This document shows, piece by piece, positions 1 to 64,000 of a DNA stretch of 64,000 bases. How positions within the stretch are numbered: the stretch's first letter is position 1; every line of letters starts with the position of its first letter. Both the position numbers and the translations under genes were made by a program. The DNA is taken from assembly GCA_011033025.1 (NCBI GenBank), contig WFMF01000009.1:992001-1056000 (forward strand). The letters are read 5' to 3'. The DNA comes from Beroe forskalii (taxonomy: Eukaryota; Ctenophora; Nuda; Beroida; Beroidae). The notes beneath the pieces were generated by a model. That model searched no databases. It was not told the origin of the DNA and saw only the letters and a program-made list of their open reading frames with translations.

Positions 1-3000
1 TCAGGAAATCTGTCACCTGCTTTTAAGCTGATTCGAGTCTCTGCAACGTTTACTGAGAACTAGCTCTACTGCGAAGGTATGGGAGTGTGATACTCCCATT
101 CTTCTTATTAACAGAACATATCACGGATATGTCATGGTACTGTATTCCACAATGATACTTGAGTTCAGAAGACTCCTAGACCCCGATGGGGACTGATCCC
201 CCTGACCCCCAAGAACCGGCGCTTGGCTACAGTTGATATACCTATAAAATAAACTATGCAGCGGCCGCCTAATCCTTCCCAAAAACTTTGGTCCTGACCA
301 CGCCCATGCTTGTAAGTGATCCGTAGTTCTACTATGAAAAAATATAAATTTAAAATATACCAAATATGCCAAAATATCAAGCCTTTAAATTGAACGGTCC
401 CACTCTTATTAATAACTGACATTATTCAAATGGCCCTTTGGACCAAATTTCTGAAACCAATCTGGTCAATAAAAGAATAAAGTAGCTGACTCTACCTAAG
501 TACCTCAAGGTATTATCCGCACGAACTAACATCTAAGATTGTAATTTCAGGGAGCTAGAGCAAAATCGCAATGCCAGCCGTACAGCAGCTCCTATATTTA
601 TAGCACTGACAAGTGAAGACTATACCTAACATCTTTTATGCTTTCATTTCCAGATAAGACGAATGGATTGGGTTAATTTTGACGCCTTGAGAAGGCAATG
701 AAACTGCGTACTCAGGTTTTGAGAGCATTGAATATCATATGATACTCAATATGTGTCATCTTCCTTTAAAATAAACGTGATGCTGGATGCATGGCAGTCT
801 GACAAGTTCTGTAGTTCCTTAGTTTTTTAGTTTTAAAAGTTTAAAGGCAGTAGGCCCGCCAGAACCTTCCTAGTCCCTTCCTTGACGTGATAGGTAACAT
901 GTGAGCAATCCTCAACTACCATTTGAAAAAACTTCTACCATTTGAAAAAACCTCCCTCCCTCTATTTGATTAGGTAACATGTCTACATTCCCTAACTATC
1001 AGAGTACCAGTACCACTTTTATACTAATGCACCGTACGCAGTGAGATAAACGATAGTTATGAATAGGCGCTGAAAGGATGTACCTATATTTCACAACAGT
1101 ATGCCTCCAAACTCTCCAGGCAATCATGCTATAGGGAATGGTGCAGCAGCAATCAGCAACTCATAATGACATCATCATATGAAATGATGACATCATCATG
1201 CAACCTTGCAAAACGTGATCATGTTATATTACGATAACTATTCTCCGGCAAGGGGTTTATAAAGCCGCGGCATTCCAAGGTAGCTAAAAATAGTGACTCT
1301 TCACTGAAAAATGTGTCCGGCTTCCAATCAATTAATCAAGCACACCACCACCTCCTGCTCAAACTATATTGTGAAGAAGCACACTAGTGGAACATGAAAG
1401 TGTAGTGAAATAAGGCAGGGGTAGGGGTGAAGGGTGTTATATCCCAGCTGACACCTTACAAATTGCCAGGAGGTCGTGGACGCCAGTAATTGTGTAACGT
1501 GGTTAGACGTGATAGTGGTACTTCTTTTTCACTTATATTGGAACTCTGTGTCGTTCAGAGCACATCTGTTTGAATGAAGTGTTAGGTGATGAGATTGCGA
1601 AACGTGTCTTCTCCAACGCTGTGAAGAGTACCCTACGATGAAAAAGACAACTGCCAGGGGTACTTTCAGCTTTTTAGCAATCAACTAATCAAAATTGATT
1701 GGAAGGTAGAGTTATTTCGAATGTTGATAATGCTTTAATGCAAGCAATAAGCATGCTATTATTAGTGATCTTTACAACGGTATGAAAATATGAACACATA
1801 TCACAGTATTAAAGCCGTCGAAGTCAAGCTGCCACAGCTACTGGTGTGAGATAATGCGAAATTAATCAGACATATCCATGTGACATGTCAGAGTCAATCT
1901 CTCAAGAAAAGGAAGAAAGCAACTGCATGAAATTGAAAATATAATACGCGCGCGAATAGAGTTCACGGTTAGCTGAGAATATTTCACACTTTCACACGAG
2001 TAGATGGCAAACCAGCGTATGTTTTGATCAACAATTCGATCTTGTTAGCTGAGTTGATAACGCAAACAGGAGTAACTCAGTAATTTTAGAGATGTTTCAC
2101 ACATTGCAAAACTGAGCCAGACATACCGGAAAATTAACCATCCATACTTGGCGGCATTAAACGATCGCGCAACTTAAGAAATTACTCAAAACTCATCGTT
2201 TTATTAATGAAAACCTGCATCATGACCAAACAAAAACAGATGCTATCACTGTTCTTGTGATGAGTGATCTCGACAGAAACATGCGAAAAGCACGTAATGA
2301 TGCTGCCTGTTGCATCTACTCATTTATTTCATGTAGAGCCACATTTAAATATTCTAGAGAACACCCCAGTGATATTTAACCACTATCTGATGTCAACCAT
2401 CCCTCGCAAAATGGGTAGATTACTGAAGCACGCAAATTTATAACATATTACTATTAATATTTAGCTGATATTCATGCTTATAATCATAATCATATAGATA
2501 CGCTCATATTTAATATCACACGCGCAGATAAACTTAATGGGGTGATCCGAAGAGTTTATCATACATAAAAACTTGACTCAGAGTTCAGACTGAGGAATTA
2601 AACTTTATACAACGTGGCATCGAATAGCAGCGTGTTTATGACCAATAACTCTATATCCCCCACTGTCTCGCCCTACAAACTGATGAATATAAAATTCATC
2701 AAATCTCTCTTATAATTTCGCGTTTTCTGTTTGTTTTTACGTCAAGCTCCCAGGCAACGGAAGGAAAAGGAGACGTGCACTTGCAAGATTTTTAAATCAC
2801 ATGCGTCATTTCTTACGGTGATATTTTAATAAAGTTTTAACTTTGAAAATATACACTTTATGTGCGCGTAACTACTATGTTGCTATGCACCTAGCAACAT
2901 ATAGTTGTAACTACACGTGGGCGCCCTATAAAAGGACAAAAAAGAAAAGAGGTTACAACGCCAAAAAACATACAAAGAATGAGATTTTATAAGAGAGACT

Positions 3001-4130
3001 ATCAGACCCGTTGGGCCTTCAAATACAGAGCTCACTCGGGGCTGCTACGCAGCACCTCGTTCGCAAATTTTAAGCACTCAATTATAATTGATTGAATACT
3101 TTTTACCAGTGGTGGATCTACAATGGGGTTGTGGCGGGGTTGCAACCCCGCAGCTTTTTCTGCAGTTGGGTTGTTATGGGGTTGTGGGGTTGTTGGTTTT
3201 AGAGTGGGGTTGTTGGGGTTGTGAGCAGCTGTTGTGATTAAATTGTACATGTTATCAAATTGACTTCAGAGGCAGATTCAGATACCAAAAACCTTGAAAA
3301 TTTCGACTGCAGCGGGCCGTTGTAATAAATCATGTAACTAAATTGGTTAGACACAGTCTTTGATATAAAATTTCTAAAATTTTCGCCTGCAGCGATCAGA
3401 AATATCAATAAGGATTATGATTCAAAGTAATATTGCCGTTCCTTTCATTTGTTTTTTTTTTGCAAGCGAAGCAAGCGGGCCAAAGGAGACTTTAAAAATG
3501 GCTTTTCTAACCAACAACCCAGCCCACCACATTTTTCAGTTGAATCCACCCGTGTTTCTCACCAGTATCGATTCATTGTGTTGCAGATCATTAAATTAGT
3601 ATACCAATTTCATGTTGAGCCATTATTTAAGATTCTATGAGGAAACAGATTCTTTTATAGCCACATTCACCGTTAATTATATGGTTATTACTTTATTACA
3701 TGTTAATTGCAAATTGAAACACATCGATCTAAGTCTTTACTAATAGTTTCATGTTTAATAATAACATGTTAATTGCAATTCATCATTTGAAATTATTGAT
3801 TTATTTTTATGTTATTTATTTATGATCACATAAATTTGCACCTCAGATAGTTACCGTTGCAGATTGTTTCCAAATTGACTATTTTTATTAACCGTCGCAT
3901 AGGTATTTGATTTTTTTACTTCGAATAAAAGTATAAGAGTATAAGCTGCTATTTCAGTTTCTCGTGTAATAATTTGGTGCTCCTATCTAAGAGTTCTGTT
4001 GTTATTACACTTTTAAAACTTTATAATGATAGCATGCGATTGCGTATCCCCAAATTTCGTAGCTCTAAAATTTCGAACCCCAGAATAATTGGGTAAATTC
4101 ATCTCTTAAAAGGTACACATATACAGAGAG
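1..4130. other. AT-rich non-coding stretch
   Basis: I see no convincing gene here. The open frames are short and lack family resemblance. A (G)GGTTGT-rich patch around 3124-3215 contains a perfect 16-bp palindrome at 3135-3150. The words just before it (from about 3107, CAGTGGTGGATCTA) resemble the end of an hAT-type element, but I found no matching right end. The 5' flank and promoter of the gene starting at 4131 must lie in the last few hundred bases, but I cannot mark a specific element. Confidence 0.6.
3124..3215. repeat. GGGTTGT-rich simple repeat with internal palindrome
   Basis: Short G-rich units of the type GGGGTTGT recur, with the palindrome CGGGGTTGCAACCCCG at 3135-3150. The open frame on the minus strand across this patch (Asn/Pro/Thr rich) is a by-product of the repeat. 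Confidence 0.6.
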
Positions 4131-6742
4131 ATGAGAAAGTTCAAGCGGCTTTTCCTGTGTATGACAGTGGGTGTGGCAGTTTACCTGATACTGTTGACTA
4201 TTCACGATTCCTGTATCTCTTTGCATGGAGGGAAGGAGCAACGCTCCATTAATTGCAGCCCTCATATCATTGGGTATGATAATAAGGAAGGTGAGGAGAA
4301 TGAACGGAATTTTGACAGATATCCTCCGGAATCTGGGATTCCGGATGTGATTTCTGACATGGGAAAGGGTATGGAAAGTAGGATAATTGCAGATCCAGTT
4401 AATTCTCATCGCATTGAAACAGTGAAAGGAACTTTTGCAGAAGACTGGATGAACCTGGAGAATCCAGTAGTGATGGAAGCGGTTACCATGGAAATGTCAG
4501 GGCGAGTCAACCATCTCAAGGAGCAATGTGCGAGCAGGGAACGGGAAGCTCATCCTCGACCTTATCAGTTCTTTATGGACATCCCCGAGCTCAACTTGAG
4601 ATGGTGCAAGGTATCGAAGGTCGGATCTACTAGCTGGGATACCTATCTGGCTCAGTTTGCCCCACTCTGTCGGGGGAGAAGGTGTGGAGTAAGTATTGCG
4701 TACCGGAGCAATGGGCGCTCCAGTTCCCGCCCAATTCAGGGCTTGAGGAGTGGAGAAGAGAGGGGATAAGACCGGATTTTGACATCGATACCTTCAACTT
4801 CCTCATTGTGCGACATCCCTTTGAGAGGGTTGTAAGTGCTTATCGGAGCAAGTTCGAGCACAACACGTTAAGTGGTCACAAATACTTCGAGTTATTCGGA
4901 AGGGAAGCGATGTTGAAGTATAGAAAGGTGGCAAAAACGTTGTCAAAAGATGAAAAATTGTCCCTCCTTCATCAAACGGAACAGTACATCAAAACAGGGA
5001 TGCGCACGCACCCAGATCCGAGCAACCCTTACCAAAACCCACCATGGCCAACTTTTGCTGAAGTCTCTGCTGCTATACTACAAGATGGCATTTATGAAAG
5101 GCACTGGTGGCCAATATCTGATCTTTGCTTGCCTTGCTCAATAAACTACTCAGCCATAGGTCACGTGTCAACGCTTGACAGAGACAGTGCGTATGTCATG
5201 AAACGCATAGGACTCAGTGGGGAAGGGTGGCCAAGTCAAACTAACGCATCTCCAGGAAAATCAACTGATGAAGTATGGAAGGAATACTTTAGTACTCTCC
5301 CCTGGGAGCTAAGGGTGAAGTACAGATTATACTATCAGTCTGACTGTCAACTCTTTAACTTTAACTGTGACTTATCAACTCTATCAACATCGGATATCAA
5401 CATGGAGGATTATGTCAAAAAGTTCTTTCCTGCCACACCATCATCTCAAGCTGGCCACTTCTTCATGGGGCCCAGAACCCCATATACCCTCCTGGCTGGC
5501 GACATATCCAGTCACACCTTCCCCTGTCAGCCCTCCGGCCTATTCAGCATGCACCGTCACGGACTACGCAACATGGGGGCCAACTACTTCATCCTGTCGT
5601 TCATTATCAACGTGGTGGAGCGGCTCAAGTCCAACCTCCGGAACCACCGAACATCCCCCCTGGTCGACATGGATTGGTTACTGAGCTTCAGCTACAATGG
5701 GCCGGACAACATGGATCTAGCGCCCGAGGGTTACCAGGAATTGATGGGCCAAGGCGAGCGTTTCAAAGCCGCGTTTCCGGAGCTTTTAGCTGACCCGGGC
5801 GAGGTACAGGTGACGGCGTGTCACTTTAACCGGTGCATTGGTTCGGGTCTGAGCTTCCTCCATGGGTTGTACGGGAATTCGTATAACACGGGGAACGCCA
5901 GCACGCTGCTGGGAGCCATGAAACGCATTCTGGGGAATGTCACGGAACAATGCCACGGCGAGTTGTCCGAGTCCGACAAACTCATGTGTGCGGTGCACCA
6001 ACCTATCCTATCCTGGAGAGAGGGAGCCAGACCGCTGAAAATGTTCGATATCAGCCGAGATAGTTTGCTTGAGTTCTACAAATATTGTCCGAAGTGCAAA
6101 ATTTACGTTAACTACTTAAATGAGGACCGGCATTACGTGCCAGATAAGTTTACCAGGCACCCAAAGTTTGTGAGGCTCCTCAACAACGTCAGTAGACGGA
6201 TCGGAATGCAGCTCGATTACGAAGACCTGATGGTGATGCATATTTTGTGCTCGTTGGAGGCGACTTTCCCTCGAATAGTCCCGGGAGCCAAGTTTTGCAG
6301 TTTGTTGAGGGGTGACGAAAAGGATGTTCTGGGATACTTCATGGACATGGTGCACTTTCACAGCAAATCAACTCCCGCCAGAATTAAGTCTGGGTGTGTT
6401 TTGATCAGGGAAGCCATAAGGACTTTGAGAGGAGGGGAGGCTTCCTTTTACTTCACACACTGCCAAGCACAGATGCCTTTCTACGGAACCATTGGCTTGG
6501 TCCAGAACCCACCGTTAAAATGGAAGGATGACCTCAATGACCGGGATTACTTCGGAGATATGGTGGGGTACGGAGGAGCCCTCACTATGGTGGCTATGGA
6601 ACAGTGCTCGGGGCAGGAGGGGACTGTGGTGCAGACCTTCCTCCATGAGAAGCCCATTGAAATCCCGGGGTGTGGGGATCCCTGTACGTTGGAAAGGCTC
6701 GAGGAGATGTTCCCAGCAAGCGAGTGTAATTACAGTGCGTGA
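4131..6742 (+). CDS. Carbohydrate sulfotransferase fused to MINPP1-like histidine phosphatase (one frame break)
   Basis: About 870 residues if one base is restored in the G run at 4672-4676. The frame opened by ATG 4131 runs into it, and the frame from 4673 carries on to TGA 6740-6742. The N-terminus is a type II signal anchor (residues about 7-26). The sulfotransferase domain follows: 5'-phosphosulfate loop CKVSKVGSTSW (about 159-169), 3'-phosphate motif RHPFERVVSAYR (about 228-239), a CLPC segment, and a YYQSDCQLFNF end typical of the CHST8-14 type. After a linker comes a clade-2 histidine-phosphatase domain like MINPP1: RHGLRN (about 476), a downstream HFNRCIGSG segment matching the family's HRC(M)DS region, and HCQ (about 777-779) where MINPP1 has HAE. 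Nucleophile His, the arginines and the second His remain; the acid Glu is Gln. Both domains share one unbroken frame after 4673, so the fusion is seen directly. Expected location is the Golgi or ER lumen; the phosphatase half may be weak or inactive (inference). Confidence 0.85.
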
Positions 6743-6795
6743 TATGGTAAGATGTTCCCAGCGAGCGAGTGTAATTACAGTGCGTGATATGGTAA
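6706..6795 (+). repeat. 45-bp tandem duplication over the stop codon of the fusion gene
   Basis: The copy at 6706-6750 holds the last codons and stop of the fusion gene. The copy at 6751-6795 repeats it with a single visible base difference. The unit is 15 codons, so a second, non-translated copy of the C-terminus and stop sits in the 3' untranslated region. Confidence 0.9.
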
Positions 6796-7430
6796 TTCAC
6801 GAGGAAGATTTACTCGTGAATAGAAAGAATTGTTTATCAGAAGCTGATGATGCCACAAAGAAGTGGGTTTGAGTGGTGTCAGTGGGAGGGTACTGTAAAC
6901 TTTTAGATATTTTATTTATTGTATATTTCGTCCAAACAGAAGTGTTGGTGCTTCTCTGGACTAGTGGACTTATTATACATTTAATTCCTGTTTAATTCCT
7001 GTGTAATTCCTGTTAACTGTCTTTCGGACATTATAGAACCCTTTGATGTTTTCATGCGGGTCTAAAATACATACATACATAGACACTTGCCTGATTGGGC
7101 CCATATTTGGGAGTATCTCAAAATGGACCCGATTGGTGCATGTCTATGTATTTTATAGATTATTTCGGGTTATTGGCCGAGGATTTAGCCGGAAGGAGGA
7201 GATTTTAAATATAGCGATAAAATATAGATAGGCAGAATCTATCAAAAAAACACCTAGTTTCTATTTCATAGTTTCAGTGCACTGTCTATGTATTTTCTAT
7301 CATTCGATGATGCAAACTTTGTTTCTCATAGGAACGTGCAACATATCTATTGCAAATTGATGTTATATTATCAGATTTTCAATTTACATAGTAATTAGTA
7401 ATTACTAATTTAACTTAGTTTTGGGTGGGC
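6796..7430. other. 3' flank of the fusion gene, no further gene seen
   Basis: AT-rich sequence with short local repeats (for example the repeated TTTAATTCCTG words near 6978-7010). No canonical AATAAA was spotted close to the stop codon, so the transcript end of the fusion gene is not marked. Confidence 0.45.
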
Positions 7431-7735
7431 GACATCTCATCTCGCGACACTTCATCTCATGACACTTCATCTATTGCACTTTAACAATTATAATTGAGGA
7501 GATGACATCTCGCAAAACAGGACATCTAATATCTCGAAAATTCAGCGCACCTACGACATTTCATCTGAAAGGGTGCGACGTTTCAATTCAGGGGTGCGAC
7601 ATTTCATCTCAGACTAAGACACTTCATCTCGAGGGGTACGACATTTCATCTCAAAGGGTACGACACTTCATCTCAGACTGCGACACTTCATCTCTGGCGG
7701 GCACGACACTTCATCTATGGGTACGACACTTCATC
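7431..7735. repeat. Degenerate tandem array of GACACTTCATCTC units
   Basis: Units of roughly 15-24 bases (ACGACACTTCATCTCA and variants) repeat irregularly and stop exactly where the hydrophobic signal-peptide codons of the next gene begin. The last unit, TACGACACTTCATCG, runs into that coding sequence with no visible splice acceptor between them. Confidence 0.8.
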
Positions 7736-8450
7736 GTGTTGTCTGCTGCTGGGAGCCCTTCTCGGACTCTCTGCAGGGTATGACTGCTACCTCAAGTACG
7801 AGAGCTACTGGATGAACTGGGGGATGAAGGATGGAGCAGGAAACTACCCATTAATCCGACCCTCTACAATCGGGGATAAGGAGAGTGTGGAGGACCATGC
7901 CATAGGGCTGTGTAACAAGGATACTGGTTGCCATGGTGTCCGATGCTACAAACTACCGGCTTACAAGTACGAACTACGATGCAGACTCGCAACTGCCTGG
8001 TTTGGGAATAAGAAGCAACCAGCTGATAGAAATCTGGATAAATACATCAACAAGGTGGCACGAAACACAAAGAACCCAGGCATCTGGAGTTACATTAAGA
8101 AACAGACTTGTTCGGAAGACAAATGCTACCAAAAAGTTGAAGGATGGTTCTTCAAATGGAGACTGAAGGTCGGGAAAACAGCATACAAATACCCGGTTTA
8201 TTATCCCATACACAAGAACGGCAGGTATGTGAGTCCCGAGCATTACACAAAGAAGTTGTGTTCTCACGACCCTGACTGTCTAGGAGTCCGGTGTGAAAGG
8301 TACGATGATGAAAATGTGCGGTGTTACATTGCAGGCGGGTGGGAGAGTGCTCTCAATCCAACAGACGAAGGTTTTGAGGACTACTTGGCAAGGGTGGCGA
8401 GTTACAAGGGAGCTAACTATTGGAGCTACCCTAAGAACTCTGCCTGTTAG
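7734..8450 (+). CDS. Secreted two-repeat cysteine-rich protein, 5' end unresolved
   Basis: The reading frame ends at TAG 8448-8450. Its first methionine (7812) lies inside the mature domain. Upstream, the same frame encodes a signal-peptide-like run, CCLLLGALLGLSAG, ending in YDC near 7785. No in-frame ATG precedes that run; the frame stays open back through the tandem array to a stop at 7566. The true start is therefore on an unseen exon or was lost in the array. The mature part contains two related units of about 95 residues, each with an opening Cys-Tyr and Trp, a central C-x(4-5)-C(L/H)GVRC segment, and an ending (W)SY-x(5)-C. The even cysteine count suggests an extracellular disulfide-bonded protein. 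I do not recognise the family and assign no function. Confidence 0.6.
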   Translation, partial: SCCLLLGALLGLSAGYDCYLKYESYWMNWGMKDGAGNYPLIRPSTIGDKESVEDHAIGLCNKDTGCHGVRCYKLPAYKYELRCRLATAWFGNKKQPADRNLDKYINKVARNTKNPGIWSYIKKQTCSEDKCYQKVEGWFFKWRLKVGKTAYKYPVYYPIHKNGRYVSPEHYTKKLCSHDPDCLGVRCERYDDENVRCYIAGGWESALNPTDEGFEDYLARVASYKGANYWSYPKNSAC

Positions 8451-9582
8451 GTTGACTAGGTTTTAATAAGCTTGAAACTTGTAATATTTAATAATGAGAG
8501 ATGCAACACGGGATGCTTTGGACAATTATTATCATGCATATAAATGTGATATGTGACCAAGTGTTTAATATCATTCTTGGGTTTATCTTTAATAACATAC
8601 GTAGGTTCAAGCAGGGTTAAGTGAGTAAGGGGTAAAGAGGAAACCAAATCAGCTCGGGAAACCAAATCTTATACTCTTATATAAATATGATTTTTAGTGT
8701 CTAATACTTTGATGATCTTGATTTTGCAATTAATCAACATTTCAGATTTGCAAATTCATTATCGAAAAAAATATGTCCATATATACCTCAATAATTTAGA
8801 AGGCAAGTTTATAACAGATTCATTGCGATATAATAACATAAAAACTAAATCATCCAAACATAAATAATAAACTTAAAACCCATTATCAGCAACGTTCCAT
8901 TATTTTACGTAATTGTAAAAGCACATTTTTGAAATCGAAATCTAAAACAAACAACAAGTTTTTACACGGATAAACATCATGATTATGTTGTCAGGTAAAT
9001 GGCAAGGAAGATGGATCAAAATTTTATAAATGATCATCCTAGAACTAATCAAACAATAAGATATGATACGTGCGATCGTTTAAGGCATTTATGAAGAGCT
9101 CGAAATAAATGAACTAGTGTCATTTCGTATGAAAGATTAAATTACAAAACAAAGTCTGAGTTGGTATACTAAACAAAATCCATGTAAATAATAGATACTC
9201 CGGCAAACATACAATACATATCAAACTGTAGAAATACTCGTCAATACAAATCACAAACAGAAACCAATACGCCACACCGAGGAAGACAAGTCAAGAGAGA
9301 GATTTCATTTCAGAGATTGGTTGTTCTATTAATAAATAGATGCAAGCTTAGATCGCTGGCACTAGTCCTTCTTGAATCTCAATCAGTAACTTACATGTGT
9401 CAAGTATTTTCTTGGCAAGACATCAAGTTAAGATGACAACCCCTCTCCATTAACTCATCTAACTCAGCAGAAAATGGGCACTTACCCAGTACACCGAAAC
9501 ATATGATATGATAATTTACATACTTACATACTTACATACCTATAGCAAGAGAAGAAAGTGCAGAACCTCCCACCCCTCAGGT
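8451..9582. other. AT-rich intergenic stretch between convergent genes
   Basis: It lies between the stop of the secreted-protein gene (+) and the 3' end of the sideroflexin gene (-). Nothing coding is seen. Short tetranucleotide repeats (ATACTTAC) occur near 9518-9540. Confidence 0.55.
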
Positions 9583-9588
9583 TTTAAT
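9583..9588 (-). promoter_or_regulatory. Candidate ATTAAA poly(A) signal of the sideroflexin gene
   Basis: TTTAAT on the plus strand reads ATTAAA on the minus strand, about 87 bases downstream of the sideroflexin stop codon. It is the common variant signal; no AATAAA is closer. Confidence 0.4.
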
Positions 9589-9674
9589 AACACCCACAGA
9601 AAGACAGCCCACATTTGAAGCCCCACTTTGGCCATGAAATACCTCCCAGTCGGCAGTTTTTCCAGCTCACCATG

Positions 9675-12600
9675 CTACAGGCCCTTGTTGAAGAAGACCA
9701 AGTCCCCACTTGGCTTACATCCAGCCTCCAGCTTATCAGCAGGAAGGGAGAGTTGTTGGGGGAATGCCCCCACTGCCAGGGGACACCCCACGTACAGACC
9801 CAGACTTGAGAGGATCACGGTGACAGGCAGACGAGATTTGGGGAACCTGAGTTAGGATAGGATGGGTCATGGGGGACAGGCAGACGAGACTTGGGGAACC
9901 TGAGTTGGGGTAGGATGGGTCATGGGGGACAGGCAGATGAGACTTGGGGAACCTGAGTTGAGTTAGAATGGATCATGGGGTAAAGGGGAGCTGATATGGG
10001 ATATTCCTGACAAGAGTTGATTTATACGTAGATGTAAACGCGACACGTCCATTGTTCAATGGACAATACCTCTATCTAGCTCAGCTTCCAAACAATCTGG
10101 ATTCCTAGAGCCTAACAAAGAAACTCTCAAGTTCTCAAAAATCAATATTTTACCCTTCCAAATCTCGACAAAACCTCAAAGGTCAGACAGCACTTTGAAA
10201 CTAGAAACCTCCCAGCTTTGCCCCCACTACTGACTACTGAATGAGACCACGCAGGCTAATCAGAATGTACGGTCTCATCAATCCCCAATACCTACTGAGC
10301 TCCTCACTAAGCAAATAAATCATATCTCCCCAGAGTGCAGGACAGTGTACCATTACAAGTTCATGTGAGTGAGGGACTCTGGTCAGTGATTGGAGAGATA
10401 CCGTTACAGGTTTCTGACAAATTGAAAGCCGACTATGTGTATTAGCATATTCTCAGAATACGAATTAGGATGAAAATGCTACCTACAACAAATGCTACTC
10501 AACGTGTTGAAAATATACTTACAGTCTAAGGAATTTAAAGGGCATTATGACTTTATGAATATAATTTTATTAAAATTTTACATGAACGCGGGAAAAAGCT
10601 GAAAATCAAAAAAGAGTTTTCAAGAAATACCAAGTTACCAATCATCAATAATGACCTTTGGACTCGTTGAAACTTTGAAAGGAAGGCTCATGCAACAAAT
10701 CGCCCACAGTGTTACAAGAGGAGAAGTTAATCTAGAGATATAAGTTGTGAAGGAGATGACCCTGGTACACTTTAGGAGGTAGAGGCAAGAGAGGGGCTAT
10801 TTCAAACTTTTTAACGAGATTGAAAACGTACGGATTGGACAATGGCGAATTAAATCAGGCGTCACGTGCGTCGGACGGGAGAGAGGTCCTTGAATATGAC
10901 TCTCTCATAACTTCATGAGATATATATTGCAAATCCAGTCGGATATGCTTAGCTTGTGTTACTATGGTTCTAAAATGATAAATATTATATCACACTTTTA
11001 GTCTTTATCACACGTAAGGATTGTGCACGCTGTCTGGCTAGATTTGGGGTCACGATCGACATGTGAACAAATTAAGAAATGGGAAGTCAATAAATACTTG
11101 TATTCTAGCGAGATTTAACCTCTAAACAACCTATAAATTAAATAATCCGGCCATATCACAAGAAATCTCCATAAAACCAATACGATTCTCTGTATGCCTG
11201 CATACCTACCTGTAGTTTAGGACGGCCCAGTCAAAACATAATTCTAATTAAATGGCATGGCAGCATCAAACGTTGTGAATACAATTGGAGCAATGGAATA
11301 CTAGCTATTCAAGAACCTCGCTAATAAGGGTAGTGCAAAATTTGGAGATTTTCCGAAAAAATCACCACATTTCAATCCGATGAAAATTTCCATGTGTTCG
11401 CAGCTTCAAAATTTCGATCACCACAATCTTAGCCCATATAAAATCCCTCATAGGCTATAATACATGTCCTTCTACCACGACTGACATAAACAAACACCAA
11501 TAAGACGCCAAAGTATAAACTAATATATCGGCCCTTCGGCACGCAGACCAATCGCGAGCGGATATTATTATATGATATATATTATTAAAGTATTAATAAC
11601 TTAATACTACGGCACGGCATGATGATCGAAACTTCAAACACTATATTATTATACTTGATAAGAGCTATTGCTGGCACTATATAAATGAAACTGGTGAGTC
11701 CCAATCATGAATTTGATATCAGCAATTTCTAAGGACGTAAGGTCATGATCAAAACAACATGTAAACTTGAGGTGATCTAAATATAATCCCAAGATGAGTA
11801 ATTTACCCCACGCGAAGCTGACTACACTGTATTATATTTAGGAGCATCATGTATTGATATATATTACGAGACGCGAAACAGTAAACACTTGAACACGTAC
11901 TGTAACGGAGAAACCATACAAACAAGCCATGTAGACAGTCATTTAGTTTCGAACAGACACCGGACAGCGCAACCAAACTTCAGGGAAACAGACATACAGA
12001 CAGACAGGTTCTAATAAAGTAATAAATATATCTCGACCCGACACACACACTACACAGCTCAGAGATGAGAGATCGGTATCAGTGAAAGCTGCTGCGTGTG
12101 TAATATCAGCGAGCACTGAGCAGCGTCACGAGCCGATGAAATTAAATTAATGAACGTGTGCAATAAGGTGGCACTGATATATACCCATGCAGTCGAACAT
12201 ACAGTCAGATAAACATACAGTCAGATAAACATACAGACATGCGAACACACATTCAGGCGAACATACAGTCAGGCGAACATACAGTCAGATAAACATACAG
12301 TCAGATAAACATACAGTCAGGTGAACATACAGTCAGGCGAAAATACAGTCATGCGAACATACAGTCAGGCGAACATACAGTCAGATAAACATACAGTCAG
12401 ATAAACATACAGTCAGGCGAACATACAGTCAGGCGAACAGACAGTCAGGCGAACATAGAGTCAGGCGAACATACAGTCAGGCGAACATACAGTCAAATAA
12501 ACATACAGTCAGTCGAACATGCAGTCAGGCGAACATACAATCATACAGTCAGGCGTACATAGGCGTACATACAGTCAGGCGAACATACAGTTAGGCGAAA

Positions 12601-15600
12601 ATACAGTCAAATAAACATACAGTCAGTCGAACATGCAGTCAGGCGAACATACAATCATACAGTCAGGCGTACATAGGCGTACATACAGTCAGGCGAACAT
12701 ACAGTTAGGCGAAAATACAGTTAGGCGAACATGCAGTCAGGGGAACATACAGTCAGGGGCGTAGCCAGGGGGAGGCGGCTGTCTCCCCCTTTTTGGACAG
12801 ATGATATGAAAATTTTGTTAATTTTGATAAAATGGGAGCTTTGAGCCGACAAATTAAAACCTTAAAAAGGTTTTGAATTTAAATCGCCGCCCCCTTTTCA
12901 GACATCTGGCTACGCCCCTGCATACAGTCAGGCGTACATACAGTCAGGCGAACATAAAGTCAGGCGAACATACATTCAGAACGAACATACATTCAGAACG
13001 AACATGCAGTCAGGCGAACCTGTGCACACTGCACATCGCGCGAGCAATATTCAAAATAAAAGGGCATGTAACAGAGCCAAGGCAGTCATTATCAATGTTT
13101 ACTTGAGCATGGCAAGCCCCTCAATTGCCAAGACACTTCGTTTCACTGAAGTAATATGCCCACATTCATCATACGTGCAATAATATCACACTGGTCACTG
13201 GACATGATAAACATTACAAATAATAAAACTGGAGCAACGTTTGAACTTTCGATGGACACCAGAGATCGTTTATATAAACATTTTACTATTTTATATACAC
13301 AATTTTTTGATTTGATTGATTTGTGAATGTGTTGCTTTACATTTATATCGGTCGGTATAAACACTTCATTTCAACTGGAGGGGCCACACCACGCCCATCC
13401 GTGATTAATAAGCTATTCGTAAAGTCAGGACACAAGAGAAGGGCCATGTTACTATGTTAATATGAAATGCCCAAGGAAATCCTAGAATACACGATGAGAG
13501 ACTACTCGGAGGCCGTCAGGTACAGGTATAGACGGTCATAGAGATTCCCACTGCGGCGGCCAGTAGTTGGGGCAACTGTTAATGTAATTAGTAGAGAGAG
13601 AGAGGTGCAGGCGCTACGAGATTAATATTGATTTGATGAAGTATATTGAGCTAGCATCGTCACCAGACTGCTGCTGCTGCCGTGGTGGAACTGGCATGGA
13701 ATATCAGCTCACTTGACAAATGCCAGGACACGCCAAACACCCTATAGCTATAGAACGTCCTAGAGGGATGCTGGATGCAGATATGTGTGATAAGTACAGC
13801 TTCTTTGAAAGTTTGAATGCAGAAGGATAATTAAAAGGTTCAGCAAAAGTCAAGAGATCTCAAGAAGTTCGAGTGCCAGTGTTTGATTATTTGAACATAA
13901 TACTCGAGCCCATGTTTCGCACAGAATTTATAATCCCAGTGCTATGCAGCAATTCAATAGGATCGCACAGTCCTTCCTTACTGTCCTCCTCGGCTGCTAT
14001 TGAACCAGACAATTTCATCTATTGGATCCAAGGTCACGGGCCAGGCGGAAGAATAGGGCAATGGATTGTAATCTACGAGCAGACAATATCAGCCGGGCTA
14101 TTTGCAGGAGACACCACCAACTCATCAATCAGAATACCTAGGTACCGCTTCATCAAATCAGCATTGAATCATCCAGCCTCCGCGTGTGTGCAAGGCAGGT
14201 TCAACCTTGTCAATTAACCATCATTAAACATTGAAATGATGTCACTATATGGGCCACTTCATACTTATTACTCATGCCCTGACACTGGGTTTCCAGTAGC
14301 TGTACCTTAGACATCCCAAATTCTTTGAACTTTTCATTAATCGAGCATTTTGCACAAATGCACAAATGATAACCGACGGCCGACGGGATTGTAAATTTAC
14401 AACAGGTTTCCCAAACCCCAATTATCATTAATCATTAGATTATCAAAAGTAATTACAAATTTAGATACAGCAGTAACGGAAGTAAAAACAAACGGTAGCC
14501 GTCTGCCAAACTTTCATCACACGTGATTCCCTAGTTCGATGTGCTCGACCGACTTTTGAATGATGAATCTACAACCAACTTGACAACAAAAGCACTATTG
14601 AAAATGACATAGGCCACTGAAGCGCATTATTATATGCCCATATACTATGACGAAGCACCACAAAATTTCTGGCAAAAAGCTGCATCTCTTACATCACAAA
14701 GAGTAATCACTAATCAGTTGAGGTCGCCATTTCGGGGGAATGCGGCTATAAATTTGCATAAAGAAAAAATCATCAAGTAAGACGCCAGGGAGAGCCAATT
14801 AATTTGTAAAACTGCTATGGGCTCTCTGTCAGCTCTAAAATGAAAATGCTTTGTGCCATTGCGAGCGTCTCTTCATCATTCAAAATGAAAGCAGCAAAAT
14901 TACTCCTGAAGGGGCAATTTTTGTAGCAATCTAAAATTTTCTCGTTCCACGGAATATCCCAAACCGAGCCCCACGGAAAATCTGTGACCCAATCTCTACT
15001 TTTCGTTAGAAAAGTGATAATTCACAGCACCACCCACTTAGCACTTTATACCTACCTCGTAAAGAGGTTACTGATCTTCTCGATTATCAGGACCCCCACG
15101 GGAGGAAACACAAAGACAGGTACTGGCATGATGATCCGTGATAGAGCTGTGTAGAGGATAGCGTGACGTGCAGCAGCGTGCGAGACTCCCGCACTCGACC
15201 CGTCAGCGTTAAAAACCTCGATCCCTGAAGGTGGAGAGATGTTCACGTTTCACGGTTTCTTGGCGATAGTATATCGCCAATATAGCTCACCGATACCTCT
15301 TAACCGCTTACTGTATCGCCACGATAGGGCGAGTAAGTGGCCGCGGTAAACTATTTGAGCCTCATGTATCCACTTGAGATGCTAGCAGTAGCAGAGGGTT
15401 TAATCGTTATTATTTGAAGGCCTCACCATTGAACAATTCCCCGTTCCTCATCAGTATCATGTTGAGCGTGTTGGCAGAGGCAACAGCTGGAAACGGCAGG
15501 AAGGTCCCCAGAGTCCGCTTCACTGAGGCGCTTATCCTTGGGGAGTTTGATGGGATACCATGGTGTGTTGAACAAGGAGCGATCACGTCATATTATGCCT

Positions 15601-18600
15601 ACTCAAGAATTGTATTGCAGTCATTGCGGTCAATGACCGTAGTCAGTTATTTACAAAATGTCAGTCATTCTCGTATGGTTTACACCGTTCCAGATCCCCT
15701 CTACCTACTTATATAGCCGATCACCCAACGTCAAACCTTAATTACTTCTATAAAACAAATCAAACCTTGGAGAGTTGGTGATGGCGTTTCTCAGGACAGA
15801 AGCCACAGTGACGGCAGCCCCCACGGCCCCCACGTACCCTCCAACCATCTGGGCAGTGCTGGTCTTCAAACTAGCGTTACGGTTGCAGTAGTTAAACCCT
15901 GCAAAACAAATCGTTGATCCTAAAATCCTAACGACTAAATTACTAGAATACTAATAGACTTGACAGTAATTGTCCATCATGAAAGCCATTGGGATATCAC
16001 GAGAATCGAACCCGAATCTTCTGATCGCGAGCTTGTTACCCTTACACCATTGATTACCTGCGTTAATGCTCTGATTGACGACCTGGTAGAAGGAGCCCAG
16101 GAGCGCTGAGTTGCCGGGCATCACCATGAGAGCACACACCGGCACACTGGCCAGTATCATCCCCGGCATAGAGAAGACGGCTGGTACTACGTGCCCAGTG
16201 TCGGGATGGATCCGGGCGTACACTGCGTACTGGGCCCTCCAGAGATCCCGAACTGAAGGGATACTGTGAAAAATGAGATTTTGGGAATTGATATCCAAGG
16301 TACACTCTATGAAATGCATCCTTGCATATCGGTTGTATTGAAATCGGAAGATGTGGGCTATCAAGGTTAACTTGGCAACAAACAAGGAAAGAAATGAACA
16401 GAAGTAGCAAATTATATTGATTATAAATCCTCAATAAGTCACTAAGAAGTAAGTGAGCCTCAAGAGTCAAGACATACACTGACACTGGTGTCAAGATGTA
16501 TACGTTGACACTGATGTCAAGACATACGTTGACACTGATGTCAAGGCATACGCTGACATTGGTGTCAAGTCACATACTGACACTGGTGTCAAGGCATACG
16601 CTGACACTGGTGTCAAGGCATGCGCTGACACTGGTGCCAAGGCATACGTTGACACTGGTGCCAAGGCATACGTTGACACTGATGTCAAGGCATACGCTGA
16701 CATTGGTGTCAAGTCACATACTGACACTGGTGTCAAGGCATACGCTGACACTGGTGTCAAGGCATGCGCTGACACTGGTGCCAAGGCATACGTTGACACT
16801 GGTGCCAAGGCATACGTTGACACTGGTGCCAAGGCATATGCTGACACTGATGTCAAGGCCTGCGCTGACACTGGTGTCAACCCATACGCTGACACTGGTG
16901 TCAAGGCAGAAGCTGACACTGATGTCAAAGAATACGCTGATACTGGTGTCAAGGCATACGCTGACACTGGTGTCAAGGCATACGCTGACGCTGGTGTCAA
17001 GGCATACGCTGACGCTGGTGTCTAAGCATACGCTGACACCGATGTCAAGGCATACGCTGACACTGATGTCAAGGCATACGTTGACACGGGTGTCAAGGCC
17101 AGCGCTGACATTGGTGTCGAGGCATGCACTCACACTGGTGTCAAGGCCTATGCTGACACCGATGTCAAGGTCTACGCTGACACTGATGTCAAGGCATACG
17201 CTGACACTGATGTCAAGGCATATGCTGACACTGATGTCAAGGTATACGCTGACACTGGTGTCAAGGCATACGCTGACATTGGTGTCAAGGCATACGCTGA
17301 CACTGGTGTCAAGGCATACGCTGACGCTGGTGTCAAGGCATACGCTGACGCTGGTGTCTAAGCATACGCTGACACCGATGTCAAGGCATACGCTGACACT
17401 GATGTCAAGGCATACGTTGACACGGGTGTCAAGGCCAGCGCTGACATTGGTGTCGAGGCATGCACTCACACTGGTGTCAAGGCCTATGCTGACACCGATG
17501 TCAAGGTCTACGCTGACACTGATGTCAAGGCATACGCTGACACTGATGTCAAGGCATATGCTGACACTGATGTCAAGGCATACGCTGACACTGGTGTCAA
17601 GGCATACGCTGACATTGGTGTCAAGGCATACGCTGACACTGGTGTCAAGACCTACGCTGACACTGATGTCAAGACATGCGCTGACAGTTGACACTGATGT
17701 CAACGCAAGAGTTGAAACTGGTGTCAAGTCATACGTTGACACTGGTGTCAGGGCATACGTTGACAAAGTGACAATGGTGTCAAGTTATACGCTGACACTG
17801 GTGTCAAGGCATACGCTGACACTGATGTCAAGGCAAACGCTGACACTGATGTCAAAGAATACGCTGATACTGGTGTCAAGGCATAAGCTGACACTGGTGT
17901 CAAGGCATACGCTGACGCTGGTGTCAAGGCATACGCTGACGCTGGTGTCTAAGCATACGCTGACACCGATGTCAAGGCATACGCTGACACTGATGTCAAG
18001 GCATACGTTGACACGGGTGTCAAGGTCTGCGCTGACACTGGTGTCGAGGCATGCACTCACACTGGTGTCAAGGCCTATGCTGACACCGATGTCAAGGTCT
18101 ACGCTGATACTGATGTCAAGGCATACGCTGACACTGATGTCAAGGCATATGCTGACACTGATGTCAAGGCATAGTGCATACGCGGACACTGGTATCAAGA
18201 CCTACGCTGACACTGATGTCAAGACATGCGCTGACAGTTGACACTGATGTCAACGCAAGAGTTGAAACTGGTGTCAAGTCATACGCTGACACTGGTGTCA
18301 GGGCATACGTTGACAAAGTGACAATGGTGTCAAGTTATACGCTGACACTGCTGTCAAGGCATACGCTGACACTGATGTCAAGGCAAACGCTGACACTGAT
18401 GTCAACCATATTTTCTAATAAAATTTTCAATTTCAATTTCAAAGCAAGAAAGTACCCGGGTGTTTTTGAGCTTGTCCCTCTTTATAATGTTCGTTTAGAG
18501 CAAGTTTACACTCATCCAGCTGTGAGGAACTGTACAGAATGTACTTAGGATGCACCTGAAGATAAAACATTTTCCAGTAATTGGTACAAGGGTTGTCGAT

Positions 18601-18852
18601 ACATAAGGACTGCAGCAGTTATATTTAATGACATTGATACTGCAGGAACATACTTGAAATAGGTTTTCATCATTCGTCAGGTCCCAGCAGAGCTCTTTGC
18701 AATGGAGAGCTGCCACTGTCACTCGCGTAAGCGGTGTCGTGTGGTCTGGATTTTGCACAAAAATATTGACAGGAGTTTACCTGGGCAATGAAATGCTTCA
18801 AGCGTCCACTGAGCGTGTTCTGGTCCCACCTGGGCTGTCCCACATGATACAT
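9675..18852 (-). CDS. Sideroflexin, seven exons
   Basis: Sideroflexins are multi-pass inner mitochondrial membrane carriers; SFXN1 and SFXN3 import serine for one-carbon metabolism. Exons by splice signal, minus strand: 18781-18852, 18456-18555, 16058-16252, 15766-15898, 15427-15536, 15056-15224, 9675-9846. They total 951 bases (316 residues plus stop), the usual family length, and every junction keeps phase. Family landmarks in order: N-terminal PRWDQNTLSGRLKHF, the family signature HPDTG (exon 3), VVNQSINAGFNYCNRN across exons 3-4, PFPAVASANTLNM (exon 5), AARHAILYTALSR and a PVPVFVFPP membrane segment (exon 6), and the C-terminal FFNKGL (exon 7). The start is the ATG at 18850-18852, giving a short N-terminus as in the family. 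The paralogue class is not decided. Intron 2 carries the large 24-bp minisatellite and intron 6 a 16-bp minisatellite. Confidence 0.95.
9819..9978. repeat. 53-bp repeat, three copies, over the last sideroflexin splice acceptor
   Basis: The copy nearest the exon (about 9819-9872) contains the 3' splice site and first codons of the terminal sideroflexin exon. Two more copies (about 9873-9925 and 9926-9978) lie in the intron and keep both the acceptor (CAACTCAG on the minus strand) and the following coding-like bases. 53 is not a multiple of three, so use of one upstream acceptor would shift the frame. Confidence 0.85.
12187..13019. repeat. 16-bp minisatellite (ACAGTCAGGCGAACAT) in sideroflexin intron 6
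   Basis: Dozens of 16-base units vary at a few positions (AGGCGAAC, AGATAAAC, AGTCGAAC), with a locally duplicated block (two similar stretches near 12495-12600 and 12605-12710). There are no unique spacers between the units. The array is interrupted by a MITE at 12754-12920. Confidence 0.9.
12754..12920. mobile_element. hAT-type MITE with 8-bp target duplication
   Basis: The element begins CAGGGGCGTAGCCAGG and ends in the inverted CTGGCTACGCCCCTG. It is flanked by a perfect 8-base direct repeat, CATACAGT, at 12746-12753 and 12921-12928. Ends of the CAGGGGCG type plus an 8-bp duplication are the hallmark of hAT elements. At 167 bp it has no coding capacity. Confidence 0.92.
15992..16057 (-). 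mobile_element. tRNA-like SINE fragment abutting a sideroflexin splice donor
   Basis: On the minus strand a Pol III A-box-like TGGTGTAAGGG is followed by a B-box GGGTTCGATTCTC at tRNA-like spacing, ending in GATATCC. The 5' side does not pair well with that end, so a functional tRNA is unlikely. It starts right at the donor of sideroflexin exon 3 (16058). A tRNA-derived SINE head or degenerate tRNA copy fits best. Confidence 0.55.
16470..18405. repeat. 24-bp minisatellite with higher-order repeats in sideroflexin intron 2
   Basis: About 80 units of the type CATACGCTGACACTGGTGTC plus AAGG. The core GACAC-YR-GTGTC is a near-palindrome. A variant TCTAAGC recurs at 17021 and 17357, 336 bases apart (14 units). 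A block starting at 17647 recurs at 18197, 550 bases apart, including the same aberrant units (ACAGTTGACACTG, AAAGTGACAATGG). Because 24 is divisible by three, several frames stay open on both strands for hundreds of codons without being genes. Confidence 0.95.
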
Positions 18853-21800
18853 CCCTAAACTTGTTATGGTTCATATTTTATCTGTGCTACGGCAAAATTG
18901 TGCTTTGTATTGTGCTATCACGATTTAATATTATGCTTAGGTTTATTAATGCAAAACTTTAAAAAATATCACTACAGCATTCTCTTTCTACTAGAATAGT
19001 AATTCACAACAGGATAGTCTTGAAATAAAAGAGACTAAAAATATTTTCCTAAAAATAGTTAGAGTTAAAAACTTTTCTTTATTCCCTGAACCCTGACAAA
19101 ATATCATCAATAAATTGAAACTTTATCAGTTAAAAATCATCACACTGTCTGCTTTAAGATATAATTATTATGTCAAGGTAAAATGTCAAATAAATTTATT
19201 AATCAATCAATAGGTATTCTTTTCAAACAAAAGTCTATGTTTATCTAATTAATATAAAACCTATCTGATGAGCAGCTGATAATCATAAAAATCCTATAAT
19301 TCTGGCATAATTAGCATTTGGTATTAGTAATTGATTAGCTCCTAACAGTTCAAAGCAGATCACCAATACTGACACCTCAAACATTCTCAAATATGTCAGC
19401 TCTCGGCTCGCAGCTACATTTTTGCATCATTCCTTCTCCTTCTTTTGTTGTTTCTCTTCCCTCTTAGCGTGGCTTTTCACCCAAATGTTGTTTGCTTCGT
19501 ACCCTAGCCATGTGGCTACTATGTGACATATGATCGTAAATTTGCTACTCTCCGTCCTGAAAGTATTACCGCATTATTCAATGAAGATAATGACGATAAG
19601 CTTTTGACTACAATTATCTCGTATCAGTTATATATCGTTTATTTAACTTCAATTTCTTGGATTTACAGTGGCTCAATAATATCAAGAGTTTTTAAATCGG
19701 AATGAATAAGGATGACAGATTGTCGAATAGAGCGGACACGGTTTTTACCTTACATCGAATTCAAGTGGAAACAATTCCATTTGTTAACAATTCTAATTTG
19801 ATAATAATTCTAGTTGACAAACGGATAGCATCACCTGAAATAATGCCAATTTGCCCAGAGATAACATGCAAATATGGCCCATACAAAGACACGATTGGAG
19901 AAGACGGGATCCACCGGGGAATGGACCCAGAGCCTGTAGGCGAAACCTATCAGAGCACACCACACTCCTGATATCCCAACACAATGAACCAACAAGCAGC
20001 AAACTGAAACATTCAATACTGAAATGGGAATTATGGCAAAAATACATTACTGGAAGTGAAGAAAAACGGAGATGGCAATAAAAAGGCTTCATTCGGCGTG
20101 TGTTATGAGTCACACAAACCCATAAGCGAGGAAGAAATCGCAAGTATTCGAATTGAATTCTAGACTTATATTCATGCTATACCACTCTTGTTGTGATGCG
20201 TTCTTATCAGTCAAAACTGCCGTAATTTTATACAAGTTTACCTGTATTATATAAAAACTTGCTGATATGAGCTGTAACTAGACTTATGTCTAATCCTCTA
20301 ATGCAATCAGGTACTTTACCTATCTGGACAGAGAATAGTAAGTAGAGACACGCAGCAGTGAATGCACAGAAATCCGGAATGGTATTGAACACACGCAGTA
20401 CAGTAAAACACCAGCAGCATAAAGCTAGTAGAAGCATACCATAGTTAATCTGAGGAAATTTACATTTTACTTTATTTAAAGTTGAGACAACTTAAGATGA
20501 CAAGCAACTGTTCTGGGACTCAAAAGATTATGAGTCAATGAGATGAATTAGAAATAATGATTGATGAATGATTATTAATAAATTCTTGGGCAATAATGCA
20601 GCACTTACTGCAATCCGGGTAACAGCTACTGTAGAAAAAACACACAACACAACTACATTTCGTCTAGTTATTACCTGTATATCGTAGGTGTTGCCATTGT
20701 AGGTTAAAATGTCCTTGATATGTTCCATATAATAATTGAGAGTGTCCATTGTTTGGTTACTTGACTCAATACATTACATGTTATTGTTAACTGTGCAACA
20801 TAATTAACTTGCAACACTTATCAACATTAACCACAAATTCCTTAATTTTTGTGACAGCAAGCAATAGAGGTAAATTGATTTGAAGTTTAAAGTTGGCCTG
20901 GATCTCTCAGATGTGTACGTCTCATACTCTAAGAGGCTAAGAGCTCGAGGAATTTAATTAGATAGGTCCATTTATTCATCTATATTAGAAGACATATTAG
21001 ATATGAATTTTATAATGTCAAAACTTCATATAATCTGAAAAGTGACACGAATATAGATTATCCAAATCTAATAGTTTAATTTAAACTCTACAGACTGATA
21101 TATTTGCTAGAAATTCTTACATACACATTACACATGATATCAACATAAGTCATAGATTGTAACATTGACACTGATCTGAATAGGTTTATTAATACAATTT
21201 TATAGGTAGAAATTTAATCTTATTCGAAACTTTTTATAAAGCTCTGACTTAACAACATTTAGGAATACTCAAAAAGTGACACGAATACTGCATAGATTAT
21301 CCAAATCTAGGTAATAGTTTAATTTAACTCTACAGACTGATATATTCGCTAGAAATTCTTACATACACATTACACATGATATCAACATAAGTCAAAGAAT
21401 GTTTCATTGACACTGATCTGAATAGGTTTATTGATACAATTTTATAGAAATTTAATCTCAATCGAAACTTTTTATAAAACTCTGACTTAACTACATTTAG
21501 AAATATTCAAAATACTATTATCATGACTCACATTTTAGTCCACAAAATATAACATGATACATAAATTATATAAGCATCAATACAATAATTAGCTCAACAT
21601 TATTTAACTTATTTAAGGTTATACAATGATTAGTAGGGGAGTTGCATATTAACATGTCATGATATTACAATATTTCTTATCATTATTAAGAATTGCATTG
21701 TTTTAAAATTATACCAGTATATGAAAGATAACAGCTTTATCTGTTTGAAGTAGTTCTTTAGATATAAAGTTCAACTTTATAATATGTTCTGAGTTCTCTG

Positions 21801-21877
21801 ATATAGTAACAAAACTGAAAAAAACTAATTATAAAAAGCTAGATATACCTATAACATATCATCAAAGTCACTTAAAA
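18853..21877. other. Intergenic stretch between sideroflexin 5' end and carbonic anhydrase 3' end
   Basis: AT-rich, with no convincing exon. It must include the sideroflexin promoter, of which no specific element is recognised. It contains one direct duplication (listed separately). Confidence 0.5.
21038..21508 (+). repeat. Direct tandem duplication, period about 234 bp
   Basis: The block beginning GTGACACGAATA at about 21041 is repeated from about 21275 with scattered substitutions and small indels. Both copies carry the CTACAGACTGATATATT and GACACTGATCTGAATAGG words in the same order. No coding content. Confidence 0.85.
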
Positions 21878-21883
21878 TTTATT
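21878..21883 (-). promoter_or_regulatory. Poly(A) signal of the carbonic anhydrase gene
   Basis: TTTATT on the plus strand is AATAAA on the minus strand, 75 bases past the stop codon at 21958-21960. Confidence 0.6.
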
Positions 21884-21957
21884 AATATAACACAAGCTAC
21901 TAAGAAGAATAAGAATATTTATAAATCTGATTATCTGCTTCATGGTCTAATACAGAT

Positions 21958-24689
21958 CTATGCCAATTCATTGACCAAACAACAATTAGCAAGATGAATC
22001 TTTCTGCCATGAATATCTTGCAAATTCCGCCAGTTATTTAGAATTTTGCAGTCACCAACACCAGTTGTCATATTTCTAAGTCGTTTTAGAATTCCACTCT
22101 CCAAATTCACTTCTGAAATTAGATCATGATTGACAAAGTGCTGTCCCTCAGAACAACCAAGATGTGTCTTCATATATGAAAAGGTTTGAAAAGTTTTATT
22201 TAGTGTACATTTGTGGTGTAAAAATATCTTCAATTCAATTCATCAAATTTCATGGTATTTGTCTTGCCAAATGGCTATGAACATTATTGTCAAATTAAGC
22301 CAATAAAATTAAGATCCTAGTTTGCAAGAAAAATGTCCATAATAAATTGATTAAATAAATAGGAATTACATACCATTCTTGAACAAAATCCAGGTAACAC
22401 ACTCATTGTAATCAGGGGTTGTTAATGAACCAGAGTAAGTGAAGTAAGATCTATCTTCAGGCAATCCAGATTCAAGTTTCAAGCTCTCCTTGATCTTCAC
22501 TTCATTTCCTTTAATCTGGGGTTAAACTTAATATTGGAGTTTAGTACTTTTAATTAACAAATGCAGTAGTAAAATCTTGAGGTAAGAAGCTCAGTCAATT
22601 ATCTTAATATGTTCAGTTTCTACCTTAGCAACTAATTAAGGGGGGAGTGTCACTGTCCCAATTGTCCCTGTCCCAATTTACTTTTTTTGAGTTTGGGACT
22701 GGTTTTTGGGACAACTGGGACATTTGGGACAAACAAAAAGTTGAAAAAATCAGTCATTTTTCATTTTTTACATTGATAAAAGTTTTTCTTCCATTGACAT
22801 ATATATATATTCATACTACTATACTAAATACATATTTTGGTTGTGTTTGTTTGCAGTGGTTAAGTGTTCCCACGTCCCTAGCCAAAAAAACACAACTATT
22901 TGAAACTCAGTTGTCTCTGTCACTTTTGTCCCAATTGTCCCAAATGTCCCATTTGTCCCAGTCTGCATTCACTTTTTTGAGTCCCATTTGTTCCATTTTC
23001 TCTGTCCCATTTGTCGCAATTGTCCCATTTGTCCCAAATGTCCCAATTGTCCCAGTCCACATTCACTTTTTTGAGTCCCATTTGTTCCATTTTACTGTCC
23101 CATTTGTCCCAATTGTCCCAAATGTCCCAATTGTCCCTGTCCCAATCCACAAGCAGACCCAAGAAATACATTTATACATGTAACTGCCATAGAATGTAGT
23201 AGTCACTGAAAATTTGAATACATTGGAATCTATGGTAAGTTTTCATCCTACATGTAATATTAACATAAGGTCATTCACAAAGCTAAAATCATACCCAATG
23301 ATTACCAATTTTATGTTTTAATTATAACTCTTTAAGTATTTTTCTACTCTTTTCATTCAAAGTAACTTCACTAAGCCAAAAATCATAACATAAATATACT
23401 ATTCTGCTAAGTAGTGAAATTTAATGATGTTCAAGTTTTATGAATATCAAATTTGAGTTTCAGAAAAAGTAATTATTTGCTTGCAATTACTTGACAAATA
23501 CTTGGTTTTAATGAATGATCCCACCAGAACATGTGAACAATGTTATTTCATATATACCTGTGGAACCTCCTCAAATAGCTCAGGCATCACATTATCAAAT
23601 GACATCTCAGATTCCTTCAATAGAACACCCAAAACAGCTAATCCATCAGGCTGTTGAAGAGCGTCTTCCATATTTCTGAATTTTTCATTCTTGAATACAT
23701 AATGCAACTCAGCACTTGACATTTTTCCATCAATAGCATGTTCAGAACCTGAAATTACATAGGGATTGTTCACATGTTCACATATTACATAACCAATTTT
23801 TGGCCATTTTCAACCCCCTGCCCCATGTAATCAAGTACAATCAAAGCCCAACCTCCCCCCCCCCCTCTTGACCCTTCTTGAGTAGACAATGATGATGTGG
23901 ATAGTGCAGATATATCAGGCAGATTATATTGGCACATCAACTCAATTAATTGCACAGATATGCCATGAAAACAGTGTATTCCAAAGGGTGACAGTGCACT
24001 AACAGAACTTGAAGATTTCAATAGTACAACACCTTATAATTCCAATGGAAGACTATTCCAAAGTTTAGGACCACTCTTCTCAAAAGAGTGTCCACCATAA
24101 TGTGAGATAACTCAAGGTTCATGGAGATTATGTTTCAATTTTGGAAAATTGAAGAATATTGCAGCAAAAATTGTGTTGAAAATTGGATATTTTGATTAGA
24201 TATTTGGATAATTTAGTCAATTGCCAAAACTCCCTCCCCATAATTAATTAAATAATTTAAACAAAAACCCCTCCCCCAACATGATTATGCAATATATGTG
24301 TGCAATCCCACATGGGAAAAGATCAATGAAAAAATTACTAGTTCTATTAAATCACCTAACTCAGGCTTGTCTCCCCAATGAAAATGAAATTGTTGCAGAA
24401 AATATTTTGAGCCCTTAAGAGGTCCACCTGTCATCATACCATCAATGAAACCAAATGTATCAACATGAAGGCAATATCCTGTATTCCTTGATAACACACT
24501 TGATTTGGTTTTGAAGTTTATAGAGAGTGGAGTATCAAAGTCATTATCAATAGCATTTTTGATGTTTATAGGTGATTGATGTGCCACACCACTTTGCTGA
24601 GAAAGGAGCCTGTTTTGGACACAGACAGGACCTAAAGGAACTGTTGATACCTTCTGGCAGCTTTTCAAGAATCTTGCAATAAGAGCCAT
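21958..24689 (-). CDS. Alpha carbonic anhydrase, mitochondrial type, four exons
   Basis: Catalyses hydration of CO2 to bicarbonate. Exons on the minus strand: 24356-24689, 23558-23748, 22374-22515, 21958-22112; they total 822 bases (273 residues) and all junctions keep phase. Visible landmarks: QSPINI, GGPL, the zinc ligands in QQFHFHWG and [25 protein letters not shown], the Thr199 region [14 protein letters not shown], and the C-terminal [13 protein letters not shown]. The first 35 or so residues ([14 protein letters not shown] and on) have Arg, Lys, Ser and no acid, fitting a mitochondrial targeting peptide. The residue at the proton-shuttle position 64 is Tyr (NTGYCLHVD), as in vertebrate mitochondrial CA V (NTGY), not His. 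Intron 2 holds a TGTCCC-rich minisatellite. The active site looks intact. Confidence 0.95.
22648..23150. repeat. TGTCCC(AATTGTCCC) minisatellite in carbonic anhydrase intron 2
   Basis: Short units TGTCCCAATTGTCCC and TGTCCCATTTG dominate, densest at 22910-23148, with a roughly 130-bp higher-order repeat that includes CATTCACTTTTTTGAGTCCC. Frames on either strand give Ser-Gln-Leu or Asp-Asn-Trp runs that are artefacts of the repeat. Confidence 0.85.
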
Positions 24690-24843
24690 AGTAATTTTAC
24701 CTGATGGAATATAAATTCAAATGGAATATAAATTCAAAGGAATATAACTTCAGAAAAAACACATTTTGTGTTTTATGTGATTGGTCATTGATGCAGTGAA
24801 AAAATTTTTAGTGAAGGAATCGGACCCACACATTATACTAATA

Positions 24844-25762
24844 GGGGAGATAGGCGGCAAATGGGACAGTTTGTGAAATGGGACAGCTTCATATCTCACT
24901 TAATTTTGGTCACTATGTAACATGAGACCTTTGAATATGTTCCAATTAGTGGAACATAGATGGGAATTGAATTGCAGGTTGAATGCAATAAGAATCACGG
25001 TTTAAGGCTACAAAGCTGAACGAAGTCATCAGAACTAGGAAGTTGAGATTTTCATTTCGACTGTTGTGTTCGCCATTGTTTTTAGGTCGCTTTTTCGGTT
25101 TTATAGCCGATATCAGACATCTTATGATGTTATTCAAACGTCAAAAACGTTGCTTCTCTAATATTCAGAATATATTATGCGAATTATGCATGCCATGTGA
25201 AATGGTCAAATGGGACAGATCGAAATTTGGAAAATGGGACACCCTTTCGGCAGAATATTTCCATCTCATTAAACGTATTATTGCTTTTTGACCAACTTGA
25301 ATTAATAGAAATAGCGTATTTTTCATCATGGAACAGCCGTACTGGTGTATTCGGCATTTCTCATCAACTTCGAAAATTTTCTCTCTTATTCCAGGCTAAA
25401 ACTGATTATGGCATGTTTGCACGGTTTTTCAAATCTGATCAAAAAGTCCATTTCTAATGCACAAAAATATCAAAATGACATCAGACACCCAATATCAGGC
25501 AGCAGACAACTATGGGGACTGGGTTTTGCGTGATGGGACAGGGTGTCCCATTTGGTAATCATGGCACTTATAAATGGGACACTGCCCGTCAAATGGGACA
25601 GCTCATTATCTCAGAAACCCTTCATATTAATGACCTTGAATGTGCAACAGAACATATTTCCACAATTCGAGTATCCTGGAACATAAATTTCACACAAAGC
25701 GTAGATCCTTTCATTCAAAATGTTCATCTCAAATTTTTGTCCCATTTGCCGCCTATCTCCCC
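24844..25762. mobile_element. TA-flanked non-autonomous element with 25-bp perfect inverted ends
   Basis: The left end 24844-24868 (GGGGAGATAGGCGGCAAATG and five more bases) is the exact reverse complement of 25738-25762. Each end is flanked by TA (24842-24843 and 25763-25764), as expected of a TA target duplication. The interior repeats AAATGGGACA words and has no long open frame. Tc1/mariner-like MITEs use TA targets; the family is not otherwise identified. Confidence 0.85.
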
Positions 25763-27099
25763 TACTATTATTAACTAAACCTATTATTAACTAAACCTAA
25801 CTTAGTTTTCAAAGTAATTTAGTTTTTGAATGTTTCTGACAGCTCCCTCACATTTTGACTCATTTAGGTAGTTTTTTGTTCTAAATTCTTGATTGAATCT
25901 ATTGTTGTTGTACCAAGGGTGGTACCCAAGTACCCACAAGTATTTCCTGTAGCCACAACAAAATCAAATTTCGCTTGATATATCATAATATATTTCATTA
26001 ATATTTTACTGCCTGGTTTGTTTTATCATTAATAACAGGCGTTATTAATTAATTAAATAGTATTTCATCAATGGTAATTAAGTTGTTAGGATATCCTGAC
26101 TTTATTTATATTTTTCATACGTTCTGTTTTTTAAATTATTATATCACTATACTTAAACTTTAAACTTACAACACAACACATATTAAATTAACTAACTGAG
26201 CATGGCAGGTCACACTTTGTGGAGTTCCTGAAGAAGAGATATTTTATCTCGAAACTGACAGTTGAATAGCGGTGCAAAGTGTATGGGTTTGATTTCATAT
26301 TTGAGAATTTTTGTGTTTCACTGAAATGATCAATCACTTCAAACATATATCACTATACTATGTTCATAATATGCCTATTGATTATCTAATCTGAACCTTG
26401 ATTGTTCTAAGATTAAGAGAAATTTATTGGTCAATTATTGGTGTAATGTGCTACAAAATATAAATTTTATTGTTTTATTAAATTTTATTGTTTTATTATT
26501 CAACTGACAGTTTCAAGATTGTATGAATTTCTCCTTCACGAACTCCACATAGTATACATAAAACTCTCAAATTAATTTGAATTGATTGATAAATTAGTGA
26601 AGTGATGTCTGAAAAATAAAATAAATGGTTTTCATAAGCACATCAACACTGTTTTCATAAAAACTACCTTCAAACTCCCACTTTTAACTAGATCTTCCAG
26701 CCACTAATGATCTATTGAAAATTGAAAATATATCTAGATACCAAAACTTGCAATAATGAAAAGGAGTGTTAACCAGAGTATTAATTATCAACTTAAAAAT
26801 ATGCTAATTAAAAACTAGGAAACATGAATTTCGAATGCTTCAAATAATTTAAATCAATTAGAAATTGTTTACCATGCCAGACGTTGCCTGCCCCATATTT
26901 TTTCAGTCGGGCCGCGCAACGTCTGCCGCGCACTCATCGTATGCAACACGACCCTCCAAACTTCCGAGTGTTGCGCCTTAGGGATGGGAGAAATCCATAA
27001 AATTAGAAATACCCTGAATCTAATAACTTAGATTTAATTACATAAAAGTAATTAATCAGCTGGGGCTGATTACAAATTAGCATCCCATTCCCACACGCT

Positions 27100-27380
27100 T
27101 CATTTTAAAAGCGCGCGCGCTCAAAAGCCGCGCGCTTCATTTTAAAACAGCGCAAAAGCCGCGCGCTTCATTTTAAAACCGCGCAAAAGACGCGCGCTTC
27201 ATTTTAAAACCGCGCGCTTCATTTTAAAACCGCGCGCTTTACTTGGAAAACGCACGAAAGCCGCGCGCTTGACATGCAAAGTGCACAAAAGCCGTGCGCT
27301 TTACCATTTACATGCAAAGCGCGCGAAAGCCGCGCGCTTCACTTGCAAAGCGCGCAAAAGTCGTGCGCTTTACTTGCAAA
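27100..27380. repeat. GCGCGC-rich array, left part
   Basis: Units of the type AAGCCGCGCGCTTCATTTTA and AAAGCGCGCGAAAGCCGCGC. They match the right part at 28317-28590, so the 0.9-kb element between them split one array. Confidence 0.85.
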
Positions 27381-27382
27381 TA

Positions 27383-28314
27383 GGGGGGTCACAACGCGTA
27401 GTTGCGCACAAAGTACTAGCACGAATTTACGAGAAAAAGTGAAACACAAATTTTAGCATTCAAATGGACATAACTCCAAATCTACTTGTCTGATCGATCT
27501 GAAATTTGGATATGTGCTAGGGAAACACAATGATGCACATGATAAGCGGACAGAATTTGAAAATTTTACTCAGAACGAAAATTATGGCCAAAATTGGCAC
27601 TAAATTTTGTAAATTTCCACTAAATTGCCTATATCTCATCACTTGGATCGATTCGAAAAATTCTGTTCCGCTTGTCAACTCTAAAATTCCGTTCTCCGAC
27701 ATTTCTGAAAGTTTCATGATGATTCGATGAAAAATGTGGACTGTAGAACTTTAGTAAAATCAATTTTTCAGTGCGACACGCGAAACTGACAAAATATACC
27801 CTAACAACGAAACTAATCAGCGCGCACGTGATGCGTTTCAACATTAAGAATTGCGCGCACCGTGGAATGCAATGGGGGCGCTTGCGCTATTAAATAGTGT
27901 TTTCAGATTTGTTCTACGTCTATCCTGAGCCGAGTTATGGACGAAATACGTCCGAATTTTGACCAGTTGACTTTGAAGAATGATATCTCCTTCCACATAA
28001 TGTATAACCCTGAAAGTTTCGAGGAACGACAGAGGAATGATCAAGCTTTGATTTCCATGTCTTATCTTTGTAGTTTGAGCGATGATTTTTCTTTTTATTG
28101 CATGTTTTGTGATGACGATTGATATGCGTAATTTGAAGCGAAATTTCGGCGTTGTTTATTTTGAGCGCGGCTCCTTGTGCACGTGCAGCCTATAACTCTC
28201 AAATCATCTTAAAGACCCATAAAACTTAGTTTGTTTGAAAGTACTCATCGTGCTGATCATTTTGATACCATTTTTGTGGGGATTCGTCAAATTTGATTTT
28301 TTATGTGACCCCCC
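27383..28314. mobile_element. TA-flanked element nested inside the GCGCGC array
   Basis: The left end GGGGGGTCACA (27383-27393) is the exact reverse complement of TGTGACCCCCC (28304-28314). TA flanks both ends (27381-27382, 28315-28316), and the array units TTGCAAA continue on either side. The 932-bp interior has no long open frame. The short inverted repeat makes the family unclear. Confidence 0.75.
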
Positions 28315-28316
28315 TA

Positions 28317-28590
28317 TTGCAAAACGCGCAAAAGCCATGCGCTTCACTTGCAAAGCGCGCGAAAGCCGCGCGCTTCACTTGCAAAGTGCAATAAAGCCGC
28401 GCGCTACACTTGAAAAGCGCGCGACAGCCGCGCGCTTTAATTGAAAAGCGCGCGACAGCCGCGCGCTTTACTTGAAAAGCGCGTTAAGGCCGCGCGCTTT
28501 ACTTGGAAAGTGCGCGAAGGCCGTGTGCTTTACTTGGAAAGCGCGCGAAGGCCGCGCGCTTTACTTGGAAAGCGCGCGAAGGCCGAGCGC
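28317..28590. repeat. GCGCGC-rich array, right part
   Basis: Continuation of the array at 27100-27380, with later units of the type TTTACTTGGAAAGCGCGCGA. Frames here give Arg/Ala-rich peptides that are artefacts of the repeat. Confidence 0.85.
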
Positions 28591-29869
28591 GAAGGTGAAC
28601 TTAGGTCTAACGTTACATTATTTTGTAATCAGATTTTTTATAATTATTTCTATTTCTAATAACTCTACTTTTGCCTGGCGACAATGGATCCATGTACAAT
28701 GTCCATTGTCCAATAATGTCAATCCATTTTCGCCATTTTTGACAATGGGATTGAAATCCCGAATCAATGAATCATTGTAACCAATCGCCATTGCACACTG
28801 TCAACAATGCCCTATCGAAAATGGATAACCATGTTTACAATGAATTAGACGAAAAATTGACTGTCGAGGTCGCTAATTTCAAGTTTCAACGACTTCAATG
28901 AATCGTTATTGCCGACAAACTCAAAGACTATGAATCCCAACCTTAATTAAACCCTCACACGTCTTATATCGAAGATAATACTACTGTGATGGCATCAATC
29001 GTCTAACACAAGGAAATATCTTAATAAATATTCAAATACATTTTATCATGCGGTGGTTGTTCGGGTATGAGCCTAGCCTGGCAACTGTCCTTGCTGAACG
29101 GCGTGTTAAAGTTAAACAAGCTAAGGAACCGAAGCTGACAATAGCGACAGCTGTCGCTCCTGTCGAAAATTAATCGCTATAAAACTGCCAATGCCATTGA
29201 GTTCAGAGTTGCCATTTTCAACATTGAAATTGAATCGCCATTTTCGAAAAACTAAAACATACGATAAGACATGTTAAGGTTTAGTTAAGTTGCCAGACGT
29301 TGTCTGTCCCAAGCAACGCCTGGCAATGGTTAAGTGTATCCATTTTTGACAAGGGTAACTCAACTGTCGACAATGGATAACCAATGTCTGATGATCGTCG
29401 CAGGTGATAGGAATCGACAAAAACAGTCATTGCTGAAGATTCATTGCCGAAAATCGAGATTGAAGGTGAAACTGTTTAGTCAACGAATAAAAGAAATCGT
29501 CATTGTCACCACAGTCGACAGTGAAAATTTGTCAAATTCTTTAAACTATGCCCGATTTTGGTTATCATGTTATTGTGGATGCTCATCCATTCAAATGGAT
29601 CCATGCCCCATGGAACATCATAGCTTATAATCATACAGGGTGTGTAGTGTTTCAAATAAGATGTGACTATTTCGCAGATATAAAACGATTCGAAAGATGT
29701 CCAAATAGTGCACATAATCACTTCCTGAAAGCAGAGATGATTAAATTAAAATATGATCAATTCAAATCTGAATGATAAATTAAATAAATAAATTAAATAA
29801 AAGAGCTACATGTCTCTATAAACTGACTCAGACTATATGTTTACCATGGACCCTTTCACTTTTTAAGTT

Positions 29870-29875
29870 TTTATT
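29870..29875 (-). promoter_or_regulatory. Poly(A) signal of the MATE gene
   Basis: TTTATT on the plus strand is AATAAA on the minus strand, 87 bases past the stop codon of the MATE gene. Confidence 0.6.
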
Positions 29876-29961
29876 ATCCCTTCGATTGGCTATTTTTCAC
29901 TATTGCGAGCGCACATAGCAGCAGTATCAGTCTCAACTTCTTCATCAGAAGATGGAACAGG

Positions 29962-32938
29962 TCAAATCATAGAAACATATGCTAAGGAAGCTAGGACCAT
30001 TATCCCACATAACGTCACACATGCAATTTTCTTTTCTTCACGAGTCCACTTTCTCTGCTGAGGAGCCAGGGGCGTGGTCTCCCTCACTTCATCATATTCA
30101 TAGAGACAGAGTGCTTGGTTCTCATCCAGATGAGTCCTTCCATTACTCAACTCAATCTCTCGGTCTAACGAGAGGGAGGAAATCTTTAATGCTGCTGCAA
30201 TAAGATTGAGGCCAGAAAATGTCACAAATGCAAGTAAAATGCCAGTTGGTCCTAAGTCAGTAAGGAAAACAAAGATTGCAACAAGAGGAGTTGCAAGCAG
30301 GAAGCAAATCACAGCTAGAGACACAGCGATAAAGTGTTGCTTGCCAAATGAAATGAGTATTCCTCTACATAAGACTGTTTGAAGGTGATCAAGGGGCATT
30401 TGAATAAGGTACACCCACATACACCCAGTAAAGAGGTTAATGACCATGGTATCTGATGTGAAGAGGCGAGCAAGGGGATACCTCAATAAGAATAAAAGAG
30501 AAGAAATGATTATAGAGAAGACCAATGCATTTATCGATGCTAGCATCATGAAGAGTTGTACTTCTGACTTATTTTGTTGTTGCATTGCATTTCCTGGGAA
30601 GAGACGACGCATTAAAATCTAACGAGAAATCTAGTGAGGTTTCCATCATGTATGAAGCCTGATTATTAGATATGCGGTAAGTAACTACATGAATTCGCGA
30701 ATGTGAACATTCAATATTTTTGGAGTTTATTAGGGTATACACGTATACAGACATAACCCCTGAACCCCATTCTACCTTAGAACTAAAATTGCATGTTTTG
30801 GACTTTTTTAACGAGCACAAGCACCACAACAGTCCATAACCTGCAATTTCTGATCTGAGATAGATTTGTCCTAGAAATGGCTTTAATAAGAATATTCAGG
30901 GTTACCAGGGAACTTTGGAAAACCGTAAATAAACCAATTGGCCTGTTGCCAATAAAAGCCTACCTATGAGAATGGTAGTTGCCGTAGAAATTCCTGTCGG
31001 GATAGTGTAGAGACAAATATTGAATTGAAAAACCATGACTATGGTTGCCAGGACAGATGTACCATTGAACTGGCTTAGGAATGTAGCAGTCTCAAACATT
31101 CCAAGCTCAGTAAACATGTTGGCAGCACCTGAGGAGAATAAATTCATTAATCCCACAGAGACGATGTTTGCATTAACGTCGTTTCGTAAGACTTTTTCCT
31201 GGGAGCAGCGGCCCCAAGACCCCTATGGATCCCCAATTTATATCATAAGTTCATGCTAAACGTCGTGAATTCATGCTCATGACCTCATAGACAGCGTGAA
31301 TTCACGCTTGTGAACAAGTTGTTTAAATGTTTGAATTCACAGAAAACCGTTGACTCATCAGGGATGGGAACAGTACTGCTCCCATCCCCATGATGCAGCT
31401 ACAAAAATATGTAGTACACAAAATTGAAATTCGTGGAGTAATGGCTTGGGCTAATGCCTTTTAAGCTCCCATGGTGGCTAAATTAAAATAGCCCCGGACG
31501 TTTCAGTTATTAGGCATCCATTACTCATAAGCCATATGTCATATAAGCCTCAATGGGGACTAATCACTGGAAATTAGCCCCCATAAAGCCCCTCACCTAG
31601 CCCCCATGTGGGATAATCATTGGGGGCTAAATTCTTCCATCTTCCTATTCAAGTTACATTTCACCAATTTGGGCATTTCATCTCGATAATTGATTAATAC
31701 AGTATTCCATCAAAATAATGATATACAGATTGTTTTCTATAACTGCAGTGTACCTACTGATCATCCAGTCAAAAGCAACACGTGGAAAGGGTAATGAAAA
31801 GGATTGGTAGAAAGAGCCAAGTTAAGAAATAAGAACCAAGAGATATGCAGTTATCTTATTGTATTACTATTTGTTGTTACCCAAAAGGTAAATGCTGAGA
31901 TATGATAAATGAGAAACAGTTTTTCAAAGAAAAAATTCTCTATAATCATGTGTGGCCCCAAGGCCCTGTTAACAGGACCTTGGGGCCACACTTGACTGAT
32001 AGCTCTCTTGACTGGCCCTTTACTTCTTACCCCTTTGACAAGTTGCTTAATGAATGGTGAGCAGACGTGCCAGTTACAGCACCTGACAAGCCAAGTTTGA
32101 TGAAATCGTTCCAGCCACAGCACACTTCTGCGGAGTAACCTCCCCAATCTAGCATTTCCCGTTTAGTGTAACAGTATAACAATATGATGACCAGAGTAAG
32201 AACCCTAGTAAGAAGAGCTGCCATTGCCAATCCAGGAAGACCAAGATCACACCAAAATACAAGGAGTAAGTTCCAGGCCAAGTGAAGTATGATCATCAGA
32301 ACAGATATCACATAAACCTCAATGATGTATTTTTGCACGATGAGATATTTGGAGAGAATGGCAATGAAGAAGTCAAAGAGAGGTACCAGACACACAAGTC
32401 TCACATACATCACAGTTATTTGTAGGTTGTTCATCTCAGGAAGAACATTCACTGTTGCGCTTTCACCACCATGTGGGTGATATGATGTGTTGTCAGCAAC
32501 TGAGGCATTTCCCACTTCTGCTGCAAAACTGTTGGGTTCAAGAGGCAGGAGCATGACGATATGTACACTGTTCAGGTACACCCCCAGTATGAAGATGTAA
32601 ACCACAAATCCTTGCAAAAGGATCTTCAGGGTAACAGTGCCAAGGTTTCCAGATCTTCTGTCGGAAGAGTATACTTGAGGACCATATGTGTCCATGACTG
32701 AAGTGAATCCCCAAAGAACAGACCATAGGAGTACGTTGTAAATCGTGTTACCTAACCCAACTCCAGCTAGCATGGCCTTACTAATGTGCCCAGCAAATAC
32801 CAGAGTAATGAAAGCAAGTCCTACTTGAGTAGTTGCCAGTAACCAAGTTGGTATACCCAGAATCATAAATTCTTTCTGCTTGTGAACCATTTTAATACTC
32901 ATCAGTTTACGGAGAGTTTCCATTGTAGTAATATACAA
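29962..32938 (-). CDS. MATE-family multidrug and toxin extrusion transporter, SLC47-like, three exons
   Basis: Exons on the minus strand: 32083-32938, 30964-31128, 29962-30593; 1653 bases, 550 residues, all junctions in phase. SLC47 proteins are plasma-membrane H+/organic-cation antiporters of 13 membrane segments. Seen here: repeated hydrophobic segments from the N-terminus (MILGIPTWLLATTQ), GLGNTIYN, MDTYGPQ in the place of the family's DTLxSQ, the ELGMFE segment matching the two conserved glutamates in TM7 of human MATE1, the ILIGNAM turn across the exon 2-3 junction (human RVGNAL), a polar tail, and a last membrane segment typical of animal MATEs. An extra loop of about 40 residues with NAS and NTS sequons follows TM3. 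The first of two nearby methionines (32936-32938) is used. The paralogue is not decided. Confidence 0.95.
31951..31990. repeat. 40-bp near-perfect palindrome in MATE intron 1
   Basis: The left half TGTGGCCCCAAGGCCCTGTT is followed directly by its reverse complement with one mismatch and no spacer, centred on GTTAAC. It could extrude as a cruciform or fold as an RNA hairpin in the pre-mRNA. Confidence 0.95.
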
Positions 32939-34381
32939 CTTCCTCCTTTCTTTAACCTGCCGTGAGAGTCGGAGAAAAGGGACTGCTTAATCGAAAACCA
33001 ATTAATCAAATAAACAATTTATTCGATTGTGGGGAATCATATAACTTCATATTTATGAAGTTTATAAAAAGATGAAGGTTTATTAAGTGATGAAGTTATG
33101 TATTGCTAATGGAGTAATGGAATCCCAACTTTGCATTCACTTAGTAAAAACAGGACAGTTGTTAATAGCTTTGCCATAACCAATACTTCGCCCTTAATGT
33201 TGATCATAACACAGACTTAGTGAACCTGCTATAGCCAAGTAGGTCCCTTTGAGTAAATGCATAAATAATATATGATTGTAGTGATTGTTTGTTTGGTAAA
33301 TTAGCAAGTACTATGTCGTGAAAGTAGGACATTATACCAAGCTATTGCATAATTGAGAGTGTCTGACATGTTCCTACTGTACAAATAGTGTAGTACTATC
33401 CATGTATGAGCATTAGGATCATACTTAGGATCTAGATATTGTTGGTGGAGGTGGGACCCTCTTAACACTTTGAAATCAACTTTCGGGTATGAACTTTTCT
33501 GATATGATCATTGAAAACTTAGAAATTTTGGCAAACTGGAAGAACACAGATATTTAAAAAGTGGAAAAAGAAGTGGAAACACTATTCTTAACCACAACCA
33601 TAACACCTAGATCCATAAACACTAAACAGAATACCATGGCTCCCCAACTTTTACATGTGTATGGAGAATTGAAAGGGGCATTTGGCCGTTCATCAAATGC
33701 GATGATGGATAGGTTTGAATAGACATAGCCCGACAAAACTCGTCTTATATTTTGACTGGTTATAGCAGATTACTACTGATCATAGAAAATGGGCTAGTGG
33801 GCTACAACAAGAAAAGCATGCTGCCAGGATCGGATACTTATACTATCCCACCAACATTACGTGCCACAACTTTAGAACGGATTAAATTAGAAAGTAGAAA
33901 GCGGTAAAAAAGTAAACCTTCACCATTGGCCGGGTAATGTACTACAGTAGTCCGCTTCTCATTAGTTTGACAGTACGTCATCCAGGGATAATGTTGCCGC
34001 ATCAAAATCAGGTTATGGAGCATGGATGGATTAAAGACGAATTTTATGACGATTTAGGACGGAAGTTAAAATGACAGGGTAGCTTGTGTTTATTATGAAT
34101 AAGCTACCCAGCCATTTACAATTTCTGTCCTTACCCTAAATCGGCCAAGGAAGGAGAAGATACTGTGGAAAGAAAATACGATATCTTGGGCAGATTTCGG
34201 AGGTGTCGTAACAATTAAGGGGTACTGGTGGTAAAAATTACCACCAGTAAGAATTAAGAATTAAAACAAGTTTGATTATTGAAATGACTTGACAGGTTTG
34301 TTTCAATGTTATTTGTATATTGGTGTCATCGATGGGCATAGCACTATGATTTCACGGATCGGGTCGTTGAATAAGAGTCGC

Positions 34382-34523
34382 ATGATTACAATTGATGACG
34401 ATTTATTTAATCTCTTTTGACTCAATGGTACAAATGCAAATGTGAACAAAGAACCACACCGTTTACATTTACCATCGTGTGCCATTGAGTCAAAAGAGAA
34501 TAAATAAATTACTCATCAATCAT
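34382..34523. repeat. Foldback (hairpin) repeat, about 142 bp
   Basis: The left arm ATGATTACAATTGATGACGA onward, through CTCTTTTGACTCAATGG, is the imperfect reverse complement of the right arm ending in CTCATCAATCAT. About 50 bases sit in the loop. MITE-like; no clear target duplication. Confidence 0.75.
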
Positions 34524-36139
34524 AGTATTAAATAAGTAAATATTGGGCTAATATTGTTCGGAATCACTACATCATGCCCCTGGGATTCGAATAGCATTAC
34601 TAAGTGAGGGATCCTTGAGTTTCTGTCTGTATTCAATTGGCAGTGAGAATGAAATTGTGGTCTACGAGTGAAGTAGTTAATTCGAAATTTTCACTACAAT
34701 GAAAGTATTCTTCGAGTTCAACATCAGATAAAGCAAGTTGAATAAAATGTCTAATTGAAAATAACAATCTTAATCCCTTCAATTGAGCAAATGCTGAATG
34801 AATTAATGGTGCTGGTATTTTGCATGAAACCCTGAACCATACCAACATGTGACTGCGAGTTTCTAATGATGAGAACGAAGTATTTACGTATCTCTTACGT
34901 AAACCAGTACTTGTTCGTTATAATGAATGAGTACACGTTAACGTAACAAATACGTTAATACTATGTGCTCATGTTTGATGTTAGTATACTAAAATTAGCT
35001 TAGGAAGCTTTGGTTTCCCTGAATGATGATATTAGCTTGACTAGTTAATAACGGTGATGAGTAGCCTTAGACCATGAGGAGTCATAGACGTCATGGTGCG
35101 TATGAGTGCAACATACTTGAAGGGTTACATGAGGTTTGTATGAAATCACAAATGATAATTAGCAAATAACTATAATACCTATCAAATGGGTATATAAGGA
35201 TATGGCGCTTGGGTTCATGCCTAGCGACATCATACTATGGATATGATATATTGATATGTATAAGCCGTCAACAAAGTCTAAACTGATGCCATCCAAGCTC
35301 CAGTTAGTTAGTTGCTATGAGGTGCTTAAAAGGTTCAAATTAAGAAACTGTGCCAACTAAACATAATAAATTGCCATTAATTCAAGAGACCCGAGCATAG
35401 AGCATTGAAAATTGACATGTCGAATAGTCCTTAAGGAGTTTCTGTTGTAATTGCCGCCGTCCACAATTAAATTTGAGCTTGCCAAGAAAATATCAAGAGA
35501 AACTATGTAAAAGGGAGAAATGAGGCGCCGTTGCTATGGAAACTAATTTTGTGCACGTGCAGATTATGAACAGTGCCATGCGAGAGCTTTCTATTACGCT
35601 ACTACTTTTAAATGCTGTGCTGTAGTTTTTGAAAATTTGGCGTTCTCTTCTTTACTTCAAATTCAAGACCTCCACATGGAGAATGGTCATGATAACTTCA
35701 ATAACGGAGGATATTTCAGATGATTTGTTTTCATAAAACTGAGGCAGAGGTCGGTCGATAATGATAACAGTAGTAATTGTAGTTCAAAGATTTACCGTTA
35801 AGAGCAATTCAAAGTTTACGAAAGTGTTCAATCTTTAACGAAGAATTGATCCTGGCCTGGAACAATGTGAACGAAACAAAATTGTCCAATGTAAGTATGA
35901 GAATCAGTTGTCAGAATTGAAATCATCTTGCAATCAAAACGGAACAAAATTCACATGGTTTAGCACGACTAAGTGTGACCAACGAATATCTATTTTCCAA
36001 TCTGCAAAATTTGGCGATCTGATCTTTTGATTAAAATTATAAACTATCCAATCAATTTGGTAGTGTTTGAAATTTGCGAAAGAGGTGCTGCAGTGCCGAG
36101 CGCCAACGGGCCTGCTTTTCAAAATTTCGGAGGTATGAA

Positions 36140-36325
36140 TTTTGTTCGGCGTGTGTGGATTATTGTGTCATCATGGATAAGAATGGGAAAACCGTGTGTA
36201 TGGACACTGTGTCGGCGTGGGTGTGGATTTTGTGTCGGCGTGTGTATGGGTCATTGTGTCGGCATCATAGATTAGAATAGTAAAACCGTGTGTATGGGCA
36301 CTGTTATTATGTGTCGGCATGCACG
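36140..36325 (+). repeat. Degenerate GTGTCGGC / AAAACCGTGTGTATGG repeat
   Basis: Motifs AAAACCGTGTGTATGG and TGTGTCGGC recur three or four times at irregular spacing. Open frames here come from the repeat. Confidence 0.6.
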
Positions 36326-36530
36326 TGCAGATAGTGGGAAATGCTACAACATGTTTAGTGTGTGAATTTCATTTCTTGATTTGTTGATTTTGTTTCGCTA
36401 CTCCTGGAAAGCATAACTTTGCCCAGGTCTGATTCGAATTTTTCGATGCGGTAACAAGTTTTTTCATAAATTTGAACTGCATAGGTCATTTGGGCATTGT
36501 TTTAAATTAACATCGTGTATGTCCTAAGAC

Positions 36531-36778
36531 TGGAGCAATTCAAAGTTTACGCAGAAAGACTCTACAGCTTCAGTTGCTACATCAAGTCAGGTGTTCAATC
36601 TAATCGGAGAACTTCGAATATAACTGTCAACCCGATGGGGCAGCCAGGTAATGGGGTGGAGCACCAAATAAGAATTGACGCTAAGCTGTGTCTAGCAAAA
36701 GTCGCACGTCAGGATAAGGGCACGTATGCCGGTATCCTTCCTTACCCCAGGGCTGAGCTGATGAGGGAGTGGTGGTGA
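36531..36778 (+). other. Weak candidate 3' coding exon
   Basis: From a possible acceptor (CCTAAG) the plus strand reads LEQFKVYAERLYSFSCY and continues open to ILPYPRAELMREWW and TGA 36776-36778. Composition and the higher GC near the end look coding, but no family is recognised and no partner exon was found. Could be a relic or chance. Confidence 0.25.
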
Positions 36779-37961
36779 CTGGACTGGTAATTGGAGACTA
36801 GACAGGTTTGACATGTGTGAGGGACATTGATGTTGGCTGATGTTGGCTGATGTGCTGTACTGCTGTACCCTTGTTGAAAAAACAGAAGTTCATCTTGGGC
36901 TTGGTGGATGTGATGTGCCCAAAAGAAAACCTTGAGACTAAATTCAAAATTAAGTTGATCTCGGTTCATGCTATCGGTTCATGCAATCAAGTTTTTATGT
37001 TAATGCGACTTTTCAACTGTGAAACTATGGCTCCGCTAATTAAAATGTTTCTTAGACCAAACCGTTGCCTAGATTAACGTGAGAATTGTCTGGCACCACT
37101 ACGTCAGACAACATACCATACTGGCATGGCTACTCAGCATGATAACGACGCCACTAAAATAAGGGCTTAACTTGCAGTTGCAACATGACTGAAGATTTTG
37201 AATGTGTAGCAACTCAAGAAAAAAAATCGAACGTGGGGTTAGACAAATTAAGTTTATTAACAGCTGATGATGATTCTCATATACACCCGAAACCATCTGA
37301 CTTCTCTAGTAACAGGTTACAAACTTCTGCCTTATCAGTTCGTTAAAACGCATTTCATTGTTATCGATTAGTGATATTAATTGATAAAGAATTGTAATCA
37401 ATGACCTCACTCGCAGCCACAGCCCGTGTGGGACATAGTGCAAAATAATTTGTGATAATTCTTTAATTATCACAATGTACCATGATTATTACGAAAGACA
37501 TTGATTTCTGATAATTTAAACAGCAATAATTTGGGGCTAATTTTGAGGAATACAATTCACATTGCACCTTGCAAGTAATTATATCGAGCTAGTTTCAGAT
37601 ACATCATTTTCAAATAATATCCTATGATGTGAATCGTGATTGTGTCTTGAAGATTTCACGGCTGAAGTGTTTAGGGCAAATATGTTTTGACCAAGATGTT
37701 AAAAATCGCAAAATTACTTTCACGGCTGATATAGAATTGATTCAAGAAATCACTGACCTCATCATCTAAATGACATTTTTCAAATAGACCCCATTATAGA
37801 GTTTCATTTCAGTTCTATCCCTGTTTCACCACCAGCACAAAATACTGAAATTTGTGTGCCACGAAACCAATAAATGACACTGACAGCAGAATGAACACCC
37901 AATAAACCGATTTAGATCTTCACAATTTGTACTTCGTGCCATCTGCATCACTGATCAGAGT

Positions 37962-38059
37962 TCAGTAGTGAGGGTAAAGAAACTTGGCTTTTCCGTCCGA
38001 AGTATATGCCTTTTGTGGGGTCTGAGTACTAAAGGACGGCTTCACCCGGACTAGAGATC
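37962..38059 (-). other. Weak candidate terminal exon of the unrecognised minus-strand gene
   Basis: After an acceptor CTGTCCCAG the minus strand is open to a stop, ending TPQKAYTSDGKAKFLYPHY. It needs an incoming phase of one, whereas the preceding exon (38212-38349) ends in phase zero. A small exon may be missing between them, or this is not part of the gene. Confidence 0.3.
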
Positions 38060-38211
38060 CTGGGACAGTGAGTCGTTGCAGATTCAAAACTTGAAAGTAG
38101 CAACAATTTTACAATATTTGTAAATGCAAAATTTAATAACAATGATAACAATGATACTGAATACATAAAATTTGATCTATAAATATATTTCAAGTATGCG
38201 TCCGAAAGTAC

Positions 38212-38885
38212 CTTGAAGGCAGAAATATTGGTATGGAATAAACCTGAAAGTTGTGGCTGCATGGATTTGAAGAGTCGAAGAAGTTCAGCATCTTTCTTTT
38301 CCTCTATCATCTCTTGGTAAAGATCTGGGTACTGCTTGAAGATGGACAGCTGGAGGGAAAATAAAATCAAACCTTCTAAAAACCTGATGTTTGGTTATAC
38401 TATAGAAGACACAAGTCAATTAAATTGATCCAGAACCCAGAAAAAAAAACAATTAGCGGACTCCTAACAGTAACCTAAATCAGACTATAATCCTAATCCT
38501 AAAGCAGGAGGGATTAACAACCTGAAAAGGTCCCATTAACCGACATCAAGGACTCAAACCCGAAAATGTTAAATAATTGACTCAGCATTCGTTGTCTGAT
38601 GTGGTTGATGGTGTGCATTGTGTTTGACCTCCAAATCTGAAATAGAACTCAATTGTTGTTTCTGGAGGAACAGGGGATGAGATCAGTTGGTCTCAAATTG
38701 GTCTGAACTGGAAAACAAATGAAAAACACATGGAGTTTAAACGAAAGGAAAATGAAGATTTTTTGCACCTCTGAAGGGTCCCTGAACACGACGCTGTTGT
38801 GTCTGACATTGGCCCACTGACGGTGAGGCTCCATCGGGTCGTCCACCCTGTTCAGGCCCCGGCTGGTTTTGCCTACAGTTGACAT
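38212..38885 (-). CDS. Unrecognised gene, two in-phase exons seen (partial)
   Basis: Exon one, 38769-38885, starts at an ATG (MSTVGKTSRGLNRVDDP) and ends FRDPSE before a GTGCAA donor. Exon two, 38212-38349, begins LSIFKQYPDLYQEM after a TCCCTCCAG acceptor and ends SAFK before GTACTT. Both are exact multiples of three (39 and 46 codons) and join in phase zero. The peptide is charged and soluble-looking, with a helical segment around YQEMIEEKKDAELLRLFK. The 3' end is unresolved. I do not recognise the family. Confidence 0.5.
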
Positions 38886-41800
38886 TTTGGAGTCTTTACC
38901 CACCTGATCTGTGGGGTGTAAAGAGTTTTATATGAGTGATGAGTGGGTTGACATGGTGAATTGATCAATTTGTTACATATCACTATCTACATTGGATATG
39001 CAGAATAAGTTCTGTTAACCTGAAATGTCTATAAATCTATGTTGTGCAACAATTGATTGGAACTCTGTCTCCGAAAGAGAACAATAATTAAGACACTACC
39101 TTAGGAGGTGTATTTATAAAGGTTGTAATTTGGGGATTTTTCGGAAAAATCCCCATATTTTTACCCACCATGACAGTTCAAAATGACGTCATTATCATAT
39201 GTTAACGAGAGTAATGACTTGAGAAAGATCCCCAAATTACAACCTACCAAATTTGTAAACACCAAAATTTTACTCCATATAAATACGCCTCCTAAGGTAG
39301 TTCAAAATATTATCAAGCAAAAGTTAAAGTTCCACAGCAATTTATGCAATACCATGATGAAAATAAAAAAGGAAACAGTTGCCAAAAAATAAAATGGTCC
39401 TCCTTTCCGAGCACCTTCCAAACTGATTGTTATATTTAAGCGGTAGACTTCCTTCCTCAAGTTTGATAAAACATGCTAACGAAATACAGACTTTGTAAAA
39501 ATCGGCTATAATCAATACTCCGATGCTGCTGAAAACATATAATTTATGCGGCTGAATTGATTGATTTCCAACGCAGAAAGTTGCAGTTGCTGGAGTGTTT
39601 CGGCTCCCCATTGGTTCACAACAGGTCGCGTGACCCGTCTAAACTGTGCACATCACACCATCGTGTGCCAGAGTTTAAAATTTGTAAAATTGCAAAGACA
39701 TGATGCTTGTTTTTGCCACTTGAGAAGGCAATTATGCTCAAAATCATGGATTATTGCAGATCTTTCCAACAAAATTGTTCTCTTAACGTACTGCAACAAT
39801 GCTTACTATCAGAAAAAGAGTGAGTATAGTTGCAACATCTTAAATCTTAATATGTTAATAGTATTCCGTAATATTCCAACTTCAATGTTTAAATTCCTTT
39901 ATATTGCGATAAAGAAGATAAGTGTTATAAATTTTATCCTCAGTGATGGCCGAATCTCGGGATTAAACAATCAAGTAAAATGATTAGTTGCTTAGTGTAA
40001 ATTTAAAACAAACGTGTATTGGCCATTGAGTACTACTCCGTGATGATTGTTTAAAAGCTGTATATCAATTGACGCTGTTCTGATGAACTGTACCAAAGAG
40101 CAATGATTGAACTTAACTGTATAAATGATCAAAATTAATTAAACTTAGAGTTAGTTGTCGTGTCAAATACGTCACATTGTCACTGGGTAATCTAAACTCT
40201 ATTTTTACCGGGGGTGTTGTCCAAATCCTCCTCCTGTTCCATTTACAGCAAGCAGGCGCTGGGTTACCGAAAACTCAAATCAAAGAGTAAAATGACTCAA
40301 TTACTGATACTGCACCGTTTGAAAATTAAAAACCATATACAGCGTTTAAAAAATTGAAAAAAGAAAGTAGGATCTGACTAGAAACACCCCCAGTAATAAT
40401 AGAAAGACAGTCCCAGCAACCTAAATGTAATACAATTAATCAAAACAAATAACAATTTAACTTTGTTAAACTTGAATACTGCAGCTGCAGCTTTAAACTA
40501 TTGGAAAATCTAATCAATAATCATGTTAGGCTTGTTTAAATTAGAAATTGTGAAATTAAGTTTAAAGTTGAAATCAACTGAAACTAATGATGATGATGAA
40601 CACAAAAGATTTTAATTGTGGTATTGTGTTACCAACTATTTCGTAATGAAGAAACAAATGATCCCCAATCTTAAATTTGGTCACGACTAATTTGTAAGCA
40701 AGTTATCAAAAAACGAATCAAGTTATTAGCACAAAACTCTGTATTTTTTGTAATTTAGAATTATTTTAGGAATTATAATTTGGACATAGTTGTATAGCAA
40801 GAGATAAGGAGACTGATTGGACGATATAACCAATTTCAGAACTTAAGACAGAGCACAAACCTAAACCAACAAATTGCAACCATTTGCTTTGGAAGAAACA
40901 TTGGATATTTCATTATTTCGTTGGCTAATGATTCCAGATACCCAAGTTTGTTACCATGGTATTGGCATGAAGTACAAGTGAATTACAACTAAAGAGCGTT
41001 TATATCTATACTGAATCCATGGTTACGCAAACCTAAACCATTTAGAGTGTGTAGTTACGAAAATACGTTGAAAATGAAAGAGAACCTTGTAGTATAATTT
41101 AAACTTAAAAACTACCTGCAAAGGAAATCTTATTCAAAGCACATAATCATAAATCGAATCGACACTGTCCAATGTCCACCATGCGAAATTGAAGAATCCA
41201 GTGAATCTATAGTTGCAATGAAATTGTCATTTTTAGTCTTTAAATCACGAAGAGTTTTTCATAGTTTGAGCCATTGACGAGGACTTTTTGGTAATATCCC
41301 GAATATAAATCTTTTCTCAGTGGCTATAGTCACAGAGAATAGATTTCTGATTTATCAAGGCTTGCATTGGGCATCAAACTATCGATGTTACACGGAGTTG
41401 ACACAGTACCATAATTTCCTAAATTTACTCATAAACTCATAAAAGAGCTCGAGGATTGAGAAGTGGGTGCTTAAAATTTTTGACGGGCCTAGATAATAGT
41501 GAGTCTCTAATAGTACTAGAGTATCATACAGCCTTTTTTAGAGACTGCATGCTCTTTTGAAAGTTTTATGGGAAATTGGAGCTCTTTCTGTACTTTTTGA
41601 GAAAAACTGTTGTTCGAGTTGTTAAATCTGCGCACAAAGTACTAGCACACCGCGGCCACCTCACGCTATACTGTGATAGTTCACCCTAGGGTGATAGGTC
41701 CCACCCGTCATATTATGATGTTGAATTTAGTTCAGATATTCTGCATAATATCAGGGATTTAGTTGAATTTTTGAAGCAAAGTTAAAAAGATGGGTTACAA

Positions 41801-43272
41801 AACTCGTAAAATACTTGAAGCAAATCAGCACATAAACAAACACTGTACAGATCTCAACCTAAAGTACCTGTACTGAATATATATTTTTGCGCTGGGAACT
41901 TAGCAGCGAAACAGAAAACATTGCAGGTAAGATGGTACCAGTGGAACTTGACAAAAATTTATCCCCACCAGCCCCAACGGCCAACGGGGACAAGCATTTT
42001 ATTTGTTTTGTCGTAATTATAGATCGTTACTGCCAAATGTAGCTCCCAGCTGTACACTCACAGCAGTACCCATAGGTCTTATTTAAAGTAAGGTTTTCGT
42101 GCGGGGCTTATGTATCAGTGCTCCAGTAGGGACTAGTGGGGCTAATGTATCAGTGCTTCAGTAGGGGCTAGTGGGATTAAATCCCTTCTCTGCTGTTCAT
42201 CAGGGCTGTGTGGGCTATCAATCTCCAACTAGCCGTCACAGGGGTAATTCTTGAAAAATTTGCCCCCACTAGCTTCCACGAGGGCTATTGGGGGGAAATT
42301 CTTATCTTGTTCCTCCAGTATCATTTACCAAAATACAGGGAATTATTAAATGTTCAATATGTTGAACGAAATCAAGGTTACAAAAATTCTAAAATGAATT
42401 TGAATAATTTAAACAGTATGTCCATAGCTGTTTAGTTCATAGCACTTAAATCCGTAAATTTATACCCATGCCACTGAGAACTACTAGATTATTGTATTAG
42501 GTACCTTCTTAATTCTTTACATCAATTGGAGTATAAGGAATCTATCAAGTTTCAGGGAATTCTAAAGGCCACGAATCATTGCTACTTGTCTACGCCAATA
42601 ATGTCCGACAATGTCCAACTGAATGTTGGACTAAAAATTCGCGGATGTTCCACCCTCTCCAGAACTGTGTGTCCTCAACTATCATCCTCCAGCCAGCTGT
42701 CACTCTCCCCCCTCCCACTCCTCTCCTCTTCCTCTGGCGATGAGACAGGCTGCTTCACCCCTCCAGCCAGCTGTCACTCTCCCCCCTTACACTTCCCTCC
42801 TCTTCCTCTGGCGATGAGACAGGTTGCTTCACCCCTCCAGCCAGCTATCACTCTCGTCTCTCCCACTCCTCTCCTCTTCCTCTGGCGATGAGGCAGACTG
42901 CTTCACCCCTCCAGCCAGCTGTCACTCTCCCCCCCTCCCACTCCTCTCCTCTTCCTCTGGCGATGAGGCAGAGTGCTTCACCCCTCCAGCCAGCTGTCAC
43001 TCTCCCCCCTCCCACTTCCCTCCTCTTCCTCTGGCGATGAGGCAGACTGCTTCACCCCTCCAGCCAGCTGTCACTCTCCCCCCTCCCACTCCTCTCCTCT
43101 TCCTCTGGCGATGAGGCAGGTTACTTCACCCCTCCAGCCAGCTGTCACTCTCCCCCCTCCCACTTCCCTCCTCTTCCCCTGGCGATGAGGCAGACTGCTT
43201 CACCCCTCCAGCCAGCTGTCACTCTCCCCCTCCCACTCCTCTCCTCTTCCTCTGGCGATGAGGCAGGTTACT
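38886..43272. other. Intergenic stretch with a MITE and a minisatellite
   Basis: AT-rich and without convincing exons. It contains the MITE at 39095-39301 and, at its right end, the 74-bp minisatellite listed separately. Around 41940-42300 GGGGCTA/TAGCCCC words recur and resemble words at 31450-31640, perhaps a shared dispersed repeat. Confidence 0.5.
39095..39301. mobile_element. MITE-like element, 207 bp, inverted ends ACTACCTTAGGAGG
   Basis: The left end ACTACCTTAGGAGGTGTATT and the right end, inverted, share about 23 bases with one difference. Sub-terminal GGTTGTAATTTGGGGAT is also present inverted (ATCCCCAAATTACAACC). A secondary small hairpin GGGGATTTTTCGGAAAAATCCCC lies inside. A target duplication was not clear. 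Confidence 0.8.
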
Positions 43273-43345
43273 TCACCCCTCCAGCCAGCTGTCACTCTCC
43301 CCCCTCCCACTCCTCTCCTCTTCCTCTGGCGATGAGGCAGGCTGC
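42690..43345. repeat. 74-bp minisatellite, about nine copies, overlapping the last PP2C-like exon
   Basis: The landmark GCGATGAG recurs at 42737, 42811, 42885 and so on every 74 bases. The copy nearest the gene is translated as the acidic tail of the PP2C-like protein (SSPEEEERSGRG...), and each unit carries the same in-frame stop context. All nine copies appear to derive from this exon end. Confidence 0.9.
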
Positions 43346-46300
43346 TTCACTCCGAAACTCTTGTGCCTGCTCCTAAAGAACATGGGAGAAGCGAAGCCGG
43401 TGAGTCTGGGGCCGGAGGGTCTCCCTGGGCTGCCTGTCCTGGTCATGGTGTACACGTTATCTGCCATCCGGGCCAGGTTTACAGCCACCAGGCTGGCGTG
43501 GTCCAGCTTGCCGGGTAGGGTCTTCACATAGCGTCGGTGGTAGCGGTGGACTTGAGCTATTTCCTCGCTGTTCAGAGAGCTGACCCGCTCCTTGAACCGG
43601 CCCATCACTGTCCGCTTCAGATCAGTCGACTGCACTGAAAGGGGCGGCAGTGTCACAAAGTAGAGGTGCAGTGGAAGTGCAGTGTTGAGTGTAGGTGGGG
43701 TGTTCAATGGTGCAACTTTGGGCGAACTGCAGTTGCCGAAAAGTCTGCAGCTATTGTGAGTTTAAATCTCACATAATTCAAACGGTACATTTAATTCTTC
43801 GAAATAAATGAATTTGGGTGGTGTCAAATAGACTGATTTTTGCTGATTTCATGTCTTAAAGCTTTACAGCACCATCGCATGTTAAATCTGCGCCACAAAC
43901 TAATCTATTAGCCCACTTTGCGCCTGTCTCACACTTCTGTAATATGGAAAGCAAAACTCAGTTATTTCTCTCTGGGACTCATGGGATTGATTATACTTAT
44001 AGTTATTATAGGATGTACCGCAGTTCATTTGGCACCTCAGTCTACCGCATTTCACGGTATCTTGGTTCGTGATATTGAATGGTGATATTGCTTTCAAAGG
44101 AATTTTTAATGGCGAGCTTCCATGAGCGTTCCAAATAATGCTGAAATAGACATTAGACATGCAGCAGCAAATTTTCACGCTTTATCACAATTCGCATGAA
44201 GTCGTCAGTCGATCTAGATTTTCAGAAAACCTTATTATAGGTATTACCTCATTTTAGGTAGTTATAGTTGTATAGTACCTAGTTCTACTTCTAGGAAGAA
44301 CATTCCGACAACGATCTGTGACTAGGAAAGTAGGAAGCAACTTTGATCCACTCTTGTTTCTGTCTCTTTCCTTTCGGTAGGGCTCAAAAAGTTGCCCACG
44401 ACAGTATTGGGCTTGTAGGTACTGCAATTTACAATTCAAAAATTATTTTTAATTTTTATCGAACGTTTTCGCAATCGGTTTAGTTGCCAATTTTGATCTT
44501 TGATTTTTGCTCGATTGCTATGCCCAATTTCAATGTTCATAGTTCACCAACACCTGTATTACTAGTCGGCAACTACCGCAGTACGCACCGTGGTAACTGC
44601 CGTGGTATTTGTCCTAAATAGTCGGCACCTACTGCGGTACGTACCGCAGTATGTACAGCAGTACTTTTCCTAACTAGTCGGCACCTACCGCAGTACGTAC
44701 TGCAGTACTTGACCTAACTAGTCGGCACCTACAGCAGAACGTACCGTGGTAACTGGTAAGTACCGTGATACTTGTCATAACTAGTCGGCACCTAATGTGG
44801 TACGTACCGCAGTATGTACAGCAGTACTTGTCCTAACAAGTCGGCACCTACCAGTGGTAGGTACCACGGTACGTAGCACTTCTGCGCGCTCATTTTATCT
44901 CGAATTTTTTGAAAAAGACGGTAACAATGGTCAATGATCAAGCAAATTGAAAGTTGTGATCAGATGGAATTACTTAATCAAGAGTAATTCCATCAAGGTA
45001 ACCTGGCAACCAGAGACAAAGCAACCAGAGATATGGGAAAAGCAGAGTCAAACAGATGCAGGACAAACATAGGCGGGGCAAAACAACAAATCAGAGCAAC
45101 GTACGGTTAACATAGCAGCATCGGGGAAATGTTGACTGCAAATGAGGTGGGTGTTGACCCCTGTTGGATGCTGATCACATGAGTCATGACCAACAGACCT
45201 TACAGTCACAAGCAAGGATGGACAGATTGAGACTGTGTGGTAGGGCGATTAGGTGTATGGCTCGCTCTATCCATGCTAAGCGTATAGGTCACGTGATCAA
45301 AACCCAACAGGGGTCAACACCCACCACATCTCTAAAAATCATTTCCTCGATGCTGATATGTGATCTGTTCTTTGCCTTGTCCGTTCTTTGGCTTGCCGAC
45401 GCTTGTCCTTCCTCTACTAACTTTGTGAAGTTTATCCGTCAGTCAGAAGGGCCATCAGATGTCCGAACTCCGACCACCTCGAGGTCGACGGCGTGTAGTC
45501 TACCAATGAGTTCGACCAGCTGCAGCTGTAACCAGAGACCGGAGGGTGGTCTTGTATCAAAGCAACGTATTTCGACGATGCGATTTTCACCGATTCAAAT
45601 GATTTCGTAGCTTTAACATCAACCGGTACGGCACCTTGATCCACAATTTGGGTCCTTGAACTGAGAAGAACCTGTCATACAGCGTCTGATTTCCCGACGA
45701 GCCTGATTCTGACAGTGGAGGAGTAATAGCTACAGTATCATGTCCAGTTGTCGTTTTGAATGTGATGCCGCAACAGTTTGGTACAACTTTGTGGAGGATC
45801 TTCCACATCATCAAGATGGCATAGCGTTCCCGCCTGATCTGCAGTGACATGAGTTTCAGTTGAGCAAGCCTTTCCCAATAGTTGAGATGCTGTTGACCAC
45901 CTATTCGACTAGTGAATGTTCTTTGTAGTTGTACCCCTCCAAGAGCTGGATTTCAGTAACTTTGTATGGGTTCGGGGGTTCCACTGTTTGACTCCGGTTT
46001 CCTCATGATTCTGGTTCCTTTCCCTCTGGTTTCCTTGACTCTGGTTGCCTTGACTCTGGTTGCCTTGACTCTTGATATTAGTAATTCCATATGAGAATTA
46101 TATTTGAGTTTGCTTTCAGTTTGCTTGATCATTGAACATTTTTCCAGTCTTTTTCAATAACTCGGAAATTAATGCGCGCGCGGTGCGAACTGCAGTACGT
46201 ACTGCGGTGGGTGCTGACAAGCTGGGGGCCGCAACTAGTCGGCACCTACCGCAGTAAGTACTGCGATACGCACTGCAGTAGGTGCCGACCAGTTATGATC

Positions 46301-49300
46301 CTTCGATTCCTGTCATTGGCTGTATAGCTGTTGGAATGGAAGTAAAACCTTCGAGATAAAAAAAGTACTGTGGTACGTACTGTGGAACGTACCAGTTTAG
46401 GTGCCGACTAGCAAGAACAAGTGATACGATACGTACCGCGGTACGTACTGCGGTAGGTGCCGACTAGTTGGGGAACCCACTACCCCACTTGTCGGCACAG
46501 ACCGCAGTACGTACCGCGGTAAGACAAGTAGGGAGAGTTCAGTAGGGCGGATTGTTCCGTGAAATTTGGGAATGAAGCAAATGATTTATTTCCCGGGGCG
46601 AGAACGAAATCAACGGGTCCAGAATATTCTAACGAAGTTAAAATTCTATGACGTAGCAAAGCTTATGAGTTGGGGATTGAGGGAAAACAGCCTTGGTGAC
46701 GTCAGTAATCGTTGACGTAACTTTATCACTAGTCCCGCCCTCATAGAACTGGTATATATAGTATATACTCACCTAGCATTCTGCAGATTGAAATGACGAA
46801 TTCCTTCACTGTGATACTCGAGTCTTGGTAGTACGATTTGATTGTCTGAAATTATTGTTATCTGTAATTTTAGAAGCTACTTTTCGATGTATATTCGTTA
46901 GTTTTTGGCATCGGATGACGTTCTTTGGAACTGAAATACGTGTACCAACAGAACCGTGACCTGACATTAATTTTCATGCAGGAGAATCAACAATGACTTA
47001 TAGCGTAATAACCATTCTCCGATTTCCCATAAATTCTATTTCTCAGAAAAGTCGTAGGATGGATTTCTGAGCTATACCTTAGGTCATCGGCACCTGTATA
47101 ACCTTAAATAGTTCACACCTTAACTTTTACAAACCTTTAATTCTACTGACAGTAATTTCTAAGATCTTTTTAGACAGTATCAAGAAAGTTCCTGTCTCCA
47201 CCCTTCAACCCTTATTTTATATCTATGGCCCAAAATTCACACGGTAGACTGTAGAGAATGGGTGTGAACCCTTTACTGGCCTCCAGGAGAGTTCTACTTC
47301 TAGGGAAAAAATTGCAACGTTTTTCTCGTGCAATAATTAGTGATTTCGGTGTATAATCTTGTCCATAAAGTTCACAATCTTGAAACGCAAATTTTTGCCA
47401 AAGATTCGCACGGTCAAAAAAGGGCGTCGCCCATATCGACCAGTTCCGACACAGCTATGTCGGTAAACTTTTGTTGTTCAGTAAGGGCACTATGTTAAGG
47501 AACATAACTACCGATATTTGGCTTGCTAGGCGGTAGTCTCGGGTCAAAACTAAGAAGAGCCTCACTGGTCACCACCCACAGTCTATACTCACTGTATTTG
47601 AATCGGGCCAGATTTTTCAGTGAAAAACCTATTGACTCTGTAACCGATTGTCGCAACCAAATTGCATGAAATTAAAGTTTAAACTCTGTCGTTGTTTCAG
47701 TTGCTGTTTTTGGTCACGTGAGCAAGTCGACACTATTCAAATGCGTCGAATTTAGTCACCATCCCCCCCACACACACACACACTGCACGCACCTGCTGGA
47801 AGTATTTGAGGGACAGGATGTGGACCAGAGTAGGACAGAGCGACTCCACGTCATTCATAGCACACGTGCAGTGCGTGTTATGAGTGGACAAGTCAGAGAG
47901 CGAGATACTGAGGTCCCTGGTGGGGGGGAACTGTAAGTGAGGGACTGGGGGAGGGGGGTTAAGTGTTAGTGAGGGTCATATTCTGGGGGGTAAGCATAAT
48001 AAGTATAATAAGCTTAATAAAGTGAGGATGGTATGATTAGGCTGCTAGGTGGGCGGGGTTGAGTGCTAGGGAGCGTGGTAGGATTACGTCTCTGGGGGGA
48101 GTAAAGTGTTAGTGAGGAATGAGAGTGGCATGAGCATAGGGTCATGAGGTTTTTTAAGCTTATTAAAGCTTAGGGTCTCGCAGATCTTCCTAAAATGAAG
48201 AAAGAGAAAACAAATAAAATATTAACTTGTGTTTGGGGGCGTCGTAGAGGTCGCATGTTGCTTCTATCCCTTCACTGTTGCAGCAACTGCAGTACACTTT
48301 GTGAACGAGGTGGTCCAGGTCAAAGTCAGAGCACTTCACACGGGACTCCCCCAACTGTAGAAAACAGCATCAATCAGTTCCAATCAAAATTATTTTATTT
48401 AAAATGTGGTCAATCATGGCTCTGGTACTCATAAAACATGACAAACTATGATAGCAAATCTTGTACCAGTAAACGTGTACGGAAACAGGACTTTTCCCAT
48501 TCGATACTGCACTATTATCACGCCCTTAAATTAATCTATATCTCAATTTTGGTTCGAAAATATCTAAAACACATGAAACGATGTACGTACTTCGAAACCA
48601 ATCTTTATGAACAGACGTGATGTGTAGAGCATGATTAGGATTGCATCCTTGTTGGATCAGACTGATCCTCGACTCGTTTATTTTATTGGCATGATCAATT
48701 ATTGCATACTGACCTGATAGTTGCCGCGTGACGTACGGGTTGAAGTTGTCCCCCACACCGTCAGTTGCCAGGAACACAGTGCAGCTATTATCGGCCTGCA
48801 AAGGTCATGAAGATAGATTTTTATAAAAACAGACACGCGGCTATTGGGTCCATTTTGGGATATTTCCCCAATGTGCAGCCCAAGGGATATATATTTATCA
48901 TCCGATTTAGGCCCGCAGCCCGAAGGGCGAGGGTCTAAACTTATATGGATCCGATGAGGCAAGTTTCTGTGTATAATAGTCACCGATGAAAACATCTGAC
49001 GGTTCTATAATCTAGGGGTCACAGGGGAACATGAGTGTCCACAAGGTAACAGCTACTCGAAGAGGAATAAGTTCGAAGGCTAGGAGATGAGTGAAACACC
49101 AAGAGAAGTAGTGTACCATACTATGTATGCGCCCATTTGGTTTGACCCAGATTCATAATCTCCACCAATTTCATATACCTGGAGCAAGTATAATTAGTAA
49201 TTACCCCACTTTTGTCACCCAGTCTCCTCCCATGTTCCATCTTATCAGGTCCTCCAAAATGCGAATAAACCCACGCCCCTCGCTAATTCCTTAAATAACA

Positions 49301-52300
49301 ATACGACTCAACTCACAAGTGAAACAGAGTAAAGGAGATTGGCGAGATCTGGCTTCGTGCCAACAACGGGCCCCAGACAACCCCCACAGTCTTTCATATC
49401 ACGAGTTACCGAATCCATGCTGCAAATAAACGATGTTTCTCCGATTTGAATTTTTGTTAAACTTTCAAAGAAAAATTTTTGTGTAAAACCTTGCCGTCTT
49501 TTTTTCCTGTTCCCAGAAAGAGCTTAACGGTTTTCTAATCCGATAGTATTGCCGCACTTTTTTGAATTATTCCAGAGTTTCAGTGCTGTAACGAGGATGT
49601 GTATTGTGTGCACTCAAGCGTTCTCTTGACCAAACTATTGAAATCTATACGAATGATGTTAGGCGTCATTATTTACGTTAGGTACATATATGCGATGTAT
49701 GGTAATGCCACGTAACGTAGCGCCACAGTAGTGTTCTAATTAAAATCGACACATTTGAATAGTGCCAGCTTGGTCACGTAACCCATAACTTTGAACTGAT
49801 CTTGGGCATAAGGTTTTGGGTAAGCCAGCCCAATTCAAATGCGTCGAGTAAAACAGTAATATTTGGACCAACCTGTGGGACAATATGTCGAGTTGTTTGG
49901 CAGTCTTGCAGTATTTATAGGTGGCAGTGTCTCCTACCCTCACATTGCACACCACCCACTGCTTATCTGAAGGTGATGTGAGATCAGTGTTTAAGATGTG
50001 TTGTCAGTGCAGGCTGAGTTATCATTGGCATCAGTGTAAACGAAGTTTTATGTTCATTTGTATTTTACTATTTTGCTCAAACCAGGAACTTGATGAGTCA
50101 TAATTGACTCTCCCCAGAATGAAGCTGGCCATGCTTCACCAAAGTCTAGTGACATGGATAGGAAATACAAGCAGCACCTGAAGGTGATGTGAAGTTGAGC
50201 GGTACTATGACTGTAGCACACAGAGTAGTGAGTCCCGAACCCCCACTGTCAATGAGGTGTTGCTGTGCGGTCTCCATAGCCTCTTGTAGGTACGAGAACA
50301 CGTCCGAGAGGATAGCATCGTTAGAAGCAGTATTCGATTTAGCGATAATATCATATCACACACACACGTCACACACGGTAGTTTGATTTGAGTACTCGTG
50401 ACCCACGAAAATGCACCAAATCACATCCTGGAGAAAATAGCCGACAGTTGACATTTGACACGCCCACAGAGAACAGCCTCATCAAGCTTCGGTTGTCAAA
50501 TCACCCAGGAGTACCCACCCGAGCTCTTGATGGTGATATCCACATCACCCAGGACTACCCACCCGAGCTCTTGATGGTGATATCCACATCACCCCGGACT
50601 ACCCACCCGAGCTCTTGATGGTGATATCCACATCACCCAGGACTGCCTACCCGAGCTCTTGATGGTGATATCCACATCACCCCAGGACTACCCACCCGAG
50701 CTCTTGATGGTGATGTCCACGTAGAAGAGGTTCTCAGTCAGGCTCTGTAGGGTGGAGAGGACAGCTATCCGAGCTGCCGTGCTGGAGGCTTCTCCCCAGC
50801 CACACCCGTCCGCACAAACCTGGAGAGGGAGTTAGTGAGCCTTCGTGGTGCGGGGAGTAGGGAAGCTTTTGTGTCGGTCATTTTGGAACATTTTAAGTCA
50901 ATCTTGACAAGAAGAATTACTGGTGAATGCAGCTGCCGACGATAATCACATGATTTTCCAAAGCTTCTGATGATTACATGCTCGTATAAATAATGACGTG
51001 TAAACTACTGTAACTAGTGTAGTAGAAGGCCACCCACCAAAATGGCCGTGTTTCTGGAGCAGATGACAGCAGCACAGTCAGCGATGGGGTCCCCCACAGT
51101 GTGCCCGGCCCTCCCAGCATCTTCCTCGTACAGGGATATGGACATCGCGTAGCCCATCTCACCTTCCGTGGCGTTCCAAAGGGTTGGATCGTGGAATCCA
51201 GGGTGGAAACTGAGGCAAAGTGATTGCTTTAGTGTTGTTTTCATGGGATGGTTGGAGGGGGTTGGTGTGCATGGCCAGGAGTTTTGAGGCCGGATCTTTA
51301 TAGAATGGTTTATAAGAAGTTATTTAGACTTAGGTAGACTTTCTGAAAGTGGGACTATTTTGAAACCACTAGAAAAACTTTTGTCGAAGGAGCCGATTAA
51401 AACGGTTCAAAAATGATTCCATTTTTGTCCATATGGCCAGTTAAAAAAGGCCGACTAAAAAAGGCCAATAAGGTATCATCCAAAATACAATTTTCACAGT
51501 AATGAAATTTGGTATGTCTCCCATATAAACGGCTCTGAGAATTTCGTGATTATTTGGATATAAATTAGAGAATTACAATTTGAAGTACAGTCTTGCAAAC
51601 GAATCCCGAATACGTAATGTAAATTGGGATAGAAATCTTGTAATAATTGCCAATTTCTAAACACAAGGATATACCTTATTTCCACGTTTATGAATTTATA
51701 GGATTGGAGTTAGGTCAAGTACTAGCATGCGTGACCACTCCACACGGACAGGAAACGCTAATCTTTAGGTTGCTACCCTTATGTTATAACGGTAGCAGCT
51801 CGATTAAAAAGATGTGTGAAATATGGTATTTTTGTGGAATTTTGAAGAAACGTTAAATGGTTTGAGCCCATAGATTAAGCACATAATTATGCAAAAAAAC
51901 ACACTTTCAGAAAGCCTACCCAAGCCTTCTTATGGACCATACTAACAAGATTGGGCCTCAGAGCTTCTGGCTCATCGCTCTCCTGCGGGTTTTGTCAGGT
52001 GCCCTATAATATAGTTATGAGCATTGATAGTTCTACCGTTTAAATTCTTACCACTGAATTCCTATCTTCAGTTGATTAATTACGTAAGTTTTTGCTCTTA
52101 ATTCGAGACATCACTCTAAGTCTCTAAACATAGTACCCTATAGTTTCTGGAAACATGGAACACTTACAAACCTAAGAGATCGAGGTCGCTGGCCGACAGC
52201 CAAATTGTCCACCTTTAACCCTAGGATGGAAGGTGATAGTCAGAAAGACAACATACTGGAAGCAAAGTTGGATGCTGGCTCATTGGCTGGAGTTGTCATT

Positions 52301-54250
52301 GGAATATTCATTTTCGTATCGTTTGCAATCGATAATATTTTACTTGATGTTTGTGAGATCAAGTTTAGTTGATCTTGTTTGCCTATCGGTAGATAAAAGG
52401 AACTCACTTGGGGGAAAATACTTCGACAGTTTTTCTTTAATGTTGTCATCATACGGTGCTATGTGGCGCATCTGAATGTCGCCATTTGGTACTACGACTG
52501 AAATAAAATAGTGACGGGAACTTTTAGATCAGATATTTTTGAGAAACGAGAAACAATGAAAAGTGACATTTTTGATCATTATAGCTGATACCATACATAC
52601 ATTGAACACACAATCATCCCTTTGGTACCTATATAAGTTATTACGAAAGTTTCATAACACATGTAATTCAATGAACATATTATGAAAGATAACTCACTAT
52701 CTAAATTGGGGAGGTTCTCATAATTCTGATCAACGATGGCTTCTCTGCATGGAAGCGGCTTTCCCTGCGTAATTTTGGTAGCACGGTGCAAAGTAGGGAT
52801 AGAAGATAAACACTTACCACAAAATGCAAAAAAGCAACCAATTCAGCTTCCAAACCTAGAGCAACCCAGACAATATTCCTACATAAGTAGGGAAATAAAA
52901 CTTACAATGGTTTTATAGATGATGTTTTTGAAGTTCAACATCAAGACTGTTCATTTCTCACTGCGTCTCTTGTTTGCATGGGAAACAGTGCTGTAAATAA
53001 GGAAATAACCTAAGTTGATAAGGCGAAGAAATTATAATCAGCAAGTCGTCTAATAATCAGCATCTAAACTTTGGTAGTTGATATCAAGAGAGTTATGCGA
53101 CACAATGAACTGATCGATGAGAATGTTGTTTGAGAACAGAATTTGTTTTACAATTTGTCATCCGTAGGTCAGGGTATGATAACTCTGAAAAGATGACAAA
53201 AGCACAAAGGAGGAAATTACTCTGATGTTGTTTCGCCATTACTCACTCGATAAGCAAACGATTTAATCATATCGAATGTAGTAAAACCAAATGTAGAAAA
53301 ACCAAATAAAGTAAAACAAATTTATCACCACTACTAATCACAACAATCAAATTTGAGGTTATAATTGAGAACAAGTTACTGAAAGTGCCGATGATTGCAG
53401 AATTTAATTCAATACCTTGACCAAAAATTTGCTTTTCACTGCTAAAAAGCTGCTTTAAATCCGTCAATTTGAGAAGTAAAATCAAAATGTATTAAAACCA
53501 AATGCAGGATATAAAATAACACAGTCACACACAAACAATTCAAAAAAACACTGTCCCCAAAGGTGGAGTAACATTTCACTTATCAAAAGCAGGGTAATTT
53601 GATACTTTGTGAGATTTCTGCAGGAGTATTAAAAGCTTCACCAGGAAGTACAAAGAACTGGATTCGGATTGCAAAAAGTCATGGCAAATGTAGTAAAAAC
53701 AAAGGAAAATACAGGCGTGGGCTATATTCATCAGGCATGGTCAATAAACTAATATGATCAAATGAAACAGATGTCAGATGTCAGATGTTATCAATATTGA
53801 AAGTCTGTTATATCACTACTTAAGAAGGAAGTTGCATATCAACTTTAAGGAATATGTAAACTTAGGTTGAGTTCAATATTGAATATATGACCGTTAAATC
53901 ATTTGACGGAAATGCGAAAGCGAGCACTTCTTGATTTGAGTCACGAGAAAAGTAAGGAGAGGTTATTACGCATGGTTTCATGGTTTCTGATGGTTTCAGT
54001 TAATAGGACAGTGTATAGAGCCAGACGACAGTCATGATTCAGTGAAATAATTCATGATTCAATGATCATTGAAAATACAAGCAGGATAAAGATTTCAGGA
54101 GCAAGAGATAGGCATATTGTAAATCTAAATTTGGCGGCAATTTCAACCACCTATTTATCGAAATATCGATCCAATGCCCACGAGACTTACCTTCAGCAGA
54201 TCAATCTTAGTTTTAGCCAATTGCTGACAGTCTCTGGCGGTCCTTGAGCC
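43273..54250 (-). CDS. PP2C-like domain protein (CG9801-like), fourteen exons seen, N-terminus missing
   Basis: Exons on the minus strand: 54191-54250, 52698-52764, 52408-52497, 52172-52220, 51038-51209, 50696-50819, 50178-50282, 49873-49966, 49317-49419, 48714-48795, 48227-48354, 47793-47930, 46773-46845, 43273-43634. Most junctions join in phase. PPM/PP2C landmarks in order: VCADGCGWGEAS (family DGxGG), GLTTLCATVIV, VVCNVRVGDTATY (family NVGDSR), CGGCLGPV with PDLANL, FLATDGVGD (family SDGxWD) and GKLDHASLVAV (family DN replaced by DH). The metal-binding Asp residues are mostly kept, so it may be an active metal-dependent Ser/Thr phosphatase or a relative with altered activity. The C-terminus ends in an acidic tail inside a minisatellite. 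Two joins (48714/48354 and 48227/47930) are each one base out of phase, next to a C5 and a G7 run. No first exon with a start was found. Confidence 0.8.
44560..44890. repeat. Tandem palindrome-rich array (CTAGTCGGCACCTACCGCAG)
   Basis: About six units of 45-63 bases each start CTAGTCGGCACCTA and then carry alternating CGCAGTACGTACCG-type palindromes. Related sequence occurs at 46190-46525 in both orientations. Confidence 0.85.
45142..45329. mobile_element. Foldback MITE-like element, about 188 bp
   Basis: The left arm GGTGGGTGTTGACCCCTGTT, then TGATCACATGA, is inverted at the right (TCACGTGATCA, then AACAGGGGTCAACACCCACC). The arms match over about 40 bases with few differences. No coding content; the plus-strand open frame across it is incidental. 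Confidence 0.75.
45480..45945 (-). pseudogene. Decayed LINE 3' fragment (reverse transcriptase C-terminal part)
   Basis: On the minus strand the peptide LQRTFTSRIGGQQHLNYWER runs on through RRERYAILMMWKIL and TLYDRFF to GPKLWIKVP, matching the conserved tail of non-LTR retrotransposon polyproteins common in invertebrates. After a stop at 45587-45589, a second frame continues with PPVSGY and NSLVDY, the usual end of this tail. It is frame-broken and 5'-truncated, inside an intron of the PP2C-like gene and in the same orientation. Confidence 0.8.
46190..46525. repeat. Second palindrome-rich array related to 44560-44890
   Basis: Contains the same GTCGGCACCTACCGCAGTAC units in both orientations. 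One unit at 46233-46294 is a 62-base hairpin whose arms are AACTAGTCGGCACCTAC and its inverse. Further TACGTACCGCGGTA-type palindromes follow. Confidence 0.85.
50505..50720. repeat. 44-bp repeat, five copies, extending a PP2C-like exon end and its splice donor
   Basis: The copy at about 50677-50720 is the 3' end of the exon 50696-50819 plus its donor. Four further copies run into the intron, each keeping AAGAGCTCGGGTGGGTAG (minus strand), that is, the exon end and donor. Reading through the first donor meets an in-frame stop (GGTGGGTAG). Confidence 0.9.
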
Positions 54251-56202
54251 CTGTCGAGAAGCGGCAAATGTCAGCATTCCAGGTTAAACATGACATTTGG
54301 GCTTTAGCGTTTCTGTATTTCTATAGCTTGATCCTTCGTGACCCATGATAGTGCTCGTGAACCATGCAGTTGTGTTGGACCTGAAATGGTTGAAGATGAA
54401 ACAAAATTCCTAATCATGTCAAGTTCTCATTTTTCAACCAATGGAAAGAAAATGAATATCTCCATGGAACTTTGATTCATAGAGATGCATATTAGGTGCT
54501 ATAATGTAATTGTATTGGCTATGAATATGCGAATCTTATGCGGATAATAATCATAATATCTCATGAATTCACCAATGAAACCATCAATTTTATCTACATC
54601 TATTGTAAATTATGTAAAGAATTTTTATCGAATTCAAATATTTAGTCCAATTTAAATTCCAATGAAAACATGGGGATGGAGGATCAAAGGGCAACTTGAC
54701 GGGATAGTACGACTTTTTTTCTCTGAAAACACAAATTGACTCGGTATTCTTCAGTCTCAGTAATAGACCGGGGGGACGATTGCAGTTTTTTGGATTTTTA
54801 CTACGGTGGGGGACAGTTATTTAATAACACCCTACCGACCCCGTTAAGAAGAAATTTGGAAATTTTGAAAATCATACAAATAAATCAAAAGAAAGTTCAT
54901 ATCTTTTGTTGGAATTTTACAGTTATATCAAGCAGAAATCAGAAAGCTTTGACGACAGTTTTCCCATAATCATGCTCTTTTTGTCAGAATGATGTTGATT
55001 ATGACTTTGATCAGCAAACCATTGAGTCCCAACATTCTCACAGCTTTCTTATTGCGAACCATTTGATTCAAATTCACCCCCTCTTATTTGAAAGCCCCTT
55101 TACACGACATTTTTAAAAATTTGCACTGGGGGAGTGTGGGACAGCTATAATATCCCCCCTCCCGTCTATTTGAGACTGAAGAGTATTTGTTAACAATTGA
55201 ATTTTTGCTCTACTCAAGAAAAATTAAGCCGTTTCGTCATTATTTGGTAACTTCCCAAGATGGTTATCATGTAACAGCCCACAAATCACTTTCAGCCGTT
55301 TGATGATTCGTGTTCACGTTATCTCGCCATCTCGGACCAATATCAGAATATCTCGTTTATCTAGTTCTATAATGCAGATATTTCAATCCGTAAAACGCAG
55401 TACAAATTTGCAGTGATTCGAACAACTCATGTCTCTGTGTTTTTCAAACACAGGATTTTGAGGTTTTATATAATTCTGAATAATTACTGTAACTACGTCC
55501 TACAAAAATTAACAACAATTGAAGGCCTAATAAAACGGGTCATGATTGTGTTGCGCAAAATGCACCACACGCAATTTTTCGGTTTCGTCAGAGCATCAGC
55601 TATGCCAATTATAGGTACTAGAATTACTTGTAAAATGGGGCATTACTTTATTACCACTAATGTGCTTATTTATGGTCAGTTCTGGTCGTGAAACAAATGA
55701 ATGTCCTCCAGCAAACCTTTTAGCATCCATAAATAGAATTTCTATAGGATGAGTGAGAATTTTATATTTACGTTCCACCTCGATGGTGATTGAAATTTCT
55801 ATATTTAACTCGTATGTGATAAAAGATTTCACGAATCAAATGACTATAAAAAGAATTGAACCCACGTTCGGGCAAGATTTTACAAGCGCCTAATCACGAA
55901 AATAACTAACAATTATGGCCCTGTAAAATGGCAAATGGCGCTCCTCACCTTAATCTCAAAGAATTTCAACGTACCAAGCAATCAAGCATCAACCTGTATG
56001 AAGTTCAGCTACTTTAAATTCGAATGTTTCAAGATGAAGGCGTAAGATGTTGATCACAAATTAGTCACGAACCGATAGAGGAATACGAACAAATTTTGAA
56101 TTTGTCAATAGATTTTAAATTTTGCGTCTGCGATGACACGACTTTTCGTTTACGCTGCTATCAGTATCAGTACAATAGTTAGACCCCAGCTTATCGTGAC
56201 AG

Positions 56203-56292
56203 GACGTGTCATGTCACGTGTCACGTCACGTGTCACGTCACGTGTAACGTCACGTCACGCGTCACGTCACGCGTCACGTCACGCGTCACGTA
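56203..56292. repeat. TCACGTCACGTG array
   Basis: Twelve-base and ten-base units (TCACGTCACGTG, then TCACGTCACGCG) repeat. The early units contain the E-box palindrome CACGTG. It is a simple-sequence array; a regulatory role is only a possibility. Confidence 0.75.
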
Positions 56293-59200
56293 CGCTTCGT
56301 CATTCGTCACTTGTTGTAACAAATCGTAAAGTGAAGCGTAACGTTCCCGTCACATCATTTCATGACAACACCAGATCTTAGGTAATGCTGAAACCAATGG
56401 GAATAGAAAACTACACTTTTAAAAAGGTCATCAGGTTTTTTTTGGTGAAACAGTTATTTTCGCCGGCACTATATAACCAATGGTTACTAACCATGCGTTA
56501 CTAAACATGCGCTAGAAACACTTAATTGAATTCATTCTATCTACAAATTTCATGAATTTCGCACGGATTTGGCTCATCCATATAAAGTTCATTTCGTGGA
56601 CAATGAATTCTGTGATGTATAAAATATTTTGTTTTGTATTGTATAGTGAGGAAAAATGCACCATGACCAATGATTTGCTGCTAAGATAAAATGCAAATGG
56701 AGTTATAAAAAAATAATATTGTGAAATCAGGCCAGCACATTTTTCCCAACACAATCACTAGTACTGATAAGATGAATAATGATAAGATAACTTGGTAGAA
56801 TGATCCGAAGATACCATACACCAGGTATTTAATTGATTGTGGTAGAAGGTTTGTTGATGAATCGTCTCAAAGCACCGCACGGTGTCATTAATAAGTTAAA
56901 CCATACTTGAAACATTCATTGCCTTGGTCTCTTATATTTACTTAATCGTATGTTAAATTGTTCAACAAACCAAAAATTTCATTCTCTATGTGGTTGCCGG
57001 TTGGTTCAACCGTATGAAATTAATACCGTATAGAAATGAAAAAAGAATCTCCGCAAAAATCATGAAAAATCAATTTTCAGTTCAAATTTAAAGTTATTTG
57101 ACGTTTGCTGTTCCAAAAATATGTCTTACTAGATTGCTGCGACAATAGGCCCTTGCTTTGCATGCTGGGACTCGAGAGAGAGACAAATTCACACAGTCAT
57201 GTCAAAATACGATCACAGTTCAGAGACACTACGGCTAAGACAGGCGTGACTTTTGCTCTGTCAGAAGACTGAGGAGAGCAAACAACGTTTCACCATCATT
57301 TGTTTCTGCATATCGTTTAATTTCCTCAACACTCTACTTATTCAGTCGTATAAAAATTCCGTAGACCATTATTGGTGGTTCTGATCTTGATTTAAGTTTC
57401 TTCAGAGTTCAGTGAGTAGTGGTGACAACTATTTCCACAAAACAAATTCCCATCCAACAACCGACAGCGTTTCACCATGAACGTTTGCTATTTGATTTTT
57501 TTTTTTCCAAATTTCATTAAGCCTCTACCTTTGTGAGTCCTTAAGCACAGTACTCTTTGTCCCAGTGTCAACACAGGATAGGATCAACGATTTGTGACCA
57601 TGAAAATCTGATCTTAACGTTCAAATCGTAAAAAGTGTTGGTCTTATAAAGGTCTAATTGAAAGTTTGACGTGTCGCTTCGAAGAAAGATTCTTTCCGTA
57701 TAAATAATTTTGCACCACTCCGAAAAAAACTGATTCGGGGCACTGGGTTCTTTCCATTCTAAGAATTTTTGCCGTGTTCCAAATCTGTTCAATGGCCTAT
57801 TGCAGATTCCTGTAACGAGTTGGCCCCCATTTTCCTCCTCCACAGACTACAGTCATCTTCTTCGGAGAACTAGCAAAAAAATCATTTTAATTTTTCCCGG
57901 AAATGAAACATTCAATTATAATGGGTCAATGACTGGCATGCACAAAACTGCCAAGAGAAAGACATATTTTGATATGGACCGTCTCGTTTGTGCTGCCTTC
58001 TCAATAGATATTCCATATCCTTCAGGTGCGAGGGGCTTTTCATATTAGGATAATTAATTACAGGTAGGAGCATCTTGGCAACTTTCCAGACAATTGTGCT
58101 TCCCACAGTGCTAAACTTAGATTCTATAGATGAAATCTCATTTCTAAGTTAGCAGTTTATAGCCTGCGTCATGAAACGGTTCCTGCTTCCTATTTCTCTA
58201 CTTGAATTCATTTCGATGTCTAAGAAAGCTGCATAATCTTGCTGGATGAACCATTTTATTTTAGGATCTGAAAATCTAAATTTAGTTTTGGTTATGAGAC
58301 TGCTTACACTTTTGAATACTTTCTATAGAGTTGGAATAGAAGAAATCGTAAACTTTGGGGATTTGAAGAACAGTTTACATTTTTGATTTGATGGAATTTT
58401 CAAAGATCTGGAAGTTATAATTACGAATCGCTCGCATTTTTGGCAGCCTATTACGTGATCTCCTTGGTTTGTGATACCAACTGGACCGATGAGAAGGTTG
58501 TATGTAAGATAACCAACGTCAGATACAACCACCTGAGATAGGCTCTGGAAAATCAGAGCAATGCGCTAGTTCATAATAATCGTACGTCTCAAGTCTCAAG
58601 TCTCAAGTCTCAAGATGGTATGTTGCTAGGACATGATAATAATGGTACCTACTTGCATTTCTCACCTCATCTTAGAGCACTAATGTCAACACAAATCACG
58701 TTCGGAAACATGCGTTATACTTATCAAGTCTCAAGGATTCGAGCTTGAAAGCTTTTAGCAAGTTCGTGGTGATCGTGCCGAGATAAAGCAACAAAATGGC
58801 ATCTATAAAAGGCCGTTCTCGAACCACTGTTTCACTGAGTTCGTGGTAACTGTAAACTGCAAAGGAGTCATGACCGTGTATTGCCTGACAGTGACAATGG
58901 TTGCGTGCCTTTTTTACATACTATATAAGATATCTGAAAATTCTACGGCGTGCTTTTATGTGCGGTACCTATTCTGATAAATTATTGAGGCCTACAACAG
59001 GTTTCAAACTGGTTTTTGAGGTGCAAAATAAACCAGCTGATACATGACCACCACACTGAGTAGACAGAAATATTAAATCATGCATAACCACTTTAACTTC
59101 ATGCTGTGTGGAATGAATAATTTCATCATTCCTGTTCTTGCTTCTAGAGTTCTAGGTCCGAGGATGTGTCATTGCATGGCTGTGTGTCAGTAACTGTACG

Positions 59201-59339
59201 TGTTTTGTTATCTGTACGTTTTTCTGTATGTGGCCCCTTAATAACTTTATTCGGCGGAATGTGGCGTGGTACGAGGTCCATGGCCGTTTGACAGCGATCT
59301 GCGACCGTTGTATCATGGCCGTATGAGACACCGGTAGAA

Positions 59340-59530
59340 TCTTGTCGTGTTTGTTTGTGTGAGTGTGAGTGTGTGTGTGTGTGCTTATGTTCGTATGCTT
59401 GTGTATGCGTTTGTGTGTATGCGTTTTCGTGTGTTTGTAGGCGTTTATACGTCTTTGTATGCGTTTTTGAATGCATGTATGCGTGTTCATGTGTTTGTGT
59501 GTGTGTGGTCGTTCTCGTGTGTGTGAGCCA
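59340..59530. repeat. GT-rich microsatellite with degenerate GTGTATGCGTTT units
   Basis: GTGTGT runs alternate with TGTATGCGTTTG-type words. His/Thr-rich (minus) and Cys/Val-rich (plus) open frames across it are repeat artefacts. Confidence 0.75.
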
Positions 59531-60884
59531 GTGTGTGATGGCCCTCGTACGAACTAGCAACAGAAATCCAGAATTTAGTACGTGACCAGTGCTACAGGCT
59601 CCTCCCCAATTCTCCGAATCAGAAGCTCATCCGCCATCACCGTTCACAAAGGATTAAACACTAGTTCATGGCGCTGTCTTCTTAACTACGTTTCGACTGT
59701 TGTTTTAGCTGAGTTTAGTGGATTTCGTTGCTCTCGCCTAAAAGTAACTCCAAGTTGTTTTTAAGGTAGCGTATTGTAAAACAAGTGTTACGCAATCATC
59801 CGGGGGGAGGGAAGGGGGTTTCGAATGAATACCCCACTTGTTACTATTTTGCTACAAATATTATACAAATGCAGTAAAAATGATTACGGAGGGGTTGAAA
59901 TCTGCCAAAATTTGATAACGTATTATGTGAACGTAACCTATAATATGCAGTATGACACATAACGTCATTTATACAACTTGTAAGCGATGAATCGTTTAAG
60001 ACCCTGGATAGGATTTTAAGTTTGAACTTTTGAAATTTGAAATCGAGCCTGCTATTTTCTACTACATACATCCACGATGACTTATCACTAAGTCACAATG
60101 ATCAACTAATTAAATATTAATTGTTAATTGATTGATTGATCAAATGTAATTTATTTAAGTTTTGCGGTAGAGAAGAGCTGCCTTTTCATCTACAAACTAC
60201 AGTACAGAAGTGCTGTAATCTGATCATCCATGTCTTTAATAGTTAGTAAGCAAAAATGATAAAAGGAGTAATCTAATATCATGCTCATATCATAGTATCA
60301 TGCTCATAGATTTATGCAAGTGTCAAAATGAACGAATGAAAGAGATTCAATGAATTTAATACTAGTTTAAGACCTGAAAAACCAACAGAGACATAGGATG
60401 GAAATCATATCGTATACGTGCCATGTTGTACCGAGCAACGTTAGGATTATGTGAATCAGCGAATAATCATAATTATGATTGTAGTCTGTTGGATCTACAT
60501 TTTCCAAGAATACATTATATTCTGAAATGTAGAAACTGTATCACATCATAAGAATCAATAAACTTCTCAGAATGTTTGACTATGATGAATGATATATTCA
60601 TTGAAATATATTCATCGAACCATTTCTAAAGCATAACAATGACATGTAGTCATGTACGTTATATCTATTATACTGCCAGCAATTTCAAACCCTTTTCCTC
60701 GCCACAATCAGGTTACGACTACTAATAGTTCTAAAAATTAGTTCTAGTAGGTAGGTTCTAGTAGGTAATTATTTCTACTCGTTCAAAAGCGTAAATCCCC
60801 CCTCTCCTGTCCCAGGGGTAAGGGGACAGGGGAGGGGTAGATTGGCCTCGCTATTGACATGACATCCACACCTTTCAGAGCAAA

Positions 60885-63800
60885 ATGTCAATCATATTCC
60901 CCGTCGTACTGTTCGCCATCGTGATCTCCCTCCTGTCGGTCTACTGCCTCCTCAACATCCACCTCTACATCAAACGCAGGAGGTACAAGGACATCACTCG
61001 GCCCCCACTGAAACCTGGCCTCATGTGGATACTCGGCCATCTCTCGACCATCGGACCCCGGATAAACCCCGATACCTCCTTCACGGCCCTGATGTGGGAA
61101 ATCAGCAAGGAAGTGAACGACTACATTTTCGTGCTGTTCTTCCTTAATCGTAACTACTTGTTGATATTGGAAGCCTCTAAACCATCCCGGATCCTAACGA
61201 ACCACAAGGTCTTTCTGAAGATGGGAGGGAAACAGGACAACATGGCTTACATCAACGGAACGAGGGTCTTTGGAGAAAGAGGCATGGTTACAGAAGTTGG
61301 ATCTGACTTGTGGTATCACAAACGGAAGACGATGGACGCAGCCTTCCACAAAAACTCCCTGAAAAGCCTCCTCGGACAAATGAACGACATCGGACTGAAG
61401 CTCAGCCTGTACCTCAACCAACTGGAGAGCAAGGAGGGGCTGGATATCTACCAGATCTTCAACAGAGTGGCCCTGGAGACCATCTGCCGCTGCGGCTTCA
61501 ACCTCAGCGAGGACCTGATCTTCTCGGAAGACAACCTGCTGGCGGACGCCTTCCACCACATCTTCTACGCTGCCCAACTGCAGTTCCAATGCTCCCTCAA
61601 GTTCATGCTGCCCTGGTGCTTCAGACAGGAAAAGAAGGCCCTGCACGAACACGTGACGATGGTGCGGACATCGCTGGCACGGAGGCTAAATGACAAGATA
61701 GACCAACAGAAACGAGGCCAGGATATGAAAGACATGTTGGATTACATCATCAAAGGGAACTTCTACGATGGGAAGTTGCACGCCGAGGATGTTCTGGATG
61801 ATTTCTTTGTTTTTGTGGTGGCTGGAATGGAGACGACAGCCATAACCATGTCTCTGGTCATTTTCTACATGCTGAAGAACAAGGACATATGTGCAAAGCT
61901 TCGGGCAGAGGTTAGTAAATAATGACTTAGATACAGGGTAAAAGTGCAATCCATATGATATTGCAGGCAAGAGCCAGAGGCTCGGGGGTGCAATATTGCA
62001 TTAAGACTGAGGCCGAAGGCCGATGTTTTAATCTAAAGTTGTCAATTTTACCCAGTGGCGAGTTTCTTAAAACTGAAATATGCACCGACACAATTTAGTG
62101 CTCAAATTTGAATGACTTTTCAAACACAAGGAAATATCCTGTGACTCAGGATAAGTTCATTAAGCAGAACCACCGCTCAAAAGAAAACATTGCACCCAGT
62201 TCGAAACTGATGGTTATATTTTTTCCGCTTCTCACATTCATATCAATTATCAAAATCCTTAAGAACGGCACAAGAGTGCATGACTGCGTGAAATGTTACA
62301 AAATATCCTGCCGGAACAGCGGCTAGAGGTGCATATTGCAGTTATAATTGCAATTAGGATTGGCTGTTGTTCGGAAAGTGACGCAATGCGGGCTATTATA
62401 TTGAACAAAATGAAACAGAGAATTAAGGCCCTTATCTACAATCACACGAAGCGAAGTAGAGTTTGATTAGCGCACTCATTTCAGGAAGCGGTGCCGAGTT
62501 GAATTAATTGAATTGAATTCATTAACAGTATGTGAGCTGCTAAATTGTAGAAAATAGCCGCATTTTTTTCGCGTGCGGGGTCATGTTCACCCACTACGAG
62601 GCGTAAAATTAGCGTATTGTACCACGACCCAACTGGTTCAACTTTAGGCGTTACGTTGGTATCAGTATATTTTAATCTACAAAACACAGTAAAAAGTTGC
62701 AGTGCTTCGACAGACTCATGTCTCGGTGTTTTGAATGAAAGTAAATTTGCACAATAATTATAAGTAAATTTGCACGTAAAATTTCAAAGTAATGATTTAA
62801 TGGCACGGTGTTAATTCGCACGGGAGTGGTATGATAATATTTTGGAACAGATTGAGTGAAAACAGTTCCTATCAGTTTTTCCTATCAGTTTTTGATTTTT
62901 TTCAAAGATTTCCAATTTCCCCCTTGGAGTACAGATGTTGACAATGGCATGTGGCACTATACTTCCTTAGGAAATGGAAGCTCCACGTATGAGGCTTCCT
63001 AACAATGAACTGTTATTAGAGCCAAGAGAAATTTGATATCTATTGTCTGTGTGAGAGATAGTAGCTTTCCCAGAATTAGAGTAAAGATTGGACTCTCTGC
63101 TCAGTATAATGCCTTCGCCGAAAATATAAATTTCTGATAATGGTGTAGTGATTTCCTTTAACTTCATCACGAAATCATCCATCACAAACGTAACCACGCA
63201 CGTTAGGAGGTTAAATCACACACCTCAAGACAAACTGCCACGCACATCTAATCACATGAAATCATCACTCACAGACACAAACCTCCATTTCATGATGACA
63301 TATATAATAATGCCAGGTACGTTTCAGGTGGACCAGGTGTTCGGAGACAAGGACACGCTGACCATGGAGGACACCTACCAACTGGGGTATCTGGAGCAGT
63401 GCATCAAGGAAACCCTGAGGATACACCCTCCAGCCCAGGCTACAGTCAGAGTCAACTGGAACGAGGACGCTAATGTGGACGGTCTCAACATACCACAAGG
63501 TGAGAAACTTGAGTTTTAAAGGACCATTTTTGTAGCAATTTCCAACCATCACATCCCTTTTCGGGGATGGATGGCAACTCTCAATCACAGAGAGTTTCAC
63601 TGAGAGGACCATGAATATCAACTATTAACACGATGTTCAGAATTGAGCAGAAGATTTGAAACTTCAAAGTTTTAATTGCACTTGTTTGTAATTTGACCCT
63701 CATAGCACGCAGATCACTCAGAAATTACAATCCGCCCCTTCAGGCACATACACGATCATGTCTCAAGAGGTTATACACAGACGAGCTGACATCTGGCCGG

Positions 63801-64000
63801 AACCCATGAAGTTTGATCCTGACCGGTTTGGTAAAGATGCCCCTAAGATCCAGCCGTTCACCTTCATGCCGTTCATGGCAGGAACGCGTTCCTGCATCGG
63901 CAAGCACTTCGCAATGCTCGAGATGAAGATAATGCTGAGCAGAATGATCAAGGACTTCAAGTTCGTAGACCCTTCTCCTGAACTGGCTGAAATCCCGATG
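60885..64000 (+). CDS. Cytochrome P450, CYP46-like, three exons, cut by the window edge
   Basis: Exons: 60885-61910 (342 codons, starting at the ATG after CAAA), 63328-63499, and 63744 to beyond 64000, all in phase. P450s are heme monooxygenases; the N-terminal hydrophobic anchor (MSIIFPVVLFAIVISLL) places this one in the ER membrane. Landmarks: proline-rich hinge RPPLKPG, C-helix WYHKRK (WxxxR-like), I-helix AGMETTA (AGxxTT), ExxR in KETLR, the FDPDRF (PERF-like) motif, and the heme loop FMAGTRSCIG with its cysteine. The I-helix context DDFFVFVVAGMETTA and the segment ending HPPAQATVRV most resemble CYP46 (cholesterol 24-hydroxylase) among families I know, but the substrate cannot be inferred. 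Intron 1 is 1.4 kb and has no other gene. Confidence 0.93.
61911..63327 (+). other. P450 intron 1
   Basis: Bounded by GTTAGT and a TTTCAG acceptor. AT-rich; contains a dispersed-repeat copy at about 62655-62740 that resembles 55376-55450. Confidence 0.8.

Follow-up and report, generated by a model that had tools for sequence, protein, structure and literature searches.

What does a single open frame that joins a carbohydrate sulfotransferase to a histidine phosphatase encode, and can such a protein both add sulfate and act on phosphate? The window analysed here is a 64,000-nucleotide stretch of Beroe forskalii DNA (C1024:992001-1056000 of a 216-Mb genome). Its first-pass annotation proposed one frame extending from the 3'-phosphate motif RHPFERVVSAYR through the phosphatase domain, and the main open reading frame (ORF; 4682-6742), encoding 686 aa, is indeed open throughout, carrying Sulfotransfer_2 and His_Phos_2 without interruption and with both Pfam matches above their curated cut-offs. 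The Sulfotransfer_2 match (residues 27-228, E 2.8e-25) scores 90.3 bits with a cut-off of 22, and the corresponding matches in the paralogs L009, L012 and L013 score 81.8-109.1 bits. The His_Phos_2 match (residues 322-651, E 4.9e-6) barely exceeds its cut-off, at 26.6 bits versus 23.6; the same domain scores 61.9, 54.2 and 50.7 bits in L012, L013 and L017, and 23.4 bits, slightly under the cut-off, in L009.

The extension of this frame over the whole of 4131-6742 did not hold. The hydrophobic anchor and the SKVGSTSW motif lie in a separate upstream ORF (4131-4769), which two extra bases within 4672-4676 put out of frame with the main ORF, so that the window copy has both PAPS-type motifs in different frames. 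In L009, L012 and L013, unlike the window copy, the anchor and 5'-PAPS motif are in frame with the rest. The offset in the window copy would be a recent lesion or else an error in the sequence. Rfam returned no match in the window.

Table 1. Coordinates of the fused gene and its elements within the window
Feature	Position	Strand	Basis or remark
Upstream ORF: N-terminal tail, anchor and 5'-PAPS-type motif	4131..4769	+	out of frame with main ORF in window copy
Hydrophobic anchor	about 4149-4202	+	placed by eye
SKVGSTSW, 5'-PAPS-type motif	4614-4637	+	inside upstream ORF
G run, two bases more than L009, L010 and L011	4672..4676	+	alignment with three closest paralogs
Main ORF, 686 aa plus stop, both domains	4682..6742	+	ORF list, Pfam
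Sulfotransfer_2 match, residues 27-228	4760..5365	+	Pfam
3'-phosphate motif RHPFERVVSAYR	4811-4846	+	motif scan
Linker, about 30 residues; alike in other readable copies	5366..5455	+	limits by eye
MINPP-like histidine phosphatase domain (Pfam match proper 5645-6634)	5456..6739	+	Pfam, alignment
RHGLR, the RHGxR motif with nucleophile His	5555..5569	+	motif scan
NRCI, third phosphate-binding Arg	5828..5839	+	alignment, motif scan
H-C-Q replacing the MINPP HAE motif; Gln codon CAA at 6464-6466	6458..6466	+	alignment, motif scan
45-base tandem duplication spanning the stop codon and 3' end of main ORF	6705..6795	+	repeat search

The fused gene family

A search of the genome with the 686-aa protein yielded 23 matches, with both halves present at ten loci: the window (C1024), C183, C35, C425, C780, C374, C122, C446, C336 and a decayed copy on C798, whose longest match contains 13 stops. 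The nine readable copies comprise the window, three copies with 84-90% identity to it (C183, C35 and C425), four with 55-58% identity (C780, C374, C122 and C446), and C336, whose two halves are 71% and 64% identical to the window. C183 and C35 share 95.9% identity across 3 kb, have flanks alike and may be two alleles, in which case the count of distinct genes is one lower. Three copies (L009/C183, 868 aa; L012/C780, 816 aa; L013/C374, 839 aa) run intact from the anchor to the last codon and share the layout anchor, sulfotransferase, linker, phosphatase. One or more frame changes, which may be sequence errors or young lesions, occur in six of the nine readable copies (window, C35, C425, C122, C446 and C336); two compensating changes in C425 leave its RHGxR stretch out of the main frame. 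At the DNA level, the window resembles L011 across the coding part (4153-6748) and a 44-base copy of its end; its resemblance to L009 takes in the coding part and several 3' pieces as far as 7389. Carriage by a mobile element was considered, and no transposon feature was noticed in these comparisons. In the locus L018, about 2600-3400, lies an odd homopolymer-rich stretch that may be poor assembly sequence.

These sequences give good support to a membrane-anchored fusion of sulfotransferase and phosphatase. An assembly join, a possibility raised in the first-pass annotation, is contradicted because both halves occur at nine other loci; we ruled it out, and the genomic sequence argues strongly for a real fusion. 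That two separate genes, or joined pieces, have been read as one is scarcely credible: it could draw on the C336 frame change, which falls between the two domains, but eight other readable contigs carry the same domain order and a similar linker, seven of them free of stops between the domains.

The fused proteins resemble the carbohydrate sulfotransferases of Sulfotransfer_2 (PF03567) in their N-terminal anchor and in domain coverage, with L012 matching model positions 6-252 of 252, and differ from them in bearing a C-terminal phosphatase domain. The genome as a whole contains at least 72 Sulfotransfer_2 matches, fused copies and fragments included, and the family is large. PXYLP1 has a histidine phosphatase fold and is a separate protein, unlike the fused family. 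It is described as a xylose 2-phosphate phosphatase acting in the assembly of sulfated glycosaminoglycans (GAGs) in the accessible part of PMC9346353. The first-pass annotation knew of no protein with the fused architecture, and in keeping with this, the accessible parts of the open-access literature, including that on ctenophore sulfotransferases, revealed no fusion of a sulfotransferase with MINPP or another histidine phosphatase. Candidate genes of the ctenophore tentacle include a sulfotransferase and a phosphatase, and the accessible sections of that study state no fusion (PMC6278862); the fusion may already be present, unremarked, in ctenophore gene sets. Literature on ctenophore glycosaminoglycans and on pseudophosphatases offered no usable lead. 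Scans with two short patterns each, all drawn from the sulfotransferase half and so blind to relatives of the phosphatase half alone, gave 38 viral and 21 prokaryotic pattern matches, with no relative confirmed among either.

Active sites and selective constraint

The 5'-PAPS motif with its Lys and the 3'-phosphate motif with its Arg and Ser have known roles in sulfotransferases. The Lys is present in seven of the nine fused copies, replaced by Asn in C374 and by Asp in C122, and the Arg and Ser are present in eight, with C374 deviating. Both motifs, a further likeness to the carbohydrate sulfotransferases, are retained in 7/9 copies, and the sulfotransferase half is predicted to be active in most of them. 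C374 (L013 3986-6535) has both PAPS motifs altered together with the phosphatase Gln, yet is open over 839 aa. Both catalytic functions seem to be gone from this member, a possible double pseudoenzyme; because its frame stays open despite these apparent losses, its sequence hints at a non-catalytic role.

The phosphatase domain, claimed at the outset to be a full MINPP-like domain, is full in length, with a second motif, H-C-Q, from which the MINPP-type Glu is absent. RHGxR, the third Arg (NRC) and the second-motif His are encoded in all ten readable copies (the nine fused copies and L017), and in these same ten, L017 being probably fusion-derived, the position of the MINPP proton-donor Glu is occupied by Gln. 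The motif reads HCQ in the window, C183, C35, C425 and C336 (THCQA in the C336 alignment, missed by the motif pattern), HNQ in C780 and C374, HSQ in C122 and C227, and HTQ in C446, where a frame change lies just downstream. The position of the phytase Asp, next to the His, holds C, N, S or T in the readable copies, with no Asp. The Glu is kept in all four unfused MINPP-like copies read (HTET in both C624 genes and HEET at C1024 and C77), of which the last two look almost the same and are therefore not fully independent. Of the 14 His_Phos_2 matches in the genome, the motif comparison leaves aside three short ones on C469 and one on C725, and C243 carries an acid-phosphatase-like gene with HD. 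The fused domain thus shares with MINPP its His_Phos_2 match, RHGxR, third Arg and His, and its closest unfused relatives in the genome have HxE; it differs in having Gln for the HAE Glu, in lacking a signal peptide of its own and in its position behind a sulfotransferase.

In BtMinpp, the HAE Glu is named as the candidate proton donor in the part of PMC3969271 available. The equivalent Glu-to-Gln change in BlMINPP, E401Q, with RHGxR likewise kept, yielded an inactive protein that crystallised as a phosphohistidine derivative, according to the accessible text of PMC7762957; that enzyme differs from the fused proteins in being a single-domain bacterial protein with an engineered change. Comparison of the window ORF with solved structures gave one meaningless match (E 0.89), and a profile of five phosphatase halves matched the acid phosphatase 1qfx (E 7.9e-7) and, weakly, phytases. 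Single-sequence structure prediction of the window phosphatase half reached a mean pLDDT of 33.8, too low to be usable. NCBIfam gave no match for L009 or L012.

Within the window clade of four copies, all six pairs give an NG86 dN/dS of 0.13-0.18 in the phosphatase half, counted in the C425 pairs only downstream of the out-of-frame stretch. For the sulfotransferase half it is 0.14-0.19 in five of six pairs, with 0.42 for C183/C35, where the C35 row begins out of frame. With YN00 the ratios are 0.13-0.21 in the phosphatase half and 0.21-0.26 in the sulfotransferase half, where the C183/C35 pair has 0.40. Eight of 12 coding indel sites in the four-copy alignment preserve the frame, and both halves look constrained in this clade. 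Synonymous distances to and among copies outside the clade mostly exceed 1 or cannot be computed; the family is therefore old, and dN/dS outside the clade is unreliable.

Whether the window copy itself is a pseudogene within a functional family is a separate matter, which we regard as possible but doubtful. The two-base offset favours it. It is opposed by the 686 stop-free codons downstream of the offset, by the low NG86 dN/dS of the window versus L009-L011 (0.14-0.18), and by the frequency of frame changes among copies and the homopolymer-rich stretches of L018, from which it follows that the offset may be a sequence error.

Proposed function and alternatives

Architecture, family, constraint on both halves and the residue replacement were computed directly. 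On balance, we lean toward a Golgi-type sulfotransferase in which a disabled MINPP-like domain serves as a binding module for a phosphorylated or sulfated ligand. Intact members would most likely be type II (Golgi-type) membrane proteins with both domains lumenal. The sulfotransferase half would add sulfate from PAPS. In the phosphatase half, RHGxR, the third Arg and the second-motif His are predicted to hold an ester of phosphate or sulfate without turnover, as the proton-donor Glu is replaced by Gln. Given this predicted holding without turnover, the phosphatase half most likely grips a sulfotransferase acceptor that carries phosphate or sulfate, or senses a ligand, and the two halves would cooperate. 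Candidate ligands would be inositol polyphosphates, phosphorylated linker sugars, already sulfated glycans and PAP. Binding of a sulfated ligand, InsS6, in the MINPP cleft is reported in the accessible parts of PMC7762957 and PMC3969271, the former describing it in BlMINPP as a substrate analogue.

The bifunctional enzyme envisaged in the first-pass annotation survives in part: the anchored fusion is well supported by the intact C183, C780 and C374 copies, and phosphate removal is disfavoured by the Gln that takes the place of the MINPP-type Glu in each of the ten readable copies. Between the two activities it had offered, binding or removing phosphate, binding fits this replacement better. 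A phosphatase half that removes phosphate, from the 3' position of PAP or from a glycan, with the help of another acid or a good leaving group, is accordingly an unlikely reading. It would be consistent with the constraint on this half and with the nucleophile His, RHGxR and third Arg kept in 10/10 copies. In ScVip1, moreover, a Glu-to-Ala change at the phytase proton-donor position increased activity, as the available part of PMC11836120 reports, so an acid at this position is not always needed and its loss need not abolish turnover. On the other side stand the invariant Gln, a phytase position that is C, N, S or T and never Asp, and the inactivity of BlMINPP E401Q. It is also improbable that the domain is a structural remnant, a ligand-free fold serving stability or oligomerisation, with some members double pseudoenzymes. 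C374, which lacks the Lys, other residues of both PAPS motifs and the phosphatase Glu and is still open, fits this picture, but the phosphate-binding residues persist in all ten copies even though the window shares only about 48-50% identity with L012, L013 or L017 in the phosphatase half.

Two readings take the Glu-to-Gln change further. A His that takes up phosphate and keeps it, as a one-shot sensor or switch for the sulfotransferase, is very unlikely: the same change in BlMINPP gave the phosphohistidine crystal, and the nucleophile His and RHGxR are kept, but that crystal came from a laboratory mutant of a distant bacterial enzyme (PMC7762957, in its accessible part). A naturally fixed trap phosphatase that gates sulfation by phosphate, either through phosphate taken from a lumenal ligand and held on the His or by clamping a polyphosphorylated or polysulfated acceptor, is quite unlikely. 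Were this trap or clamp to operate, phosphorylation would be tied directly to sulfation within one Golgi protein, in an expanded family. To our knowledge, glycan phosphorylation and sulfation are otherwise handled by separate enzymes. The preferred reading, a binding module within a Golgi-type sulfotransferase, suggests that a phosphate-binding domain was recruited for steering sulfation, offers a natural counterpart to the laboratory trap mutant, and bears on the diversification of glycan sulfation in a deep animal lineage, the ctenophores.

Origin of the fusion and other features of the genome

In a tree of the phosphatase half with 13 rows, rooted at the midpoint and with C1024 on a long branch, L017/C227 falls into a single clade with the nine fused copies (100/100), separate from the C624 pair and from the unfused C1024 gene. 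The sulfotransferase-half tree (20 rows, including 11 of 63 unfused matches) groups the nine fused halves at 88/94, under the starred level. The nearest unfused sulfotransferases in the genome are distant, with 24-35% identity over parts. L019, one of the unfused C624 genes, begins with what resembles a signal peptide, MPHLLLLLLFLFPASSP, and carries GT-AG introns immediately ahead of LHRHGTRN and behind SWIL, with splice sites placed by eye; the fused genes are unbroken at these points, and their coding part, as far as read, lies in a single exon. The fusion probably goes back to a processed MINPP-like coding sequence, devoid of its signal peptide, that became attached to the 3' end of an intronless sulfotransferase gene. 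A route other than retroposition is possible, because other genes in this genome are intronless too (L024; e.g. the C1024 MINPP-like gene). L017/C227 (L017 3900-5285) has a 462-aa frame comprising an anchor, a fusion-like linker and the phosphatase, with no sulfotransferase, and is best read from its sequence as a deletion derivative of a fused gene; the tree gives it no firm position.

The 13,339-base contig C1134, with 17% G+C, encodes a very divergent COX1 with four in-frame TGA codons, and ARAGORN found no tRNA in the 10 kb of it examined. Fast mitochondrial evolution and absence of mitochondrial tRNAs are given as ctenophore characters in the accessible part of PMC6991124, and this contig accords with a ctenophore host. 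Elsewhere in the window, a 293-aa ORF (7569-8450) starts in a tandem repeat and has a cysteine-containing C-terminal part that seems repeated twice; Pfam gave nothing above cut-off for 7812-8447. About 79 copies of a 24-base unit occupy 16466-18405, with long open frames on both strands. Three further frames resemble what we take to be a carbonic anhydrase (24285-24716), a MATE-type transporter (29962-32986) and a cytochrome P450 (60858-63519).
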